Source: Patulibacter minatonensis DSM 18081 (GTDB lineage Bacteria; Actinomycetota; Thermoleophilia; Solirubrobacterales; Solirubrobacteraceae). From it: a DNA stretch of 64,000 nt. The stretch covers positions 1,713,252 to 1,777,251 of the forward strand of contig NZ_KI912613.1 in the NCBI RefSeq assembly GCF_000519325.1, given 5' to 3'. Positions 1 through 64,000 of this stretch are shown piece by piece. The notes below the pieces were generated by a model, which was not told the DNA's origin, did not search any database, and saw only the letters and a program-made list of their open reading frames with translations. Position numbers and translations under genes: made by a program. Numbering within the stretch: the stretch's first letter is position 1; each line of letters opens with the position of its first letter.

Positions 1-1000
1 AGTAGCCGCTGTCGACGCAGGGGCGCTTGGCGCCCATCGGGTAGTCCGTGGGCAGCAGCTTCTCCCGCGTCCCCGGGTCCTCGACGATCGCGGAGATCTT
101 CGCCCGGCAGAAGTCGGCGGCGGTGTCGTTCGCGGCCTGGTCGAGCAGGAGGTCATGGTAGGCGAGGACGAACCCGAAGCCGTCGCCGTCCCAGGCGCGC
201 TCGAAGACGGCGTCGCGCTCCTCGGGCGTGTCGTCGAGCGCCGAGCGGCGGTTGGGGACGAACCCGAGCCCGCTGGGGGAGCTCGCGGCGCGGGCGCGAC
301 GTGCGGCGTAGTCCGCCTTGATCGCGGCGTCCTGCTCGTCCGACACCGGTGCGTGGCGGGCGGGCACGCTGAACGCCGGCGTCCGCTGGAAGACCGTCAC
401 GTGCTCCGCCTCGCGGCTGATCACCGGGATCGACTGGATGCCGGAGGACCCGGTGCCGACCACGCCGACCCGCCTGCCGGCGAACGCGACGGGCGTCGTC
501 GGCCACTCGGCGGTGTGGAGGATCTCGCCGCCGAACGCGTCCTCACCGGGGAACGCCGGGCGCTTCGTCGTCGACAGGTTGCCCACGGCCATGATCAGGA
601 ACCGGCCGGCCCACGTGTCGCCGTCCTCGGTGCGCGCGGTCCAGCGCGCGCCGTCGTCGTCCCAGTCCGCCGCGACGACGCGGCGGTGCAGGTGGACGTC
701 GCGGTGCAGGTCGAAGCGGTCCGCGACGTGCTCGACGTACCGCAGGATCTCCGGCTGGGTCGCGTAGCGCTCGCTCCACCGCCACTCCTGCTCGAGGTCG
801 TCGGAGAAGCCGTACGAGTAGTCGTAGCTCTCGATGTCGCACCGGGCGCCGGGGTAGCGGTTCCAGCGCCAGACCCCGCCGACGCCGTCGCCGGACTCGA
901 GCACCGCGACCCGCAGGCCCGCCCCGCGCAGCGTGTGGAGCGCGCGCAGCCCGGCGAACCCCGCCCCGACCACCACGACGTCGACCTCGTGCCCCGTCAT
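1..1000 (-). CDS. Baeyer-Villiger-type flavin monooxygenase (C-terminus beyond window)
   Basis: This FAD/NADPH enzyme would insert oxygen next to a ketone or oxidise a related carbonyl in the cytoplasm. The visible 333 residues start at ATG 998-1000. They carry an N-terminal FAD Rossmann motif (GAGFAG, about residues 12-17), the BVMO fingerprint FGGEILHTAEWP (about 156-167) and a second NADPH-binding motif GTGSSG (about 182-187). No stop codon lies before base 1, so the gene is truncated by the window and not broken. It is a paralogue of the complete gene at 17827-19452. It diverges from a TetR gene at 1224, with a palindrome at 1017-1031 just upstream of its start. A GGAGGG ribosome site precedes the ATG. 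The substrate is unknown. Confidence 0.9.
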   Translation of the reverse strand, partial: MTGHEVDVVVVGAGFAGLRALHTLRGAGLRVAVLESGDGVGGVWRWNRYPGARCDIESYDYSYGFSDDLEQEWRWSERYATQPEILRYVEHVADRFDLHRDVHLHRRVVAADWDDDGARWTARTEDGDTWAGRFLIMAVGNLSTTKRPAFPGEDAFGGEILHTAEWPTTPVAFAGRRVGVVGTGSSGIQSIPVISREAEHVTVFQRTPAFSVPARHAPVSDEQDAAIKADYAARRARAASSPSGLGFVPNRRSALDDTPEERDAVFERAWDGDGFGFVLAYHDLLLDQAANDTAADFCRAKISAIVEDPGTREKLLPTDYPMGAKRPCVDSGY

Positions 1001-1016
1001 CCCGCCCTCCGAAGGA

Positions 1017-1031
1017 TCAAACCACGTTTGA
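1017..1031. promoter_or_regulatory. Palindromic operator upstream of the BVMO gene
   Basis: TCAAAC-CAC-GTTTGA is a perfect inverted repeat with 6-base arms, lying 17-31 bases upstream of the BVMO start in the divergent promoter region. It is a plausible TetR site for the regulator at 1224. The same region has two CACGTGTC-containing stretches in opposite orientation near 1050-1065 and 1175-1187. Confidence 0.5.
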
Positions 1032-1211
1032 ACGACCGTACGGCGCGTCTTGCCACGTGTCAACGCGAGGGTCCCCGGTCGGCGGTGGGCCGTCCCGTGC
1101 CCGACCGGACCGCCGGGTCCCGTGCGCCGACCCGCATGACGCGTCCCGCGCTCCGACGGCCGCGTCGTGTGCGTCAAGACACGTGATAGGTGGAGTGTCA
1201 GGACCGGGCCG

Positions 1212-1217
1212 TAGACT
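1212..1217 (+). promoter_or_regulatory. -10 element of a probable leaderless promoter for the TetR gene
   Basis: TAGACT fits the TANNNT -10 consensus and ends six bases before the ATG at 1224. No Shine-Dalgarno sequence fits in that space, so transcription probably begins at or next to the start codon. The -35 is weak. Confidence 0.45.
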
Positions 1218-1223
1218 GCCGGA

Positions 1224-1850
1224 ATGGCCGCGACCCGCCCCGTCAGCGACGTCCCCCGCCGGACGCGGGGCCGCCGGCGCCCGGCGCCGCAGTCGCACGG
1301 CGCGGTCCTCGAGGCGGTCCGCGAGCTCCTGAAGGTCCGGCGGCTCGACGAGCTGACGGTCGCGGAGATCGTCGAGCGGGCGGGCATCTCGCGCCCGACG
1401 TTCTACGCGAGCTTCGACACGAAGTACGCGGTCGTCGCGACCCTGATCGCCGGTGTCGGCGAGGGCATCTACGACATCTGGCAGCCGTTCTTCTCGGGAG
1501 AGGGGCCGATCGACGAGGCCGCCGTCCGCGAGCCCACGATCGCCACCGTCGAGCGGTGGCGCCGGCAGGGCGCGTTGTTCACCGCCACGGTGGAGGGCTG
1601 GCACTCGGACCCCGAGATCCACGAGGTCTGGAACGAGATCCTCCAGCGCTTCGAGCGCGAGGTCCTGGCACGGTTGCACCGGTCCCGCGCCCCGCGTGCC
1701 GGCGACGACATGCTCGCGGCCGCCATGGTCTCGATGTTCGAGCGCTGCCTGTACCTCGCGGTGAGCGACCCGGACGGGCCGTTCGGGTCGTCCGACGAGC
1801 AGCTCGCGGACACCCTCTCGGCGGTCTGGGCGCGGTCGCTCGGGGGCTGA
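1224..1850 (+). CDS. TetR-family transcriptional regulator
   Basis: This one-component repressor has 208 residues. The helix-turn-helix occupies about residues 40-75 (VAEIVERAGISRPTFYASFD), and the helical C-terminal half would bind a ligand, which in this context is probably an acyl-CoA or ketone. It diverges from the BVMO at 1-1000 and is followed after 147 bases by the acyl-CoA ligase operon. Palindromes occur on both sides, at 1017-1031 and 1902-1927, but their sequences differ, so it may control only one of them. The start is chosen at ATG 1224 because a good -10 hexamer sits six bases upstream. Confidence 0.88.
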   Translation: MAATRPVSDVPRRTRGRRRPAPQSHGAVLEAVRELLKVRRLDELTVAEIVERAGISRPTFYASFDTKYAVVATLIAGVGEGIYDIWQPFFSGEGPIDEAAVREPTIATVERWRRQGALFTATVEGWHSDPEIHEVWNEILQRFEREVLARLHRSRAPRAGDDMLAAAMVSMFERCLYLAVSDPDGPFGSSDEQLADTLSAVWARSLGG

Positions 1851-1901
1851 GTCCCGCGCCCGACGGGGCCCGTCCGTCCGCCGCGGCCGAAAACCATACT
1901 G

Positions 1902-1927
1902 GTAGTCCTTACATGTGTTAGGACTAC
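1902..1927. promoter_or_regulatory. Perfect inverted repeat before the acyl-CoA ligase operon
   Basis: The arms GTAGTCCT and AGGACTAC (8 bases each, perfect) are separated by a 10-base spacer TACATGTGTT. The repeat lies 71 bases upstream of the ligase start, in the gap after the TetR gene. Size and placement fit a TetR operator controlling the operon 1998-6389. Confidence 0.55.
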
Positions 1928-1997
1928 ATGGGCCGATGCCGCCCGCGCCTGAGACGCCCGAGTCCACGTGCTCCGGAGGGTGACCGGGAGGACCACG

Positions 1998-3728
1998 ATG
2001 AGCGACCCGCGACTCGCACCCCTGGAGGAGCGCCGCGCGGCGCTCGAGGCCCGCCACCCGACGTGGGAGCCCGGGACGTTGCACGGGGCGCTCGACACCG
2101 CCGCGGACCGCTGGCCCGACCGCCCGTACGTCATCACCGACGGCCGGACGTGGACGTACGCCGAGGTCCGCGACCGCTCGGTCCGCCTGGCGCAAGGCCT
2201 CGTCGCGATGGGCGTCCGGCCCGGCGAGCACGTGGCGCTCGAGTTGGCGAACTACCCCGAGTTCGTCCTGCTGAAGTACGCGATCTCCAGGACCGGTGCG
2301 ACCGCGATCCCGGTGAACGTCCTCAACCGGCGCGACGAGCTGGAGTACGTGCTCGGGCAGTCCCGCGCGGTGCTCCTGATCGTGATGGCCCGGTTCCGCG
2401 GGCTCGACTACCTGGGGATGCTCGACGAGATCGCTCCCGGCTGGCCGGAGCGCGGCGGGGGCGACGTCCTCCCCGACCTGCGACGGATCGTGGTCTTCGA
2501 CAACGACGGCGGGGGCGCGCCCGACGGCGCCACGACGCTCGACGCGCTCGAGGCGGCCGACGCCGACGTCGCGCTGCCGGAGGTCGATCCGGACGCCGAC
2601 GCCGACATCCTCTACACGTCGGGCACGACCGGCGGCCCGAAGGGCGTGCAGCTCACGCACGACATGCTGCTGCGCACCGCCTACGGTGCGGCGTACGGCC
2701 GCGGGTTCGAGGACGGCCGCCGGATCGTCTTCGCGCTGCCGATGTACCACGTGTTCGGCTACGTGGAGGGGATGCTGCCGGTGCTGTTCGTCGGCGGCGC
2801 GATCGTCCCGCACACGGCCTTCGACCCCGTCCGGACGCTCGAGGCGATCGAGCGCCACCGGGTCACGGACATGCTCGTGATCCCGCTGATGACCGAGGCG
2901 GTGATGGACGCGCTGAAGGACCGCCCGACGGACCTCTCGTCCCTCGCGTCGATCATCTCCTCCGGGACGACGTCGCCGCCCGGGACGTTCGACCGCATCG
3001 ACGCCGAGCTCCGCTGCGACGAGGTCACGACGGGCTACGGCCAGTCGGAGACGACCGCGTCGACGACGGTGACCCGCCCCGACGACGGCCCCGGGAAGCG
3101 GCGGACGACCAACGGGCGGTTCCGCGACGTCGGCGTCGCCGGCGACCCGGAGCTCGGCGGCCACCTCGTCGTCTACCGCGCCGTCGACCCGGACACCGGA
3201 CGGGACCTCGGGTTCGGCGAGATCGGCGAGCTGCAGGCCAAGGGGCCCGGCGTGACCCGCGGCTACTGGGACAAGCCCGGGGCCACGGCCGACGCGTTCA
3301 CCGACGACGGCTGGTTCCGCACCGGGGACCTCGGGACGGTCGACGCCGAGGGCTACCTGCGGCTCGTCGGCCGGCTGAAGGACTGCTACCGCTGCGGCGG
3401 CGAGCAGGTCGTGCCGGCCGACGTCGAGGACGTCCTCGTGACCCACCCGGCGGTGGCCCAGGCGCTCGTCGTCCCCGTCGCCGACGAGCGGATGGGGGAG
3501 GCCGGGGCCGCGTTCATCGTCCGCCGGCCGTCCGCGGACGTCACGGCGGAGGACCTGCTCGCGCTGGCGACCGAGCGACTGGCGCGGTTCAAGGTCCCCA
3601 GGCACGTGCTGTTCATCGACGAGGCCGAGATCCCGCTGACCGCCAGCGGCCGGCCCCGCAAGTTCCTGTTGTCCGAGATCGCGGAGCAGCGGCTCGGACG
3701 GACCACCGACGGAGAGGCACCCGCGTGA
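1998..3728 (+). CDS. AMP-dependent acyl-CoA ligase (FadD-like)
   Basis: This cytoplasmic enzyme of 576 residues activates a carboxylic acid to its CoA thioester using ATP, through an acyl-adenylate. The P-loop YTSGTTGGPKGV is at about residues 206-217, GYGQSET at 346-352, the hinge motif GWFRTGDLG and the GRLKDCYRCGGEQV region follow, and there is a C-terminal lysine before FLLSEIAEQ. The start is set at ATG 1998 because GGGAGG lies six bases upstream; an in-frame GTG at 1968 is less likely. It is the first gene of a five-gene operon with two MaoC proteins, a DUF35 protein and a thiolase-like protein, so its acid is probably the entry substrate for that pathway. Substrate is not inferable. 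Confidence 0.92.
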   Translation: MSDPRLAPLEERRAALEARHPTWEPGTLHGALDTAADRWPDRPYVITDGRTWTYAEVRDRSVRLAQGLVAMGVRPGEHVALELANYPEFVLLKYAISRTGATAIPVNVLNRRDELEYVLGQSRAVLLIVMARFRGLDYLGMLDEIAPGWPERGGGDVLPDLRRIVVFDNDGGGAPDGATTLDALEAADADVALPEVDPDADADILYTSGTTGGPKGVQLTHDMLLRTAYGAAYGRGFEDGRRIVFALPMYHVFGYVEGMLPVLFVGGAIVPHTAFDPVRTLEAIERHRVTDMLVIPLMTEAVMDALKDRPTDLSSLASIISSGTTSPPGTFDRIDAELRCDEVTTGYGQSETTASTTVTRPDDGPGKRRTTNGRFRDVGVAGDPELGGHLVVYRAVDPDTGRDLGFGEIGELQAKGPGVTRGYWDKPGATADAFTDDGWFRTGDLGTVDAEGYLRLVGRLKDCYRCGGEQVVPADVEDVLVTHPAVAQALVVPVADERMGEAGAAFIVRRPSADVTAEDLLALATERLARFKVPRHVLFIDEAEIPLTASGRPRKFLLSEIAEQRLGRTTDGEAPA

Positions 3729-3753
3729 GGACGACGACCGAGGGACCGACCCC

Positions 3754-4200
3754 ATGACCACGAAGGACGGCGCACCGCCCGCCGATGGCCTGATCACCCG
3801 CGACACGCCGGTCGGCCACGAGCTCGAGGGCGTGAAGAAGCAGGCGCAGATCCAGCTCATGGGCTCGCGCCTCTGGGGGCGCTTCAACCCGAACCACTGG
3901 GACCCGGAGTACGCGCGGTCGACCGGGCTTCAGGCCCCGATCCAGACGGGCGAGATGTCCTCGGCGTACATCTCCGAGATGCTCGTCAACCACTTCGGGA
4001 AGGCCTTCTTCCTCGGCGGCCGGCTGGAGTGCAAGTACATCGGGTCGACGCTCGCCGGCGAGGTCATCACGACCTACGGCGTCGTCCGCGAGAAGCAGCC
4101 GAAGGGGGACGGGTTCCGGTTCGTCGTCGACGTCTGGGCGAGCAACGAGGACGACGAGAAGAAGACCGTCGGGACGGCGGAGGCGGACGTCGATGTCTGA
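3754..4200 (+). CDS. MaoC-like hydratase subunit retaining the catalytic His
   Basis: This 148-residue hot-dog-fold protein probably hydrates an enoyl-CoA. The hydratase signature appears as GRFNPNHWDPEYA (about residues 42-54). The usual Asp of the TGDxNPxH motif is Arg43 here, while His48 is kept. The next gene shows the opposite pattern, which suggests that the two form a heteromer, as in the ChsH1-ChsH2 hydratase of steroid side-chain catabolism. The gene follows the ligase by 25 bases and overlaps the next gene by 8 bases. The family assignment is firm; the steroid link is inference. Confidence 0.82.
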   Translation: MTTKDGAPPADGLITRDTPVGHELEGVKKQAQIQLMGSRLWGRFNPNHWDPEYARSTGLQAPIQTGEMSSAYISEMLVNHFGKAFFLGGRLECKYIGSTLAGEVITTYGVVREKQPKGDGFRFVVDVWASNEDDEKKTVGTAEADVDV

Positions 4201-4708
4201 TCTGCGCCCGATGACGTCGATCCAGCGGCAGCAGACCCGCGACTTCGTCGACAGCCTGGACGAGGAGTCCCAGCCCTACTGGGACATGGTGGAGATCGGC
4301 GACGAGCTCTCCCGCGACCTGCACCTGTCGGCCGAGCTGATCATCCTCTACGCCGACGCGGTCGAGGACTTCAACCCCTGGTTCGAGGGCTGGAGGATGA
4401 ACACGTGGCAGATCGAGGGCGAGTCGCCGTTCGGCCACGCGATCGTGCCGCCGATGCTCGTCTCGCACTTCGTCCTGTCGGTGCAGTTCGACCACACGAA
4501 GCCGTTCGCGGTCGGGTCGATCCACACACACCACGACACCACCGTGCACGCCCCGATCCCGGTCGGCACGACCGTCCGGATCACGACCCGGGCGACCGAC
4601 AAGTACGAGAAGCGCGGGCGCCGCTACGTCCGGCACGAGGTGACGGTCACCGGCGTCCCCGACGGGACGCTCTACGCCACCGAGGTCCGGGACATCCTCT
4701 CCCTATGA
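4193..4708 (+). CDS. MaoC / FAS1-like dehydratase subunit retaining the catalytic Asp
   Basis: This 171-residue hot-dog-fold protein starts inside the preceding MaoC gene, overlapping it by 8 bases. The hydratase motif region reads EDFNPWFEG (about residues 58-66): Asp59 is kept, but the His is replaced by Phe64. Downstream is the typical PFGHAIVPPMLVSHF segment lining the substrate tunnel. The complementary losses in this and the preceding protein argue for an obligate pair. In ChsH2 of mycobacteria a MaoC-like domain is fused to DUF35; here the DUF35 protein is the next, separate gene, which overlaps this one by four bases. Confidence 0.82.
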   Translation: MSDLRPMTSIQRQQTRDFVDSLDEESQPYWDMVEIGDELSRDLHLSAELIILYADAVEDFNPWFEGWRMNTWQIEGESPFGHAIVPPMLVSHFVLSVQFDHTKPFAVGSIHTHHDTTVHAPIPVGTTVRITTRATDKYEKRGRRYVRHEVTVTGVPDGTLYATEVRDILSL

Positions 4709-5202
4709 GCGCCGAGACCCCCGGGGTCCCCGTCGCGGAGGACCTCTTCGAGCAGGGTGCGGACGGCGTCGGGTTGATCGGCACGCGGTGCGCGGGCTGC
4801 GGGGCGCACTACTTCCCGGTGTCCCTGTCGTGCCGGAACCCGGTCTGCGACGACAAGCGGACCGTGCGCACGACGCTCGGGCGCACCGGGACCCTCTACA
4901 GCTGGACGGTGCAGCACTACCGCCCGCCGGCGCTGTATCGCGCCGACGAGTGGGAGCCCTACGCCGTCGGGCTCGTCGAGGTGCCGGAGGGCCTCCGGGT
5001 GCTCGCGAAGCTCATCGGGCGAGACACCGACGCGCTCGAGGTCGGGATGCCGGTGCGGCTGGTCACCAGCCCGCTCTACACCGACGCCGACGGCCGCCGC
5101 GTCGACACCTACGCCTACGAGATCACGGGCGACGGGATCGGGGCCGGCGGCGGATCCGGTTCTCCGGGCCCGGCGTCCTCGACCGACGGGCCGCGCGCAT
5201 GA
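4705..5202 (+). CDS. DUF35 OB-fold / Zn-ribbon acyl-CoA-associated protein
   Basis: This 165-residue protein has an N-terminal rubredoxin-like zinc ribbon (CxxC at CAGC, then a second Cys pair in SCRNPVC) and a C-terminal OB fold (about residues 60-140). DUF35 proteins partner thiolase-like enzymes, as in the Ltp2-ChsH2 retro-aldolase of steroid side-chain cleavage or in HMG-CoA-synthase systems. The stop codon overlaps the start of the thiolase-like gene (ATGA at 5199-5202), so the two are translationally coupled. The last 20 residues are Gly/Ser/Pro-rich. The start ATG 4705 overlaps the previous stop. Confidence 0.88.
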   Translation: MSAETPGVPVAEDLFEQGADGVGLIGTRCAGCGAHYFPVSLSCRNPVCDDKRTVRTTLGRTGTLYSWTVQHYRPPALYRADEWEPYAVGLVEVPEGLRVLAKLIGRDTDALEVGMPVRLVTSPLYTDADGRRVDTYAYEITGDGIGAGGGSGSPGPASSTDGPRA

Positions 5203-6389
5203 CGGGCGTCTACGTGCTCGGCGTCGCCGCCCACCCGTGGGGGAAGTGGCCCGACAAGCCGCAGCTGCAGCTCGCCATCGAGGCCCTGACCGCCGCGGCC
5301 GACGACGCCGGCCTGCCGCTCCGGGACCTCGACGGGCTCGTGGCCGCGAGCTCCCGCTTCGAGGGCGGCCTCGGCTGGGGCCTGCACGCCAACGAGGTGC
5401 TGCAGGCCGTCTCGGAGTCCGGGGCGCAGGCGATCAACGTCGGCGGCGGCTGCGCGGCCGGCGGCATCGCGATCCACACCGCCGCGTCACTCATCGCGAG
5501 CGGCGAGTGCGAGGTCGTCGCGGCGCTGGGGGCCGAGCGGATGCCGAAGGGCTTCATCCCCCGGCCGCCCGGACAGCCGGACGACGTGACCGACACCGAC
5601 TACCTGCGGTGGGTGGCGATCGGCGCGACGAACCCGGCGTACTGGGCGATCGAGGCGCGCCGTCGCATGTACGACCACGGCACGACGCCGGAGACCCTGG
5701 CGCTCGCGTCCGTGACGATGCACGAGCACGCCGCCGCGAACCCGTTGGCGCGGTACCGCAAGCGGATCACCGTCGAGGACGTGCTGGCGTCGCCCCGGGT
5801 CGCCGACCCGCTGCACCTGATGGAGATCTGCGCGGTCAGCGACGGATCCGCCGCGCTGATCCTCGGCAGCGAGGCCGCGGCGCGGCGCCGCGGTGGGCCG
5901 CTCGTCCGCGTCGCCGGCTCGGCCGTCGCGTCCGGCCGGTTCGGCGATCCCGCGGTCCGGATCCCGACGGTCTCGATGGCGTCGGACGGCGACGCGACCC
6001 ACACGAGCGAGGTCGCCGGCGCGGTGCTCCGCGCGCAGGCGGCGGCGGGCATCGGGCCGAAGGACGTCGACGTCCTCGAGATGGCCGACAACTCCGCCTG
6101 GCACGTGCTCGCGTGGCCGGAGAGCTTCGGCTTCGCGGAGCCGGGCGAGTCCGATCGGCTCCTCCAGGACGGCGAGTACGGCATCGGCGGGCGGCTGCCG
6201 ATCAACCCGAGCGGCGGCTTCCTGTCGTTCGGCGAGGCGACGACCGCCCAGGGCGTCCTGCAGGTCTGCGAGCTCGCCTGGCAGCTCCGTCGCGAGGCCG
6301 GCGAGCGCCAGGTCCCGGGGGCGTCCGTCGGCCAGTCGGCGGTCCTCGGGCTCGGCGCCAACGGCGCGTCGGTCGTCCTCACCGCCTGA
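5199..6389 (+). CDS. Thiolase-like / SCP-x-type lipid-transfer protein (Ltp2-like)
   Basis: This thiolase-fold protein has 396 residues. The N-terminal nucleophile region reads VGGGCAAGG with Cys85, and the C-terminal region has NPSGGFLSFGEATTAQG and a final GLGANGA stretch. Lengths and motifs fit the non-decarboxylating SCP-x/Ltp group, whose members work with DUF35 partners in thiolysis or retro-aldol cleavage of branched acyl-CoAs. The tight order MaoC-MaoC-DUF35-thiolase supports a hydratase/aldolase complex that shortens a branched side chain. It ends in a convergent intergenic region occupied by hairpin repeats. Whether it is a thiolase or an aldolase cannot be decided from sequence alone. 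Confidence 0.88.
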   Translation: MTGVYVLGVAAHPWGKWPDKPQLQLAIEALTAAADDAGLPLRDLDGLVAASSRFEGGLGWGLHANEVLQAVSESGAQAINVGGGCAAGGIAIHTAASLIASGECEVVAALGAERMPKGFIPRPPGQPDDVTDTDYLRWVAIGATNPAYWAIEARRRMYDHGTTPETLALASVTMHEHAAANPLARYRKRITVEDVLASPRVADPLHLMEICAVSDGSAALILGSEAAARRRGGPLVRVAGSAVASGRFGDPAVRIPTVSMASDGDATHTSEVAGAVLRAQAAAGIGPKDVDVLEMADNSAWHVLAWPESFGFAEPGESDRLLQDGEYGIGGRLPINPSGGFLSFGEATTAQGVLQVCELAWQLRREAGERQVPGASVGQSAVLGLGANGASVVLTA

Positions 6390-6423
6390 TCCGCGGGCGC
6401 GGCGATCCGACGGAGGTCACGTC

Positions 6424-6562
6424 TGGTCGGCTACCGGCCGTGCGTGACCGCGTCCCGAGAGGCCGCGGGTCCCGCGGTCGAGGATGGTCGGATACCGACC
6501 ACGGGTGACCGCGTCCCCGCAGATCGTGGGTCCCCCGGTCACGGATGGTCGGACACCGACCA
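6424..6562. repeat. Three-unit hairpin repeat array (61-bp period) between convergent genes
   Basis: GGTCGG-N3-CCGRCC hairpins occur at 6425, 6486 and 6547, exactly 61 bases apart. The middle copy is TGGTCGG-ATA-CCGACCA. Between them lie further inverted arms, GACCGCG/CGCGGTC in the first unit and GTGACCG/CGGTCAC in the second. The same hairpin, GGTCGGATACCGACC, recurs seven times at 45259-45663, so this is a dispersed repeat family. Both arrays sit between converging genes. There is no T-run typical of an intrinsic terminator. Confidence 0.85.
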
Positions 6563-6588
6563 TCCGTGACCACGCCGACCCGCGCCGC

Positions 6589-7620
6589 TCAGAGGGTCCG
6601 CAGCAGCGCGCCGAGCTGCGCGTCGAGGGCGCCGGCCTGCGACAGCGCGGCGTCCATCCACCAGAACCCGTGGGCGCCGCCGGCGTAGACCGTGGTGTCG
6701 ACCGGCACCCCGGCGCCCCGGAGCAGCGCGGCGTAGGCCAGGCCCTCGTCGCGGAGGGGGTCGAGCTCCGCGACGACGACCGTCGCCGGGGGAAGCCCGG
6801 CGTGGTCCGGGGCGAGCGAGGGGATCGCACGGGGGTCCTCGGCGTCGAGCGCGCTGCGGAGGTAGTGCTCCCAGAACCACACGAGCTCGTGCCGGGTCAT
6901 CAGCGGGCCGTCGGCGTGCGTGGTCATCGACCCGGCCGGGGCGTCCGTGCTCCCGGGCGGCACGAGGCACGGGTAGAGCAGGACCTGGTGCGCGATGCGC
7001 GGGCCGCCGGTCTCCCGCAGGTCGATCGCCGCCGCGGCCGCCAGGTTGCCGCCGGCGCTGTCGCCGAGGAGCACCACGCGCTCCGGGTCGCCCCCGAGGT
7101 CCGCGGCGTTCGCCGCGATCCAGCGCACCGCGGCCACGACGTCGTCGAGCGGGCCGGGGAACGGGGTCTCCGGTGCGAGGCGGTAGTCCACGGCGACCAC
7201 CACGCAGGCGCCGGCGAGGGCCAGGCGACGGCAGGGCCGGTCCGTCGCCCGCAGGCCGCCGAACACGAAGCCGCCGCCGTGCAGGTAGACGACGAGCGGC
7301 GACGGCGATCCGGGGGCGGCGTCGTACACCCGCGCCGGCAGCCGGCCGTCGGCACCGGGGACGAGGAGGTCCCGCACGGCGGGCACGTCGGGCTTCGGGG
7401 ACTGCAGGCGGACGACGTTCTCGACGGCGGCGCGCGAACGGACGACCCCGAGTACGTCGTAGGTCGGTGCGTCGCTCTCGGCGAACGCCGCGGCGAGCCG
7501 GGCGACGTCGGGGTGCGGCGTCCCGTCGAGCGGGCCCGTCGCGGACACGCCGGCCGGCGGCCCCGACCCTCCCGCGACGTCGGGCGCGCCGTCCGCGGCG
7601 GACGCCGGACGGGAGCTCAC
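6589..7620 (-). CDS. Alpha/beta hydrolase, HSL-type esterase/lipase
   Basis: This 343-residue serine hydrolase carries the HSL-family oxyanion motif HGGGF (about 114-118), the nucleophile elbow GDSAGG (186-191, Ser188), and a likely catalytic Asp in LDPLRDEG and His in GAHGFWWM. It would hydrolyse carboxyl esters or lactones, such as the ester product of a BVMO. GTG 7618-7620 is taken as the start because it overlaps the stop of the upstream TetR gene in a GTGA arrangement. About 60 residues before the fold are Ala/Pro-rich and predicted disordered. It is in a two-gene operon with TetR 7617-8309. Confidence 0.88.
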   Translation of the reverse strand: MSSRPASAADGAPDVAGGSGPPAGVSATGPLDGTPHPDVARLAAAFAESDAPTYDVLGVVRSRAAVENVVRLQSPKPDVPAVRDLLVPGADGRLPARVYDAAPGSPSPLVVYLHGGGFVFGGLRATDRPCRRLALAGACVVVAVDYRLAPETPFPGPLDDVVAAVRWIAANAADLGGDPERVVLLGDSAGGNLAAAAAIDLRETGGPRIAHQVLLYPCLVPPGSTDAPAGSMTTHADGPLMTRHELVWFWEHYLRSALDAEDPRAIPSLAPDHAGLPPATVVVAELDPLRDEGLAYAALLRGAGVPVDTTVYAGGAHGFWWMDAALSQAGALDAQLGALLRTL

Positions 7621-8309
7621 GACGCGACCGCGGCGGGGGCGGCGAGGCCCGACAGCAGGACGTCGGCGTAGGTCGTGCCGATCTCCTCCGCGTCGACGCT
7701 CGTGCGCTCGGGGTCGTACCAGCGGTTGGTCCAGTTGACCATGCCCATGATCCCGTTGGCGAGGACCCGGGCAGGGACCGCCGAGCGCAGGGTCCCGGCC
7801 TCGAGCCCCTCCCGGACGACGTCCTCGATCGCCCCGGCCCACCGGCGGTTGACGGCCCGCATGTCCTGCGCCCACGCCTGGCGGTCGTCCGGTGCGTGGG
7901 CGAGGTTCTCCTGCAGGTAGACGTAGAGCATCGGGTAGTGCTCGTGGAACGCCCGCATGGTCCCGACGATCAGCTCCCGCAGCTTCTCCGGTGCCGTGCC
8001 GTCACCGTCGCGGACGGCCTCTGCGGCGGCCGTGTTCGCGCGGACGACGTCGGTGACGACGGCGTCCAGCAGCTCGTCCTTGCCGCCCACGTAGTAGTAG
8101 AGCGACGCCCGGTCGCTGCCGACCTCGCGGGCGATGTCGGCGAACGTCGTGCGGGCGTAGCCCTGGCGCTTGAAGAGGGTCGCGGCGGCGGCGACGATGG
8201 CCGCGCGGCGCTCCTCGTAGTCGGCGCGACCCCCGCTGCGGGCCGCGGCGCGGCGCCGGCCGATGCCGCTGTCCGCGGCGTCCTCGGGCTGCTGCGGTTC
8301 GTCGGCCAC
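7617..8309 (-). CDS. TetR-family regulator; candidate master of the TCAACA regulon
   Basis: This protein has 230 residues. A basic, disordered N-terminus of about 35 residues is followed by an HTH (TTFADIAREVGSDRASLYYY, about 55-75) and a C-terminal domain with NWTNRWYDPERTS near the end. It is a clear paralogue of the TetR at 17178-17846, which shares DRASLYYY and the NRW-x-PERS segment. The divergent region with the dehydrogenase at 8502 contains the operator TCAACAGATATGTTGA (8388-8403). It is the only TetR gene in the window with that operator in its own promoter region, so it is the best candidate for the regulon repressor. GTG 8307-8309 is the start, with TACACT six bases upstream. Confidence 0.88.
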   Translation of the reverse strand: MADEPQQPEDAADSGIGRRRAAARSGGRADYEERRAAIVAAAATLFKRQGYARTTFADIAREVGSDRASLYYYVGGKDELLDAVVTDVVRANTAAAEAVRDGDGTAPEKLRELIVGTMRAFHEHYPMLYVYLQENLAHAPDDRQAWAQDMRAVNRRWAGAIEDVVREGLEAGTLRSAVPARVLANGIMGMVNWTNRWYDPERTSVDAEEIGTTYADVLLSGLAAPAAVAS

Positions 8310-8315
8310 GGGGGC

Positions 8316-8321
8316 AGTGTA
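8316..8321 (-). promoter_or_regulatory. -10 element of a probable leaderless promoter for the TetR gene
   Basis: On the minus strand this reads TACACT and ends six bases before the GTG start at 8309. No ribosome site precedes the GTG, so the mRNA probably starts at the codon. No clear -35 is seen. Confidence 0.4.
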
Positions 8322-8387
8322 GCCCCGTGACCGGACCGCGAACGGGGGCGGTCGAGGGCGTCGGGGACGTCTTGCGCCGCACGGTCT

Positions 8388-8403
8388 TCAACAGATATGT
8401 TGA
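8388..8403. promoter_or_regulatory. Operator TCAACA-GATA-TGTTGA
   Basis: A perfect inverted repeat (6-base arms, 4-base spacer) lies between the divergent TetR (start 8309) and the SDR gene (start 8502). The same TCAACA-N4-TGTTGA pattern recurs at 11243, 23005 and 23885, with one-base variants near 14738 and 14761. Confidence 0.75.
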
Positions 8404-8501
8404 CGAGGTCGTGCGGCCTCGTCGCCCTCCGGCGGACGTCCCCGCACGGGCATCCGGCAGGCGGCGGGAGCGTCCCGCACCCACCCCACGAAGGAGGACG
8501 G

Positions 8502-9269
8502 ATGGAGCTCTTCGACCTGACCGGCAAGGTCGCCGTCGTGACCGGCGGCACCCGCGGGATCGGCCTGATGATGGCGCGGGGCCTGCTGCAGGCCGGCGCC
8601 TCCGTCTACGTCAGCTCGCGCAAGGCCGACGCCGGCCAGGAGGCCGTGCGGGAGCTCGAGCCCTACGGCGTCGCGACGTTCATCCAGGCCGACCTCGGCA
8701 AGGAGTCCGATTGTCTGCTGCTGGCCGAGGAGGTCGGGGCCCGCGAGGAGGCCGTCCACGTCGTGGTCAACAACGCGGGCGCCACCTGGGGCGCGCCGAT
8801 CGACGACTTCCCCGCCGCCGCGTGGGACAAGGTCGTCGACCTGAACCTCAAGGCGCCGTTCTTCGTCGCCCGCGCGTTCCTGCCGCTGCTGGAGGCCGGC
8901 GCGACCGGCGAGGACCCGGGCCGGATCATCAACGTCGGCAGCATCGAGGGCCTGCGCGTCCCGGAGTGGCCGACGTTCTCCTACTCGTCGACGAAGGCCG
9001 CGCTGCACCAGCTGACGCGCCACCTCGCACGGGACCTCGGGCCGCGGCACATCACCGTCAACGCGGTCGCCCCGGGGCCGTTCCCGACGAAGATGATGGC
9101 CGCGATGCTCGAGTCCGAGGGCGACGCGATCACGGCGACCTCGCCGCTCGGCCGGATCGGGCACCCCGACGACATGGCGGGCGTGACCGTCTTCCTGTCC
9201 TCGCGCGCGGGCCGGAACGTGACCGGGGCGATCATCCCGGTCGACGGCGGGATCGAGCTGACGACATGA
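8502..9269 (+). CDS. Short-chain dehydrogenase/reductase
   Basis: This cytoplasmic NAD(P)-dependent SDR has 255 residues and probably interconverts an alcohol and a ketone. It has the cofactor motif TGGTRGIG (14-21), NNAG (90-93), Ser147 and the catalytic YSSTK (Tyr161, Lys165). The start ATG 8502 follows AAGGAGG by four bases; upstream in-frame codons lack a ribosome site. The stop overlaps the next start (ATGA, 9266-9269), coupling it to a cyclase-family hydrolase. The promoter region has the TCAACA operator at 8388-8403. The sequence around the active site does not identify a substrate. Confidence 0.92.
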   Translation: MELFDLTGKVAVVTGGTRGIGLMMARGLLQAGASVYVSSRKADAGQEAVRELEPYGVATFIQADLGKESDCLLLAEEVGAREEAVHVVVNNAGATWGAPIDDFPAAAWDKVVDLNLKAPFFVARAFLPLLEAGATGEDPGRIINVGSIEGLRVPEWPTFSYSSTKAALHQLTRHLARDLGPRHITVNAVAPGPFPTKMMAAMLESEGDAITATSPLGRIGHPDDMAGVTVFLSSRAGRNVTGAIIPVDGGIELTT

Positions 9270-10030
9270 GCCGCTTCGTCGACCTCTCCGCCCCGATCGC
9301 CACGAGCCCGCCCGACGTCGGCGACTTCCAGCGGACGGACGTCTCGTCCACCGACCACGCCGAGGGTGCCGCCCAGATCCGCGAGATGTTCGGCGTCCCC
9401 GCCGAGCTCCTCCGCGACGGCGAGGGCTGGGCCAACGACTCCATCGACCGGCTCGGCACCCACAACTCCACCCACGTCGACGCACCCCGGCACTACAACT
9501 CGACGATCGCCGGGCGGCCCGCGAAGGCGATCGACGAGCTGCCGCTGGACTGGTACCACCGGCCGGGCGTCGTCCTCGACGTGCGGGACAACGCGGACGG
9601 CGAGGCCGTCACCGTCGCCCAGGTCGAGTCCGAGCTCGCGCGGGTCGGCCACGAGCTCGCGCCGCACGACATCGTCCTCGTCCGCTCGGGCCGCGACGCG
9701 TTCTACGCCGCCGCGGACTACATCGCCCGCGGGCCGGGCGTGACGGCCGAGGCGACCCGCTGGCTGTACGACCGCGGCGTGCGCGTCATGGGCATCGACG
9801 CGTGGGGCTGGGACCGCCCGCTGCAGATGCAGGCCACCGACGCGCTCGCCGCGAACGAGCCCGGCATCTTTTGGGCCGCGCACCAGGTCGACCTCGAGTA
9901 CTCCCAGATCGAGCGCCTCTGCAACCTCGGTGAGCTGCCGCCGACCGGGTTCACGGTCAGCTGCTTCCCGCTGCGGATCGTCGGCGCGAGCGCGGCTCCG
10001 GCGCGCGTCGTCGGGATCGTGCCGGACTGA
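9266..10030 (+). CDS. Cyclase family protein (kynurenine formamidase-like metal hydrolase)
   Basis: This 254-residue protein has the metal-binding signature of the cyclase/formamidase family, seen as THNSTHVDAPRHY (about residues 65-77). The family hydrolyses amides or activated lactones, and some members open rings in catabolic pathways. Translational overlap with the SDR gene suggests consecutive steps, for example ketone formation and then ring hydrolysis. It ends 46 bases before the convergent keto-acid cleavage enzyme, with a hairpin in between. The specific substrate is unknown. Confidence 0.85.
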   Translation: MSRFVDLSAPIATSPPDVGDFQRTDVSSTDHAEGAAQIREMFGVPAELLRDGEGWANDSIDRLGTHNSTHVDAPRHYNSTIAGRPAKAIDELPLDWYHRPGVVLDVRDNADGEAVTVAQVESELARVGHELAPHDIVLVRSGRDAFYAAADYIARGPGVTAEATRWLYDRGVRVMGIDAWGWDRPLQMQATDALAANEPGIFWAAHQVDLEYSQIERLCNLGELPPTGFTVSCFPLRIVGASAAPARVVGIVPD

Positions 10031-10040
10031 TCCGGGAGCG

Positions 10041-10070
10041 GGGGACCGGCGGCCCCGCGCCGCCGACCCC
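10041..10070. terminator. GC hairpin between convergent genes
   Basis: GGGGACCGGCGGC and GCCGCCGACCCC form an imperfect stem around loop CCCGC, located between the stops at 10030 and 10077. There is no T-run, as is usual for high-GC actinobacterial terminators. Confidence 0.45.
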
Positions 10071-10076
10071 GCCCCG

Positions 10077-10916
10077 TCAGGCCGTCGCGCGCACCCGCGG
10101 CAGCCCCAGCGACTCCCGGGCCTCGGCCACGGTCGCGACGCCGCGGTCGAGGTCCTCGGCCAGGCGCACGGCCCGGGCGACGAGTGGCGCGTTGCCGTCG
10201 GCGAGCTCGCCCCGGCGGACGTGGAGCGTGTCCTCGAGCCCCGCGCGCACGTTGCCGCCGAGCGCGAGGGCGATCGCGGAGAGCCGCAGGTTCGACCGGC
10301 CGATCGCGACGACCTGCCACGCGGCGTCCGCCGGCATGCGGGCCGCCATCGTCATCAGGTTCTCGGGCGTCGCGGCCATCCCGCCCTGGACGCCGAGCAC
10401 GATGCTGAACTGCAGCGGCTCGGCGAGCAGCCCGGCGTCGCGCATCCGCAGGCACGCGTCGAGGTGGCCGGTGTCGTAGATCTCGAGCTCGGGCTTCACG
10501 CCGAGCTCGCGCATCCGCTCCGCCAGGCGGGCGACGTCCTTCGGCGGGTTCGAGAACTCGGCCTGCCCGAACGACATCGAGCACGGGTTCAGCGTCGCCA
10601 TCTCGGGGCGGGCCTCGACGAGGGCCGCGCGCGCGTCGAACGGGACGCCGAGCCCGACGCCGGTCGACAGCTGGACGAGGATGTCGCAGCGCGACTGCAC
10701 GAGCTCGACGACGTGGCGGGCGAGTCCGACGTCGGCGGTCGGCCGCTCGTCCTCGCCCCGCAGGTGCAGGTGCGCGACGGCGGCCCCGAGCTCGTGGGCC
10801 TCCTGCACGGCGTCGGCGATCGCCTCGGGGGTGACGGGCAGCGACGGGTTGTCGTCGCGCGAGGCGATCGGGCCGGTCGGCGCGACCGTGACGACGGCCT
10901 TGGCGGAGGAGGCCAC
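10077..10916 (-). CDS. Beta-keto acid cleavage enzyme (BKACE, DUF849)
   Basis: This zinc-dependent TIM-barrel enzyme has 279 residues. BKACE proteins condense a beta-keto acid with acetyl-CoA to give acetoacetate and a shortened acyl-CoA. The metal-binding HLH appears in AVAHLHLRGED (about 45-55), and the family segments LVQLSTG, TLNPCSMSFG and LGGNVRAGLEDT are present. The GTG at 10916-10914 is chosen as start, six bases after the stop of the overlapping upstream monooxygenase-like gene. Acetoacetate made here could feed the acetoacetyl-CoA synthetase at 25542. The specific keto acid is unknown. Confidence 0.87.
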   Translation of the reverse strand: MASSAKAVVTVAPTGPIASRDDNPSLPVTPEAIADAVQEAHELGAAVAHLHLRGEDERPTADVGLARHVVELVQSRCDILVQLSTGVGLGVPFDARAALVEARPEMATLNPCSMSFGQAEFSNPPKDVARLAERMRELGVKPELEIYDTGHLDACLRMRDAGLLAEPLQFSIVLGVQGGMAATPENLMTMAARMPADAAWQVVAIGRSNLRLSAIALALGGNVRAGLEDTLHVRRGELADGNAPLVARAVRLAEDLDRGVATVAEARESLGLPRVRATA

Positions 10917-10921
10917 GGCGA

Positions 10922-11209
10922 TCAGCCGACGACCTCGAAGTGCAGGACCTCGGGGGCGCCCGCGAGGTGCGGCCCGAGCAGACCGCGGAGGGTCTCGAAG
11001 TCCGGGGTCTTCGTGTAGGCGACGTGGTCGTCGACGGCGTCCCACTCGACGAGCAGCACCCAGGTGTCGGGCTCCTCGACGCCGCGGCCGAACCGGGCGC
11101 CGTGGCAGCCTGCGGCTGCGCCGAGCAGCGCCACGACCTCCGGGACCGCGGCCGCGAGGTCGTCGCCGCCCCCGGGCTTGATGGGCAGCTGCGCGCGTTC
11201 GATGACCAT
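10922..11209 (-). CDS. ABM-domain small monooxygenase-like protein
   Basis: This 95-residue dimeric alpha+beta-barrel protein is of the antibiotic-biosynthesis-monooxygenase type, with the typical WVLLVEWDAVDDHVAY strand-helix and a C-terminal strand LHFEVVG. Such proteins oxidise quinols or phenolics, or act as small cyclases. It precedes the BKACE gene by a few bases, probably as one operon. The ATG at 11209 is seven bases downstream of a TAGGTT -10 element, so the mRNA is likely leaderless. The TCAACA operator at 11243-11258 overlaps its -35. Confidence 0.8.
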   Translation of the reverse strand: MVIERAQLPIKPGGGDDLAAAVPEVVALLGAAAGCHGARFGRGVEEPDTWVLLVEWDAVDDHVAYTKTPDFETLRGLLGPHLAGAPEVLHFEVVG

Positions 11210-11216
11210 GGGACCG

Positions 11217-11284
11217 AACCTATCCGGCGCCCGCCCGGCCGGTCAACACCGATGTTGAAGCCGCGGCGTCCCGGACGCTACGCT
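11217..11284. promoter_or_regulatory. Divergent leaderless promoters sharing one operator
   Basis: Rightward: TTGAAG (11255-11260), 18-base spacer, TACGCT (11279-11284), six bases, ATG 11291. Leftward: TTGACC (minus strand, 11246-11241), 18-base spacer, TAGGTT (11222-11217), seven bases, ATG 11209. Both -35 hexamers lie at the edges of the operator TCAACA-CCGA-TGTTGA (11243-11258), so one bound dimer could shut off both genes. Confidence 0.7.
11243..11258. promoter_or_regulatory. Operator TCAACA-CCGA-TGTTGA
   Basis: A perfect member of the TCAACA-N4-TGTTGA family, centred between the ABM-domain gene and the enoyl-CoA hydratase gene, overlapping both -35 elements. Confidence 0.75.
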
Positions 11285-11290
11285 CGCGCC

Positions 11291-12064
11291 ATGGCCGACC
11301 CCGAGCCCGCCGTCCTCGTCGAGCGCCGCGACGCGGTCCTGCTCGTCACGCTGAACCGCCCGGAGCACCGCAACGCGATCGACCTGGCGCTGTCCGAGGG
11401 GCTCGGGGCGGCGATGGACGAGCTCGACGCCGACCCGGACCTCGCCGTCGCGGTCCTCGCGGGCGCCGGTCGCGGCTTCTGCTCGGGGATGGACCTCGGG
11501 GCGTTCGCGAGCGGCGAGTACACGCTCGACCCCTCGGGCGGGTTCGCACGGATCTGCCGGAGCCGTCCGCGCAAGCCGGTGGTCGCCGCGGTCGAGGGGT
11601 TCGCCGTCGCCGGCGGGCTCGAGCTGGCGCTCGTCGCGGACCTGCTCGTCGCGGCGAGCGACGCGAAGCTCGGACTCCCCGAGGTCAAGCTCGCGCTGGT
11701 GGCCGGGAGCGGCGGGTTGCGCCGGCTGCCGGAGCGCATCCCCGTGGGGCTCGCGATGGAGATGGCCCTGACCGGCGACCCGGTGACGGGGCGGCGGGGC
11801 CACGAGACGGGGCTCGTCAACGTCGTCACCGAGCCCGGCGGTGCGCTGGAGGCCGCGCTCGAGCTCGCGAGCCGGATCGCCCGGAACGGCCCGCTCGGGG
11901 TGGCGGCGACCAAGGCGATCCTCCGCGACCAGGCCACGTGGGACGAGGCCGAGTTCTGGGTGCGCCAGGACGAGCTGTCCGCCCCGGTGCTCGAGTCCGA
12001 CGACGCCCGCGAGGCGGCGACGGCGTTCAAGGAGCGGCGCGCCCCGGTGTGGACCGGGCGCTGA
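11291..12064 (+). CDS. Enoyl-CoA hydratase/isomerase (crotonase family)
   Basis: This 257-residue crotonase-fold enzyme has the oxyanion-hole segment AGRGFCSGMDLG (about 60-71) and the second motif AVEGFAVAGGLELALVADL, with a Glu at the usual first catalytic position. LPEVKLALVAGSGGLRRL gives the second Glu. Both catalytic glutamates seem present, so hydration of a 2-enoyl-CoA is plausible. The start codon lies six bases after a -10 TACGCT, predicting a leaderless mRNA. It is controlled with the divergent ABM/BKACE genes by the shared operator. It ends 33 bases before a convergent TetR gene. Confidence 0.92.
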   Translation: MADPEPAVLVERRDAVLLVTLNRPEHRNAIDLALSEGLGAAMDELDADPDLAVAVLAGAGRGFCSGMDLGAFASGEYTLDPSGGFARICRSRPRKPVVAAVEGFAVAGGLELALVADLLVAASDAKLGLPEVKLALVAGSGGLRRLPERIPVGLAMEMALTGDPVTGRRGHETGLVNVVTEPGGALEAALELASRIARNGPLGVAATKAILRDQATWDEAEFWVRQDELSAPVLESDDAREAATAFKERRAPVWTGR

Positions 12065-12097
12065 CCGGTCCGTCGCCCGCGGACCCGGGGCCCGGGG

Positions 12098-12721
12098 TCA
12101 GGGCGCCCGCAGCAGCCCGACGGCCATCCGCGCGTGGGACGCGGCGATGCGCTCGGGCGAGTCGGTGCCGGTGCTCGAGTACCAGGTGGCCGCCGAGTTC
12201 ATGCCGCCCAGGAGGAAGAACGACGCGTGCTTCACGTCGATCTCCGGATCGACCGCCCCCGCGTCCCGGGCCTCCGCGATCAGGCCGCGGACGAACAGCT
12301 CGAACTCGGCGCGCTGGGCGAGCTGCTTGGCGCGCCGCTCGCCCGTCAGGTGGTGCCACTCGCTGAAGTAGATGCTGACCCGCTCGAAGGACGTCAGGTA
12401 CCAGGCGGTGTAGCGCTCGACGTACGCGCGGAGGCGCTCCAGCGGCGGGGCGTCGAGCGCGGAGACGTCCGCGAGGATCGCCCGCGCGTCGCGGTTGATC
12501 TCGTCGAAGAGCCGCTCGAGCAGGCCCTCCTTCGACTCGATGTAGTAGTAGAGGCTCCCCTTCAGGACGCCGATCCGGTCGGCGACGTCCTGGATCGTCG
12601 CGGCGGCGTAGCCCTTGCTCCAGAAGACCGCGACCGCGGCGTCGAGGACCTCGCTCTCCCGCTTGCGCAGGCCGCCGGCGCGTGCGTCCGGGACCGCGTC
12701 GTCGGCGGTCACGGGCGGCAC
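12098..12721 (-). CDS. TetR-family regulator, KstR2-like
   Basis: This repressor has 207 residues. HTH residues 37-57 include TIQDVADRIGVLKGSLYYYI, and a C-terminal domain includes WYLTSFERVSIYFSEWHHL, resembling the KstR2/FadR-type TetR group that senses acyl-CoA thioesters such as those from steroid rings. The KstR2 comparison is recalled from family pattern and not computed. No TCAACA operator is present in its own upstream region (12722-12865), which argues against it being the repressor of that regulon. It is convergent with the hydratase and lies downstream of an esterase gene on the same strand. Confidence 0.85.
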   Translation of the reverse strand: MPPVTADDAVPDARAGGLRKRESEVLDAAVAVFWSKGYAAATIQDVADRIGVLKGSLYYYIESKEGLLERLFDEINRDARAILADVSALDAPPLERLRAYVERYTAWYLTSFERVSIYFSEWHHLTGERRAKQLAQRAEFELFVRGLIAEARDAGAVDPEIDVKHASFFLLGGMNSAATWYSSTGTDSPERIAASHARMAVGLLRAP

Positions 12722-12865
12722 GGACGGACGGGCATCGGCGCCATCGTAGGCGAGGGCTCCGAAGGACCGGTCCCGCGGACCGGCGGCGACGTCCGCACGG
12801 GCCGCCGATCGACGGTGCGCCGACGACGGTGCGCCACCCGCGCGCCGTCGTCGACCGCCGGCCGG

Positions 12866-13789
12866 TCAGGCCGTGGCGCCCGCCCCGACCTTGCTCTTCA
12901 CGAACGCGCCGATCTGCTCCCGCGCCTCGACGGCCTCCGGCATGAGCTCGGCGTACGTCGGCCAGATGTGGACCATGCCCTCGCCCTCGATGAACGTCGC
13001 GTCGACGCCGGCCTGCTTCGCGGCCTCGACGGCGCGCTTGCCGTCGTCGCGGAGGGTCTCGATCGACCCGGCGAACACGAGGAGCGGGGGCAGACCCGTC
13101 CAGTCCCCGAAGATCGGCGAGACCCGCGGGTTCCTCGGGTCGCCGTCCTCGCCGATGATCATCCCGGCCATCATCGCCAGGAGGTCCGGGCCCGGGACGA
13201 TCGGGTCGTTGGCCGCGTTCGTGGTCATCGACTCCCCGCTGAGCGTGAAGTCGGCCCACGGCGAGATCGAGACCCCGGCGGCGGGTTGCTCGCCGCCGCG
13301 GTCGCGCAGCGCCTGCAGCGTGACGAGCGCGAGCCCGCCGCCCGCCGAGTCGCCGCTGATGACGATGTTCGACGGCGAGACGCCCTCGGCGACGACGTGG
13401 TCGTACGCCGCGAGCGCGTCGTCGATCGCGGCCGGGTACGGGTTCTCCGGCGCCAGCCGGTAGTCGACGAGGAGCACGCGGGCCCCGGTCGCGGCGGAGA
13501 GGTAGGCGCCGAACGAGCGGTAGCCCTTGGCGGACCCGAGGACGTACCCGCCCGAGTGGAAGTGGACGACGACCTGGTCGGTCGACGCACCGGGCGCCGT
13601 GACGGCGATCGACGGGACGCCGCCGGCGTCGACGTCCTCGAAGGTGGCGTCCGCCGGGATCTCGAGCTCGCCGAGGAAGTCCTCGAAGATCACGCGGAAG
13701 TCGTCGATCGTGGCCTCCGGGTCGGCGAGCCAGGCGGCCAACAGGTCCTGGTTCTTCTTGAAGACGATTGCGGCTTCGGGGCTGGGCAC
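12866..13789 (-). CDS. Alpha/beta hydrolase, HSL-type esterase
   Basis: This 307-residue serine hydrolase resembles the bacterial HSL group, with the oxyanion motif written HSGGYV (78-83) in place of HGGG, and GDSAGG at 146-151 with Ser148. A catalytic Asp lies in the region after VFAGS and a His in GMVHIWPTYAEL. It probably hydrolyses short acyl esters or lactones. It is the second HSL esterase in the region (the other is 6589-7620). It follows the SDR gene (13821-14696) by 31 bases on the same strand and is probably cotranscribed with it. Confidence 0.88.
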   Translation of the reverse strand: MPSPEAAIVFKKNQDLLAAWLADPEATIDDFRVIFEDFLGELEIPADATFEDVDAGGVPSIAVTAPGASTDQVVVHFHSGGYVLGSAKGYRSFGAYLSAATGARVLLVDYRLAPENPYPAAIDDALAAYDHVVAEGVSPSNIVISGDSAGGGLALVTLQALRDRGGEQPAAGVSISPWADFTLSGESMTTNAANDPIVPGPDLLAMMAGMIIGEDGDPRNPRVSPIFGDWTGLPPLLVFAGSIETLRDDGKRAVEAAKQAGVDATFIEGEGMVHIWPTYAELMPEAVEAREQIGAFVKSKVGAGATA

Positions 13790-13820
13790 GGTGCGCTCCT
13801 CGTGGTGCTGGGTGGTCGGT

Positions 13821-14696
13821 CTAGCTGGAAACTCGTCGGAGCTCGCCGGCCTGACCGGTCGAGCCGCGGCTGACGCCCGCGATCCCGCGTGCGCGCGGAT
13901 CGGCGAGCCGGTTCATGGCCTCGGCGGGACCGGACGCGGTCTGGCCGCCGTCGACGATCAGCGTGTCGCCGCTGATGAACCGGGCGTCCGGGCCGGCGAG
14001 GAACGCGATCGCCGCGGCGACGTCCTCGGGCATGCCCGGGTCGGGCCACGGCTGCGTGGTGCGCAGCGTCTCGGCGGCGCGGGCCAGGCGGGCCTCGCCG
14101 TCGCCGAGGATCGGGGTCAGGACCGGGCCGGGGGCGACCGCGTTGACGCGGACGCGGCGCGGTGCGAGCTCGACCGCCGTCGACTTCGTGATGCTGATGA
14201 CGGCGGCCTTCGCGGCGGAGTAGGCGACGGGGCCGCCGCCACCGGAGAGCCCGGCGATCGAGGCGACGTTCACGATCGCGCCCCCGCCCGTCGTCCCGAA
14301 GGCCCGGACCGCGTGCTTCGTGCCGAGGAAGACGCCGCGGACGAGCACCGCGAAGGTGTAGTCCCAGTCGTCGACCTCGGTCTCCTCGACCGCCCCGAAC
14401 GCGCCGGGCACGCCCGCGTTGTTGACCATGCAGGTCAGGCCGCCGAAACGCTCGACGGCGGTGGCGACGAGGGCCTCGACGTCGGACTCCTCCGTCACGT
14501 CGCACGGCACGACCGCCAGACGGTCCGCGCGGCCGGCGTCGGCCGCCGCGTCGAGCGCGCGGGCGCCGGCCTCGGCGTTCAGGTCACCGACGACGACGGA
14601 CCAGCCGTCGTCGAGCAGCCGCGTCGTCGTCGCGAGGCCGATGCCGCTCGCGCCGCCGGTGACCACGGCCGTCGGAGCGGGAACCCGGGGTGGCAT
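13821..14696 (-). CDS. Short-chain dehydrogenase/reductase
   Basis: This 291-residue SDR has TGGASGIG (13-20), NNAG (92-95), Ser146 and the YSAAK catalytic pair (Tyr159, Lys163). The C-terminus extends about 30 residues past the usual SDR end. The gene diverges from the luciferase-like gene at 14860. The minus-strand -10 TAGTGT ends six bases before ATG 14696 and has a TCGACA hexamer 18 bases upstream, so transcription is probably leaderless and overlaps the operator cluster 14726-14776. Confidence 0.9.
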   Translation of the reverse strand: MPPRVPAPTAVVTGGASGIGLATTTRLLDDGWSVVVGDLNAEAGARALDAAADAGRADRLAVVPCDVTEESDVEALVATAVERFGGLTCMVNNAGVPGAFGAVEETEVDDWDYTFAVLVRGVFLGTKHAVRAFGTTGGGAIVNVASIAGLSGGGGPVAYSAAKAAVISITKSTAVELAPRRVRVNAVAPGPVLTPILGDGEARLARAAETLRTTQPWPDPGMPEDVAAAIAFLAGPDARFISGDTLIVDGGQTASGPAEAMNRLADPRARGIAGVSRGSTGQAGELRRVSS

Positions 14697-14725
14697 GACC
14701 CGACACTACACGTGACCTGACGCGT

Positions 14726-14776
14726 GTGTCGACCATTTCGACACCAGTGTTGACACGTCTTCGACATCGGTGTTGA
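14726..14776. promoter_or_regulatory. Cluster of five half-sites of the TCAACA/TGTTGA type
   Basis: Successive half-sites are TGTCGA (14727-14732), TCGACA (14738-14743), TGTTGA (14748-14753), TCGACA (14761-14766) and TGTTGA (14771-14776). The last two pairs have the 4-base spacer of the regulon operator with one mismatch. TTGACG (14773-14778), a 17-base spacer and TAGGTT (14796-14801) make a good promoter for the gene at 14860. The minus-strand promoter for 14696 uses TCGACA (minus strand, 14732-14727) as its -35. Confidence 0.7.
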
Positions 14777-14859
14777 CGGCAGCCTTGACGCGGGTTAGGT
14801 TCGGCTCAGCCACGCAGGAGCGGACGCCGTCCGCTCGCGAACGAGGAGATCGAGGCACC

Positions 14860-15960
14860 ATGGAATTCGGGTTCCTGAACGTGATGCAGAACTGGCACGC
14901 CGATCTGGACGACTTCCAGACCTGGCAGGGCGAGACCGAGCTGGCCATCGCGGCCGACAAGGCCGGCTTCGACTCCATCGCCTGCGTCGAGCACCACTTC
15001 GAGTCGTACGGGATGTGCGGTGACAACTTCCAGTACCTGGCGTACCTCGCCGCGAAGACGGAGAACGCGGTGCTGAAGCCGGGCGCGTGCATCCTGCCCT
15101 GGAACGACCCCGTCCGGGTCGCGGAGAAGATGTCGCAGCTCGAGTACCTCGCGCCGGGCCGCACGGCCCTCGGCCTCGGTCGCGGCCTCTCCAAGAAGGA
15201 GTACCGCGGCTTCCGCGTCGACATGAACGAGTCGCGCGACCGCTTCGACGAGGCGGCCGAGATGGTCCTCACCGCGCTCGACACCGGCTTCTGCGAGGGC
15301 GACGGCAAGTACTTCAAGCAGCCCCGCGTCGAGATCCGCCCGCGCCCGCGCACGGGCTACCGCGACAAGGTCTTCTGCGTCGCGATGTCGCCGGACTCCG
15401 CGACCGCGGCGGCGAAGCTCGGCGCGCCGATGATGACCTTCATCCAGTACCCGATCGAGCACCACCTGCCGATGATCGAGGGCTGGCGCGACGAGTTTCG
15501 CGAGTTCCACCCGGGCGAGGAGGTCCCGGAGCCGATCCTCACCGACGTCACCCTCTGTCACGAGGACGAGGAGGAGGCCGAGCGCCTCGCCTACGAGCAC
15601 ATCGGGCGGCACTTCCTCTCCGTGATGGACCACTACGACTTCGGTGGCGACCACTTCAAGGGGATCAAGGGCTACGAGAGCTACCAGGTGGGCGCCGACC
15701 TCATCAAGCAGGCCGGCATGGAGGGCTCGCAGAAGGCGTACGTCGACGCACAGAACTGGGGCACGCCGGACCAGGTGATCGAGAAGTACCACGAGCGCTT
15801 CAAGCTCCTGGGCAAGCACTCGGCCCTGGTCGTCCTGAACTACGGCGGCATGACCTACGAGAACTCGCAGAACAGCCTGCGGCTCTACGGCGAGAAGGTC
15901 ATCCCCGCCGTCAAGCAGATGTGGGCGGACGCGGCGAAGGCCGCCCCCGCCGCCGCCTGA
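14860..15960 (+). CDS. Luciferase-like (LLM) flavin-dependent monooxygenase
   Basis: This 366-residue TIM-barrel enzyme of the bacterial luciferase superfamily uses FMNH2 or F420. The typical start FGFLNVMQNWH, the segment SIACVEHHF (about 43-51) and LGLGRGLSKKEYRGF are present. Such enzymes perform Baeyer-Villiger-like or hydroxylation reactions. ATG 14860 is the start, with a GAGGAG site 12 bases upstream and GAGG closer in. The promoter at 14773-14801 overlaps the operator cluster. A 14-bp hairpin terminator follows the stop. It needs a partner flavin reductase, which is not encoded here. Confidence 0.9.
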   Translation: MEFGFLNVMQNWHADLDDFQTWQGETELAIAADKAGFDSIACVEHHFESYGMCGDNFQYLAYLAAKTENAVLKPGACILPWNDPVRVAEKMSQLEYLAPGRTALGLGRGLSKKEYRGFRVDMNESRDRFDEAAEMVLTALDTGFCEGDGKYFKQPRVEIRPRPRTGYRDKVFCVAMSPDSATAAAKLGAPMMTFIQYPIEHHLPMIEGWRDEFREFHPGEEVPEPILTDVTLCHEDEEEAERLAYEHIGRHFLSVMDHYDFGGDHFKGIKGYESYQVGADLIKQAGMEGSQKAYVDAQNWGTPDQVIEKYHERFKLLGKHSALVVLNYGGMTYENSQNSLRLYGEKVIPAVKQMWADAAKAAPAAA

Positions 15961-15977
15961 CCCGGCAGCACCGCGTT

Positions 15978-16014
15978 CCCCGGCCCGGCGGACGGTGGTC
16001 CCGCCGGGCCGGGG
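15978..16014 (+). terminator. Intrinsic-type hairpin after the luciferase-like gene
   Basis: CCCCGGCCCGGCGG (15978-15991) pairs perfectly with CCGCCGGGCCGGGG (16001-16014) around a 9-base loop. It begins 18 bases after the stop at 15960. No T-run follows. Confidence 0.7.
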
Positions 16015-16044
16015 GACGTCCGTTCCGATCCACGGGGAGTCGTC

Positions 16045-17142
16045 ATGAAGATCGCGGTCTACGGAGCCGGTGGCTACACCGGGCGGCTCGTCGCGGCGCG
16101 GGTCCGCGCGAAGGGGGCGGAACCGGTGCTCGTCGGACGGGGTACCGAGCGCCTCCGGCACGCCGCGTCGGCGGCCGGCGTCGAAGGCGCCGAGCTCCGC
16201 ACGGCGGGCCTCGACGACCCGGACGCGCTCGCCCGCGCGCTCGACGGGTGCGCCGCGGTGGTCAACTGCGCCGGGCCGTTCACGCGCCTCGGCGAGCCCG
16301 TCGTCCGCGCGGCGATCGCCGCCGGCTGCCACTACGTCGACACGACGGCCGAGCAGCTGTACATCCAGCGGATCTTCGACACCTGCGGCGTGGACGCCGC
16401 GTCGGCGGGGGTCACCGTGATCCCCGCGATGGGCTACGACATCGTCCCCGGCGACCTCCTCTGCCACCTGGTCGGCACGGCCGTCGCGCCGGTGCAGCGC
16501 CTGACGCTCGCCTACGACATCCGCGACTTCGGCATGACCCGCGGGAGCGCCCGGTCGGTCCTCGAGATGTACACCGGCGGCGAGGTCGCCTACCGCGCCG
16601 GCACGTGGGCGCCCGGAGGCGGGCCGACGCGTCGCGATCCGGTGGTCTTCCCGGGCGAGACCAGGCCGGCGAAGACCGTGCGCTGGCCGGCCGGGGAGAT
16701 CGTCACGGTGCCGCGGCACCTCGAGGTGCGGGAGGTCGACGTCGTGATGCGCGCCGACGCGCTCGTCCCGAGTCCGGTCTCGGTCGTCGCCCCGTCGCTC
16801 ATGCCGATCATGACCGCGGTCATGCGGACCCCGCTCGGGCGTGGCCTGGACAAGCTCGTGGGCCGGCTGCCGGAGGGCCCGTCGGAGGAGCAGCGGCGGA
16901 AGGCGCGGTTCGGGTTCGTCGCCGAGGCGACCGGCACCGACGGGCGGACGAGCCGCGGCGTGCTGCAGGGCGAGGACGTCTACGGCTCGACCGCGGCGAT
17001 CGCGGTCGAGGGCGCGACGCGCCTGGCCGGCGGCGGCTCGGCGGCGGGCGTCCTCGCGCCGTCGCAGGCCTTCGACCCGGAGGACCTGCTCGCCGCGCTC
17101 GCCGGCGACGGGATCACCTGGTCCGTCGACGGACCGTCGTGA
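16045..17142 (+). CDS. Saccharopine-dehydrogenase-like NAD(P) reductase
   Basis: This 365-residue protein has an N-terminal Rossmann motif GAGGYTGR (about 7-14) and the layout of the actinobacterial saccharopine-dehydrogenase-like or trans-acting enoyl-reductase family (VNCAGPF, GCHYVDTTAE, MGYDIVPGD). Members of that group reduce enoyl lipids in mycobacteria, but the function here is not established. ATG 16045 follows GGGAG by about seven bases. A TetR gene follows within 36 bases on the same strand. Confidence 0.82.
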   Translation: MKIAVYGAGGYTGRLVAARVRAKGAEPVLVGRGTERLRHAASAAGVEGAELRTAGLDDPDALARALDGCAAVVNCAGPFTRLGEPVVRAAIAAGCHYVDTTAEQLYIQRIFDTCGVDAASAGVTVIPAMGYDIVPGDLLCHLVGTAVAPVQRLTLAYDIRDFGMTRGSARSVLEMYTGGEVAYRAGTWAPGGGPTRRDPVVFPGETRPAKTVRWPAGEIVTVPRHLEVREVDVVMRADALVPSPVSVVAPSLMPIMTAVMRTPLGRGLDKLVGRLPEGPSEEQRRKARFGFVAEATGTDGRTSRGVLQGEDVYGSTAAIAVEGATRLAGGGSAAGVLAPSQAFDPEDLLAALAGDGITWSVDGPS

Positions 17143-17177
17143 GCACCGGGGATCCTCGGACGCGCTGGTAGCTTGCC

Positions 17178-17846
17178 GTGCCCGTGGCGAAGGAACCCAG
17201 CAAGAGCGCGAGCCGCCGCCAGGCCGCCCGTGACGACGCGACGAGCGGCTACGAGGACCGCCGGCGCGAGATCCTCCGCGTCGGCGCCGAGGTCTTCAAG
17301 GCCCGCGGCCTGCGCGGCGCGACCCTCAGCCACGTGGCCGAGGCGCTCGGCACCGACCGCGCGTCGCTCTACTACTACTTCTCCTCGAAGGAGGAGCTCT
17401 TCCACGAGGTCGTGGGGGAGGCCACGCGCACGAACCTCGAGGCCGCCCGGGCGATCCACGCGGAGGACGTCCCGGCGCCGGTCAAGCTCCGGCGGCTGAT
17501 GGAGGGCCTGATGGTCTCCTACGCCGACTTCTATCCCGTCCTCTACGTCCTGATCCAGGAGAACCTGAGCCACGTCGCCCCGGAGCACAGCGGCTGGGCG
17601 GACGAGATGCGGCAGGTCAACCGCGAGTACGAGCGCGTGCTCGTCGCGATCGTGCAGGAGGGCCAGGACGCCGGCACCCTCCGGGTCGCCGGCCCGGCGT
17701 GGGTGGTCGCCTACGGGATCATCGGCATGCTCGGGTGGTCCAACCGCTGGTTCGTCCCCGAGCGGTCCACGACGAGCGCGGCGGACATCGGCGCGGGGTT
17801 CGCGGACGCGGTGCTCGACGGCATCGTCAGTCCCCCGACGGCGTGA
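17178..17846 (+). CDS. TetR-family regulator
   Basis: This protein has 222 residues, with HTH segment ATLSHVAEALGTDRASLYYY (about 50-69). It is a paralogue of the regulator at 7617-8309: both share DRASLYYY, a YPVLYVLIQENL-like helix and the C-terminal NRWFVPERST segment. The start is uncertain: GTG 17178 or GTG 17184, with TAGCTT at 17169-17174 as a possible -10. Its last 20 bases overlap the end of the convergent BVMO gene (17827). No TCAACA site lies upstream. Confidence 0.85.
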   Translation: MPVAKEPSKSASRRQAARDDATSGYEDRRREILRVGAEVFKARGLRGATLSHVAEALGTDRASLYYYFSSKEELFHEVVGEATRTNLEAARAIHAEDVPAPVKLRRLMEGLMVSYADFYPVLYVLIQENLSHVAPEHSGWADEMRQVNREYERVLVAIVQEGQDAGTLRVAGPAWVVAYGIIGMLGWSNRWFVPERSTTSAADIGAGFADAVLDGIVSPPTA

Positions 17847-19452
17847 GCGACTCCCGCGCTGGCCGGAGCACGAAGCCCTCGTACCCGCCCGCCGCGATCT
17901 CGTCGCAGCGGCGCCGGTACCGCCGGTTCCCGCCCGGGTACGGCATGAAGACGCGGTGCTCGCCGGTCGGGTCGGTCCGGACGTACCAGGAGTTCGCGAC
18001 GGGGTAGAGCGTCGCGTCGGCCAGCGCGTTGACGTGCGCGACCCAGGCGTCCTCGGCGTCCTGCTCGGCCTCGAACGTCGCGGCGCCGGTCGCGTCCATG
18101 TGTTCGAGGAGCCCGGCGATCCACTCGACGTGCTGCTCGATCGAGACGACGACGTTCGAGAGCACCGACGGGCTGCCCGGGCCGGCGATGGTCAGCAGGT
18201 TCGGGAACCCGGCGACGGCGAGCCCGAGGTACGAGCCCGGGCCGTCGGCCCAGTGCTCGCGCAGCGTCTCCCCGCCGCGGCCCCGGATCTCGATGCGGTC
18301 CAGCGCCCCGGTGATCGCGTCGAAGCCGGTGGCGAAGACGATGACGTCGAACGCGTGCTCGGCCTCGCACGTGCGCAGGCCGGTCTCGGTGACCGCCTCG
18401 ATCGGCGCGCGCCGGAGGTCCTCGAGCGTGACGTTGTCGCGGTTGAACGTCGCGTAGAAGGTGCTCGCGACGCACGGCCGCTTCGTCCCGAACGGGTGGT
18501 CCGTCGGCTGCAGCAGCGCCGCGGTCGCAGGGTCCTCGACCTGCTCGGCGATCTTGCCGTGGATGAAGTCGACGGCGGTGTCGTTCGCCGCGCGGGTCAG
18601 GAGGAGGTCCTGGAACGCGAGGATGAACCCGAACCCGGCCGTCCGCCACTGCTCCTCGTAGACCGCCCGCCGCCGCTCGGGGTCCGCGTCCTCCGCGGAC
18701 TCCCGGTTGGTGTCCATCGACAGGCCGCTGGCGGTCGTCCGGGTCAGGGTCCGCCGGTCGGGGTAGGACGACTTGACCTCGCGCTCGTACTCCGGGTCCA
18801 TCGGCCGGTGCTGCGCGGGGACGGTGAAGTTCGGGGTGCGCTGGAAGACCGTCACGTGCTCGGCGACGGCGGCGAGCTCGGGCACGATCTGCGTGCCGGA
18901 CGACCCGGTGCCGACGACCGCGACGCGCTTCCCCGCGAGGTCGACGGGCTCGCGGGGCCACGACGCGGTGTGCAGGAGGCGACCCCGGAAGTCGTCGGTC
19001 CCCGGGACGTCGGGGATCCGCGGGACCGACAGCGCGCCCGTGGCCATGACGCAGAAGCGGGCGGTCAGGTCGCCGCCGTCGGTGCGGACGCTCCAGTGCC
19101 CGGTGTCCTCGTCGAACGTGCAGGCCTCGACGCGCGTGTTCAGCCGGACGTCCTCCCGCAGCCCGTGCCGGTCGGCGACGTGCTCGATGTAGGAGAGGAT
19201 CTCGGGCTGCGACGCGTAGCGCTCGGTCCAGTGCCACTCCTGGTCGAGCTCGGGGTCGAACGAGTACGAGTAGTCGACGCTCTCGACGTCGCATCGGGCG
19301 CCGGGGTAGCGGTTGAAGTGCCAGACGCCGCCGATGCCGTCGCCGGCCTCGAGCAGGACCACGGAGAGGCCGAGCCGTCGGACGCGGTGGAGCATGTAGA
19401 GCCCGGCGAGGCCGCCCCCGACGATCACGACGTCGTGGTGCTGGTCGCTCAT
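17827..19452 (-). CDS. Baeyer-Villiger-type flavin monooxygenase
   Basis: This complete 541-residue BVMO is NADPH- and FAD-dependent. FAD motif GGGLAG is at about 12-17, the fingerprint FRGRLLHTASWP at 155-166, and NADPH motif GTGSSG at 181-186. It is a paralogue of the partial gene at 1-1000, with matching segments throughout. It is the last gene of a minus-strand series (23880 to 17827), and its ATG overlaps the stop of the SnoaL-like gene (ATGA at 19449-19452). A ketone made by the beta-oxidation genes upstream could be its substrate, which is inference. Its 3' end overlaps the convergent TetR gene by 20 bases. Confidence 0.92.
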   Translation of the reverse strand: MSDQHHDVVIVGGGLAGLYMLHRVRRLGLSVVLLEAGDGIGGVWHFNRYPGARCDVESVDYSYSFDPELDQEWHWTERYASQPEILSYIEHVADRHGLREDVRLNTRVEACTFDEDTGHWSVRTDGGDLTARFCVMATGALSVPRIPDVPGTDDFRGRLLHTASWPREPVDLAGKRVAVVGTGSSGTQIVPELAAVAEHVTVFQRTPNFTVPAQHRPMDPEYEREVKSSYPDRRTLTRTTASGLSMDTNRESAEDADPERRRAVYEEQWRTAGFGFILAFQDLLLTRAANDTAVDFIHGKIAEQVEDPATAALLQPTDHPFGTKRPCVASTFYATFNRDNVTLEDLRRAPIEAVTETGLRTCEAEHAFDVIVFATGFDAITGALDRIEIRGRGGETLREHWADGPGSYLGLAVAGFPNLLTIAGPGSPSVLSNVVVSIEQHVEWIAGLLEHMDATGAATFEAEQDAEDAWVAHVNALADATLYPVANSWYVRTDPTGEHRVFMPYPGGNRRYRRRCDEIAAGGYEGFVLRPARESLTPSGD

Positions 19453-20249
19453 GCGGTCTCCGTGGCGTGGGTCGTGAGGGCGCGTCGCAGGCCCAGGCGG
19501 TCGCGGACGACGTGGCCCGTGACGACCGCGCCGGCCTCGACGGTGACGAGGCCGGCCACGTGCAGGACGACGTCGGCCGGCGCCCCGCGGAGGCGTCCGT
19601 GCAGGTGGGCGTGGAACGCGACGCACGGGCCGGCCGAGAAGCACTCGAGGACCTCGGCGCGCACGTCGTCCGGGCGCGGGTCGGTGGCCGGGTCCGCCGC
19701 GTCCCCGTCGTCGTCCCCGGTCCCGTCGTCGAAGGCGACGCCGGAGAGCTCGCCGGTCGCCAGCCAGGCGCGCACCGCGTCCTCCGCGGCCGGGTCGCGC
19801 GGCACCGGGCGGACGTCCCACGGCGCGGCGGTGGCCGGGGGCACCGGGTCGGTCGTCCCGGCCTTCAGCTGCCGGCGGCGGGCGAGGTAGTCCTCCTCGC
19901 AGCGGCTCTCCGCGAGCCGGCCGTCCTCCGCGCGGAACATCGCGACGACCCGCCACGTCGCGACGCGGCCGTCGGGGGTGGTCCCGCTCCAGGTCATGAG
20001 GCCGGCGGCGCGGTCCTCGGTCGCGACCAGCTCGTGGACGGTGAGCGTGGCGCCGGGGAAGCGGTCGAGGAGCCCGTCGACGGTCGCCCGGACGTAGCCG
20101 TCGCGGCCGTCGCCGTCCGCGCCGCCGAGGACGAGCCCACCGATCGCCAGCGCGTAGTCGTCGGCCAGCAGGTCCTCGCACGCCGCCGGGTCGGCGGCCT
20201 CCAGCCAGTCCGTCGCCCAACGGCGGACGAGGTCGACGACGCCGTCCAC
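19449..20249 (-). CDS. SnoaL/NTF2-like protein with two domains
   Basis: This 266-residue protein has an N-terminal NTF2-like fold (about 1-125; segment MTWSGTTPDGRVATWRVVAMFR is typical), an acidic disordered linker (FDDGTGDDDGDAAD) and a shorter C-terminal strand-rich part (about 175-266) that may be a second cone fold. Such folds serve as small hydrolases, isomerases or ligand binders. GTG 20247-20249 is the start, two bases after the stop of the acyl-CoA ligase. It is part of the ligase-SnoaL-BVMO operon. Confidence 0.72.
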   Translation of the reverse strand: MDGVVDLVRRWATDWLEAADPAACEDLLADDYALAIGGLVLGGADGDGRDGYVRATVDGLLDRFPGATLTVHELVATEDRAAGLMTWSGTTPDGRVATWRVVAMFRAEDGRLAESRCEEDYLARRRQLKAGTTDPVPPATAAPWDVRPVPRDPAAEDAVRAWLATGELSGVAFDDGTGDDDGDAADPATDPRPDDVRAEVLECFSAGPCVAFHAHLHGRLRGAPADVVLHVAGLVTVEAGAVVTGHVVRDRLGLRRALTTHATETA

Positions 20250-20251
20250 GG

Positions 20252-21778
20252 TCAGCGGACCTCGGCCACGGACGCGCCCGCCGCGTAGGTCTCGCGCAGG
20301 ACCTTCTTCAGCACCTTGCCGGTGGGGTTGCGCGGGAGCCCGGCGACGACCTCGACCGAGGTCGGGCACTTGTAGCCGGCGAGCAGCGTGCGGGCGTGGG
20401 CGCGCAGGGTCTCCGCGTCGGCGGTCCCGCCCGGCTGCAGCACGACGACGGCCTTGACGGTCTCGCCCCAGCGCTCGTGCGGCACGCCGATCACGGCGAC
20501 GTCCGCGACGTCCGGGTGCGTGGCCAGCGCGTTCTCGACCTCCGCCGGGTACACGTTCTCGCCGCCCGAGATGATCATGTCCTTGATGCGGTCGCGCAGG
20601 AAGACGTAGCCGTCCTCGTCGCGGTGCGCGCCGTCGCCCGTCCGCAGCCAGCCGTCCTCGTCGATCGCCCGCGCGGTGGTCTCCGGCTGGCGCCAGTAGC
20701 CCGGCGTGTTCTGGCCGCTGCGGACGCAGATCTCCCCGACGACGCCCGGGGCGGCCTCCTCGCCCGACGCCAGGTCGCGGACCTGCAGCTCGATCCACGG
20801 CAGCGGCGTGCCGACCGAGCGCAGCAGCCCGGCGCGCGGCCCGTCGGGGTCGTGGTCGTCCGGGTCGAGCGTGACGACGGTCCCGGCGGTCTCCGTCATC
20901 CCGTAGACGCCGAGGAAGGTGCAGCCGAGCGCGGTCATCGCGCGGCGCAGGAGCGCCTCGGTCATCGGGGCGGCGCCGTAGGAGATCTGCCGCAGGCTCG
21001 AGACGTCGTGGTCGGCGAGCTCCGGCGCGTCGACGACGGCCTGCACGATCGCGGGCACCATGAACGCGTGCGTGACGCCCTCGCGGGCGATCGTCTCCAG
21101 CAGGATCCGCGGCGTGATCTCTCGCAGGACCACGGTGCGTGCGCCGAGGAACATCGCCATGAGGCCCGTGCCGGCCCCGGCGATGTGGAACTGCGGGCCC
21201 GGGCACATGTGCACGGTGCCCTCGTCCATCCGGAACGCCTCGCGCGCCATCCGCTCGCTGAGCGCGAGGTTCGCGTGCGTGATCGGCACGCCCTTGGGCC
21301 GGCCCGTGGTGCCCGAGCTGTAGAGGACGTACGCGAGGTCGTCCGGGGCGAGCGCGACGTCCGGGTCGTCCGCCGGCGCGGCGTCGCGCCACGCGTCGTA
21401 CGGGTCGCCGAGACGGAGGACGCGGAGCCCGCCGCCCACGGCCCCGGCGAGGTCGGCGTCGGCGACGACGAACGCGGGATCGGCGTCGTGCAGGACGTCC
21501 GCGAGCTCGGCGGCCGTGAGCCGCCAGTTCAGGCTGACGAGGACGACGCCGGCCTTCGCGCACCCGAACGCGAGCTCGAAGAACGTCGTCGTGTTGCGGG
21601 CGAGCACCGCGATCCGGTCGCCCGGGCCCAGTCCGTCGGCGAGCAGGGCGCTCCCGACGCGCGAGCTGCGCCCGTCGAGCTCCGCCCAGCTCAGGCGGTC
21701 GTCGCCGCAGACGACGGCCTCGTCGTCCGGGCGGTCCGCGGCGTGGCCGCGCACGATGCTCGCCAGCGTGAACCCCAT
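20252..21778 (-). CDS. AMP-dependent acyl-CoA ligase
   Basis: This 508-residue adenylating enzyme converts a carboxylic acid to its acyl-CoA. It has the P-loop YSSGTTGRPKGVPITH (about 170-185), the YGMTETAG motif (about 295-302), DGWLRTGDGAH and, at the C-terminus, NPTGKVLKKVLRE with the catalytic lysine. In TGDGAH, the usual Asp-Leu-Gly is replaced by Asp-Gly-Ala, which is conservative. It follows the acyl-CoA dehydrogenase by three bases and precedes a SnoaL-like gene by two, so the set is one transcript. It is distinct from the FadD-like gene at 1998-3728. Confidence 0.92.
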   Translation of the reverse strand: MGFTLASIVRGHAADRPDDEAVVCGDDRLSWAELDGRSSRVGSALLADGLGPGDRIAVLARNTTTFFELAFGCAKAGVVLVSLNWRLTAAELADVLHDADPAFVVADADLAGAVGGGLRVLRLGDPYDAWRDAAPADDPDVALAPDDLAYVLYSSGTTGRPKGVPITHANLALSERMAREAFRMDEGTVHMCPGPQFHIAGAGTGLMAMFLGARTVVLREITPRILLETIAREGVTHAFMVPAIVQAVVDAPELADHDVSSLRQISYGAAPMTEALLRRAMTALGCTFLGVYGMTETAGTVVTLDPDDHDPDGPRAGLLRSVGTPLPWIELQVRDLASGEEAAPGVVGEICVRSGQNTPGYWRQPETTARAIDEDGWLRTGDGAHRDEDGYVFLRDRIKDMIISGGENVYPAEVENALATHPDVADVAVIGVPHERWGETVKAVVVLQPGGTADAETLRAHARTLLAGYKCPTSVEVVAGLPRNPTGKVLKKVLRETYAAGASVAEVR

Positions 21779-21781
21779 GGC

Positions 21782-22972
21782 TCAGTAGGACTTCGGCAGC
21801 CCGAGGCTGTGCTGGGCGATGTGGTTGAGGACCATCTCGCGGCTGACGGGCGCCACCTTCAGCATCCGGGCGAGGAAGTACAGGTCGGCGATCCCGACCT
21901 CGAGCGACAGGCCGTTGCCGCCGTGGGTCTGCATCGCCTGGTCGAGCGCCTGCAGGCACGCGTCGGCGGCGGCGAGCTTCGCCATGTTCGCGGCCTCGCC
22001 CGCGGCGGGCGACCCGGCGTCGAAGAGCTCGGCCGCGCGCATCGTCATCAGCCGCGCGAGCTGCACGTCGATGTAGGCCTTCGCCAGCGGGTGCGCGACG
22101 CCCTGGTGCGCGCCGATCGGCTGGGTCCAGACGGTGCGGTCCTTCGCGTACTGCGACGCCTTCTCGAGCGCGAACAGCGCCATGCCGTTGGCCAGCGACG
22201 CCGCGGCGATGCGCTCGGGGTTCAGGCCGGCGAAGAGCTGCTGCAGGCCCTTGCCCTGCTCGCCGATGAGGTTCCCCGGCTTCACGGGGACGTCGTCGTA
22301 GAAGACGGTGAAGCTCTTCTCGGCCGTCGTCAGCGCGGAGTCCAGCGGCTGGATGGTCAGCCCGGGGGCATCCTTCTCGACGATGAAGAGCGACAGCGTG
22401 GGCTTGCCGGACGGCCCGATATCGGCGTCGCGGGCGACGACGATCAGCGCGTCGGCGACCGTCGCCCCGGTCGTCCAGTACTTGCCGCCGTTGATGCGCC
22501 ACCCCCCGTCGGGGTGCGGGGTCGCGGTCGTCGAGAGGTCGTGCGTGTTCGTGCCGGCGTCGGGCTCCGTGATGCCGAAGCACATGCGCTTGGAACCGTC
22601 GGCCATGCCGTGCAGCCACTCCTCCTTGATCGCGTCGGAGGCGTGGTGGTCGAGGATCGTCGAGCAGATCGTCGGGGAGATCACGAGGTACTGGATCGGG
22701 CAGCCCTGGGCCGCGCACTCCTCGATCACGACGGCGGTGTCGGCGAAGCCGCCGCCCCCGCCGTAGGGCTCCGAGACGTGGGCGCCGAGGAAGCCCGCCG
22801 CGCCGAGGTCGGCCCACAGCGCGTCGGGCTGCTCGCCGCGCTTGACGACGTCCTGGAAGTACGTCCGCCCGTACCGGCCGACGAGCTGCGCCACGGCGTC
22901 GCGGAGCTCGCGGCGCTCGTCGGTGACGGGGACGATCGGGGACTCGCTGAGCCTGCGCTGTCGGGTGGCCAC
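21782..22972 (-). CDS. Acyl-CoA dehydrogenase with atypical catalytic-base region
   Basis: This 396-residue FAD flavoprotein desaturates an acyl-CoA. FAD-binding segments (CFGITEPDAGTNTH, WRINGGKYWTTGA) and the C-terminal helix bundle are intact. The place where medium-chain enzymes have the base Glu in YEGTSQI reads APVSREM (about 374-380), so the usual Glu is absent. Glu253 in LNPERI matches the position used by isovaleryl- and long-chain-type enzymes. The GTG at 22972 is supported by a -10 CATGAT six bases upstream, and the -35 TTGACA lies inside the TCAACA operator. It heads the ligase-SnoaL-BVMO operon. Confidence 0.9.
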   Translation of the reverse strand: MATRQRRLSESPIVPVTDERRELRDAVAQLVGRYGRTYFQDVVKRGEQPDALWADLGAAGFLGAHVSEPYGGGGGFADTAVVIEECAAQGCPIQYLVISPTICSTILDHHASDAIKEEWLHGMADGSKRMCFGITEPDAGTNTHDLSTTATPHPDGGWRINGGKYWTTGATVADALIVVARDADIGPSGKPTLSLFIVEKDAPGLTIQPLDSALTTAEKSFTVFYDDVPVKPGNLIGEQGKGLQQLFAGLNPERIAAASLANGMALFALEKASQYAKDRTVWTQPIGAHQGVAHPLAKAYIDVQLARLMTMRAAELFDAGSPAAGEAANMAKLAAADACLQALDQAMQTHGGNGLSLEVGIADLYFLARMLKVAPVSREMVLNHIAQHSLGLPKSY

Positions 22973-22978
22973 GGAGCG

Positions 22979-23008
22979 ATCATGCCCGAGCCACGCGGCG
23001 GCTGTCAA
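22979..23008 (-). promoter_or_regulatory. Leaderless promoter of the acyl-CoA dehydrogenase operon
   Basis: On the minus strand TTGACA (23008-23003), an 18-base spacer and CATGAT (22984-22979) lie six bases before GTG 22972. The -35 overlaps the operator at 23005-23020. Confidence 0.65.
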
Positions 23009-23020
23009 CACGACTGTTGA
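23005..23020. promoter_or_regulatory. Operator TCAACA-CGAC-TGTTGA
   Basis: A perfect 6+6 inverted repeat in the short gap between the hydroxyacyl-CoA dehydrogenase stop (23026) and the acyl-CoA dehydrogenase start (22972). It shows that the second gene has its own regulated promoter. Confidence 0.75.
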
Positions 23021-23025
23021 CGAGC

Positions 23026-23880
23026 TCACCAGGCGAAGAAGCCCCGCCCGGACTTCTGGCCCAGCTCGCCGGCGGCGACCTTCCGGCGCAGCAGCCCGGG
23101 CACCGCGAACCGCGCGCCGTAGACGCCGGACAGGTGCTCGGCGATGTCGAGCCGGACGTCGAGCCCGACGATGTCGGACAGGCGCAGCGGCCCGACCGGG
23201 TGCCGGTAGGCCAGGGTCGCGGCGCGGTCGATGTCCTCGGCCGACGCCACGCCGTCCTCCAGCATCCGGATCGCCTCGAGCGCGGCGACGACGTCGAGCC
23301 GGCTCGTCGCGAAGCCGGCCACGTCGCGGGCCACGATCGCCTGCTTGCCGATCCCCGCGGTGAGCGCCCGGGCGTGCTCCACCGCGGCGTCGGAGGTCGC
23401 GGTCCCGCGGACGACCTCGACGAGCTTCAGCGACCAGACGGGGTTGAAGAAGTGCATGCCGCAGAACGCCTCCGGGCGCTCCAGGCGATCGGCCAGCGCG
23501 TCGATCGACAGCGAGCTCGTGTTGGACGCCAGGAGCGCGGGGCCGCGGGCCTCGGCGGCGCGGAGGACGTCCTGCTTCAGCGCGAGGCGCTCGGGCACGG
23601 ACTCGACGAGGAGCTCGAGGTCGACGGGCAGCGCGTCGATCGCCTCGACGCACCGGACCCGTGCGCCGAGATCGCGCGCCGCGGCGTCGTCGAGCTTGCC
23701 GCGCCGGACCCCGGCCGCGGCCTGCTCCGCGACCACCCGCACCGCCGCGTCCCGTCGCGCCGCATCGGGTTCGACGACCAGCGTCTCGTGCCCCGCCGCG
23801 GCGAACACGTAGGCGATGCCGACGCCCATGGTGCCCGCGCCGACGACGGCGACGGCGCCCGGCCTCGTTCGCTGTCCCAT
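23026..23880 (-). CDS. 3-hydroxyacyl-CoA dehydrogenase
   Basis: This 284-residue NAD-dependent enzyme oxidises a 3-hydroxyacyl-CoA. The Rossmann motif GAGTMGVGIA lies at about 14-23. Family segments LVESVPE, LLASNTSSLSI and CGMHFFNPV carry the catalytic His and substrate Ser/Asn, and a C-terminal dimer domain ends in GQKSGRGFFAW. The ATG at 23880 lies seven bases after a minus-strand TATTGT -10, itself overlapping the operator at 23885-23900. It is divergent from the NTF2-like gene at 24040. Confidence 0.92.
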   Translation of the reverse strand: MGQRTRPGAVAVVGAGTMGVGIAYVFAAAGHETLVVEPDAARRDAAVRVVAEQAAAGVRRGKLDDAAARDLGARVRCVEAIDALPVDLELLVESVPERLALKQDVLRAAEARGPALLASNTSSLSIDALADRLERPEAFCGMHFFNPVWSLKLVEVVRGTATSDAAVEHARALTAGIGKQAIVARDVAGFATSRLDVVAALEAIRMLEDGVASAEDIDRAATLAYRHPVGPLRLSDIVGLDVRLDIAEHLSGVYGARFAVPGLLRRKVAAGELGQKSGRGFFAW

Positions 23881-23884
23881 GGAT

Positions 23885-23900
23885 TCAACAATACTGTTGA
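23885..23900. promoter_or_regulatory. Operator TCAACA-ATAC-TGTTGA
   Basis: A perfect 6+6 inverted repeat five bases upstream of the hydroxyacyl-CoA dehydrogenase start. It overlaps that gene's -10 TATTGT, and on the plus strand it carries TTGACG (23897-23902), the -35 of a promoter for the gene at 24040 with TACGTT (23921-23926) as -10. Confidence 0.75.
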
Positions 23901-24039
23901 CGGCGGCCCGGTCAGCGGCGTACGTTCGGGGTCGAGGAGGTCCTGAGGGCCCCGTGGGGGTGGCGCGCCGCACCCGACGGGCCCGGCGGCGGCCTCGCGC
24001 ACCGGCACCCCAGAGCACACACGAGGAGACAGATCGAGC

Positions 24040-24450
24040 ATGAGCACGGCCGAGACCACGCAGGTCGAGACGAACAAGCAGATCATCCGCGACTTCATGG
24101 TCGCCTTCGGGTCCGGGGACATCCCCGCGACGATGGACTTCATGACCGAGGACGCGACCTGGTGGGTCGCCGGCACGATGTGCCTGTCCGGCACCTACTC
24201 GAAGGCCGAGTTCGAGAAGCTGCTCGGCGGCGTGGTCGTCAACTGCAAGCAGCCGATCTCGCTGACCCCGGAGGCCTTCACCGCCGAGGGCGACCGCGTC
24301 GCGGTGGAGACCGAGTCGTACACCGAGACGAACGAGGGCAAGGTCTACAACAACCACTACCACTTCCTCTTCGTGCTCCGCGACGGCAAGATCGCCCAGA
24401 TCAAGGAGTTCCTCGACACGCAGCACGCCGCGGAGGTCTTCTGCGGCTGA
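24040..24450 (+). CDS. NTF2/SnoaL-like small protein
   Basis: This 136-residue cone-fold protein is of the ketosteroid-isomerase-like superfamily, with the typical opening helix NKQIIRDFMVAFGSGDI and closing strand IAQIKEFLDTQHAAEVF. Members act as isomerases, dehydratases or ligand-binding proteins in polyketide, steroid and limonene pathways. Asp53 in MTEDATWWV is in a pocket-facing position. A GAGGAG site lies upstream of ATG 24040. It diverges from the hydroxyacyl-CoA dehydrogenase, sharing the operator at 23885-23900. Confidence 0.82.
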   Translation: MSTAETTQVETNKQIIRDFMVAFGSGDIPATMDFMTEDATWWVAGTMCLSGTYSKAEFEKLLGGVVVNCKQPISLTPEAFTAEGDRVAVETESYTETNEGKVYNNHYHFLFVLRDGKIAQIKEFLDTQHAAEVFCG

Positions 24451-24684
24451 GTCCGTCCGCGCGGGGTCCGGTCGACGACCGCCCGCCGGATCTGTACGAT
24501 CGAGTACGTCCATGGCCCCCTGGTGCCTGGACGGGACAACACACGGTCGGTGGCCCGGGACGGCCCCGACCGACACACGCCGCCGAGCGCCTCCGGATCC
24601 GTCCGGGGGCGTTCGTCGTTCCGGGGCGGACGTCGTGGCACGTGGCGCGATAGCACTCGCGGTCGTCCGGGTACCGTGGGGAGC

Positions 24685-24939
24685 GTGCCGGTTGATGCTG
24701 CAACAGAGGACTCGATCCGCCAGGCGCTCGCGGGCCACGCGGGCATGGACGCCGACGCCGGGTCGATCGCCCGGGACGCGGATCTCTACGACGCGGGGAT
24801 GAGCTCGCACGCGAGCGTCAACGTGATGCTCGCCGTCGAGGAGGCCTTCGACGTCGAGTTCCCCGACGAGCTCATGGTCCGCGGGACGTTCCGCACGATC
24901 GAGACGATCGCCGCCGCGGTCGCGCAGCTCGCCGACTGA
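24685..24939 (+). CDS. Acyl/aminoacyl carrier protein
   Basis: This 84-residue acidic four-helix protein has the 4'-phosphopantetheine attachment Ser41 in DAGMSSHASVNVMLAVEE; the normal DSL is SSH here. The SSHASVN type is, as I recall, shared by a group of stand-alone carrier proteins in actinobacteria and rhizobia that may carry amino or acyl groups for dedicated ligases. GTG 24685 is the start, with GGGGAG just upstream. The 234 bases before it contain no gene. No partner synthase is evident here; the ligase at 20252 is a possible partner. Confidence 0.82.
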   Translation: MPVDAATEDSIRQALAGHAGMDADAGSIARDADLYDAGMSSHASVNVMLAVEEAFDVEFPDELMVRGTFRTIETIAAAVAQLAD

Positions 24940-25052
24940 CCGTCGCGTCGTGGCTCCCGTGCCCCGGAACCCGGGGCGTCCATGTTGGGCGGACCCACAG
25001 GCGCCGCCGACGTGCGTCCACGACGGGACCCGGACCGGGGCAAGATAGGCGC

Positions 25053-25520
25053 ATGAGCGAGAGCATCACCGTCATCGAGGGCGTCGAGGGCTTCGAGGCC
25101 CTCGCCGGTCAGGAGGCCGCCGTCAGCGAGTGGCGGACGATCGACCAGGCGCAGGTGAACGCGTTCGCGGACGCCACCGGCGACCACCAGTGGATCCACA
25201 CCGATCCGGAGCGCGCGAAGGACTCGCCCTTCGGCGGGACGATCGTCCACGGCTACTTCATCCTCTCGCTGCACCCGTCGCTGCTCTACTCGGCGATCGA
25301 GGTCCGCGGCCACGGGTCCTCCATCAACTACGGGCTGAACAAGGTCCGGTTCGTGTCGCCGCTGCCGACCGGCTCCCGCGTCCGCCTGCGCATCGCGGTC
25401 GCCTCCGTCGACCGCAACGACGGCGGCTGGCAGGTCACGTGGAACCTGACCTGGGAGCGCGAGGGCGGCGACAAGCCCGTGTGCGTCGCCGAGACGATCT
25501 CGCGCTACCGCAGCGCCTGA
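25053..25520 (+). CDS. MaoC-family (R)-enoyl-CoA hydratase
   Basis: This 155-residue hot-dog-fold hydratase has a complete catalytic motif, FADATGDHQWIHTD, with Asp44 and His49, followed by GGTIVHGYF. It probably adds water to 2-enoyl-CoA to give the (R)-3-hydroxy product. Unlike the two MaoC proteins at 3754 and 4193, it has both catalytic residues and can act alone. CAAGAT lies six bases before the ATG and may be the -10 of a leaderless promoter. It ends 21 bases before the convergent acetoacetyl-CoA synthetase. Confidence 0.9.
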   Translation: MSESITVIEGVEGFEALAGQEAAVSEWRTIDQAQVNAFADATGDHQWIHTDPERAKDSPFGGTIVHGYFILSLHPSLLYSAIEVRGHGSSINYGLNKVRFVSPLPTGSRVRLRIAVASVDRNDGGWQVTWNLTWEREGGDKPVCVAETISRYRSA

Positions 25521-25529
25521 CGCAGGCCG

Positions 25530-25554
25530 CGCCCGGGCCGGTCAGGCCCGGGCG
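25530..25554. terminator. Bidirectional hairpin between convergent genes
   Basis: CGCCCGGGCC (25530-25539) and GGCCCGGGCG (25545-25554) form a stem around loop GGTCA. The hairpin spans the stop codon of the minus-strand gene. Confidence 0.6.
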
Positions 25555-27593
25555 GACAGCTCCGCCGCGAGCTCGGCGAACGCGTCGAGGGCCTCGGGGT
25601 TCCCGAGGCTGTCGCGGCTGACGACCGCGTCGGCGGACTCGCCGGTGAGGATCCGCTTCAGCGGCACCTCGAGCGCCTTGCCCGACAACGTGCGCGGGAC
25701 GGCGTCGATCGCGTACGCGGCGTCGGGCACGTGGCGCGGCGAGCAGTCCTCGCGCACGCGCCGCGCGATCCGCTTGACGAGGTCGTCGTCGAGCTCCACG
25801 CCCTCGCGGAGCACGACGAAGAGCAGGATCCGGCCGTTCGCGGACGGGTCGGTCGGGTGCGGCACGTCGACGACGACGGCGTCGAGCAGCTCGTCGAGCT
25901 GGAGCACCGCGCGGTAGATCTCGGCGGTGCCCATGCGGATGCCGCCGCGGTTGATCGTCGCGTCGCTGCGCCCCGAGATCACGGCCGTGCCGCGGTCGGT
26001 GATCGTGATCCAATCCCCGTGGCGCCACGCGCCCGGGTAGTCCTCGAAGTAGCTGCCGCGGTAGCGCGAGCCGTCCTCGTCGCCCCAGAAGAACACGGGC
26101 ATCGACGGCATCGGCTCGGTCAGCACGAGCTCGCCGACCTCCCCGACGAGCGGTCGGCCCTCGGGGTCGAACGACGCGAGGGCCGCGCCGAGGGACCGGG
26201 CCTGGAGCTCGCCGCGGTACACCGGGAGCGTCGGCACGCCGCCGACGAACGCCGTGCAGAGGTCGCTGCCGCCGCTCGTCGAGAAGAGCCAGAGGTCGGG
26301 GCCGAGGTGCTCGTACGCCCAGTCGAAGCCGTCCGACGACAGCGGCGACCCGGTCGAGCCGACGGCGCGCAGGGCGGAGAGGTCGCGACCCTCGCGCGGG
26401 ACGATCCCGGCCTTCATCGAGCCGGCGATGAAGCTCGCGCTCGTGCCGAACGTCGTGATCCCGGTCTCCTCCGCGAGGTCCCAGAGCCGGCCGAGGTCCG
26501 GGGTGCCCGGGTCGCCGTCGAAGAGCACGATCGTCCCGCCGACGAGGAGCCCGCCGAGCAGCAGGTTCCACATCATCCAGCCGGTCGTGGTGAACCAGAA
26601 GAAGCGGTCGCCCGGCCCGAGGTCCATCTGCAGCCCGACGGCCTTGAGGTGCTCGAGGACGATGCCGCCGTGCCCGTGCACGATCGGCTTCGGGAGACCG
26701 GTGGTGCCGGACGAGTAGAGGACCCAGAGCGGGTGCTCGAACGGCACCTGGGCGAAGGTCAGCGGCTCGCCGGGGCGCCGCACGTCGTCCCAGAGGACCG
26801 CGCCCTGCAGCCCCGAGAGATCGGGCTCGTCCTGCAGGTACGGCAGGACGACGGTCGTCTCCACCGTCGGCAGCTCGTCCTGCAGCTGGGCGACGACGGC
26901 GCGGCGGTCGTGGTCCTTGCCGCCGTAGCGGTAGCCGTCGACGGCGAGCAGGACCTTCGGCTCGATCTGCGAGAACCGGTCGACGACGGTGCGCGAGCCG
27001 AAGTCCGGCGAGCACGACGCCCAGGTCGCCCCGAGCGACGCGCACGCCAGGAAGGCGGCGGTCGTCTCCGGGATGTTCGGCAGGTAGGCGACGACGCGGT
27101 CGCCCTCGCCGACGCCCAGTGCGCGCAGGCCGCCCGCGATCGCCGCGACCTCGTCGCGGAGCTCGCCGCGGGTCCAGCTCGTCAGGCCGTCCCGCGACTC
27201 GGAGCGCGCGAGGATCGCGACGTCCTCGTCGCCGGCGGTGGGGGCGTCCGGTCCCCCCGGTCCGACGCTCTCCCGGAGCGCGTGCTCGGCGTAGTTCACG
27301 CGCGCGCCCGAGAACCACGTGGCGACGCCCCCGGGCAGCTCGTGGCTGCCCAGGACCTGCTCGTACGGGGTGCTCGACGTGACGCCGTACCAGTCCCAGA
27401 TCGCCTTCCAGAACGTCTCGAGCTCCGCCGTCGACCACCGCCAGAGCGCGTCGTAGTCGGGGAGGTCCAGGCCGTGGGTGCGCTCGACGTGGCGCGCGAA
27501 GGCCGTCACCGCCGCGCGCTCGACGGCGTCGGGGGTGGGGCGCCAGAGCACGTCCGGGACGGGCTGGTCGGAGGACGTCGGCTCGATGCTCAC
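25542..27593 (-). CDS. aacS: Acetoacetyl-CoA synthetase
   Basis: This 683-residue AMP-forming synthetase activates acetoacetate to acetoacetyl-CoA for thiolysis to acetyl-CoA. It has the ANL P-loop YSSGTTGLPKPIVHGHGG, the W-rich acetoacetyl-CoA-synthetase N-terminus (FWKAIWDWYGV) and the C-terminal GKALEVPLKRIL with the catalytic lysine. The length fits the family (about 650-690). GTG 27591-27593 is preceded by TAGAAC and six bases, so it may be leaderless. Acetoacetate could come from the BKACE at 10077 or from ring cleavage. It is transcribed alone. Confidence 0.93.
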   Translation of the reverse strand: MSIEPTSSDQPVPDVLWRPTPDAVERAAVTAFARHVERTHGLDLPDYDALWRWSTAELETFWKAIWDWYGVTSSTPYEQVLGSHELPGGVATWFSGARVNYAEHALRESVGPGGPDAPTAGDEDVAILARSESRDGLTSWTRGELRDEVAAIAGGLRALGVGEGDRVVAYLPNIPETTAAFLACASLGATWASCSPDFGSRTVVDRFSQIEPKVLLAVDGYRYGGKDHDRRAVVAQLQDELPTVETTVVLPYLQDEPDLSGLQGAVLWDDVRRPGEPLTFAQVPFEHPLWVLYSSGTTGLPKPIVHGHGGIVLEHLKAVGLQMDLGPGDRFFWFTTTGWMMWNLLLGGLLVGGTIVLFDGDPGTPDLGRLWDLAEETGITTFGTSASFIAGSMKAGIVPREGRDLSALRAVGSTGSPLSSDGFDWAYEHLGPDLWLFSTSGGSDLCTAFVGGVPTLPVYRGELQARSLGAALASFDPEGRPLVGEVGELVLTEPMPSMPVFFWGDEDGSRYRGSYFEDYPGAWRHGDWITITDRGTAVISGRSDATINRGGIRMGTAEIYRAVLQLDELLDAVVVDVPHPTDPSANGRILLFVVLREGVELDDDLVKRIARRVREDCSPRHVPDAAYAIDAVPRTLSGKALEVPLKRILTGESADAVVSRDSLGNPEALDAFAELAAELSARA

Positions 27594-27666
27594 GGTGCGG
27601 TTCTATCGCGGGACGATCGCCGGCGGGCGGATCAGCGAGGACGCGTCCCCCGTCGGGCGGGACGAC

Positions 27667-27693
27667 CGAGCCCCGGTCGGAGACCGGGGCTCG
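27667..27693 (-). terminator. Terminator hairpin after the large secreted protein gene
   Basis: CGAGCCCCGGTC (27667-27678) pairs perfectly with GACCGGGGCTCG (27682-27693) around loop GGA. It lies 56 bases downstream of the minus-strand stop at 27749 and upstream of the synthetase start. Confidence 0.7.
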
Positions 27694-27748
27694 GATGCCA
27701 CCTCGTGCCGCGGTGGTCACGACCCGGGGGCCGCGACCACCCGGTGGG

Positions 27749-30664
27749 TCACTTCTTCTTCGCGACCTTGCAGGCCGTCCCGATCCTCGTCGAGCGGGTC
27801 GGGGCCTTCTTGCCGCTCCAGCTGCCGAAGCGGGTGCTGGCCTTCGCCTTCGCGGTGCACAGGTCGCGGGTCGCGGCGATGATGCCGTGCTTGCCCCCGT
27901 CGATCGTGATCGCGAAGTTCTTGATCGGCTGGTCCGGGATCGACGGGAACGTCGTCACGAGCCGGTCGCGGCTGACCGAGGTCACGGCCCGCAGGTTGAC
28001 GCGCGCCTCGCCGTCCAGCGGGATGTAGAGCGTCGGCAGCGTCGGGACCTCCTTGCCCGCCGCCGTCCTCCGGGTGCCCTTGACGAAGTAGATCGGAGCG
28101 AACAGCTTCCGGTTCAGGATCGTCGTCTCGGCCGTGGCGGAGCCCACGATCGAGGTCTTCGGGCAGGCGTCCTTCGCGGCGTCGGCCTTCTCACACAGCG
28201 ACTGCGCGTTGCTGGCCTGCAGCGCGACCTGCTTCGGCAGCGCGACCTCGGCGGACTTGATGCCGGCCTCGCTCTCGAACTGCGTGACGGTCGCCTTGAC
28301 CTGCGGGTGGCCGCCCTTCTTCATCTGCGACCGGTTGCCGAACGCCAGGGCGATCTTCGGCCGGAACGGCAGGGTCTGGCAGCCGGAGAACGCGACCGGT
28401 GCGCTCGGGCTCGCGATGCCGCCGGCGATGCCGGTGAGCGTCGACGTGATGTTCGCCGTGCCGCAGGACGTCGGGTTGCGCAGGAAGTCCGCGCGGTTGA
28501 CGTCGAGCGTCAGGTTCCGCAGACGGAGGACGATGCCCTCCTTGATCTGCGGGAGCGGGTCGCTGTCGACGGTGACCTGGGCGGTCTTCGGATCGATGCG
28601 CAGCGCCTGGCGGACCACCACGTTGCCGAGGTCGTACGGACCGGCGACGGCGTGGATGATCGCGACGGAGCCGAAGGCGCCGCCCTTGTAGCCGTTCGTC
28701 AGGTAGGCGGAGCCGGTCAGCGCGTAGGGCGCGGAGCCGGGACCCGCCTGCACGCGGACGGTCGCGATCCTCGCGGCGTCGGGGCAGGACTCGGCGCCGA
28801 TCTGCGCCTCGGAGCACGGCGTGATGCCCTTGATCCGGGCGGTCATGCCGGCCGGCAGCGTCGCCTTCAGGCCGCTGAGGAACTGGTCGCCGTCAGGCCG
28901 GCCGAGCGTCACCGTGGCCGGCGCGTACTTCCCGGACTGCGGGGTCGCCAGCGCCGCCGTCAGCGACGGGCCGAACGGGTTGCCGCCGCAGGCGACGACG
29001 TCGACGCTCGAGCTCGTGGCCGACGCCGCGCCGCCCGACCAGGACGAGAGCGTGCCGGAGCCGGTCGCCGTGCCGCAGGCCTGTGGGCTCGCGATGATCG
29101 CCCTGGCGCCACCGTCGAAGTCGAGGCGGAACCGCGAGAACGGCAGCTGCGGGTTGTCGTCGAAGACCGCCGAGACCTGACCGGTGACCGGGTCGGGCGT
29201 GACCGTGCCCTTCAGGCGGATCGAGATGCCGTGCCCGTCCGCGTTCACGAACAGCCGGTAGCGGTTGCCGGAGAGCGGCTGGCCGACGTGGACCGAGCCG
29301 GTCAGCGGGGAGTCGAGCAGCGGGCTGGTGATCGAGGTGGCACCGATGCGGGACGCCGCCGGGCACGCGATCGCGTCCGTCGTGCCCTTGTGGAACTGGT
29401 CGTCGGTGCAGGCCTCGAGGCCGTTCGCCGCGGACGGGCTGATCGTCATGCCCGGGGGCAGCGTCACCGCGACGCGCTTGACGTCGGCCGTCCCGAGCGT
29501 GCCGGTGTCGGTCGACTGCGGCACGTCGAGCTGGACGCCGAGCGGCGTCGGCGCGTCGCGCTGCATCGAGCTGGCGTCGAACGTCGTCGTCGACGCGAAC
29601 GGCACCTGGTCGCAGCCCTGGAGGCCGTTCGTGGAGGCGCCGACGGCGAAGTCGGCCGTCTTGTGGTCGCCCTGGTAGGAGTCGAGCGTCAGCGTGGCCG
29701 TCGACGGGCCGGTGCAGGACGTCGGGCTGCGCAGGAACGCGGAGGTCGTGTCCGTGATGCCGGTCGCACCGGTCGCGGCCCGCGACGCGAGCGTGTACGG
29801 GAGCGGCAGCGGCGTCCCGGCCGGGTACGGCGGGCTGGGGAGCGTCGGCGTGGTGTCGGACTCCGCGAGGGCCAGCGTCGCGGCACCGCGCTCGCTGTTG
29901 TGGCTCGCGGCCCCCGGGGTGCCCCAGAACGTCAGGGTGGACCCGGTGAGCGTCGGCGTGGCCGGCGTCGTGGGGTTGGAGACGTTGCTGATGACGAAGT
30001 ACAGGCCGTTGTCGTCGGGCCGCATGTGGCCGACGATGTCGACGGGCTCCCCGGTCGCGCCCGGGGCCTGCTTCGGGTTGAACGAGAACCGCGCGAGCGG
30101 GGCGTCGGCGGTCGTCTCCATGTTGTAGAGGCCGACCTTCACCCGCAGCGTGCCCTTGCCGCCGGCCGGGATGCCGAACGGGCTGCCCGGGCCCGCCAGC
30201 GGCGTGCCGCCGGGCGGCGTCGTGGCGGCCGTCGGGAGGAAGGTCCGCAGGCGCAGGACGACGGTGCCGATCTGGGACGCCGGGGCGCAGGAGTTGGCCT
30301 CGAGGTCCGCCTCGGCGCACTTCGGCGTCGCCTGCGGGTTCGGGACCAGCCCGGGGGGCGTGTCGGTGCGGATCGTCGAGGTCGCCCCACCGTTCTCCTG
30401 CACGGGCAGGACCGCGGGGCTCGCGCTCTTGGTGACCTTCGTGTCGAAGGAGATGATCCCCTGGTAGGGGTGGCCGCCGGCCTGGGACTCGAACGTGGTC
30501 CCGTCGGCCTTGACGATGTTCGCCGAGAAGTTGTCGATCTCGTACGCCTGGGCGGCGCCGGCGGTGACGAGCGTGACCCCGAGCGCCGCTCCGGCGATCA
30601 GGGCCGCGCGGCGGCGTCGGGCGGGGCGTGAGCTTCGTGGCTGGGTGCTGCGGTGCGGATGCAC
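27749..30664 (-). CDS. Large secreted protein with four Cys-pair repeats
   Basis: This 971-residue protein has an Arg-rich start, a Sec signal peptide (about 1-40, cleavage near AQA-YE) and then an exported beta-rich body. Four Cys-pair motifs of the form C-x9-14-C-P/A-x2-S/A-x-I occur at Cys116/126, 419/434, 617/627 and 824/834. Each of the last three follows a conserved LPxGM or similar strand by 10-20 residues. Other repeated elements are LRxPTSC (about 312 and 729), C-x3-PF (351, 559, 762) and SWSG (541, 948). It is a surface or periplasm-like protein of unknown function. It is transcribed away from the MCE operon, behind a small protein with the same motif, which suggests a role with that transport system. 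Confidence 0.85.
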   Translation of the reverse strand: MHPHRSTQPRSSRPARRRRAALIAGAALGVTLVTAGAAQAYEIDNFSANIVKADGTTFESQAGGHPYQGIISFDTKVTKSASPAVLPVQENGGATSTIRTDTPPGLVPNPQATPKCAEADLEANSCAPASQIGTVVLRLRTFLPTAATTPPGGTPLAGPGSPFGIPAGGKGTLRVKVGLYNMETTADAPLARFSFNPKQAPGATGEPVDIVGHMRPDDNGLYFVISNVSNPTTPATPTLTGSTLTFWGTPGAASHNSERGAATLALAESDTTPTLPSPPYPAGTPLPLPYTLASRAATGATGITDTTSAFLRSPTSCTGPSTATLTLDSYQGDHKTADFAVGASTNGLQGCDQVPFASTTTFDASSMQRDAPTPLGVQLDVPQSTDTGTLGTADVKRVAVTLPPGMTISPSAANGLEACTDDQFHKGTTDAIACPAASRIGATSITSPLLDSPLTGSVHVGQPLSGNRYRLFVNADGHGISIRLKGTVTPDPVTGQVSAVFDDNPQLPFSRFRLDFDGGARAIIASPQACGTATGSGTLSSWSGGAASATSSSVDVVACGGNPFGPSLTAALATPQSGKYAPATVTLGRPDGDQFLSGLKATLPAGMTARIKGITPCSEAQIGAESCPDAARIATVRVQAGPGSAPYALTGSAYLTNGYKGGAFGSVAIIHAVAGPYDLGNVVVRQALRIDPKTAQVTVDSDPLPQIKEGIVLRLRNLTLDVNRADFLRNPTSCGTANITSTLTGIAGGIASPSAPVAFSGCQTLPFRPKIALAFGNRSQMKKGGHPQVKATVTQFESEAGIKSAEVALPKQVALQASNAQSLCEKADAAKDACPKTSIVGSATAETTILNRKLFAPIYFVKGTRRTAAGKEVPTLPTLYIPLDGEARVNLRAVTSVSRDRLVTTFPSIPDQPIKNFAITIDGGKHGIIAATRDLCTAKAKASTRFGSWSGKKAPTRSTRIGTACKVAKKK

Positions 30665-30699
30665 TCGGACTCCAATGGTTGAACGCGAGAACGTCGGGT

Positions 30700-30731
30700 C
30701 CGGGTCCGCCCGCGGACGCGGGCGGACCCGG
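30700..30731 (-). terminator. Terminator hairpin between the two secreted-protein genes
   Basis: CCGGGTCCGCCCGC (30700-30713) pairs perfectly with GCGGGCGGACCCGG (30718-30731) around loop GGAC. It follows the minus-strand stop at 30745 and precedes the next start at 30664. Confidence 0.7.
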
Positions 30732-30744
30732 GCTCAGGCGTCGG

Positions 30745-31467
30745 TCAGGACGTGCACTTCACGGTCGACGCGAACACGGCGTCCGCGGTGCTGTCCTGCG
30801 AGGAGATGACCTGGTAGGGCCACTTGCCGTTCTTCGGGCAGGACGTCGTGGCGAGCCAGTTCTTGGCGTTCGTCTTGACGTTCGCCGAGATCAGCGAGAT
30901 CGGGGTGCCGGCGACGACCTGCAGCTCCTGCGGGACGGTCAGCGTCAGGCGGTAGCCGCCGTACTTGCCGCCCTTCTTGACGACGCCGGGGACCGGCGAG
31001 TTCACGACCGCCGGGTTCGTCAGCTCGGTGTAGAGGAACATCTTGCTCGCGCCACCGTTGACGAGCGTGAACTTCGGCTTCGTCTTCGCGGTGTCGGCCC
31101 AGGCCAGGCCGGTGCCCTTGCCGACGATCGCCTTCGGGCAGACCTCCTTCGGCAGGCCCTGGTTGAGCTTCGCCTCGGTGCAGGACGGGTACTTCCCGCC
31201 GAGGTAGAGCGAGCCCTTCGGGAAGTCGATGACGAGCTTCTGCACGATCGGCTTGTCCGAGCCGTCCGGGCCGGCGGTCTTCCAGTTGATGTTGATGCCG
31301 AGGTTCACGGACCGCGGCTTGGCCTTGGTGCCCGCCTTCGTCGGCGAGACGCTCGGCTTCACCGTGATCGTGGTCTTGGCGTCCGGCGTCTGGGCGTAGG
31401 ACGGCGCGACGGCGGCGATGGACATGGTCGCGGTCAGTGCGACGGCGGAGACGGCGATTCTGCGCAT
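30745..31467 (-). CDS. Small secreted protein sharing the Cys-pair motif
   Basis: This 240-residue protein has a signal peptide (cleavage near YAQ-TP, about 26) and a mature beta-rich domain. Cys96 and Cys110 lie in CTEAKLNQGLPKEVCPKAIV, the same pattern as in the neighbouring 971-residue protein, with a second pair Cys210/Cys238. FPKGSLYLGG precedes the first pair, as LPPGM does in the larger protein. Together the two appear to be a family of exported proteins. The ATG 31467 follows a GGAGG ribosome site. Function is unknown. Confidence 0.85.
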   Translation of the reverse strand: MRRIAVSAVALTATMSIAAVAPSYAQTPDAKTTITVKPSVSPTKAGTKAKPRSVNLGININWKTAGPDGSDKPIVQKLVIDFPKGSLYLGGKYPSCTEAKLNQGLPKEVCPKAIVGKGTGLAWADTAKTKPKFTLVNGGASKMFLYTELTNPAVVNSPVPGVVKKGGKYGGYRLTLTVPQELQVVAGTPISLISANVKTNAKNWLATTSCPKNGKWPYQVISSQDSTADAVFASTVKCTS

Positions 31468-32007
31468 GGCGAACCTCCTGGTCGGGTGCGAGGTCAGCGC
31501 CGGCGGGGGCGTCGCCGAAAGTGGCGGGCGGACGTCCGGAGCTGAGGGCCGCCAACGTACAGATATTCACATCAGCGTGCTGGGAATCACACTTTTCTCT
31601 CGACGTTCGTACGAGTGCCGACGCTGAATGTGCCTCCACGACTCCTGATCCCGACATCACCGCGAACGGTGGTAGCCGTGAGGGGCAGGGGATCGGTGTC
31701 CCGGCCGCTCCTCAAACCCGCCGGGAGTCGCTGAATAGGTCGTTCGTCCACTGGTGTATCGCGGCGTTCACAACAGGTCTAGGTTCTCGTCGTCGGTCGG
31801 GTCACCGGCACGATCCGCTCCCCGCCACCGGCACAGAACCCCGGTGGTACCGGCCGTTCCTCGACGGTCGGGTGGCGTGCGGGCGATGTCGACCCGCCGG
31901 CCCCGACCCCGCCCAGGGGTCGGCCATCATCGTCCGACGCCGCCCCCGACGGCCGACCCGGTCCACCGTCCGAGCACGCCACAGGCGGACGGTGGCGACC
32001 CTGCGCC
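31468..32007. other. 540-bp intergenic region between secreted-protein and MCE genes
   Basis: No convincing coding region is seen. It contains the lowest-GC stretch of the window (about 31556-31620, ATATTCACATCAG and ACACTTTTCTC) and must hold divergent promoters for the minus-strand secreted genes and the plus-strand MCE operon. TTCACAACAGG (31767-31777) and TCTAGGT nearby could be promoter elements of the MCE operon, weakly supported. Confidence 0.5.
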
Positions 32008-33393
32008 TTGACCGCCATCCCGACTCCTGAACCACGCGAGAAGCGCCGGACGCGCACGCTCGTGAGCGCCTCGATCGTCGCCGTCGCGCTCCTCGTCGGT
32101 TGCGTGTATGGCGTCCTCGGGCGCGATTCGGGGCAGCGTTATCGCCTCGTCTTCGAGAGCTCGAGCCAGGTCGTGAAGGGCGGGACGGTGCGGATCGGCG
32201 GGACCCAGGTCGGGACCGTGAAGTCGATCGACCTGACGAAGGACGACCGCGCCGCCGTCGAGATCTCGGTCTCCGGCGACTTCGCGCCGCTCCGGCGCGG
32301 CGCCACCGCTGTCGTGCGCGCCCAGGGCACCGCCGGCGTCGCCAGCCGGTACGTCGACATCAGCCCCGGATCGGGCCTCGAGCCCGCGCTCGCCGACGGC
32401 GCCACGATCCCCGTCGACCACACCACCTCGCAGGTCGAGCTCGACCAGCTCTTCGCGTCCGTCGACGGGCGGACCCGGTCGGGCCTGCGCCGCACGATCC
32501 GCGGCTTCTCCGAGTGGTACGCGGGCCGGGAGGCCGAGGGTGGCAAGGCCGCGCGGCGCCTGCCGAAGGGCATGGCCGCCCTGCGCACGTTCGCCGCCGA
32601 GGTCGACGCCCAGACCGCGCAGTTCGCCCGCCTGATCGGCACGAGCAGCAGGACGATGAGCACGCTCGCGGGCGAGCAGGCGTCGCTGACCCGTCTCGTC
32701 GGCGGGGCGGCGTCGACCGTCGACGCGCTCGGCGCCGACACCGGCGCGCTGACCGGCGTCCTGCGGGACACCCCGGCGATGCTGCGCCAGGGCACCGCGG
32801 CGCTCGCGAGCCTGCGCGGCACGCTGCCCGACCTGCGCCGCCTGCTGGACGCCTCCGACACGCCGTCGAAGCGCCTGCCGCGCGCCCTCGACGATCTCCG
32901 TCCCGTGCTGACCCGCGCGACCCCGGTCGTCGGGCAGCTGCGGCGCGTCGTCGACCTCCCGGGCGCCGGCAACGACCTGCTCGACGGCCTGCGCGACCTG
33001 CCCGCCGTCGACCGCTCCGCGAGGACCGCCTTCCCGGCGAGCGTCCGGGCCCTCGCCGGCACCACGCCGATCCTCTCCTACGCCCGGCCGTACACGCCGG
33101 ACCTCGTCTCGTGGCTCGGCTCGTTCGGGCGCGCCGCGGCGGCCTACGACGCCGACGGTCACTACCTCACCGCGATGCCGACGTTCGACGCCTACCGCAC
33201 GCGGGAGGACGACCAGGGCGGCACGCTCGTCCCCAAGGCCCCGGCCGAGCGTGGCACCGACGCGGCGCTCAGCACCGGCCACACCAAGCGCTGCCCGGGC
33301 ACCGCCGCGGGGACGCTCCCCGACGGCTCGGGGGCCTTCGTCGACCGCGGCGCGCTCGCGAACGCCGACTGCGACGCGGGGGAGGGGCGCTGA
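32008..33393 (+). CDS. MCE-family substrate-binding protein (first of six)
   Basis: This 461-residue MCE protein probably forms part of a lipid-transport hexamer spanning the envelope. An N-terminal TM segment (about 18-33) ends in LLVGC, a possible lipobox. The MCE domain follows at about 43-120 (VRIGGTQVGTVKSIDL), then a long helical tail with alternating Thr/Leu-rich repeats and a Cys-containing C-terminus. TTG 32008 is the start given; a GTG at 32062 would give a shorter signal. Its stop overlaps the next start by one base. No YrbE permease or ATPase precedes it, which is unusual for mce operons. Confidence 0.88.
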   Translation: MTAIPTPEPREKRRTRTLVSASIVAVALLVGCVYGVLGRDSGQRYRLVFESSSQVVKGGTVRIGGTQVGTVKSIDLTKDDRAAVEISVSGDFAPLRRGATAVVRAQGTAGVASRYVDISPGSGLEPALADGATIPVDHTTSQVELDQLFASVDGRTRSGLRRTIRGFSEWYAGREAEGGKAARRLPKGMAALRTFAAEVDAQTAQFARLIGTSSRTMSTLAGEQASLTRLVGGAASTVDALGADTGALTGVLRDTPAMLRQGTAALASLRGTLPDLRRLLDASDTPSKRLPRALDDLRPVLTRATPVVGQLRRVVDLPGAGNDLLDGLRDLPAVDRSARTAFPASVRALAGTTPILSYARPYTPDLVSWLGSFGRAAAAYDADGHYLTAMPTFDAYRTREDDQGGTLVPKAPAERGTDAALSTGHTKRCPGTAAGTLPDGSGAFVDRGALANADCDAGEGR

Positions 33394-34670
33394 TGCGCGC
33401 ACGTCTCGGCCTCGTCGCCGTCCTCCTCGCCGTGGTCGCCGGCGTCGTGCTCGTCGGCGTCGGGCGCAGCAACGACGCCCGGGGTGCCGACGGACGCGGC
33501 GACCACTACCTCGTCCGCGCGATCTTCTCGAACGCCAGCTTCGTGATCCGCGGCGAGGACGTGAAGGTCGCCGGCGTGATCGCCGGGAAGATCGAGCGGG
33601 TCGAGCTGACCCCGGACAACCGCGCGGCGGTCGTCATCGACATCACCGACCGGGCGTACCAGGACTTCCGGGCCGACGCCACGTGCAGGATCGGCCTCCA
33701 GTCGCTGATCGGCGAGCAGTACGTCGAGTGCACGCCGACCCAGCGCCGCGGCGAGGGCGTCGTGCCCGCCGCCCCGCTGCAGGTCGTCGCCTCCGGCCCC
33801 GGGCGCGGTCAGCGCCTGCTGCCCGTCGAGCGGACCTCGAGCCCCGTCGGCCCGGACCTGCTCGCGAACATCATGCGCGTGCCGCAGCGCGAGCGGTTGC
33901 GGCTGATCATCGGCGAGCTCGGCGTCGGCCTGGCCGGCGGCGGCACCGAGCTGCGCGCCGCGATCGAGCGGGCCGACCCGACGCTGCAGCAGGCCGACCG
34001 CCTCGTCGAGATCCTCGCGACCCAGAACCGGACGATCGCCGGTCTCGTGCAGAAGTCCGACGCCGCGCTGCAGCCGCTGGCCGCCCGCCGCGGGGACCTC
34101 TCGGGCTTCACCTCGGCCTCCGCGCGCGTCGGCGCCGCGGCCGCCGAGCGGGGCGACGCCCTAGAGCAGGACCTCGGGAAGCTGCCCGGGTTCCTGGCGG
34201 AGCTGCGCCCCGCGGCCGGCCGCATCGGCGCGCTCGCGGACCAGGCCCGCCCGGCGGTCGACGCGCTGTCGGCCCGGGCTCCCCAGCTGAACACCGCCGT
34301 CACCCGCCTGGGCCCGTTCGCGTCCGCCGGCACCGGCGCGCTGACGTCGCTCGGCCGCGTCGCCGACCAGGGCCGCGCCACGTTCCCGAAGCTCGACCGC
34401 CTCGCCGCGCAGCTGAAGAGCACCGGGTCCACCGTCGTCCCCGTCGCGTCGCAGCTCGCCGACGTCGGCGGCTCGTTCGACCGCACCGGCGGCATCACGA
34501 ACCTGCTGCGGACGCTGCACTTCTACACCGGGGCGTTGAACGGCAAGGACGGCACGTCGCACTACCAGCGCACGACCGCCTACCTCAGCCTCTGCATCGA
34601 GCGCCGGCCGGTCCAGGTGGGCCAGTGCGTCGCGCAGTTCCAGAAGGACGCGACGGGGGCGACGCCATGA
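33393..34670 (+). CDS. MCE-family protein (second)
   Basis: This 425-residue protein has an N-terminal membrane anchor (about 3-22), an MCE domain at about 39-112 (GEDVKVAGVIAGKIERVEL) and a long coiled-coil-prone tail to about 370. Near the C-terminus is HFYTGALNGKDGTSHYQR, with Cys residues in LCIERRPVQVGQC. The ATG overlaps the previous stop (TGATG). Sequence differs from the other five, as in MceA-F sets where each subunit is distinct. It would be anchored in the membrane with the MCE ring outside. Confidence 0.87.
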   Translation: MRARLGLVAVLLAVVAGVVLVGVGRSNDARGADGRGDHYLVRAIFSNASFVIRGEDVKVAGVIAGKIERVELTPDNRAAVVIDITDRAYQDFRADATCRIGLQSLIGEQYVECTPTQRRGEGVVPAAPLQVVASGPGRGQRLLPVERTSSPVGPDLLANIMRVPQRERLRLIIGELGVGLAGGGTELRAAIERADPTLQQADRLVEILATQNRTIAGLVQKSDAALQPLAARRGDLSGFTSASARVGAAAAERGDALEQDLGKLPGFLAELRPAAGRIGALADQARPAVDALSARAPQLNTAVTRLGPFASAGTGALTSLGRVADQGRATFPKLDRLAAQLKSTGSTVVPVASQLADVGGSFDRTGGITNLLRTLHFYTGALNGKDGTSHYQRTTAYLSLCIERRPVQVGQCVAQFQKDATGATP

Positions 34671-36121
34671 GCACCGGTGGACCGCGCCGCCGCGGCTCCC
34701 TCGCCGCGACCCCGGGCCTGATCGGCGCCGTGACGGTGCTGATCGCGATCGTCGGGGTCGTCCTGGCCTACAACGCGGGCAAGGGCGTCCCGTTCGTGAA
34801 GACGTACGTCATCCGCGCGGAGGTCCCGGACGCGTCGGGCCTGCTCGTCGGCAACGACGTGCGGAAGGGCGGAAGCCGCATCGGCTTCGTCTCCGACGTG
34901 ATCGCCCGGCCCGGCACCGACGGCACCGACGGCGCGACGCTCGTCCTGAAGCTCGACGAGTCCGCCCGGCCGCTCCCCGCCGACAGCCGCGTCGAGGTCC
35001 GGCCGCGCTCGGTCCTCGGCCTGAAGTACGTGCAGCTCACCGCCGGGCGCTCGAGGACGATGCTCGCCGACCGGCAGACCATCGACCTGCGCTACGCGGG
35101 CGGGAAGCCGGTCGAGCTCGACGACCTCTTCAACACGTTCGACGCCCCGACCCGGCGCGGTGCGTCCGACAACCTCCTGATCGCGGGCACCGCGCTCGCC
35201 GGACGGGGCGCCGGGATCAACCGCGCCGTCGTCGGCCTGAACCCGCTGCTGGAGCACGCCGAGCCCGCGCTCCGGACGCTCGCCGACCCCGGGACCGCGC
35301 TGTCCCGCTTCTTCCCCGCGCTCGAGCGGACGGCCGCCGAGGTCGCACCCGTCGCGACGCAGCAGGCCGGGCTGGTGACGGGCCTGCGGCGGACGCTCGG
35401 CGGTCTGAGCACCGTCCGCCCGTCGATCCAGGACGCGATCTCCGCCGGCCCCGCCGCGCTCGACGCCGGGACCCGGGAGCTGCCGCGGCAGGCCGCGTTC
35501 CTGGCCGCGTCCACCGAGCTGTTCCGTCGCCTGCAGCCCGGCCTCCGGTCGCTGTCGCACGCCGCGCCCGGCCTCGCGACCGCCTTCCGGGCCGGCACGC
35601 CCGCGCTCCGCCGCGCGCCCGCGCTGAACCGCCGGGCGGTCCCGGCGCTCCGCGGCCTGCAGGCGTTCGGCACCGACGACGACGCCCTCCAGGGCTTCGC
35701 GCAGCTCGGCGCGACCGCGACCGCGATCGGGCCCGCCGTCGCGTACGTCGGTCCCGCGCAGACGCGGTGCAACTACCTCACCCTGCTGACGCGGAACCTT
35801 GCGAGCGTGCTGTCGGAGTCCGACACCGTCGGCAGCGCCCTGCGGACCGGCCTCCTGATCACGCCGATCGCGCCGAACGGCGAGGCCGGACCCGCCGCGA
35901 CGCCCGCGGACGGTCCCGCGCAGAACCTGAAGGCGACCCCGCCGAAGCAGCCCTCCGACAGCCTGCTGCACAGCAACACGTACCCCTACACCGCGTCGCC
36001 GGGCCAGCCCGCCGAGTGCGAGGCCGGGAACGAGCGCTACGTCCCCGGGAAGCAGATGATCGGGAACACCCCGGCGAACGAGGGCCTCATCACCGAGGGC
36101 CAGAAGGTGGGCGCGAAGTGA
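34667..36121 (+). CDS. MCE-family protein (third)
   Basis: This 484-residue protein has a TM anchor at about 18-38 and an MCE domain at about 50-125 (VRKGGSRIGFVSDVIA). The tail is helical, with heptad-like Leu/Ala repeats (LEHAEPALRTLADP, LPRQAAFLAAST), and the Pro-rich C-terminus is probably extracytoplasmic. The start overlaps the previous stop (ATGA). The Cys-bearing CNYLTLLTRN near 370 is typical of one MCE subunit type. Partner of the five other subunits in one complex; cargo unknown. Confidence 0.87.
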   Translation: MSTGGPRRRGSLAATPGLIGAVTVLIAIVGVVLAYNAGKGVPFVKTYVIRAEVPDASGLLVGNDVRKGGSRIGFVSDVIARPGTDGTDGATLVLKLDESARPLPADSRVEVRPRSVLGLKYVQLTAGRSRTMLADRQTIDLRYAGGKPVELDDLFNTFDAPTRRGASDNLLIAGTALAGRGAGINRAVVGLNPLLEHAEPALRTLADPGTALSRFFPALERTAAEVAPVATQQAGLVTGLRRTLGGLSTVRPSIQDAISAGPAALDAGTRELPRQAAFLAASTELFRRLQPGLRSLSHAAPGLATAFRAGTPALRRAPALNRRAVPALRGLQAFGTDDDALQGFAQLGATATAIGPAVAYVGPAQTRCNYLTLLTRNLASVLSESDTVGSALRTGLLITPIAPNGEAGPAATPADGPAQNLKATPPKQPSDSLLHSNTYPYTASPGQPAECEAGNERYVPGKQMIGNTPANEGLITEGQKVGAK

Positions 36122-37674
36122 TCCGCCGGTCCAAGCGCCGCGTCGTCCCCGGCGGCGGCCGCCAGGCCCGGATCGGGCCGGTGAAGACCGGCATCCTCGT
36201 GCTGCTCGTCGTCGCCATCGGCTGCTTCTTCGCGTTCACGAAGAGCGTGCCGTTCAAGCACCACTACGAGATCACGGCCGTCGTCCGGACCTCGAACCTG
36301 CTGGCGAAGGGCTCGCCCGTCCGCATCGCCGGGGTCCCGGTCGGGACGGTCGTCGGCTCCGGCCGCCACGGCGACGGCCAGGACGCCGAGATCCGCCTGC
36401 GCATCGACGGCGACGGACGCCGGACGCTGCGCCGCGACGCGTCGCTCCGGATCCGCCCCCGCCTGTTCCTCGAGGGCAACTTCTACGTCGACCTCCAGCC
36501 CGGCAGCCCCGACGCGCCCGCGATGCCCGACGGTGGCGTCATCCCCGTGACCCGCACCGCGGTCCCGGTCCAGCTCGACCAGGTGCTCGCCGCCCTGCCG
36601 GCCGACACCCGCGGCGGACTGCGCGAGACGGTGCACGGCCTCGGCGACGCGCTCGGGTCGTTCCCGAAGGCCGCGGACCGCACCGGGCAGGATCCCGCGG
36701 TCGCCGCGCTCCCCGGCGGCCGGGCGCTGAACCGCACCCTCGCGACCTCGCCGAAGGCCCTGCAGGACAGCGCCGCCGTCCTCACCGCGCTCCGGGGCCG
36801 GAAGACCGGCGACCTCTCCCGGGCGATCGACGGCCTCGGCGCCACCACCGACGCGCTGGGCGAGGACCAGGCCGCGCTGCGCGGCGCCGTCCGCGACTTC
36901 GCGACCACGGTCACCGCGACGGGCGACGCGGGCGCGTCGCTCCGCGCGTCCGTGGCCGCGCTCGCCCGCACCTCGGCGACCGGCCGGACCGCCTTCGCCG
37001 CACTCGACCGCGCGATGCCCGCGACCCGGACGGCCGCGTCCGACCTGACCGCCGCGATGCGCGAGACGCCGGCCACGATCGACGCGTCGCTGCCGTGGCT
37101 CGCCCAGGCGCGCCCGCTGCTCGGGCAGGCCGAGCTCCGCGGACTGCTGGACGACGTCCGCCCGACGCTGACCAGCTCCTCGCGCCTCGTCCACACCGCC
37201 CGGAGGTGGTTCCCGCGGACCGGCGCGCTCGCCGCGTGCGCGAACCGCGTCCTGCTGCCGACCGCGATGGTGAAGCTCGACGACGGCGCGCTGTCGACGG
37301 ACACCGAGAACTACAAGGAGTTCTTCTCGTCCGTCGTCGGGCTCGCCGGCGCGGCGCAGACGTTCGACGGCAACGGCACCAAGCTGCGCCTGCAGACGAT
37401 CGGCGGCGCCACCCGGATCAAGTCCGGGGCGACGAACTACAGCCGCGCGTCCGGCGGTCTGCCGCAGTTCGCGAACCTGACGCAGCCGTCGGTCGGCACC
37501 AGCCCCGCGTTCTCGCCCGTGCTGCCGCCCGTCCGCACCGACGTGCCGTGCGCGAGGAACGGCGTGCCGGCGCTCAACGGTCCCGCGTCGCAGGGGCCCG
37601 CCGACGGGTCCGCGCCGAGCGCGCCGGCCACCCCGGTCCCGAACCTGCAACCCGTCCCCGGGAGCGACCGATGA
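36118..37674 (+). CDS. MCE-family protein (fourth)
   Basis: This 518-residue protein has a basic N-terminus, a TM segment at about 23-42 (VKTGILVLLVVAIGCFF) and an MCE domain at about 50-135 (SPVRIAGVPVGTVVGS). A GHGDGQD insertion between MCE strands (HGDGQDAEIRL) makes it slightly longer. The tail is a long helix with repeated AxxLR elements. GTG 36118-36120 overlaps the previous stop codon (GTGA). The C-terminal 40 residues are Pro/Ala/Gly-rich. Confidence 0.87.
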   Translation: MIRRSKRRVVPGGGRQARIGPVKTGILVLLVVAIGCFFAFTKSVPFKHHYEITAVVRTSNLLAKGSPVRIAGVPVGTVVGSGRHGDGQDAEIRLRIDGDGRRTLRRDASLRIRPRLFLEGNFYVDLQPGSPDAPAMPDGGVIPVTRTAVPVQLDQVLAALPADTRGGLRETVHGLGDALGSFPKAADRTGQDPAVAALPGGRALNRTLATSPKALQDSAAVLTALRGRKTGDLSRAIDGLGATTDALGEDQAALRGAVRDFATTVTATGDAGASLRASVAALARTSATGRTAFAALDRAMPATRTAASDLTAAMRETPATIDASLPWLAQARPLLGQAELRGLLDDVRPTLTSSSRLVHTARRWFPRTGALAACANRVLLPTAMVKLDDGALSTDTENYKEFFSSVVGLAGAAQTFDGNGTKLRLQTIGGATRIKSGATNYSRASGGLPQFANLTQPSVGTSPAFSPVLPPVRTDVPCARNGVPALNGPASQGPADGSAPSAPATPVPNLQPVPGSDR

Positions 37675-39035
37675 GGCGCTGGCGCGGCCAGGCCCGCAGG
37701 CTCCTGACGATCGCGGCGCTCGCCGCCGTCGGGCTGCTCGTCGCCGGGGCGATCCTCGGCGGCCAGAAGGCGTCGCTCCCGGGCTGGGTGCCGGGCGCGC
37801 CGGACGATCCGTTCGTGATCGACGCGCGCTTCGCGTCCGCCGCCGGCGTCATGCCCGGCCAGGGGCAGGCCGTCACGATCGCCGGCGTGTCCGTCGGCAA
37901 GGTCGGCGGCGTGCGCCTGGACCGCGGGCAGGCCGTCGTCCGGCTCGACCTCGAGCGCAGGTACGCCGGCCGGGTCCGCCCCGACGCGCACGTGCTGCTG
38001 CGCCCGAAGACGCCGCTGAAGGACATGATCGTCGAGCTCGACCCGGGCACCGCCCAGTCGGGGGCGCCGCTGAAGGACGGGGCGGAGCTCTCCGTCGCCG
38101 CGGGGGCCCCGGACGTCGGCGGGGACGAGATCCTGGCGATGCTCGACACCGACACGCGCGCCGCGCTGGGCTCGCTGCTCGGCAACGCCGGCACCGCGAT
38201 CGGGGGCGACGGCGGCCGCCGGCTGGCGCGCGCACTGAAGCGCTTCGAGCCGCTCTCCCGCCGCACCGCCGAGGCCAGCAGGCTCCTCGCCGCGCGCGGC
38301 ACGATGACCCGCCGGCTGATCACGAACCTCGGCTCGATCACGCAGGAGCTCGGCGGCACCGACGCCCGTCTGACCGCGTTCGTGCGCGACAACGCGGCGC
38401 TCTTCGCCCGCTTCGCCCGGCAGGACCGCGGCCTGTCGAACACGGTCCGCGCGCTGCCGGCGACGCTCGACGCGAGCACCAGCGCGCTCCAGAAGGTCGG
38501 CGACCTGTCCGCCACGCTGGACCGGGCGCTGCCCGCGGTCCGCCCGGCGACGTCCGGACTCGCCCCCGCCCTGCGGCAGGTCCGCCCGTTCCTCGCGAAG
38601 ACGCGCCCGGCGCTCGAGCACCAGCTCCGCCCGTTCGCCCGCAAGGCCCAGCCGGTCGCGGCGCGCCTGCGGCCCGGCGTCGCGCAGGCCGCGAGCGGGG
38701 CGTCGAGCCTCGAGCGCCTGACCACCACGCTGAACCACCTGACGGACGCGCTCGCGTACGACCCGCCGGGCGACGGCGTCGGGAAGCAGAGCTACCTGTT
38801 CTCCCTGCCGTGGGCCGGGCACAACACGAACTCCGTCGTCTCCACCCAGGACGCCCTCGGGCCGCTGCCGCGCTCGATCACGCTCTTCAGCTGCGGCGCT
38901 CAGGTGCTGCTCGACAACTACACGAACCCCAAGGGCGTCTCCGACAGCCCCTACATCAAGACGCTGATCGACCTCCTGAACCCGCCGCGGACCGCGGACA
39001 ACTGCCCCAAGGGCATCAGCACCAAGAGCAAATGA
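37671..39035 (+). CDS. MCE-family protein (fifth)
   Basis: This 454-residue protein has a TM anchor at about 10-30 and an MCE domain at about 50-120 (AVTIAGVSVGKVGGVRL), followed by a helical tail. The C-terminal region carries SYLFSLPWAGHNTNSVVS, then a Cys in FSCGAQVLLDN and a Cys near the end. The ATG overlaps the previous stop. It has no lipobox at its N-terminus, although the fifth gene is the usual lipoprotein position in mycobacterial mce operons. Confidence 0.86.
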   Translation: MRRWRGQARRLLTIAALAAVGLLVAGAILGGQKASLPGWVPGAPDDPFVIDARFASAAGVMPGQGQAVTIAGVSVGKVGGVRLDRGQAVVRLDLERRYAGRVRPDAHVLLRPKTPLKDMIVELDPGTAQSGAPLKDGAELSVAAGAPDVGGDEILAMLDTDTRAALGSLLGNAGTAIGGDGGRRLARALKRFEPLSRRTAEASRLLAARGTMTRRLITNLGSITQELGGTDARLTAFVRDNAALFARFARQDRGLSNTVRALPATLDASTSALQKVGDLSATLDRALPAVRPATSGLAPALRQVRPFLAKTRPALEHQLRPFARKAQPVAARLRPGVAQAASGASSLERLTTTLNHLTDALAYDPPGDGVGKQSYLFSLPWAGHNTNSVVSTQDALGPLPRSITLFSCGAQVLLDNYTNPKGVSDSPYIKTLIDLLNPPRTADNCPKGISTKSK

Positions 39036-40513
39036 TCAAGCAGGCGCCCACCCTCCCCAAGCTGCTCGTGATGATCGCGTTCGCGCTCTGCAGCTTCGGG
39101 GCCCTCCTCTTCCTCTGGGTGTCGTTCGGCGGCGGCGTGCCCGGCCGCGCGCAGGGCTACCGCTTCGGCGTCGACATCCCGCAGGCGGCGCAGCTCACGC
39201 GCCAGGCGGACGTCCGGATCTCCGGCGTCAACGTCGGCAAGGTCGTCGCGCTCACGCCGCAGCGGAACACCACGACGCGGGTGACGATCCAGCTGGACGC
39301 GAAGTACGCGCCGATCCCGCGCGCCGCCACGGCGACGCTGCGCGCCAAGACGCTGCTCGGCGAGACCTACGTCGAGCTCGCGCCGCACCGCGACGCCGGG
39401 ACCGGGCCGCTCCCCGAGGGCGGCACGCTCGCCGCCGACGCCGCGCGGCCGACCGTCGAGCTCGACGACGTCCTGAAGGCGTTCGATCCGAGGACCCGTG
39501 CCGCGTTCCGCACGTGGCAGGAGACGCAGGCGCGGTCCCTCGAGGGCCGCGGGGCCGACCTGAACGCCGCGTTCGGCGAGCTGCCGCTGCTCGTCGAGGA
39601 GGTCGACCACCTCGCCGCCACGCTCGACGCCCAGGGCTCCGCGGTCAAGCAGGCCGTGTCCGGCACCGCGACGGTGTTCGACGCGATCAGCCGCCGCCGC
39701 GGCGACCTGCGGCGGCTCGTGACCTCGGGCGACCGCGCGTTCGCCGCGATCGGCGAGCGCAACCGCGCGCTGGCCGCGATCTTCCGCGCGCTGCCGGCGT
39801 TCGAGCGCGAGGCCACGGCCACCCTCCCGGCCGTCACCGCGCTCGGCGACCGCGGGCTCCCCGTCGTCCGGCGCCTGCAGCCCGTCGCCACCCGCCTGGC
39901 GCCGACCCTCGACGCGGCCGACCGCCTGAGCCCGGACCTCGCCGCGCTGATGACCCGTCTGGGCCCGGTCGTGACGGCGTCGCAGCAGGGGCTCCCGGCG
40001 TTCGTCCGGACGCTCGACCGCCTGCCGTCGCTCCTCACCGCGCTGACGCCGCCGACCCGCACGATCAACCCGGCCCTGCGCCAGCTGAGCGTCGGGAAGC
40101 GGGAGCTGACGTCGTTCCTCGGCAACGTCACCGCCGCGACGAACGCCCGCGACCGCGGCACCGGTGCCCGCTACGTCCGCGCCGCCGTGAACTACAGCCC
40201 GCAGGGCCTGGCGTTCCAGTCGCGGCTCCTCGGCCAGACCCGCCGCAACGCCTACCCGGCCCCGGGCTCCGGCGGCTCGCTCCTGTCGGGCCTGTCGGTC
40301 CTGGGCTCCTGCGCGACGGGCGACCCGGCGTCGCCCACGGACGTCGAGGCCCCGGTCCTCGAGCGCCTCCTGACGAACGTCTTCCAGACCACCACCCGCG
40401 ACGTCGCCCGACCGGGCTGCCGGGCGCAGGGCGCGTTCCCGGGCTTCTCCACGGCGTTCCCGCAGCTCGGCGCCGACCCGGCGGCGGCGCTGGCGGCGGG
40501 CGCGCGGCGCTGA
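39032..40513 (+). CDS. MCE-family protein (sixth)
   Basis: This 493-residue protein has a TM anchor at about 10-33, an MCE domain at about 43-118 (VRISGVNVGKVVALTPQ), a helical tail to about 370, and a C-terminal segment with paired Cys (SCATG and GCRAQ). The start overlaps the previous stop (ATGA). It ends the operon, followed after 68 bases by a large hairpin. The six overlapping genes give one polycistronic mRNA and would build a heterohexameric channel. The energising YrbE/ATPase genes must be elsewhere. Confidence 0.87.
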   Translation: MIKQAPTLPKLLVMIAFALCSFGALLFLWVSFGGGVPGRAQGYRFGVDIPQAAQLTRQADVRISGVNVGKVVALTPQRNTTTRVTIQLDAKYAPIPRAATATLRAKTLLGETYVELAPHRDAGTGPLPEGGTLAADAARPTVELDDVLKAFDPRTRAAFRTWQETQARSLEGRGADLNAAFGELPLLVEEVDHLAATLDAQGSAVKQAVSGTATVFDAISRRRGDLRRLVTSGDRAFAAIGERNRALAAIFRALPAFEREATATLPAVTALGDRGLPVVRRLQPVATRLAPTLDAADRLSPDLAALMTRLGPVVTASQQGLPAFVRTLDRLPSLLTALTPPTRTINPALRQLSVGKRELTSFLGNVTAATNARDRGTGARYVRAAVNYSPQGLAFQSRLLGQTRRNAYPAPGSGGSLLSGLSVLGSCATGDPASPTDVEAPVLERLLTNVFQTTTRDVARPGCRAQGAFPGFSTAFPQLGADPAAALAAGARR

Positions 40514-40581
40514 GTCACGGGACGCGGGGGCTGCGGGGCCGGCCGTCGGGCGCGGCGTTCGTCGGGTTGGCGGTTCGGCGT

Positions 40582-40624
40582 GCGTTCCCGATTCGGTACC
40601 CGTGAGGTACCAGTTCGGGAACGC
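40582..40624 (+). terminator. Large hairpin after the MCE operon
   Basis: Arms 40582-40600 and 40606-40624 (19 bases each, 16 pairing) surround loop CGTGA; the inner GGTACC and outer GCGTTCCCGA parts pair perfectly. It sits 69 bases after the operon stop and before a minus-strand ORF end, so it could serve both. Confidence 0.55.
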
Positions 40625-40656
40625 GGCGCTCGCGGGGTCGGCGGTCCGGGGTCGCG

Positions 40657-40980
40657 TCAGCGACGCTCGGCGGTGAACTTCAGCACGCCGGAGTCGCACG
40701 TGTGGACGCCGGACTCGTTGGAGTACTGCGACGTGCGGCGGACGACGCCGGTGGCCGTGCGGCCCTTGACCGTGATCCGCACGTCGGTGTAGCCGTCCGG
40801 CTCCTTCGAGCCGCCGTACTCGTACCGGCGGAAGTGCAGCCTGCCGCTCTTCGACAGGCGCAGCCCGGTCGTGAAGCCCGGGTCCGTCGTGGGGGAGTCG
40901 TTGCCGATCTTCCCGCCGCCCTCGCACGGGAGGTCGCGGTGCGCGTCGGTCGCGGCCCGGCACGGGCGTGCGCGGTGGCC
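40657..40980 (-). pseudogene. C-terminal part of a secreted-type protein, start missing or broken
   Basis: The minus-strand frame encodes an intact C-terminal domain with Cys in LPCEGGGKIGND and HTCDSGVLKFTA and ends in a stop at 40657. That layout, an about 100-residue strand-rich domain ending CxSGxxxFTAxR, is common in small exported proteins of Thermoleophilia (recalled pattern). No in-frame ATG or GTG lies between the domain and a run of 11 G residues (41009-41019), and the upstream frame looks non-coding. The signal peptide may have been lost by slippage at the G run, or the gene may be a decayed fragment. Limits are approximate. Confidence 0.45.
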
Positions 40981-41008
40981 CGGCGCCTGCCCGCGCGGCC
41001 GGCCGGTT

Positions 41009-41019
41009 GGGGGGGGGGG
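41009..41019. repeat. Homopolymer run of 11 G
   Basis: An uninterrupted 11-base G tract lies between the broken minus-strand secreted-type ORF and the sigma-factor start at 41267. It is prone to slippage or sequencing error and could change a reading frame on the minus strand. Confidence 0.8.
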
Positions 41020-41266
41020 CGTGTGCGGACCGTGCGTTCGCGCCGGGGTGTCCGAGGGAAGAGGAGGCGGAACGGTCCTCCGCCACCAGCTCGCCGGTCG
41101 GACCGGTCCGACCGCGATGTCGTCCCGCCCCGACCCTCGACCAGACCCCCGCGGCCCCGGAGCGGCGCAGGACACCACGGCGCCCGACCCCGTGCGCTCG
41201 CCGGCGACGCCGGCAGCGGCCGACCACACCGGTCACAGGATCGGCCCCGAGATCGACGTAGGGGTG

Positions 41267-41830
41267 ATGAGCATCCTGCGAGATCCCCCCGACGCCCGGC
41301 TGCTCCACGCAGCGCGGGAGGGAGACTCCGACGCGTTCGGGGTCTTCTATCTGCGACACCGCGACCCGCTGACCCGCTTCTGCGCGCGGCGGGTCGGCAC
41401 GCCCGAGGCGGTCGCCGACCTCGTGGCCGAGACGTTCGCCACCGCCCTGGAGGTCCTGCACGGGCCGCGGCCACCGAAGATCGACGACGCCGCCGGCTGG
41501 CTGTTCGGCATGGCGCGCAACAAGATCGCCGACACCTACCGGCGCGGCGCGGTCGACGACCGCGCCCGGCAGCGGATCGGCATGGAGCGCCTGGACCTGC
41601 AGCCCGACGAGGCCGAGCGGATCCTGGACCTCGCCGAGCCCGGCGACGCCGTCCGCGTCGCGGCCGGGCTGCCCGAGGACCAGCGCCGCGCGATCTACGG
41701 CCGGATCGTCGCCCAGGACACCTACGAGGAGCTCTCCGCCGAGCTCGGGGTGCCGGAGAGCACCGTCCGCAAGCGCGTCAGTCGCGCCCTCACCACCATC
41801 AAGACCCGTCTGACGGAGACCCACGCATGA
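41267..41830 (+). CDS. ECF-type RNA polymerase sigma factor
   Basis: This 187-residue sigma factor of the extracytoplasmic-function type has region 2 at about 15-85 (DPLTRFCARRVGTPEAVADLVAETFATA, WLFGMARNKIADTYRR) and region 4 at about 120-185 (LPEDQRRAIYGRIVAQDTYEELSAELGVPESTVRKRVSRAL). ATG 41267 is preceded by GTAGGGG. Its stop overlaps the next gene's start (ATGA), coupling it to a membrane-anchored partner that may be its anti-sigma factor. Targets are unknown. Confidence 0.88.
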   Translation: MSILRDPPDARLLHAAREGDSDAFGVFYLRHRDPLTRFCARRVGTPEAVADLVAETFATALEVLHGPRPPKIDDAAGWLFGMARNKIADTYRRGAVDDRARQRIGMERLDLQPDEAERILDLAEPGDAVRVAAGLPEDQRRAIYGRIVAQDTYEELSAELGVPESTVRKRVSRALTTIKTRLTETHA

Positions 41831-42711
41831 GCCCCCACGACCGCCTCCACGACCAGCTCGTCGCCGCCAACGCCCGTCTCGCCGAGCAGCGCGCCGCGGC
41901 CCCCGCGCCCGCCGGCGCCGTCGGGTCCTCCGACCGGGCGCGCCCCCGGGACGCCCGGCCCCGTCCGGCCCGCCGCCGCCTCGCCGTCGGCCTCGCCACG
42001 GTCGCCGCCCTGACGGGCGGGATCACCGTCGCGAGCCTCGCCGTCGACGCCTCCGGTCCGCGGTCCGGGATCTCCGCGTCTCTGCCCGGCGCCGTCACCG
42101 CGATGGCCGACCAGATCGCCGAGCGCAAGGGGATCCTCCACGTCGTCGTCGGCGACATCTCCTACCGGGCGCCCGACGGCGCGACGTCGGACGACTTCGA
42201 CGACCCGCGGCTGCACGACGAGGCGTGGGTCGCCCTCGACGGCACCGGGTGGCGCGACCGCGTCGTCGACGACACGGGTGCGACCGCGAACGACGGGCTC
42301 CAGCTCGCGGACGGCACGGAGCAGATCCGGCGTCGCAACGGCAGCATCGGCACGAACACGGCCCCGCGGGGCCTGTCGAAGGAGGCGCGGCTCCCGCGCC
42401 AGGCGTGGGGCAGCTTCGTCGGCGCCCAGCTGATGGACGTCGGGAAGCTGAAGCGGATCGGCGAGGAGACCCTCGACGGCGTCCGCGTGGTGCTCGTGTC
42501 CGACGAGCGCCTCAGCGACGAGCGGCGTACCGTGACCTACGCGTTCGACGAGGAGTCCGGTGCGCTGAAGCAGGTGCGCGACCGGCTGAAGCTCCCGACC
42601 GGCTGGGACGAGACCCGGACGACCATCCGGACCTGGAGGATCGAGCCCGACACGCCGGCGCTGCGCCGGACCCTGACGACGCTCGACCGCCTGACGTCGA
42701 AGGTGAAGTAG
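41827..42711 (+). CDS. Membrane-anchored protein coupled to the sigma factor (putative anti-sigma)
   Basis: This 294-residue protein has a cytoplasmic Ala/Pro/Arg-rich N-terminus (1-50), one TM helix (about 52-72, LAVGLATVAALTGGITVASL) and an extracytoplasmic domain of about 210 residues with LolA-like strand patterns (LKRIGEETLDGVRVVLVSDER, GALKQVRDRLKLP). The single-TM layout and ATGA overlap with the sigma gene suggest an anti-sigma or sensor role. No canonical zinc anti-sigma motif (HxxxCxxC) is visible, so this is inference. Confidence 0.65.
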   Translation: MSPHDRLHDQLVAANARLAEQRAAAPAPAGAVGSSDRARPRDARPRPARRRLAVGLATVAALTGGITVASLAVDASGPRSGISASLPGAVTAMADQIAERKGILHVVVGDISYRAPDGATSDDFDDPRLHDEAWVALDGTGWRDRVVDDTGATANDGLQLADGTEQIRRRNGSIGTNTAPRGLSKEARLPRQAWGSFVGAQLMDVGKLKRIGEETLDGVRVVLVSDERLSDERRTVTYAFDEESGALKQVRDRLKLPTGWDETRTTIRTWRIEPDTPALRRTLTTLDRLTSKVK

Positions 42712-42725
42712 CGCGGTCGTCGGCC

Positions 42726-42731
42726 TAGAGT
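42726..42731 (+). promoter_or_regulatory. -10 of a leaderless LysR promoter
   Basis: TAGAGT ends seven bases before GTG 42739 and no ribosome site intervenes. The LysR mRNA probably starts at its start codon. Confidence 0.45.
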
Positions 42732-42738
42732 CCGGGGC

Positions 42739-43659
42739 GTGGCACGCCTCGGCTCGGTCGACCTGAACCTCCTGCTGCCGCTCGCCGCCCTCCTCGAGGA
42801 GCGCCACGTCTCCCGGGCGGCGGCACGCGCGGGGCTGAGCCAGCCCGCGATGAGCCGCGCGCTCGGCCGGCTGCGCGAGGCGCTCGGGGACGAGCTCCTC
42901 GTGCGGGCCGGCGGTGGGTACGCGCTGACCCCGCGCGCGGAGCGGCTGCACCGGGAGCTGGCAGCCGTGCTGCCCCGCCTGGAGGAGCTCGTCTCCGACG
43001 CGCCGTTCTCGCCGCACGACGCCGCCGAGACCTTCCGCGTCACCGGGACCGACTACGCCGCCGAGCTCCTGGGCCCGCCGGTGTTCGAGCGGTTCTTCGC
43101 GGCGTCCCCCCGGTCGCAGCTCCGCTTCGCACCGGTCCACGACGGCGTCTTCGACGACCTCGAGCGCGGGCGGACCCACCTGATCTTCCGGGCGGTCGAG
43201 GGCCCGGGCCGGCTGCGCTCGGAGGTGCTGTTCGAGGACCGCTCCGTCTGTGTCGTCGCCGCCGGCCACCCGCTCGCCGGCCGGGCGCGCGTCGGACTCG
43301 AGGAGTACCTGGCCTGCCGGCACATCGAGGTCAGCGTCGGCGACGCGGGGGAGCCCGCGGTGAACCGGCGGCTGCGGGTCGGCGGGGACGACCGCGAGAT
43401 CGCGCTCACCGTCCCGTTCTTCGCCGGCGCGCTCCGGGCCGCCGCCGCGACCGACCTCGTCGCGACGCTGCCCCGGCGGCTCGTCGTCCAGCAGGGCGAT
43501 CGTCCCGGCGTCCGCGTCCTCGAGGCGCCGCCCGAGGTCGGTCCGCTGACCTACCGGATGATCTGGCACCCGCGGCTCGAGGACGACCCACCGCACCGGT
43601 GGCTCCGCGACGTCGTCCGCGACGCCGCGGCCGCCCTCGATCATGCATCGGAGCCATAG
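42739..43659 (+). CDS. LysR-family transcriptional regulator
   Basis: This 306-residue LysR protein has an N-terminal winged HTH (about 5-63; ARAGLSQPAMSRALGRLREALG) and a C-terminal periplasmic-binding-like effector domain (about 90-300). The opening DLNLLLPLAALLEERHVSRAA resembles the NodD/PcaQ/LeuO subgroup. It is followed 55 bases later by an exporter gene on the same strand; usually LysR genes face their targets, so local regulation is possible but unproven. The start GTG 42739 follows a TAGAGT element. Confidence 0.9.
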   Translation: MARLGSVDLNLLLPLAALLEERHVSRAAARAGLSQPAMSRALGRLREALGDELLVRAGGGYALTPRAERLHRELAAVLPRLEELVSDAPFSPHDAAETFRVTGTDYAAELLGPPVFERFFAASPRSQLRFAPVHDGVFDDLERGRTHLIFRAVEGPGRLRSEVLFEDRSVCVVAAGHPLAGRARVGLEEYLACRHIEVSVGDAGEPAVNRRLRVGGDDREIALTVPFFAGALRAAAATDLVATLPRRLVVQQGDRPGVRVLEAPPEVGPLTYRMIWHPRLEDDPPHRWLRDVVRDAAAALDHASEP

Positions 43660-43714
43660 TGGAGATGGCGAACATGCAGTAGACGGATGACGTGGCGGGC
43701 GCGACGGTGTGGTC

Positions 43715-45202
43715 ATGGCCACCCGAACCGCACCGCCCGATACGCCCACCGCTGCGGCCCCTTCCGCGCCCGCCGCCGCGCCGGGATCGGCAGGCGCCCC
43801 CACCGTGCCGGTCACCACCGCCCGCCGCCGCCGGCTGATCCTCGCCATCTGTTGCATGAGCCTCTTCATCGTCGGGCTTGACAACACGATCGTGAACGTC
43901 GCGCTGCCGTCGATCCGCACCGACCTGCACGCGTCGGTCAGCGCGCTGCAGTGGACGATCGACGGCTACACGCTCGTCCTCGCGAGCCTCTTGATGCTCT
44001 CCGGCTCGACCGCCGACCGCGTCGGCCGGGCGCGCGTCTTCACGATCGGCCTGACGCTGTTCGGGATCGGCTCGATCGCCTGCGGCCTGGCGCCGAGCGT
44101 CGGCGTCCTGATCGCCTGCCGCGTCGTCCAGGCGGTCGGCGGCTCGATGCTGAACCCGGTCGCGATGTCGATCATCCGCGAGACGTTCGACGACCCCCGC
44201 GAGCGGGCGCGGGCGATCGGCGTCTGGGCCGGCGTCGTCGGGCTGAGCTTCGGCCTCGGGCCGGTCCTCGGCGGACTGCTCGTCGACACGGTCTCCTGGC
44301 GGGCGATCTTCCTCGTCAACGTCCCGGTCGCGGTCGCCGCGATCGTGCTGACGCGCCGGTTCGTGCCCGAGTCGCGGGCCGCGCGTCCCCGGCGGCTCGA
44401 CCCGGTCGGCCAGCTCCTCGTCCTCGTCGCCCTCGCCGGCCTGACCACCGCGGTCATCGAGGGGCCGCGCACCGGGTGGGGGTCGCCCGTGATCCTCGGC
44501 TGCCTCGCCGCCAGCGCCGTCGCCGTCGCGGTGCTCGTCCCCTACGAGCACCGGCGGCGCGACCCGTTGATCGAGCTCGCCGCGTTCCGCAGCGTGCCGT
44601 TCTCCAGCGCGACGCTGATCGCGATCAGCGCGTTCCTGGGGATGTCCGGCTTCCTCTTCCTGACCACGCTGTACCTGCAGGACGTCCGCGGCCTCTCGCC
44701 GCTCGTCGCCGGCCTGTGCCTGCTGCCGACCGCGGTGATGGTCGCGGTCGGCGGGCCGCTCTCGGGCCGGATCGTCGGCGGTCGGCGCGGTGCCCGGCCG
44801 CCGCTCGTCGTCGGCGGGCTGGGCATCGGCCTCGGCGCGCTGATGCTCACCGGCGTGACCCCGACGACCTCGATGGCCTGGCTGCTCCTCGCCTTCGCGG
44901 TCTTCGGCGTCGGCTTCGGCGTCGTCAACCCGCCGATCACGAACGCGGCGGTCGCGGGGCTGCCCGCCGCGCAGGCGGGGGTGGCCGCCGCCGTGGCGTC
45001 GACGAGCCGTCAGGTGGGCGCGTCGCTCGGGGTCGCGATCGTCGGGTCGGCCGGCGTCGCCGCGAGCGGCACCGGCGCGCAGCTCGCCGCGGCGAGCCAC
45101 GTCGGCTGGTGGATCGTCGCCGCGGCGGGCGCGCTCGTCCTCGTCCTCGGGGTCGTCGCGACGACCCCGAGGGCACTGGCCACCGCGCGCCGGGTGGCCT
45201 GA
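43715..45202 (+). CDS. MFS drug:H+ antiporter, DHA2 (EmrB/QacA) type, 14 TM
   Basis: This 495-residue integral membrane exporter has motif A in the first cytoplasmic loop (GSTADRVGRARVF), motif D1 near LDNTIVNVALPSI and motif C in helix 5 (WAGVVGLSFGLGPVLGG). The spacing of hydrophobic segments fits 14 helices. ATG 43715 is taken as start; GTG 43709 is two codons upstream. It probably exports hydrophobic toxicants. The downstream region holds a hairpin-repeat array instead of a normal terminator. Confidence 0.9.
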   Translation: MATRTAPPDTPTAAAPSAPAAAPGSAGAPTVPVTTARRRRLILAICCMSLFIVGLDNTIVNVALPSIRTDLHASVSALQWTIDGYTLVLASLLMLSGSTADRVGRARVFTIGLTLFGIGSIACGLAPSVGVLIACRVVQAVGGSMLNPVAMSIIRETFDDPRERARAIGVWAGVVGLSFGLGPVLGGLLVDTVSWRAIFLVNVPVAVAAIVLTRRFVPESRAARPRRLDPVGQLLVLVALAGLTTAVIEGPRTGWGSPVILGCLAASAVAVAVLVPYEHRRRDPLIELAAFRSVPFSSATLIAISAFLGMSGFLFLTTLYLQDVRGLSPLVAGLCLLPTAVMVAVGGPLSGRIVGGRRGARPPLVVGGLGIGLGALMLTGVTPTTSMAWLLLAFAVFGVGFGVVNPPITNAAVAGLPAAQAGVAAAVASTSRQVGASLGVAIVGSAGVAASGTGAQLAAASHVGWWIVAAAGALVLVLGVVATTPRALATARRVA

Positions 45203-45258
45203 CCCGGCGCGCGGTGGCGGGCGGGCGCGCGTGCGGGGTCGGGGTCGGTGGCCACGAT

Positions 45259-45663
45259 GGTCGGATACCGACCACGGACGACCCCGGACCCCGGACGGTC
45301 CGCGGGTCGAGGTCACGGATGGTCGGATACCGACCACAGATGACCTCGGACCCGGGACGGTCCGCGGGTCGAGGTCACGGATGGTCGGATACCGACCACA
45401 GATGACCTCGGACCCGGGACGGTCCGCGGGTCGAGGTCACGGATGGTCGGATACCGACCACAGATGACCTCGGACCCGGGCGGGCCTCGAACCCCGGGCG
45501 TCCCTCGGGTCGGGGGTCACGGATGGTCGGATACCGACCAGGGACGACTCCGGACCCCGGACGGTCCGCGGGTCGAGGTCACGGATGGTCGGATACCGAC
45601 CACAGATGACCTCGGACCCGGGACGGTCCCTGGGTCGAGGTCAGAAAAGGTCGGATACCGACC
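45259..45663. repeat. Seven-copy hairpin repeat array, ~62-bp period
   Basis: GGTCGGATACCGACC occurs at 45259, 45321, 45383, 45445, 45525, 45587 and 45649; spacings are 62, 62, 62, 80, 62 and 62 bases. The inter-hairpin sequence contains a second inverted pair, GACCTCG with CGAGGTC, around GGACGGTCC. The four middle units are almost identical, indicating recent amplification. The array fills the 506-bp gap between converging genes (stops at 45202 and 45709). The related three-unit array is at 6424-6562. Confidence 0.92.
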
Positions 45664-45708
45664 ACGAAAGACCCCGACCCAGGACCCCGACCCAGGGCCG
45701 ACGACCCG

Positions 45709-46593
45709 TCAGTCCGCCGGCACCCCGACCGGCGGCGCGGCGGTCCGCGACGCCGCGACGGGCTCGACCGGCTCCCCGACTGCCGTGCGCTCCTTCGCCG
45801 CGGCGGTCTCCTGGTCGTGGATCAGGAGCCGGGCGGTCCACCAGAGGGTGGTCGCGACCAGGGCGACGCTCGCGAACGCGGCGAGCCAGAGGAGCGGCAT
45901 CGATGCGTCCTGCGACGAGTTGATCGCGACGACCGCCGGGAACCCCGCGCCGAGCGTCGTGAACGCGAAGTTCGCCGGGAAGATGGCGAAGACGGCCAGG
46001 AGGTGGACCTTCTTCGTCGCGCGGCGGGAGAGCAGCGCCACGAGGATCGCGAAGCCGGTGATCTGGCCGGCCTCCATGAACGAGATGTAGACCGGGTAGT
46101 CCAGGAGGTTCGTCGGCTGCTTGCCCCAGTAGGAGTACAGGTGCAGGTTGATCATCAGCGTCTCGAAGAACCACGTGGTGAACGCGGTGATGCCGGCGAA
46201 GCGGAAGACCTGCTTCATCGTCGCGGCCTTCGCGAGGCCTTCGTACATGAAGATCACGGGTCCGGCGAAGACGACGATGTAGGCCGGCATGACCCACACG
46301 GGCTGCGGCAGGTCGAAGGCCGTGAACAAGGTCCACTGGGCGTCCGTGCCTCCGTCGTCGTAGACGTGCCAGAAGAGGTGGTACGCGATGTCGTACAGCG
46401 GCTCGATCAGGCTGCCGACCGCGATCGCGGCCCACAGGAGGATCGCCAGCGGCGACCCGTCGCGCCGGTAGATGCGGACCGCCTGGACGAGCAGCGCGAT
46501 CGACAGCGCCCAGAGGACGACGGTCACGCCCGTCTGCAGTGCGGTGTTGAGGTCAGGAAGGTCTCCGGGACGGTCCGGAATCGCGGGTGGCAT
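45709..46593 (-). CDS. Integral membrane protein of unknown function, about seven TM
   Basis: This 294-residue protein has hydrophobic segments at about 17-37, 46-65, 98-118, 127-146, 160-183, 192-214 and 228-250. A conserved-looking polar run IEPLYDIAYHLFWH follows helix 2, and WFFETLMINLHLYSYWGKQP follows helix 4; the His and Asp residues could bind a cofactor or metal. The C-terminal 40 residues are Ala/Pro/Glu-rich and cytoplasmic. A GGAG site precedes ATG 46593. I do not recognise the family. It is a single gene diverging from the LuxR pair. Confidence 0.75.
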   Translation of the reverse strand: MPPAIPDRPGDLPDLNTALQTGVTVVLWALSIALLVQAVRIYRRDGSPLAILLWAAIAVGSLIEPLYDIAYHLFWHVYDDGGTDAQWTLFTAFDLPQPVWVMPAYIVVFAGPVIFMYEGLAKAATMKQVFRFAGITAFTTWFFETLMINLHLYSYWGKQPTNLLDYPVYISFMEAGQITGFAILVALLSRRATKKVHLLAVFAIFPANFAFTTLGAGFPAVVAINSSQDASMPLLWLAAFASVALVATTLWWTARLLIHDQETAAAKERTAVGEPVEPVAASRTAAPPVGVPAD

Positions 46594-46739
46594 CTCGTGG
46601 TCTCCTCGGGAACGACGCGTGCGCGGCGGGACGCGCGCAACGCTGCGAGATGAACGTACGCGGGCGACCGGGCCCCTGCCTCCCCCCAAACGCACAACCC
46701 GTTCGGCGGAGAGGGTGAACTTCGGATCCGGACGGCGGA

Positions 46740-46772
46740 TAGGCTCGCGCCATGGAGGAGCGCCGCCGGTGA
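46740..46772 (+). promoter_or_regulatory. Leaderless promoter with six-codon leader ORF before LuxR
   Basis: TAGGCT (46740-46745) lies six bases before ATG 46752, with TGAACT as a possible -35. The ATG opens a six-codon ORF encoding MEERRR, stop TGA 46770-46772. That stop overlaps the GTG start (46769) of the LuxR gene as GTGA. GGAGGAG inside the leader ORF is the ribosome site for the GTG. The arrangement could couple or attenuate translation. Confidence 0.55.
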
Positions 46773-47899
46773 CCGGTCCGTCGCAGGCCCCGGCCGTCCC
46801 GGCCCCGCTGCTGGACCACGCCGAACGCGAGCTTGGATCACCCGGGGCGCTCGACGGCCTCGCCCTCGCCCGGCTGACCGGCGACCTCGACCGTGCCGCC
46901 GACGTGATCTCCGCGCGCCTGGGCGGAGCTGCGCGCACGCCGGAGGAGGAGGCGGAGGACGCCGCGGCGCTGGTGCGGATCGGCACGCTGCAGCGTGCCG
47001 CGCGGCGGCAGGACGTCGACCGGCGGTTCTCGACGGTCGGCGCGATCTACGAGAGCCTCGGGCGGCTGCGGCAGGAGACGCGCCTGGAGGGGCTCCTGGC
47101 GTCCGCGGTCCGCGAGCTCGGGCGGGCATGCGCGTTCGACCGGGCCGTGCTCTCGCGGATCCACGGATCGGCATGGCGCGCCGAGGCCGTGTGGATCGAC
47201 CCGGCCGCCGAGCCCGCCATGGCGGAGGCGACGCGGGACTACCTGACGAAGCAGTGGATCCCGCTGCGGTCCGGGACGGTCGAGGTCCAGCTCGTCCAGC
47301 GACGACGGGCGGCGCTCGTGGAGGCGGACGACGTCGGCGTCGACCCGGAGCTCGTCGCGTCGACCGGCACCCGCCGGTACGTCGCGGCCCCCGTCGTCGC
47401 GGGCGACCGCGTCGTCGGGTTCCTCCAGGCCGATCGCCTCGATGGATCGCCGGAGCTCCGGGACGTCGACCGGGACAACCTCTGGACCTTCGCGGAGGAG
47501 TTCGGCCTCGTCTTCGAGCGGCTCGCGCTGCTCGAGCGCCTGGAGCGCCAGCGGATCCGCGTCCGGGACGTCTTCCACGCCACGGACCGCGTGTTGCGCG
47601 AGCTCCGCGACGACGAGCTGCGGCTCGACGCGGGGACGCGACCGGGGGACGGCAGCCCCGGGTTTCCGCAGCGGCCCGCGGTCCAGGGGGCGCGGATCGA
47701 GTTCCTGTCGGTCCGGGAGCACGAGGTCCTGCAGCTCCTCGTCACCGGTGCGACGAACCGCGAGATCGCCGAGCGCCTCGTCCTCGCGGAGGGTACGGTG
47801 CGGTCGCACGTCCGCCGGATCGCGAAGAAGCTCGACGCCACCGGGCGTGCCGACATCGTGTCGCGGTACCTCCGGCTCGTCGGACGGGAGCGCACATGA
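46769..47899 (+). CDS. LuxR-type regulator with GAF-like sensor domain
   Basis: This 376-residue regulator has an N-terminal helical region (1-85), a GAF-like domain (about 95-265; ETRLEGLLASAVRELGRACA, VAAPVVAGDRVVGFLQADRL) and a C-terminal LuxR HTH (about 310-370; LSVREHEVLQLLVTGATNRE). GTG 46769 is supported by GGAGGAG at 46754-46760. The start overlaps the stop of the six-codon leader ORF. Its own stop overlaps the next LuxR gene. A second such pair lies at 57783-59734. Confidence 0.88.
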   Translation: MTGPSQAPAVPAPLLDHAERELGSPGALDGLALARLTGDLDRAADVISARLGGAARTPEEEAEDAAALVRIGTLQRAARRQDVDRRFSTVGAIYESLGRLRQETRLEGLLASAVRELGRACAFDRAVLSRIHGSAWRAEAVWIDPAAEPAMAEATRDYLTKQWIPLRSGTVEVQLVQRRRAALVEADDVGVDPELVASTGTRRYVAAPVVAGDRVVGFLQADRLDGSPELRDVDRDNLWTFAEEFGLVFERLALLERLERQRIRVRDVFHATDRVLRELRDDELRLDAGTRPGDGSPGFPQRPAVQGARIEFLSVREHEVLQLLVTGATNREIAERLVLAEGTVRSHVRRIAKKLDATGRADIVSRYLRLVGRERT

Positions 47900-49086
47900 G
47901 CGCCCCGCGGGAGGCCGCGCCCGTGCCCCGCGACACTCCTGGTGGACGACCGTCGGCATCCCCGGGCGCGGGGCCCACGAGCCCGCCGACAGGACGCCGG
48001 TCGGGTGCGTCGGCGATCCGCGACGACGCGCGGAGCCTGCTGGACGAGGCGGCGCGCGTCCCCGGAGTCGCAGGCGTGCACGACGGCGACGCGACGCTCG
48101 CCGATCGGCTGCAACGCGCCGCGGCGGGCTGCGCCGCCGCGATCGGGGCTGGGGCGGACCCGGCCGCCGCGGACCCGGACGACCGCCGGACGCTCCGCGG
48201 GCTCGTGGTCCGGCTGCACCGGCAGGCGCAGCTCGTCGACGAGCTCGAGCTGCAGGCACGCGCGACCCGGATCACCGACTGCCAACGCGGACTCGCGCGA
48301 CTCCGCGCGTGCACGAGCACGCAGGCGCTCGTGGGGTCGGTGTGCGAGGAGGTGACCCGGTCGTGCGGGCTCGAGCGCGTCCTCCTGTCGCGGGTCGAGG
48401 ACGGGCGGTGGTGGCCGTGGGTCGTCAACGCGGCGGTCGAGCCGGAGAGCTGGGTCGCGAGCTGGCGCGAGCGGTCGATCCCCCTGGACGAGCTCACGAT
48501 CGAGACGCGGCTCCTGCGCGAGCACCGGTCGGAGCTCATCACCGACACGACGCACCGGGGCATCCACGAGATCATCCGCGAGGGGCGCTCGACGTCGTAC
48601 GTCGTCGCCCCGATCGCGCCGGCGGGCCGGGTGATCGGGTTCTTCCACGCGGACCATCGCGTGGGCGGCCCCCCGTGCGACGCCACCGACCGCGACGTCC
48701 TCTGGCGCTTCGCGGAGGGCTTCGGGCACCTGTTCGAGCGGACCGCGCTCAGCGAGCGCCTCCACGGCCGGCGCAAGGAGGTCGACGAGATGCTGGACGT
48801 CGTCCACGACGCCATGACCCAGCTGACCGCGGTGGAGCTCCGGCTCTCTGCCGGCGCCGAGGCCGACGACCCTGCCCCGGCATCGGATCGCCCCGACGTC
48901 CTCGACAGCCTGACCCCGCGGGAGCGGGACGTCCTCCGGCTCCTCGTCGCAGGGCGCCGCAACCGGGAGATCGCCGAACAGCTCGTGATCAGCGAGGCGA
49001 CGGTCAAGAGCCACGTCAAGCAGCTCCTGCGCAAGCACGGGGTCGCCAACCGCTCCCAGGTGATCGCCCGCCACCACGGGGCGTGA
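47896..49086 (+). CDS. LuxR-type regulator with GAF-like sensor domain
   Basis: This 396-residue protein has a disordered N-terminus (1-45), a helical/coiled segment (about 45-120), a GAF-like domain (about 135-290; TSTQALVGSVCEEVTRSCGL, YVVAPIAPAGRVIGFFHADH) and a LuxR HTH (about 330-393; LTPRERDVLRLLVAGRRNRE). ATG 47896 overlaps the previous stop (ATGA). The two proteins probably act together, possibly as heterodimers. The stop lies three bases from the convergent ChrA stop, leaving no room for a terminator. Confidence 0.88.
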   Translation: MSAPREAAPVPRDTPGGRPSASPGAGPTSPPTGRRSGASAIRDDARSLLDEAARVPGVAGVHDGDATLADRLQRAAAGCAAAIGAGADPAAADPDDRRTLRGLVVRLHRQAQLVDELELQARATRITDCQRGLARLRACTSTQALVGSVCEEVTRSCGLERVLLSRVEDGRWWPWVVNAAVEPESWVASWRERSIPLDELTIETRLLREHRSELITDTTHRGIHEIIREGRSTSYVVAPIAPAGRVIGFFHADHRVGGPPCDATDRDVLWRFAEGFGHLFERTALSERLHGRRKEVDEMLDVVHDAMTQLTAVELRLSAGAEADDPAPASDRPDVLDSLTPRERDVLRLLVAGRRNREIAEQLVISEATVKSHVKQLLRKHGVANRSQVIARHHGA

Positions 49087-49089
49087 GCG

Positions 49090-50346
49090 TCAGCCCGCCA
49101 CCGGCGCACCGAGCGCCGCGACGAGCACCGCCCCCGCCGCACCGGCGGCGAGCAGGGTCCACACCACCGAGAGGCGACCGGCGAGCAGCAACGCGCCGCC
49201 GACGACGAGGACGACGACCTGCCAGGTCTCGGTGACCGAGGCCGCCAGCGGCACGGCGGCGCCGAGGATCGCGCCGAGGGCCGCCGGGCCCGCGCCGTCG
49301 AGGAACGCCCGCAGCCGCGCGTCGGCCCGCAGGCGCTCGAACCGCGGGGCGAGGACGAGCACCACCGCGAACGACGGGGCGAACGCGACCGCCGCGGCGA
49401 GCAGCGCCCCGCCGACGCCGTGCGCCGCGTAGCCGACCGCCGCGACCGTGTGGACGACCGGGCCCGGGGTGACCTGGCCGAGCGCGACGGCGTCGAGGAA
49501 CCGCGCGTCCGTCAGCCAGTGGTGCCGGTCGACCGCGTCGGCCTGCATCAGCGGGATGATCACGAAGCCCCCGCCGTAGGAGAGCGCGCCGACCTTCAGG
49601 GCCGTCCACGCGAGCGCCCCGAGCCCGCCGACGCCGGAGGCCGCGGCGAGGAGCACCGGCCACGCGTGCGCGTGGAGTCCGCGCCGGGACGCCGATCCGC
49701 CGTCCGCGGATCCGCCCCGTCCGCCGGACCCCCGCGGGCGGCGGCGTGCGCCACCCGACCGCGTCCATGCGAGCTCGGCGACCCCGCAGCCGAGGAGGAC
49801 GAGCACGAGCCACGGGCCGAGGAGGACGGCGGCCGTCGCGCCGAGCACCGCGTAGGCGGCCCACCGCATCGGCCGCGACCCGCGGGCCCGCGCCCAGCTG
49901 GGCTGCAGGAGGCCCCAGCCCGCATGGACCGCCACGGCGGCGACGACCGCGCCGGCCCCGGCCCCCGCGCCCCGGACCACCTCGGGCGGCGACGACGCGA
50001 GGAAGACCGCGGCGAGGACGAGCATCGCGACGAGGCCCGGCCCGACGAACGCGAGGCCGCCGACGAGGCCGCCGAGCCGCCCGCGGACGGTCCAGGCGGT
50101 GAGGATCGCGAGCTGGCTGGAGCCCGGACCGGGCAGCAGGTTCGTGGCGGCGATCGCGTCCTCGAACGCGTCGTCCTCGATCCAGCCCTCGCGCTCCACG
50201 CAGAGCTCGCGCAGCATCGCGACGTGGACCGGCGGGCCCCCGAACCCGAGGCACCCGATCCGGCCCCACGAGCGCAGGACGGTCCGGAGCGGGACGGGGT
50301 GGTCGGGGGGCGGCACGAGCCGGAGAGCGTACGGACCCGGGCGCAC
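49090..50346 (-). CDS. chrA: ChrA-type chromate/anion transporter
   Basis: This 418-residue membrane protein has two homologous halves. The first has GCLGFGGPPVHVAML (about 31-45) and NLLPGPGSSQ; the second has GALSYGGGFVIIPLMQ (about 255-270) and VTPGPVVHTVAAVG, the signature pairs of the CHR family. A long polar, Gly/Arg-rich linker joins the halves (about 195-225). CHR proteins export chromate or sulfate-like anions; many homologues have no proven resistance role. The start GTG 50346 is tentative. It follows the epoxide-hydrolase-like gene by 27 bases on the same strand. Confidence 0.88.
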   Translation of the reverse strand: MRPGPYALRLVPPPDHPVPLRTVLRSWGRIGCLGFGGPPVHVAMLRELCVEREGWIEDDAFEDAIAATNLLPGPGSSQLAILTAWTVRGRLGGLVGGLAFVGPGLVAMLVLAAVFLASSPPEVVRGAGAGAGAVVAAVAVHAGWGLLQPSWARARGSRPMRWAAYAVLGATAAVLLGPWLVLVLLGCGVAELAWTRSGGARRRPRGSGGRGGSADGGSASRRGLHAHAWPVLLAAASGVGGLGALAWTALKVGALSYGGGFVIIPLMQADAVDRHHWLTDARFLDAVALGQVTPGPVVHTVAAVGYAAHGVGGALLAAAVAFAPSFAVVLVLAPRFERLRADARLRAFLDGAGPAALGAILGAAVPLAASVTETWQVVVLVVGGALLLAGRLSVVWTLLAAGAAGAVLVAALGAPVAG

Positions 50347-50373
50347 CGGGATGTGTTCCTCGTGCTGTGACGC

Positions 50374-51318
50374 TCAGCCGGGCAACGCGAATCGTGCCCC
50401 GAGGAAGCCGCTGATCGTGCGCGCGAGGAGCTCCGGGCGCTCCCACTGCAGGAAGTGCCCGGCGCGCGGGATGACGTACGGGCCGGTGAGGTCGGAGAAC
50501 GCGACCTCGCAGCGCTCCGGGAAGTCCTGCCAGATCACGTGGTCGTCGGGTCCGTGGAGGGCGACCGTCGGCACGGCGCTGACGGCCGGCGGCAGCGGGG
50601 GCTCCGATGGCTCGCGGGTCCCCGTCGCGACCTCGTAGAGCCCGAAGCTCGCGCGCAGCCGCGCGGCGTCGCCGAACGGTTCGACGACGAACGCGACCTC
50701 CTCCGGCGTGAAGCCGCCGGGCGTGCCCCAGTGGCGGTGGCCGTACATCTCCGCGACGTACCGGCGGCGGCGCTCGGGGGTGTCGAGCTCCGCCATCAGG
50801 CCGTCCGCATCGGTGCCCTGACGGAGGAAGTAGTCCGACGACGCCCGGGCCCGCGGGGACCGACCGGACCGCAGCCCGGCCGCGTCGTACTCCGCGCGCA
50901 GGTGCGGCAGCACCGTGTTGAAGAGGCACTGCGCGGCGACGAAGCCGGGGAACCGCTGTCCGAGCTCCTGCACGACGACCCCGCCGAAGTCGCTGCCGAC
51001 GGCGAAGCAGGCCGCGTGGCCGAGCTCGCCGTGGACGAGGTCGTGGAGGTCGCGGGCGTTCGCCGTCGCGTCGTAGTGTCCGTCCGGCGCGACCGGGTCG
51101 GTGCCGAAGCCCCGGAGGTCGGGGACGATCACCTCGAAGCCGGCGGCGGCGAGCGGCGCGATCGTGCGCCACCAGATCCGTGAGGTCTCCGGCCAGCCGT
51201 GCACGAGCAGGAGCGGGATCCCGCCCCGCCCCTCGTGCACGTACGAGATCCGCGCGCCGGCGGACGACGTCGCGTGGCGGAGCTCGTGGAGGCCGGGGTC
51301 CGGGGCGGTGCGCGTCAT
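50374..51318 (-). CDS. Alpha/beta hydrolase, epoxide-hydrolase-like
   Basis: This 314-residue protein has the epoxide-hydrolase oxyanion motif HGWPE (40-44), a nucleophile elbow GSDFGG with Asp110 in place of Ser, a cap domain (about 135-215) with Tyr residues (YFLRQ, YVAEMYGHRHWG), and a catalytic His in RAGHFLQWERP. These features favour an epoxide hydrolase or haloalkane dehalogenase-like enzyme over an esterase. The ATG at 51318 is chosen; an upstream ATG at 51384 would add 22 residues and overlap the terminator hairpin. Confidence 0.88.
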   Translation of the reverse strand: MTRTAPDPGLHELRHATSSAGARISYVHEGRGGIPLLLVHGWPETSRIWWRTIAPLAAAGFEVIVPDLRGFGTDPVAPDGHYDATANARDLHDLVHGELGHAACFAVGSDFGGVVVQELGQRFPGFVAAQCLFNTVLPHLRAEYDAAGLRSGRSPRARASSDYFLRQGTDADGLMAELDTPERRRRYVAEMYGHRHWGTPGGFTPEEVAFVVEPFGDAARLRASFGLYEVATGTREPSEPPLPPAVSAVPTVALHGPDDHVIWQDFPERCEVAFSDLTGPYVIPRAGHFLQWERPELLARTISGFLGARFALPG

Positions 51319-51338
51319 CGCCCCGGACGGTACTTCCC

Positions 51339-51369
51339 GGCGCTCCGCCCGCGAAGAGGGCGGAGCGCC
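51339..51369 (-). terminator. Terminator hairpin after the MFS exporter
   Basis: GGCGCTCCGCCC (51339-51350) pairs perfectly with GGGCGGAGCGCC (51358-51369) around loop GCGAAGA. It follows the minus-strand exporter stop at 51416 and precedes the hydrolase start. Confidence 0.7.
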
Positions 51370-51415
51370 GTCGTCCGCCGACACCGGGAGTCCCGGCGCC
51401 GGCGGACCCCCGGGG

Positions 51416-52924
51416 TCAGCCGACCTCGGAGTAGACCGGCAGGTCTTCGGTCGACGCGGGCTGCGTCGGGGCCTCGTCGCCGTGCCCGACGGCCGCGGCG
51501 TCGCCCGCCGGGGCGCGCTCGTCCTTCAGGACCAGCACGGCGGCGGCGATCGCGGCGACCACGAACCCGGCGGCGATCAGGTACGCCACGTGGAAGCCGG
51601 AGTTCAGGGCCTCCATCTGGTTCACGCCATCGGCGACCTTGCCGCTCGTGCGCTCCGCGGCGAACGTCGCCAGCACCGACAGCGCGATGGCGCCGCCGAC
51701 CTGCATGGAGGTGTTCACCAGGCCGGACGCGATGCCGGAGTCCTGCGGCGTCGCCCCCGACATCGCCAGGCCCATGATCGACGTGAAGCTCAGGCCGGCA
51801 CCGAGGCCGAGCAGGAGCATCGACGGCAGGACGTTGACGAAGTAGTTCCCGTCGACCGGCGTCTGCGTGAACAGCAGGACCGCGGCGGTGATCGACGTCA
51901 GACCGGCGATCAGGACGTTCTTCGGGCCGAACCGCTCGGTCACCGGCTGCGACACCTTCGTCGACACGAAGCCGATCAGCAGCGTCAGCGGCAGGAACGC
52001 GAAGCCGATCTGGACCGGGCTGTAGCCCAGGATCTCGCCGGCGTAGCGGGCGCCGAAGAAGAACACCGAGAACATGCCGGACAGGACGCCCAGCAGGACG
52101 AGGTTCGCCCCGGTGACGTTGCGCGAGCGGAAGATGCGCAGCGGCAGCAGCGGGTGGTCGATGCGGGCCTGCCGGACGACGAAGCCGACGAGCAGGACGA
52201 GCGAGACGGCGAAGAGGATCAGCGTCTGCGCGGAGCCCCAGCCCTCCTTCTCGACGCCGACGACCGCGTAGACGCCGACCATCAGGCCGATCGTCAGGAG
52301 CAGGGCGCCGAGGACGTCGACCTTGTGCTCCTTGAGGCCGAGGCCGGGGCGGTGCGGGACCAGGCGGGTCGCGAGGACGACCGTCGCGATGCCGATCGGC
52401 AGGTTGACGAAGAAGATCCAGTGCCAGCTGAGGATGTCGGTCAGCACGCCGCCGAGGAGGAGGCCGACCGAGCCGCCCGCCGAGGCGACGAACGAGTAGA
52501 TGCCGATGGCCTCGCCCTGTGCCCGGGGCTCCTGGAACATCGTGATGATCATCCCGAGGATCACGGAGGACCCGAGGGCACCGCCGACCCCCTGGAGGAA
52601 GCGGGCCCCGATCAGGACCTCCTGGCTCTCGGCCAGGCCGCAGAGCAGGGACGCGAAGGTGAACAGCGACATGCCCCAGAGGAACATGCGTCGCTGACCG
52701 ATCAGGTCGCCGATGCGGCCGGACAGCATCAGCAGGCCGCCGAACGGGATCAGGTACGCGTTCAGCACCCAGGTCAGGTTGCCGTCCGAGAAGTCGAGGC
52801 TGTCCTTGAGCACCGGCAGGGCGGTGTTCACGATCGTGCCGTCGAGCACGATCATCAACATGCCGAGGCAGAGGACGTAGAGGGCGATCATGTCGCGCCT
52901 GTGGGTGGTTGGGGCGGTACTCAT
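51416..52924 (-). CDS. MFS drug:H+ antiporter, DHA2 type, 14 TM
   Basis: This 502-residue multidrug exporter has motif D1 (LDGTIVNTALPVL, about 30-42), motif A GRIGDLIGQRRMF, and motif C in SFVASAGGSVGLLLGGVL. Hydrophobic spacing gives 14 helices, with a cytoplasmic acidic tail. ATG 52924 follows a GGAG site. The promoter region contains a 57-base inverted repeat (52998-53054) but no dedicated regulator gene beside it; the nearest gene is a kinase-like phosphotransferase. It is not closely similar to the exporter at 43715. Confidence 0.9.
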   Translation of the reverse strand: MSTAPTTHRRDMIALYVLCLGMLMIVLDGTIVNTALPVLKDSLDFSDGNLTWVLNAYLIPFGGLLMLSGRIGDLIGQRRMFLWGMSLFTFASLLCGLAESQEVLIGARFLQGVGGALGSSVILGMIITMFQEPRAQGEAIGIYSFVASAGGSVGLLLGGVLTDILSWHWIFFVNLPIGIATVVLATRLVPHRPGLGLKEHKVDVLGALLLTIGLMVGVYAVVGVEKEGWGSAQTLILFAVSLVLLVGFVVRQARIDHPLLPLRIFRSRNVTGANLVLLGVLSGMFSVFFFGARYAGEILGYSPVQIGFAFLPLTLLIGFVSTKVSQPVTERFGPKNVLIAGLTSITAAVLLFTQTPVDGNYFVNVLPSMLLLGLGAGLSFTSIMGLAMSGATPQDSGIASGLVNTSMQVGGAIALSVLATFAAERTSGKVADGVNQMEALNSGFHVAYLIAAGFVVAAIAAAVLVLKDERAPAGDAAAVGHGDEAPTQPASTEDLPVYSEVG

Positions 52925-52997
52925 GCGGCGTCTCCTGCGGGAGGTCGGGATGCGCCGGTTGGGGGGCCGGCGCGGGTGGTCGTCAGAACCCCGCGTT

Positions 52998-53054
52998 AAA
53001 CGGAGCGGACGATCCGGTTGAGACCGTAGCACGACCGGATCGTGTGCTCCGTTT
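52998..53054. promoter_or_regulatory. Large inverted repeat upstream of the MFS exporter
   Basis: Arms 52998-53018 and 53034-53054 are 21 bases each with 19 matches (AAACGGAGC / GCTCCGTTT outermost, GATCCGGT / ACCGGATC inner), separated by 15 bases. The centre is about 100 bases upstream of the exporter ATG (52924). Two dimers of a TetR- or MarR-like repressor could bind. No other gene lies in 52925-53228. Confidence 0.65.
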
Positions 53055-53228
53055 CTCGGGGGCGTGGGCCGGACGCCCGCCGGTTCGACTCCCTGTACCC
53101 CGTGAGGAGGGTTCGGGGTCGATCCCGCGGACGAGCAGGACACACCACGAGGACCGCCGGGCGGCCCGGGACTCATCGGGCGCCTTCCGGAGATCGCGCA
53201 CACAGGCCCGGCAGGGCCGCGTCCCGCC

Positions 53229-54314
53229 TCAGCGCGCGGCGAGCAGCGCGAAGCTGTCGAGGTCCCGCGTCTGGTGCGCGGTGCGGTCGATCCAGTTCTG
53301 CCACATGCGGTCGCCGCGCTCGCTGCGCTTCACGGCACCGAGGCCGAAGACGCCCGTCTGGAGCGGGTGGATCGCGTGCACGCGGTAGTCGTCCCACGCC
53401 TCCTCGGCGCTGTAGTCGGACACGCCGTTCGCGACCAGGGCCTCGTGGTACAGGCGGAGCAGGTCCCGCTCGCTGGCCCGGCGGACCTCCGTCGTGAGGC
53501 TCGTCCCGAGGAAGTACGCGACGTCGATCGTGCCCTGGCCGTAGCCGACGCCCTGCCAGTCGAGCAGGGCGACGGGGATCTTCCCGTCGTCGGCGTCGAA
53601 GAGGAGGTTGTCGCCCCGCAGGTCGCTGTGCCACAGGCAGCGGGGCTCGGAGAACGCGCGCTTCCACGCGTCGAGGTGGTCGTTGAGCTTCGCGGCCTCC
53701 GCGAGATCCCCGGTCGGGATGAGGTCGCCGTAGGTCTCGGGGAAGGACGCGATCAGCTGCGGGAAGGCATCGGTCACCTGCGTGAACGAGCCGACGGTGC
53801 CCTTCAGCCAGTCGACCTTCGCGAGCTCCGCGCTGCGCCACGACCCGGCGTGCAGCGCCGCGGCCTGCTCGATCACCGCGGCGGCCTCGTCGGCGGAGCA
53901 GCCGTCGAGCTGGTCGACGATGCGGGCCGGCGACATGTCCTCCATCAGCAGGACGAAGTCGGTCTCGTTCTCGGCGAGCGCCGCGTGGACCGGCGTCGGG
54001 ATCGCGATCGACAGGGTCGACGCGACCTCCTCGTAGAAGCGGATCTCGCTGCGGTAGTAGCCGGAGGCCTTGCCGAACTCGCGGCTGGTGGCGTCCTCCG
54101 ACGCGAACTTCCCCACCAGCGTCTCGGGGCCCGCACCGGCCGGCTCGTAGGTCAGCGTGAAGCGGTAGGAGTCGGCGAGCTGGCCGGTGCCGCAGGGCCC
54201 GTGCTCCACGCCGACGACGGTGGCGTCCTTCAGCACGCCCGCGGCGGACAGCGTCGCGCTCAGCCAGTCGGCGTCGATCGCGCCGAGCGGGACGACGGGG
54301 TCGACGGCGGTCAT
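53229..54314 (-). CDS. Kinase-like phosphotransferase (APH/EcKinase-like)
   Basis: This 361-residue protein-kinase-like-fold protein of the aminoglycoside phosphotransferase/CHK superfamily has the catalytic loop CLWHSDLRGDNLLFD (HxDxxxxN, about 233-247) and the metal-binding LLDWQGVGYG (about 257-266). An ATP-binding N-lobe includes GPCGTGQLADSYRF. The target is unknown; such proteins in steroid or lipid degraders often accompany acyl-CoA dehydrogenases, but no such gene is nearby. ATG 54314 is chosen, as upstream sequence looks non-coding. Confidence 0.82.
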   Translation of the reverse strand: MTAVDPVVPLGAIDADWLSATLSAAGVLKDATVVGVEHGPCGTGQLADSYRFTLTYEPAGAGPETLVGKFASEDATSREFGKASGYYRSEIRFYEEVASTLSIAIPTPVHAALAENETDFVLLMEDMSPARIVDQLDGCSADEAAAVIEQAAALHAGSWRSAELAKVDWLKGTVGSFTQVTDAFPQLIASFPETYGDLIPTGDLAEAAKLNDHLDAWKRAFSEPRCLWHSDLRGDNLLFDADDGKIPVALLDWQGVGYGQGTIDVAYFLGTSLTTEVRRASERDLLRLYHEALVANGVSDYSAEEAWDDYRVHAIHPLQTGVFGLGAVKRSERGDRMWQNWIDRTAHQTRDLDSFALLAAR

Positions 54315-54583
54315 CGCCCGGATCCGTCCGGGACCGGGGCGGAGCGCGGGGCGCTCTCGGGGGGCGTGCGGTGCGGGTGCGTCATGCGGGTGCTCTCTCC
54401 ATGGCCTGCGTCGGAACCTCGGGACATGCTCGCCGCAGCGCCCTTCTGTGCGCAAGCTCCACAACGGGGGATGTCCGTGCGTCGCGGGGGTCCACCGGCG
54501 CCGGGTCAGCCGGTTCATCGGGGCTTCATGCGGGGGTCGCGAAGGTGTCCGCATCACCCCACCCCATCCGAAGGACGCCCCTC

Positions 54584-55579
54584 ATGCCCACCACCTCCCG
54601 CACCTCACGCCTCGCCCTCCTCGCCCTCGCCGCGACCGCCGTCGGCGTCGCCGTCCCGACCGCCGCCTCGGCCGCGCCGGACGACATCAAGCCCACGACC
54701 GTCGCGCCCGTGACCGTCACCGAGGGCCAGGCGGTCCAGCTCCGCATCAAGCTCGCCTGCGAGCGCGGCGTCGGCATCGCGCCCTGCACCTACCGCATCG
54801 ACCCGGTCGTGCTGACCGCGAAGCCGAAGCTCGACTTCACCGCGCTCACCTCGCCCGCCCGGACGAAGCTCAAGGTCAAGCGCGCCGGTCGCTCGATGAT
54901 CGCGACGGTCACGATCAAGGCCGTCGACGACGCGGTCTGCGAGGGCACGGAGACCGGCCGCATCCGCGTCCAGAAGCGCACGCGCCGCCAGGGCGCGCGC
55001 CGCGACTACGGCACCGTCACGATCCGCGACAACGACTGCGACACGCCCGCGACGCCGCAACCCGCGCCACAGCCGGCCCCCGCACCGGCGCCGACGCCCG
55101 ATCCCACGACGCCCGCACCGGCCCCGACCTTCCCGGCCGACTCGGGGACGCCGACCGTCACCACCACGGCGATCTCGAACGGCAGCGTCGTCGACTGCAC
55201 CACGCCGCAGTGGATCGGCACCTCCGGCGCGGCCGGGGCGGACGGCTCTTTCAACCAGGGCTGCGCCGTCAAGGTGACCTGCCCGCCGGAGGCCCGGGTC
55301 TGCCGGGTGTCCGCCGAGGGGCGCCACACGCTCGAGCGGTCGATCGACGGCGAGCGCGTGTCCCTGAACTCGCGCATCACCGCGTTCAGCGCGGGGGACG
55401 TCGCCTTCTTCCACCGCGACCAGTCCTCCTCGGGCGCGGGCTTCACGCGCACCGAGGACGTGGTGATGCTCCGCGGCGGCGAGTCCGCCCGCAACGAGTG
55501 CAACGGCGTCCGGATCACGCCGACCGCGCCGAACCGCTCGAAGGTCGGCTGCACGCTGACGATCGAGAAGCAGTCCTGA
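54584..55579 (+). CDS. Secreted protein with Calx-beta-like and Pro-rich linker domains
   Basis: This 331-residue exported protein has a signal peptide (1-30, ending ASAAP), a Calx-beta-like domain (about 35-140; VTEGQAVQLRIKLACE, EGTETGRIRVQ, ending TVTIRDNDC), a Pro/Ala-rich linker (about 145-180, tandem PAP and PTP units) and a C-terminal Cys-rich beta domain (about 190-331, six Cys). Probably surface-attached or released. ATG 54584 follows GAAGGA by nine bases. A near-perfect terminator hairpin follows. No partner genes are evident. Confidence 0.8.
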   Translation: MPTTSRTSRLALLALAATAVGVAVPTAASAAPDDIKPTTVAPVTVTEGQAVQLRIKLACERGVGIAPCTYRIDPVVLTAKPKLDFTALTSPARTKLKVKRAGRSMIATVTIKAVDDAVCEGTETGRIRVQKRTRRQGARRDYGTVTIRDNDCDTPATPQPAPQPAPAPAPTPDPTTPAPAPTFPADSGTPTVTTTAISNGSVVDCTTPQWIGTSGAAGADGSFNQGCAVKVTCPPEARVCRVSAEGRHTLERSIDGERVSLNSRITAFSAGDVAFFHRDQSSSGAGFTRTEDVVMLRGGESARNECNGVRITPTAPNRSKVGCTLTIEKQS

Positions 55580-55604
55580 CGACCGTCCGACCTGCAGCAC
55601 CACG

Positions 55605-55639
55605 AGCAGCGCCGCCGGCGGGTCGCCGGCGGCGCTGCT
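55605..55639. terminator. Strong bidirectional terminator hairpin
   Basis: AGCAGCGCCGCCGGCG (55605-55620) pairs perfectly with CGCCGGCGGCGCTGCT (55624-55639), loop GGT. It lies between the convergent stops at 55579 and 55686. Confidence 0.8.
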
Positions 55640-55685
55640 GCGTGTCAGGTGAGGACGGCGGCCCGGGCCCCGCGGGGCCCGGCGG

Positions 55686-57146
55686 TCAGTCCGCCGCGAC
55701 CGGGGCGGAGCGCGCGTCCTCCGCGCCGACCGGGTCGGCGGCCGGCCGGAACGTCGGCGGCTTCGGGGTCGGTCCGACGTCCCAGCCCTCCCGCTCGGTG
55801 CCGGCGGACCGCGTCGAACGGAACCCGTCGAGCAGGCGGTGCCGGCGGGCGCCGATCTCCGCGGGCAGCTCGCCCCAGACCTCGCGCAGGATCGCCCGGC
55901 GGTCCGCCCCCGGGGCGCGGAGGGCGCGGACGAGGCCCTTGACCATCCGGCCGGGCGTGATGATCGCCTCGATCGGCCGGGCCCGGTTGAAGGTGTCCGA
56001 CAGGTTCGGCGTCTCGTTGCCGGAGAACGTCCGGAGGACCTCGCGGACCAGCGGCGAGGACGGACCGGGCCGCGACTCGCGGTTGCCCCAGTGGTACGTC
56101 GAGATCGTGTCCGCGTCGCGCGCGGCCTCCCAGTCGCGCAGCGCCCCGTCGAGCTCGGCCGGGTCGTGCAGCGTGACGGCGGCGGCCTCGCCCAGCAGGC
56201 GCCCGAACTTCAGGGCGTCGCGCATGCCGTTGCCGGTGACCGGGTCCTTGAAGTGGCCCGCGTCGCCCGCCAGCGCCCAGCCGGGACCGGAGGACCGGCG
56301 GTAGTACGCCGAGAGGTCGTCGGTGCTGCGGACGCTCGACATGTTCGTCGCCCCGCCGATCCGCTCCTGCAGCACCGGGTCGAGGTCGAGCATCTCCTGC
56401 CAGCCCGCCTCCGGGTCCGCGCGGATCCCGGGGATCTTCGCGGCGTCGGTCATGTTCACCACGAGCGTGCGGCCGGCCGGGCACGCCGGGAGCACGAGCA
56501 CCTGGTTGCCGTGGGCCCGGAAGATCTGGAACGCGCTCGGCGCGTCCTCGCCCTTCGGGTCGTCGACGTAGCGGAACGCGAAGCCGCGGCCGTTCTTCGA
56601 CGCGCGGTACGGCGTCCAGGCGTCGACCTCCGCGGCCACGCGGGACCGGCGGCCGTCGGCGCCGATCACGAGCTTCGCCTGGATCTCGTACTCGTCGTCC
56701 CGGGTCTTCACGCGCACGCCCGCGGCGCGGCCGTCCCGCCACACGACCTCGGTCATCGCGACGCGCTCGCGGACGTCGGCGCCCGCGTCCCGCGCGGCCT
56801 CGACCAGGAGGACGTCCTGCTGGTCCCGCGGGATGCAGAGCCCGTAGTCGATCCCGGAGAACGGCTTGAACCGCTCCTGGACCTCGAGCCCGTCGTCGTC
56901 GTGCAGCGTCAGATACCGGGTCTTCGCGGGGTTCAGCGCGAGGATCTTCTGCAGCGCGCCCATGAACTGCAGCTCCTGCACCCCGTTGGGGACGAGGACG
57001 TGCGTCGACATCGTGTCCGCGGGGAACCGCGTCTTGTCGACGACGACCACCTTGTGGCCGGCGCGGGCCAGCGGCACCGCGGCGGCGGTGCCGGCGCAGC
57101 GCGCGCCGACGATGACGACGTCTGCCTGCTCGATGGTGGTGCTCAT
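55686..57146 (-). CDS. FAD-dependent monooxygenase/reductase (GGR/UbiH-like)
   Basis: This 486-residue flavoprotein has the FAD motif GARCAGTAAA (about 14-23), the DG motif ADGRRSRVA (about 163-171) and the GD motif GDAGHFKDPVTGNGM (about 301-315). These fit class A flavin hydroxylases or geranylgeranyl-reductase-like enzymes. The Arg/Cys variant of the first motif (GARCAG) is frequent in the reductase-like group. It follows a SnoaL-like gene 105 bases upstream on the same strand and may act with it on a polycyclic or aromatic compound. The C-terminal 40 residues are low-complexity. Confidence 0.85.
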   Translation of the reverse strand: MSTTIEQADVVIVGARCAGTAAAVPLARAGHKVVVVDKTRFPADTMSTHVLVPNGVQELQFMGALQKILALNPAKTRYLTLHDDDGLEVQERFKPFSGIDYGLCIPRDQQDVLLVEAARDAGADVRERVAMTEVVWRDGRAAGVRVKTRDDEYEIQAKLVIGADGRRSRVAAEVDAWTPYRASKNGRGFAFRYVDDPKGEDAPSAFQIFRAHGNQVLVLPACPAGRTLVVNMTDAAKIPGIRADPEAGWQEMLDLDPVLQERIGGATNMSSVRSTDDLSAYYRRSSGPGWALAGDAGHFKDPVTGNGMRDALKFGRLLGEAAAVTLHDPAELDGALRDWEAARDADTISTYHWGNRESRPGPSSPLVREVLRTFSGNETPNLSDTFNRARPIEAIITPGRMVKGLVRALRAPGADRRAILREVWGELPAEIGARRHRLLDGFRSTRSAGTEREGWDVGPTPKPPTFRPAADPVGAEDARSAPVAAD

Positions 57147-57251
57147 GGTGCGATTCGTCCTCGGGATCGGGGGTCGTCGGCGGGTGCCCGGCCGTACGGG
57201 GCGGGCCCGGCCCCGACGGGGCCGGTGGTCGGGGAGGTGCGGTGCGCGCCC

Positions 57252-57689
57252 CTACGCGAGGCCGATGGCCTTCAGCAGCGTCAGGGTGTCGTAGTGGGCG
57301 TGGACCGACGTGGCGCGGCCGTCGGCGTCGACCTCCCACGTGTCGCTGCCCGGGACGCGGAAGCTGTTGCCGCTGACGGGGGCGCCGGGAGGGAACTCGC
57401 CGGTGTGCGTGCCGGTCATGACCCACTCGGCCGACACGCGACCGTTCGCCTCGTCGACCAGCGGCTCGCCGACGAGCTCGAACGCCATGTCCGGGAAGCC
57501 CAGGCGGGCGCCCTGGAAGAAGCCGGTGGCACCCTCGTGGCCGACGAACGGCTCCGGGAGCAACGGGTCCTCCCACCGGACCTCGGGGCTGATGACGTCC
57601 AGGAAGGTGGCGAGATCGTCCTGGCTCCAGGCGGCGCAGTAGCGGGCGGGGAAGGCGGTGAGGACGTCGACGGACGTGGCGGTGGTCAT
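57252..57689 (-). CDS. SnoaL-like ester cyclase / polyketide-cyclase-like protein
   Basis: This 145-residue protein of the SnoaL/ester-cyclase family has RWEDPLLPEPFVGHEGATGFF (strand-helix typical of the fold), FPDMAFELVGEPLVDE and WVMTGTHTGEF, a motif containing the pocket His and Gly. Members cyclise or isomerise small molecules. ATG 57689 is chosen because the upstream frame is low in coding character. Probably in one transcription unit with the flavoprotein downstream; the LuxR pair upstream is 93 bases away on the same strand. Confidence 0.82.
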   Translation of the reverse strand: MTTATSVDVLTAFPARYCAAWSQDDLATFLDVISPEVRWEDPLLPEPFVGHEGATGFFQGARLGFPDMAFELVGEPLVDEANGRVSAEWVMTGTHTGEFPPGAPVSGNSFRVPGSDTWEVDADGRATSVHAHYDTLTLLKAIGLA

Positions 57690-57782
57690 GCGGGCGGCTC
57701 CGAACGTGGCGGTGTGACTCCGGGCACTCTCGCAAGCGCCGCGACCAAGCGCCTCCGTCCTTCTGGGTATCTGGTGCGCCAA

Positions 57783-58586
57783 TCAGTCGGAGGTGGGGCG
57801 CGTCTCGACGTACCGCTTCACCGCCTCGGCGCGGTTCAGCGCCCCCGCGGCGCGCAGGACGGCCCCGACGTGGCTCTTGACGGTCGGGACGCCGACGAGG
57901 AGCCGGTCGGCGATCTCGCCGTTCGAGAGCCCGAGCGCCATCAGGTCGAGGGTCTGGCGCTGCCTCGGGGTCAGCGTGGCGAACGGGTCGGCGCCGGCGG
58001 CCGTGGCGGACGTCGCGCCCGGGACGCCGCGGTCCCCCGGCTCGGCGGTCGGCAGCTCGTCCGCCGCACCGTCCGTCGTCGTGCCCGGGGGCGCGAGCGC
58101 CTCGCGGAGCCGCGCGACCGTCCGCTCCTGGGCGCGCAGCCGGGCGCGCTCGGCGAGGCCCGCGAACGCCCGGCCGACCGCGCCTGCCAGGCGGGCCACG
58201 ACCTCGATCGTCCCGTCGTCGACGTCGCCCTCGTCGAACTGCGCCTCGAGCAGCCCGACGACCGCCGCGTCCACGCGGACCGGGGCGACGACGACGACCT
58301 CGGCGTCGTCCGCGAGGTCGCCCAGCCACGGGGTCCGCACGCCGTCCCGGACCCGCGAGAGCGCCACGTGCCGGGCCCCGCAGGCCGACCGGAGGCTCCG
58401 CGGGGCGCGGTCGACGAGCTCCCGGGTGGTGGCGCACGCCCGGAGCTCGTCGAGTGCCGCCTCCACGGCCTGCTGGCGCCGCTCGGTCGTGGTCCGACGT
58501 GCCTGGCGGAGCCGCTGCTCCCGCGCCTCCGCGGCGAGCGCGACCCGCGCGGCCTCCCGCAGCGCCGGCGACCCGGCGTCGGTCAT
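57783..58586 (-). CDS. LuxR-type regulator, short GAF-like sensor domain
   Basis: This 267-residue regulator has an N-terminal helical segment (1-45), a GAF-like domain (about 45-155; VVVAPVRVDAAVVGLLEAQF) and a LuxR HTH (about 200-262; LTPRQRQTLDLMALGLSNGE). ATG 58586 overlaps the stop of the upstream LuxR gene (ATGA). The GAF domain is shorter than in the other three regulators, lacking the N-terminal strand set. The SnoaL-like gene starts 93 bases downstream, a plausible target. Confidence 0.86.
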   Translation of the reverse strand: MTDAGSPALREAARVALAAEAREQRLRQARRTTTERRQQAVEAALDELRACATTRELVDRAPRSLRSACGARHVALSRVRDGVRTPWLGDLADDAEVVVVAPVRVDAAVVGLLEAQFDEGDVDDGTIEVVARLAGAVGRAFAGLAERARLRAQERTVARLREALAPPGTTTDGAADELPTAEPGDRGVPGATSATAAGADPFATLTPRQRQTLDLMALGLSNGEIADRLLVGVPTVKSHVGAVLRAAGALNRAEAVKRYVETRPTSD

Positions 58587-59734
58587 CGTGCACCGCCCGT
58601 GAACCGCCGGTACCGCGCGACGGCGGCGCCGCGGCTCGTCACGTGGAGCTTGCGCCGGATCGAGCGCACGTGCGCCTTCACCGTCTCCTCGGAGAGCGTG
58701 AGCCGTTGCGCGATCGCCCAGTTCGTGGCGCCGTCGGCGACGAGCTCGAGGACCTCGCGCTCCCGGGCGGTCAGCAGCGCGTCGCGGCGGGTGGGGACGT
58801 CGGCCACGACCTCGTCGTCGTCGCTCCGGTCCTCGCCGAGCACCGGGGCGGGGGCGGGCGCCCCGGCCCGGTCGAGCGCCTCGCGGGCGCGGTCGATCGC
58901 GCGGCCGACGTCCCCGCGCCGACGCTCGACCGACTGCCGGGCGGCCGCGCTGTCGAGGAGCCAGCCGAGCCCGTCGGCGAACGTCCCGAGCGCCACGCGG
59001 TCGTCCTCGGTGATCGGCTGATCCTGCCCCACGCGGTCGACGTGGAGGAACCCGAGCGTGCGCACGCCGGCGACGATCGGTGCCGCGGCGTACCCGGGGG
59101 ACCCGGACTCGATGATGATCGTCTTGAACGTCCGCCGGTCGTTCAAGGGGTCGGTGAAGCGGATCGCGGTGCGCCGCCGGGCGATCTCGGTCTCGCCGAG
59201 CATGTTCGCGAGCGGGATCTCCATGTGCTCCGAAACGAACGCGCGGAACGTCTCGGCCTTCGGGTCGACGTCGTCGCGGGTGTGGACGACGAGCGGCACC
59301 CACCGCGTGCCGCGGACGGCGGAGGCCAGCGACCGGGTGAACCCGCACGCGTCGCACGCGGACACGACCGCGCGGGTCATGAGCTCCCACGGGGTCGAGC
59401 ACGTCGCGAGGTCCCCGAGCGCGTCCTCGATGCTCGCGTCGACCCGGCGGCGGACGGCGGTGTCGTGCCGGTCGATCGCCTCGCGCTCCGCGACGAGCAG
59501 GCCGAACGCCTCGAGGTCCGCGGAGGAGACGTCCTCGGAGCGGAGCCGGGAGCGGAGCACGTCGAGCGCGGCGACGAGCTCGTCGTCCCCGGAGCCGGCG
59601 ATCGTCCGGCGGTGCACGGCGGTCCGCTCCCGCAGCGCGCGGGCGCGGGCGAGCACGTCGTCGACCGGCGCCACGGCGGAGGCGGTCTCCGCCCGTGCCC
59701 CCGCGCCGTCGTCGTGGGTCGCGCCGTCCGCCAT
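58583..59734 (-). CDS. LuxR-type regulator with GAF-like sensor domain
   Basis: This 383-residue regulator has an N-terminal helical region (about 20-115), a GAF-like domain (about 115-270; YAAAPIVAGVRTLGFLHVDRV) and a LuxR HTH (about 318-378; LTAREREVLELVADGATNWA). The architecture matches the pair at 46769-49086. ATG 59734 is chosen; an in-frame GTG lies six codons upstream. A palindrome TTCCAAA-TC-TTTGGAA lies at 59827-59842, about 95 bases upstream, a likely control site. Confidence 0.86.
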   Translation of the reverse strand: MADGATHDDGAGARAETASAVAPVDDVLARARALRERTAVHRRTIAGSGDDELVAALDVLRSRLRSEDVSSADLEAFGLLVAEREAIDRHDTAVRRRVDASIEDALGDLATCSTPWELMTRAVVSACDACGFTRSLASAVRGTRWVPLVVHTRDDVDPKAETFRAFVSEHMEIPLANMLGETEIARRRTAIRFTDPLNDRRTFKTIIIESGSPGYAAAPIVAGVRTLGFLHVDRVGQDQPITEDDRVALGTFADGLGWLLDSAAARQSVERRRGDVGRAIDRAREALDRAGAPAPAPVLGEDRSDDDEVVADVPTRRDALLTAREREVLELVADGATNWAIAQRLTLSEETVKAHVRSIRRKLHVTSRGAAVARYRRFTGGAR

Positions 59735-59826
59735 CCCCGCATGTTCTCCCACGGCGACGACGGGGGCCGGACCGCGTCCCCGCGACGAAACGGAGCGCGC
59801 GCTCCGGTGTGGTACACCTTCTGTAG

Positions 59827-59842
59827 TTCCAAATCTTTGGAA
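59827..59842. promoter_or_regulatory. Palindrome TTCCAAA-TC-TTTGGAA
   Basis: Two perfect 7-base arms with a 2-base centre, in a locally AT-rich stretch of the divergent region between the LuxR pair (minus) and a small ORF (plus, 59901). Confidence 0.55.
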
Positions 59843-59900
59843 GTTCCCCACGGGCGTGCCGTCGCCCGCGTGGCCCGTCACCGCAGAAGCAGAGATCCGC

Positions 59901-60158
59901 ATGTTCCCCGACTCCCACACCACCGCCGCCCCGCGCTCCGGGGCCGACCGCAGCACCTCCTCCCGCAGCACCCCGACCCCCGGCACGGGCTCGGCCCGCG
60001 TCAGCCGCACCGCCGACGTCGTCCTCGCCCGCCTGATCGCCGACGAGGCGTCCTTCGCCCGCCGCGTCCACCGGTCGCGCGAGGGCGGCGACGGTCATCG
60101 CGCCGCGCGGACCTCGTTCCTCGGAAAGGCCGACGCCGGGCCCGACGCCTTGGTCTAG
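59901..60158 (+). CDS. Small hypothetical protein
   Basis: An 85-residue ORF starts at ATG 59901 with weak ribosome-site evidence (AGAG, ten bases upstream). The first 35 residues are Ser/Thr/Pro-rich and likely disordered; residues 36-60 (TADVVLARLIADEASFARRV) form a plausible amphipathic helix. It diverges from the LuxR pair. It has no recognisable family; GC-rich sequence could produce such an ORF by chance, so it may not be real. Confidence 0.4.
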   Translation: MFPDSHTTAAPRSGADRSTSSRSTPTPGTGSARVSRTADVVLARLIADEASFARRVHRSREGGDGHRAARTSFLGKADAGPDALV

Positions 60159-60354
60159 ACGCGACCGGCCGGGGCCGGGCTGGCGTCGCGCCGGCCCCGG
60201 GCCCGCGGCGCGTGCAGGCGGGACCGTCGGCCTGCCGATCGCTTCGGTCGGCCGGCGCCGTCGGCCGGGTCCGAGTGTGTCCGACGACCGCCTCCGACGC
60301 GCGGGCCGGCGCTACCGTCCGAGACGGAACGTCAGTCCGACGAAGGGTGGCAGC

Positions 60355-60824
60355 GTGTCCGGTACCGAGCCCGTCGAGATCCCCGTGCCGGCCGCGGTCG
60401 CCGACCTGCGGCTGCTGTCCCGCGTCGGCTACGACGACGCCTTCGCCGTCGACACCGCGAGCGACCACGGGCCGGAGTGGTGGATGCGCACGTTCATCGA
60501 GGGCGCTCCCCGTTGGTTCCAGCTCCCGTGGCTCGGCATGGGCAAGGCGGTCCTCGGGGTGCGGATCGGGCCGCTCGCCGGCTCGCCCGACCACGTCCTC
60601 GGCTGGAAGGTGCTGGACGCCGGCCCGACGCGTTCGCGATCGGGCTCGACTCCTCCCGCGGACTCTCCGCGCGCCTGATCGCCCTCACACCCCCGGGCCG
60701 GGCGATCATCGCGACCCAGATCGGGCTCGACTCCCGGTACGCCCGGACCGTGTGGCCGGCGGTGCGGCGGGGGCACCGGTTCTTCGCGCCCTACCTGCTG
60801 GGTCGCGCGGCGGCGCGCGCGTGA
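60355..60824 (+). pseudogene. Frameshifted gene, DUF2867-like
   Basis: GTG 60355 (site GAAGGGTGG just upstream) opens a frame encoding SGTEPVEIPV...LLSRVGYDDAFAVD...WWMRTFIEGAPRW...VLGWKVLDAG to about 60627. Coding then continues in another frame as PDAFAIGLDSSRGLSARLIAL...RYARTVWPAVRRGHRFFAPYLLG to the stop at 60824, which overlaps the next gene's start (GTGA). One added base in CCGGCCCGACGCG at about 60625-60635 would restore a single ORF of about 156 residues. Fold and length suggest the DUF2867 family, tentatively. This is either a sequencing error or a recent pseudogene. Confidence 0.72.
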
Positions 60825-61285
60825 CCCGGCTCCGCCGCCTGGAGAACCGGGTCTACCGCGCCGTCCGCGACCCGAGGTCCGCCGATCCGGCAGGGGAGGA
60901 GCCCCGGGCGTGGGACGTCGCGCTGCTCGACGGCGCGGGCTTCTGCCTGCTGACGAGCTTCCGCACCGACGGCCGGTCGGTCGCCACGCCGATGTGGTTC
61001 GGGGTCGCGGATGGGCGCGTCCACCTGCGGAGCGAGGCGCGCGACGCCAAGGTCCGTCGGATCCTCCGCGACCCGCGGGTGCTGCTCTGCACGTGTGGCG
61101 TGCGGGGGCGGCCCACCGGTCCCGTGATGGCCGGCCGGGCGGCCGTCCTTCGCGACGCCGGCGCGGTCCGGGCCGCGGAGGAGTCGCTCCGCGGCGGCAA
61201 CGGCGCCGCGCGGCGGGTCTACGGGATGACCAGGGCCCTGATCCTCGACCCGGCCTACATCGAGGTCCGGGCGCCGGACGCCTGA
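60821..61285 (+). CDS. PPOX-class F420/flavin-dependent reductase-like protein
   Basis: This 154-residue split-barrel protein of the pyridoxamine-phosphate-oxidase superfamily has CLLTSFRTDGRSVATPMWFGVADGRVHL as typical first strands, then AKVRRILRDPRVLLCTCG and PVMAGRAAVL. Several actinobacterial members use F420H2. GTG 60821 overlaps the stop of the frameshifted gene upstream, so the two were once translationally coupled. Terminator hairpin at 61347-61371 follows. Confidence 0.82.
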   Translation: MTRLRRLENRVYRAVRDPRSADPAGEEPRAWDVALLDGAGFCLLTSFRTDGRSVATPMWFGVADGRVHLRSEARDAKVRRILRDPRVLLCTCGVRGRPTGPVMAGRAAVLRDAGAVRAAEESLRGGNGAARRVYGMTRALILDPAYIEVRAPDA

Positions 61286-61346
61286 ACCGGCGGTCGGCCA
61301 CGGGCGTCGCCGGGAGCGCGACGCCGAGCCCCCGCGTGCCCCCGGA

Positions 61347-61371
61347 GGGCTCCGGCGTGCGGCCGGAGCCC
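61347..61371. terminator. Bidirectional terminator hairpin
   Basis: GGGCTCCGGC (61347-61356) pairs perfectly with GCCGGAGCCC (61362-61371) around GTGCG, between the stops at 61285 and 61374. Confidence 0.7.
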
Positions 61372-61373
61372 GG

Positions 61374-62309
61374 TCACCCCCGCCCGTGCGGGGCGGCCAG
61401 GTCGACCGTGGCCGGCAGGGCGGCGACGAGGCCGCCGGGGTTGATCGAGGGGTGGGTCAGGTAGTAGTGGTCGCGGATCTCGTCGAGCCTGACGGTGTCC
61501 TCGATGCCGTACCCCTGGTAGAGGTCGCGGACGTAGCCCCAGAGGTTCGGGAGGTCGGTGATCCGCTTCCGCGAGCACTTGAAGTGGATCGCGTAGACCG
61601 GGTCGAACCGCACCAGGGTGACGAACAGCCGCCAGTCGGTCTCGACGGGGGCGTCCCCGAAGAGGTACCGCGAGTCGGCGAGTCGGGCGTCCAGCTCGTC
61701 GAGCAGCGCGAACATCGTGTCGATCGTCCGGTCGTAGTCGGCCTGGTCGTGCGAGAGCCCGGCCCGGTAGACCGCGTTGTTGAGCTCCTCGTAGATCCGG
61801 GTGTTCAGCGCGTCGATCTCGGCGACGCGGTCGGCCGGGACCAGGTCGTGGGCGTCGGACGCGAGATCGCCGAACCCGGTGCTCATCATGCGGAGGATGT
61901 CGGCGGACTCGTTGTTGACGATCCGGCCGTCCTGCGTGTCCCAGAGGACGGGGACGCTGAGGCGCCCGTCGTAGCCCGGGTCGGTGGCCAGGTACGCCTG
62001 GCTGAGGAACTCCCAGCCGTGCAGCGGGTCGGGGTAGCGCTCGTTGAACGCCCAGCTGCGCTCGTCGCGCACCGGGTCCACGACCGTGAGGCCGATGACG
62101 TCCTGAAGGCCCTTCAACGTCCGACCGATCGCGGTCCGGTGCGCCCAGGGGCAGGCCCACGAGACGTACAGGTGGTACCGGCCCGCCTCGGCCGGGAAGG
62201 CGGTCGACCCGTCGCTCGAGATCCACTCGCGCAGCGTCGACCGCGGCCGCTCGAACGCGTCCCCGGTCCCGAAGGTGGTCAGCAGGGCGTCGATCTTGTG
62301 GTCGGGCAT
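61374..62309 (-). CDS. Glutathionyl-hydroquinone reductase (xi-class GST)
   Basis: This 311-residue enzyme has the catalytic Cys53 in WACPWAHRT and the family features NNESADILRMM and a long C-terminal helical domain (QADYDRTIDTMFALLDELDARL). Enzymes of this family reduce S-glutathionyl- or S-mycothiolyl-hydroquinones. In actinobacteria without glutathione the cosubstrate is probably mycothiol. Length fits the family (about 310-330). ATG 62309 is the start. It is followed by a ferredoxin-like and GNAT pair upstream on the same strand. Confidence 0.9.
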   Translation of the reverse strand: MPDHKIDALLTTFGTGDAFERPRSTLREWISSDGSTAFPAEAGRYHLYVSWACPWAHRTAIGRTLKGLQDVIGLTVVDPVRDERSWAFNERYPDPLHGWEFLSQAYLATDPGYDGRLSVPVLWDTQDGRIVNNESADILRMMSTGFGDLASDAHDLVPADRVAEIDALNTRIYEELNNAVYRAGLSHDQADYDRTIDTMFALLDELDARLADSRYLFGDAPVETDWRLFVTLVRFDPVYAIHFKCSRKRITDLPNLWGYVRDLYQGYGIEDTVRLDEIRDHYYLTHPSINPGGLVAALPATVDLAAPHGRG

Positions 62310-62403
62310 GGGGGCTCTCGTGGTGGCTGGTCGGGTGCGCGGACCGTGGCCGGCGGGCGGTGCGCCGCGCGGGTGCTGCGCGCGCAACCGTCCGCCGGCG
62401 ACG

Positions 62404-62676
62404 TCAGGTCCGGTCGCCGCCGGCGGTCTCGCCGTGCTCGGCAGGGTCGAAGATGAGCGCCAGCGACGGGCACAGGCCGACGACCCGCTCGACGTCGGAC
62501 GCGGGCGCGTGCTCCGGCTGGATCCACGGCCGCTTCCCGGTGTCGAAGACCTCCGGCAGCCCGCGGACGCACTCGCCCGCGTGGCGGCACCGCGCGGCCT
62601 CCCACACGACCGCGCCCTGGTCGCCCTCGGGCAGCGGGTAGCGCCGGACTCCCGGGGTCCCGCCGTCGGCGCTCAC
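62404..62676 (-). CDS. Small (4Fe-4S) mono-cluster-type protein (Fer4_19-like)
   Basis: This 90-residue protein has Cys in ARCRHAGECVRGLPEVFDT, then WIQPEHAPASDVERVVGLCPSLAL, the pattern of the divergent 4Fe-4S mono-cluster family. The three or four Cys/His ligands would hold a cluster, so it may transfer electrons. ATG 62676 overlaps the stop of the upstream GNAT gene (ATGA at 62673-62676), so the two are translationally coupled; the GNAT/Fer4_19 pairing is common in actinobacteria. Confidence 0.85.
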   Translation of the reverse strand: MSADGGTPGVRRYPLPEGDQGAVVWEAARCRHAGECVRGLPEVFDTGKRPWIQPEHAPASDVERVVGLCPSLALIFDPAEHGETAGGDRT

Positions 62677-62975
62677 TCGAACGCCTTCCGGATCCGCTCG
62701 TCGAGGAACGGCACGAACTCGGTGTGCTTGTGGACGTACTTCGCGACGAACGGGCAGATCGGGACGATCAGCTGCTCGCGGTCGCGGGCGTCCTCCAGCG
62801 CCGCCCCGATCAGCGCCGAGCCGAGCCCCTTGCCCTCGAAGGCCGGGTCGATCTCGGTGTGGGTGAAGACGATGCGGTCCCCACGGACCTCCATGTACTC
62901 GGCGAAGCCGGCGACGACGCCGTCCTCGACGATCTCGTAGCGGTGGGCCTCGGCGGCGTTGCGGACTTCGGACAT
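62673..62975 (-). CDS. GNAT-like N-acetyltransferase, short (YidJ-type)
   Basis: This 100-residue compact GNAT has an acetyl-CoA-binding loop GKGLGSALIGAAL (about 49-61) and the strand pattern of the COG2388 group (VAGFAEYMEVRGDRIVFTHTE). Substrate unknown. Coupled by ATGA overlap with the ferredoxin-like gene downstream. The divergent MarR gene starts at 63047, sharing the 71-base promoter gap with operator 63023-63034. Confidence 0.88.
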   Translation of the reverse strand: MSEVRNAAEAHRYEIVEDGVVAGFAEYMEVRGDRIVFTHTEIDPAFEGKGLGSALIGAALEDARDREQLIVPICPFVAKYVHKHTEFVPFLDERIRKAFE

Positions 62976-63022
62976 CGGGCTCTCGTTCTGTGGCGTCGGA
63001 ACCGGGGGAGGGAGTACGGTAG

Positions 63023-63034
63023 GTGACGTGTCAC
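63023..63034. promoter_or_regulatory. Operator GTGACGTGTCAC, first copy
   Basis: A perfect inverted repeat (GTGAC-GT-GTCAC) between the GNAT and MarR starts, near the expected MarR transcription start (TACGGT at 63015-63020 could be the -10). The same 12 bases occur at 63577-63588. Confidence 0.75.
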
Positions 63035-63046
63035 GGACGCTACACG

Positions 63047-63541
63047 ATGGGTGAACGCACCCCGGAGGGCCGGGGACGTCGCCCGACCGCGGCGGAGCTC
63101 GAGGTCTGGCGCGGGTTCATCGAGACCTCGATCGCGGTGAAGGCGCGGATCGACCGCGCGATCCAGGCGGACTCGGGCGTGTCCGCGGGCGACTACGCGG
63201 TCCTGCTCGCGCTCGCCGAGGCCGACGGTCGCCGGATGCGCACGACGGACCTCGCGGACGCGATCTCCTGGGAGCGCAGCCGACTCTCGCACCAGATCAC
63301 CCGCATGGCCGACCGCGCGCTCGTCCGGCGCGAGCGGTCGGACGTCGACCAGCGCGGGACCGAGGTCCACCTGACACCTGAGGGCCTGGACGCGCTGCGC
63401 GAGGCCTCCGGGCCGCACCTCCGGACGGTCCGGCGGGTCTTCGTCGACGCGCTCGACGAGGACCAGCAGGCGGCCGTCGCGTCGGCGATGACCGCGCTCG
63501 CCGCGCACCTCGAGGCGCTCGACATCGAGGACGCGGGCTGA
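63047..63541 (+). CDS. MarR-family transcriptional regulator
   Basis: This 164-residue winged-HTH regulator has recognition region TTDLADAISWERSRLSHQITRM (about 65-86) followed by the beta-hairpin wing (ALVRRERSDVDQRGTEVHLTPEG). The DNA-binding helix and DxRG wing motif are intact. ATG 63047 is chosen over an upstream GTG at 63023, which lies inside the operator. Operators GTGACGTGTCAC on both sides suggest that it represses itself and the luciferase-like gene downstream. Its effector is unknown. Confidence 0.9.
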   Translation: MGERTPEGRGRRPTAAELEVWRGFIETSIAVKARIDRAIQADSGVSAGDYAVLLALAEADGRRMRTTDLADAISWERSRLSHQITRMADRALVRRERSDVDQRGTEVHLTPEGLDALREASGPHLRTVRRVFVDALDEDQQAAVASAMTALAAHLEALDIEDAG

Positions 63542-63574
63542 CCCCGGACCGACGCCCCGCGGGCTCCGTGAAGA

Positions 63575-63590
63575 GCGTGACGTGTCACGC
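63575..63590. promoter_or_regulatory. Operator GCGTGAC-GT-GTCACGC, second copy
   Basis: A perfect 16-base palindrome containing the same GTGACGTGTCAC core as 63023-63034, located 60 bases upstream of the luciferase-like start. It marks that gene as a MarR target. Confidence 0.75.
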
Positions 63591-63637
63591 AAAACGTCGG
63601 AATCGACCGTCCCCGCTGGTCGGCCGCCGTCGGTGTC

Positions 63638-63643
63638 TACGGT
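63638..63643 (+). promoter_or_regulatory. -10 of a leaderless promoter for the luciferase-like gene
   Basis: TACGGT ends six bases before ATG 63650 with no ribosome site in between. The second MarR-type operator lies about 48 bases further upstream. Confidence 0.5.
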
Positions 63644-63649
63644 CCAGGT

Positions 63650-64000
63650 ATGCAGATCGGCATCGACAGCTTCGTCTCGACGGTCACGGATCCGGCCACC
63701 GGGATCACCGGCTCACCGACGGAGCGGGTCGCCCAGCTCCTCGAGGAGATCGTCCACGCCGACCGGTCGGGCGTCGACACGTTCGGCATCGGCGAGCACC
63801 ACCGCCGCGACTTCCTCGACTCGGCGCCCTCGATGCTCCTGGCGGCCGCCGCGGCGCGGACGGAGCGGATCCGGCTGAACAGCGCCGTCACGGTCCTCAG
63901 CGCGTCGGACCCCGTGCGGGTGTTCCAGCAGTTCGCGACGCTCGACCTGATCAGCGGGGGGCGCGCGGAGCTCGTCGTCGGCCGCGGGTCGTTCACGGAG
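63650..64000 (+). CDS. Luciferase-like monooxygenase (truncated by window end)
   Basis: The first 117 residues are present. [11 protein letters not shown], then [20 protein letters not shown] (about 43-62), [41 protein letters not shown] match the N-terminal half of the bacterial luciferase superfamily, FMN- or F420-linked. The gene continues past base 64000. ATG 63650 follows a -10 TACGGT by six bases, so it may be leaderless, and an operator for the MarR regulator lies upstream. Less similar to the luciferase-like gene at 14860. Confidence 0.88.

What the first reader, a model, noticed from the sequence alone, without database searches (positions are those of the whole stretch)
27749..31467. 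Two exported proteins sharing a Cys-pair motif, divergent from the MCE operon
The 971-residue protein has four copies of C-x(9-14)-C-P-x-(S/A)-x-I-like motifs, each followed by strand-rich sequence, and the 240-residue neighbour has one (C96/C110). The repeat suggests a modular domain with a disulfide, not described to my knowledge. The linkage to an MCE operon that lacks its permease suggests cell-surface lipid handling, possibly binding or shuttling cargo.
Basis: partly seen in the sequence, partly recalled or inferred. Interest (0 to 1): 0.65.

Follow-up and report, generated by a model that had tools for sequence, protein, structure and literature searches.

The report
Secreted partner of permease-less MCE operons
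Two exported proteins in a Patulibacter genome are built from the same undescribed disulfide-stapled domain; the small single-domain one is a conserved neighbour, sometimes the seventh operon gene, of an MCE lipid-transport operon that lacks its own permease, so it is probably a lineage-specific accessory of that transporter, while the big four-domain one is beside it only in this genome.

Summary
Protein A (971 aa) has four homologous modules of about 205 aa and B (240 aa) has one. No Pfam, NCBIfam or PDB sequence family matches. AlphaFold2 gives B as a confident beta-sandwich (pLDDT 89), Ig-like by structural alignment. The module family was found only in one actinobacterial order (Solirubrobacterales by named hits); it includes four-module proteins and open frames up to 7,223 aa.

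The mce link is real for B but not for A. B-type genes sit beside a six-gene, YrbE-less mce operon in 27 genomes of at least seven genera. In five they follow mceF on the same strand, in three of them within 15-35 nt. The B-linked operons fall in one MCE clade. A's Patulibacter orthologues sit in a different neighbourhood without mce.

The missing permease is probably supplied in trans: three genomes have a stand-alone YrbE-YrbE-ATPase locus, and this genome has that orthogroup beside another mce operon. Some B-type genes instead adjoin MMPL lipid transporters.

Best reading: B is an extracytoplasmic accessory of an MCE lipid transporter; A is an expanded, exported paralogue. The biochemical role is inferred. 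New variant of a known kind.

The parts
30745..31467 (-). gene B: 240-aa exported single-module protein (signal-peptide-like residues 1-25, module about residues 34-240; C96/C110 and C210/C238)
   Evidence: AlphaFold2 model pLDDT 88.7, pTM 0.82; orthologues beside mce in all 8 Patulibacter genomes examined
27749..30664 (-). gene A: 971-aa exported four-module protein, pI 9.3, Lys tail, no TM segment seen in the tail
   Evidence: orthologues 57-70% identical in six other Patulibacter genomes, not beside mce
29627..30433 (-). module A1 (longest, with insertion; C116/C126, C317/C351)
   Evidence: profile hit 95 bits; A1/A3 BLAST E 2e-6
28985..29626 (-). module A2 (C419/C434, C530/C559)
   Evidence: profile hit 224 bits; model pLDDT 68.7
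28379..28996 (-). module A3 (C617/C627, C734/C762)
   Evidence: profile hit 184 bits
27770..28390 (-). module A4 (C824/C834, C936/C965)
   Evidence: profile hit 164 bits
31468..32007 (.). 540-bp intergenic region between the divergent B gene and the first mce gene
   Evidence: gene calls
32008..40513 (+). six-gene mce operon (32008-33393, 33393-34670, 34667-36121, 36118-37674, 37671-39035, 39032-40513), no yrbE
   Evidence: PF02470 hits, no PF02405 hit near, gene calls
30702..30729 (-). perfect 28-bp inverted repeat (13-bp arms) between B and A; may separate their transcripts

Best explanation
B is a secreted beta-sandwich protein, stapled by two disulfides, that serves as an extracytoplasmic accessory subunit of one clade of MCE lipid transporters in Solirubrobacterales. 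The six MCE proteins encoded next to it would form the envelope-spanning hexameric tube known from mycobacterial Mce1. Because the operon has no permease, the tube would dock on a YrbE-YrbE-ATPase core encoded elsewhere. B would act at the exposed part of the tube, capping it, stabilising it or handing lipid over. A is a four-module paralogue of the same family, exported and basic, probably held at the cell surface or wall; its place beside B and mce is specific to this genome. Shown: the module homology, the Cys pattern, the predicted fold of B, the order-wide B/mce linkage and operon structure, the absence of yrbE at the locus, and its presence in trans. Inferred: the disulfides themselves, contact of B with MCE, use of the trans permease, lipid as cargo, and the location of A.
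For: B-type genes adjoin a YrbE-less mce operon in 27 genomes of at least seven genera in two families, with no YrbE in any fetched span. In five genomes B lies downstream of mceF on the same strand; the gap is 15 nt (G176), 25 nt (G285), and in G015 either an ATGA overlap or 35 nt with a good ribosome site. In five complete genomes I counted 31 six-gene clusters: B is beside 5 of 12 YrbE-less and 0 of 19 YrbE-bearing ones (Fisher p about 0.005, my arithmetic; these genomes were chosen for having the linkage). All 25 B-linked operons in the concatenated MCE tree fall in one clade of 27 (support 0.99). B model pLDDT 88.7; best structural neighbours are Ig-like sandwiches, Z 7-8.6. Cys counts are nearly always even (91 with four, 17 with six, four intact proteins with two), and the third and fourth Cys are lost together, as expected for two disulfides. 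Trans permease: stand-alone YrbE-YrbE-ATPase loci without MCE in G015, G117, G176, in a slow-evolving orthogroup that in this genome sits with an ATPase beside another mce operon. Some B-type genes adjoin MMPL genes. A shared ATPase in trans is established for mycobacterial MCE systems (PMC9947336).
Against: No experiment or structure shows that B touches MCE proteins or lipid. Many B-type paralogues and nearly all A-type proteins lie away from mce, so the domain as such is not MCE-specific. Genomes with B-type genes but no linkage seen exist (for example G209, G268, G307 as sampled). Conserved neighbourhood can reflect co-regulation only. The MMPL neighbourhoods are few in independent lineages, and each genome has roughly 5-18 MMPL genes (two matches per gene).
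Confidence: 0.55

Rival explanations
1. The modules are structural: disulfide-stapled Ig-like repeats of a cell-wall or surface layer, adhesin or fibre. B is a co-regulated envelope protein that is kept beside mce for that reason only.
For: Multi-module forms, from four modules to open frames of up to 7,223 aa with long runs of them, look like adhesin or fibre proteins; structural neighbours include Gram-positive pilins and adhesins and BslA/YweA; A-type tails are basic with no membrane anchor and mature B has pI 9.8.
Against: Does not explain why single-module B is kept beside one MCE clade across at least seven genera and follows mceF in five genomes.
Confidence: 0.25
2. B-type proteins are soluble lipid carriers or chaperones that serve several envelope lipid transporters, MCE and MMPL alike, with A as a multivalent version.
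For: In genus g40 an MMPL gene lies between B and three further B-type genes at the mce locus; elsewhere B-type genes directly adjoin MMPL genes (L138, L141, L191, L193).
Against: Few independent MMPL cases; no lipid-binding evidence; no coordinates to look for a lipid pocket.
Confidence: 0.15
3. The linkage is a relic: the operon is degenerate after losing yrbE, and B has no role in it.
For: No yrbE at the locus.
Against: Six MCE frames are intact and in the same order in the linked genomes where the whole operon was fetched (g15 has its first two swapped); YrbE-less clusters are common (6 of 15 in G015) and keep six genes.
Confidence: 0.05

Closest known systems
Mycobacterial Mce1/Mce4 transporters (YrbEAB, MceABCDEF, shared MceG)
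   Same: Six consecutive, distinct MCE genes; part of the transporter encoded in trans.
   Different: Here the permease too is missing from the operon and would be supplied in trans; B matches no Pfam or NCBIfam model and has no counterpart that I know among LucA, LucB or the Mas/Mam proteins.
LucB (accessory of Mce1)
   Same: Accessory of a heterohexameric MCE transporter.
   Different: LucB is a small membrane protein encoded elsewhere (PMC9882608); B is an exported soluble protein encoded at the operon.
E. coli PqiABC / LetAB
   Same: MCE systems that do not use a neighbouring MlaE permease (from general knowledge; PqiABC in PMC10897342, listed).
   Different: There a PqiA/LetA-type membrane protein takes that place; no such gene was recognised in the neighbours scanned.
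YcnI (DUF1775) and other Ig-like beta-sandwiches
   Same: Best structural neighbours of the B model, Z 8.6 over 115 residues.
   Different: About 10% identity, no Pfam match, and Z in the range the tool calls a common arrangement.

Membership tests
Actinobacterial mce operon / MCE lipid transporter | six consecutive MCE-domain genes | tested here: met
   PF02470 hits and gene calls 32008-40513
Actinobacterial mce operon / MCE lipid transporter | two yrbE permease genes at the head of the operon | tested here: not met
   No PF02405 match near; the YrbE genes belong to other clusters; none in the 26 other B-linked spans
Actinobacterial mce operon / MCE lipid transporter | YrbE and ATPase available elsewhere in the genome | tested here: met
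   YrbE pair and an ABC-ATPase frame beside another mce operon of this genome; stand-alone loci in G015, G117, G176
Actinobacterial mce operon / MCE lipid transporter | lipid transport activity | not testable with these tools
   needs uptake assays
Known mce-associated proteins (Mas/Mam, LucA, LucB) | sequence match of B to a curated family | tested here: not met
   No Pfam or NCBIfam match to A or B
Known mce-associated proteins (Mas/Mam, LucA, LucB) | membrane-anchored topology | tested here: inconclusive
   B shows a signal-peptide-like N-terminus ending SYA-Q; cleavage not shown
YcnI / DUF1775 | match to its Pfam family | tested here: not met
   No Pfam match at E up to 10
YcnI / DUF1775 | fold | tested here: inconclusive
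   Z 8.6, rmsd 2.6 over 115 residues, common-arrangement range
Gram-positive pilin/adhesin (CnaB-type) domains | intramolecular isopeptide bond and sortase anchor | tested here: inconclusive
   No anchor segment in A-type tails; isopeptide residues could not be examined without coordinates

The most novel reading that the evidence does not exclude
Solirubrobacterales run several interchangeable MCE tubes on one shared YrbE-YrbE-ATPase core, and a secreted disulfide-stapled beta-sandwich protein is a true subunit of one class of these tubes, giving it its specificity at the distal end; an expanded multi-module version works at the cell surface.
Probability: 0.25. Interest if true: 0.75.

Novelty: new variant of a known kind. 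Interest (0 to 1): 0.55.

Why it matters
MCE systems are studied almost only in mycobacteria and Gram-negatives. An MCE operon that lacks its permease but keeps six MCE genes and has a conserved secreted partner across an order separates tube from motor, and gives a testable case of a shared permease core. It would also give a first functional handle on a large undescribed domain family that includes very long open frames.

Tried and rejected
A as the mce-linked partner: rejected, since its orthologues lie elsewhere. B replacing the permease: rejected, as B is an exported soluble protein. Known domain: Pfam, NCBIfam and PDB sequence searches gave nothing convincing; the 7q21 (Cgl2664/cg2949) hit, E 0.008, lies on the signal-peptide end of an alignment with untrimmed N-termini and was set aside. 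Foldseek gave no PDB match at E <= 0.001 in its tally and only weak viral matches. The A2-module model was too weak to use (pLDDT 68.7). A viral-contig scan gave nothing. Literature searches found no account of MCE systems in this order. This genome's stray YrbE pair (L216) proved to be a recent copy of another cluster's pair, so it was not counted as the trans permease. No fusion of the module with an MCE domain was found among the open frames.

Full report
Observation. Both exported proteins exist as described and are the preferred coding frames on either strand. A contains four modules; B contains one. Each module has two Cys pairs, not one. Pairwise BLAST does not join B to A, but an A-only profile reaches B and its relatives and profile comparison agrees. 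Later bit scores of B against the iterated profile include B-type sequences and are not independent evidence.

Domain. No member of the two alignments has a convincing Pfam match (one of 24 B-type members hits DUF1842 at 8e-4), and there is no convincing PDB sequence match. AlphaFold2 on 17 sequences gives B at pLDDT 88.7. VIA-align lists Ig-like sandwiches (YcnI Z 8.6, pilins, adhesins, BslA) at Z 6.5-8.6, a range the tool itself calls a common arrangement. Among about 115 single-module open frames, cysteines are nearly always even, with coordinated loss of the third and fourth in four intact frames. A few of those frames are fragments, and related genomes are not independent.

Distribution. 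B-type matches were found in 72 of 299 class genomes, all those listed being of the same order, and A-type matches in 5 of 396 phylum genomes, again all in the order. The search scored only the best 8-10 candidates per genome, so absence elsewhere is a sampling statement. Named hits place the window in or near Patulibacter. A-type proteins range from two modules to open frames of several thousand residues.

Linkage. The table of B-type loci with flanks gives 27 genomes with a B-type gene beside a YrbE-less mce operon: eight Patulibacter (two on short contigs), three of g9 plus one named Conexibacter sp., six of g40/g41, four of g34/g36 and five of g15. B is divergent from the first mce gene, downstream of the last, convergent in G258, or in g15 ahead of rearranged genes. 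The downstream cases are the strongest evidence for a shared function, though G117 and G248 have longer gaps (about 150 and 60 nt by the candidate starts). In Patulibacter and two g9 genomes plus the named Conexibacter all MCE proteins tested match this operon best; in the other lineages the match to the window operon and to its paralogues is about equal, but the concatenated tree groups all B-linked operons in a clade with two YrbE-bearing ones. Nodes inside that clade that would place those two exactly have little support.

A. Orthologues at 57-70% identity in six other Patulibacter genomes have no MCE gene in the fetched spans. Five share neighbours with each other (a fatty-acid desaturase and a ferredoxin-reductase-like protein among them) that differ from those in the window. 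A-type genes of other kinds lie near B and mce in Patulibacter HTM.34 and in four g15 genomes; this may be meaningful or chance.

Permease. This genome has seven six-gene mce clusters; two lack YrbE. G015 has fifteen, six without. Stand-alone YrbE-YrbE-ATPase loci occur in G015, G117 and G176 and group with the YrbE pair of one YrbE-bearing cluster of this genome (G000:C1:5318426-5328911) in both YrbE subtrees, with moderate support; that cluster also has an ABC-ATPase frame. That these serve the YrbE-less operons is inference by analogy with the shared MceG ATPase of mycobacteria.

Other context. Upstream of A lie acyl-CoA and flavin-monooxygenase genes, and an ECF sigma gene follows the operon. 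In g40 an MMPL gene lies between B and three more B-type genes. A transglycosylase/M23 protein lies at the operon in g15 and just past it in three or four Patulibacter genomes, not in the window. These suggest envelope lipid transport and wall remodelling, but were noticed rather than tested against a full background.

Verdict. Its mce link is real and order-wide, but it belongs to the small protein B. The most likely role is an extracytoplasmic accessory of an MCE lipid transporter whose permease is encoded in trans; the neighbourhood evidence is strong and the biochemical step is inferred.

Noticed in passing
window 30702-30729: Perfect 28-bp inverted repeat between B and A (fold z -3.5 for the surrounding 101 nt), possibly ending or splitting the transcript.
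   Followed up: partly
L026-L029 (genomes G030, G033, G027, G036): Open frames of about 4,600-7,200 codons carrying many copies of the module; not annotated further.
   Followed up: no
L161:3391-6726, L162:10798-14172, L163:6268-9603, L187:2402-5773, L159:801-4166: MMPL transporter gene between B and further B-type genes at the mce locus of genus g40.
   Followed up: partly
L154:5681-7948; ends of L198, L199, L202; L099, L101: Transglycosylase plus M23 peptidase protein at or just past the B-linked mce operon in g15 and Patulibacter, and near non-mce B paralogues.
   Followed up: partly
L176 (G000:C1:2460000-2479900): Second YrbE-less six-gene mce cluster of this genome, with no B-type gene.
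   Followed up: yes
L211, L216, L217: Near-identical copies (95-99%) of a yrbE stretch at three places of this genome, one at the contig end.
   Followed up: partly
window 40871-41830: ECF sigma factor gene directly after the mce operon.
   Followed up: no
L241, L242, L243: Stand-alone YrbE-YrbE-ATPase loci without MCE genes.
   Followed up: yes
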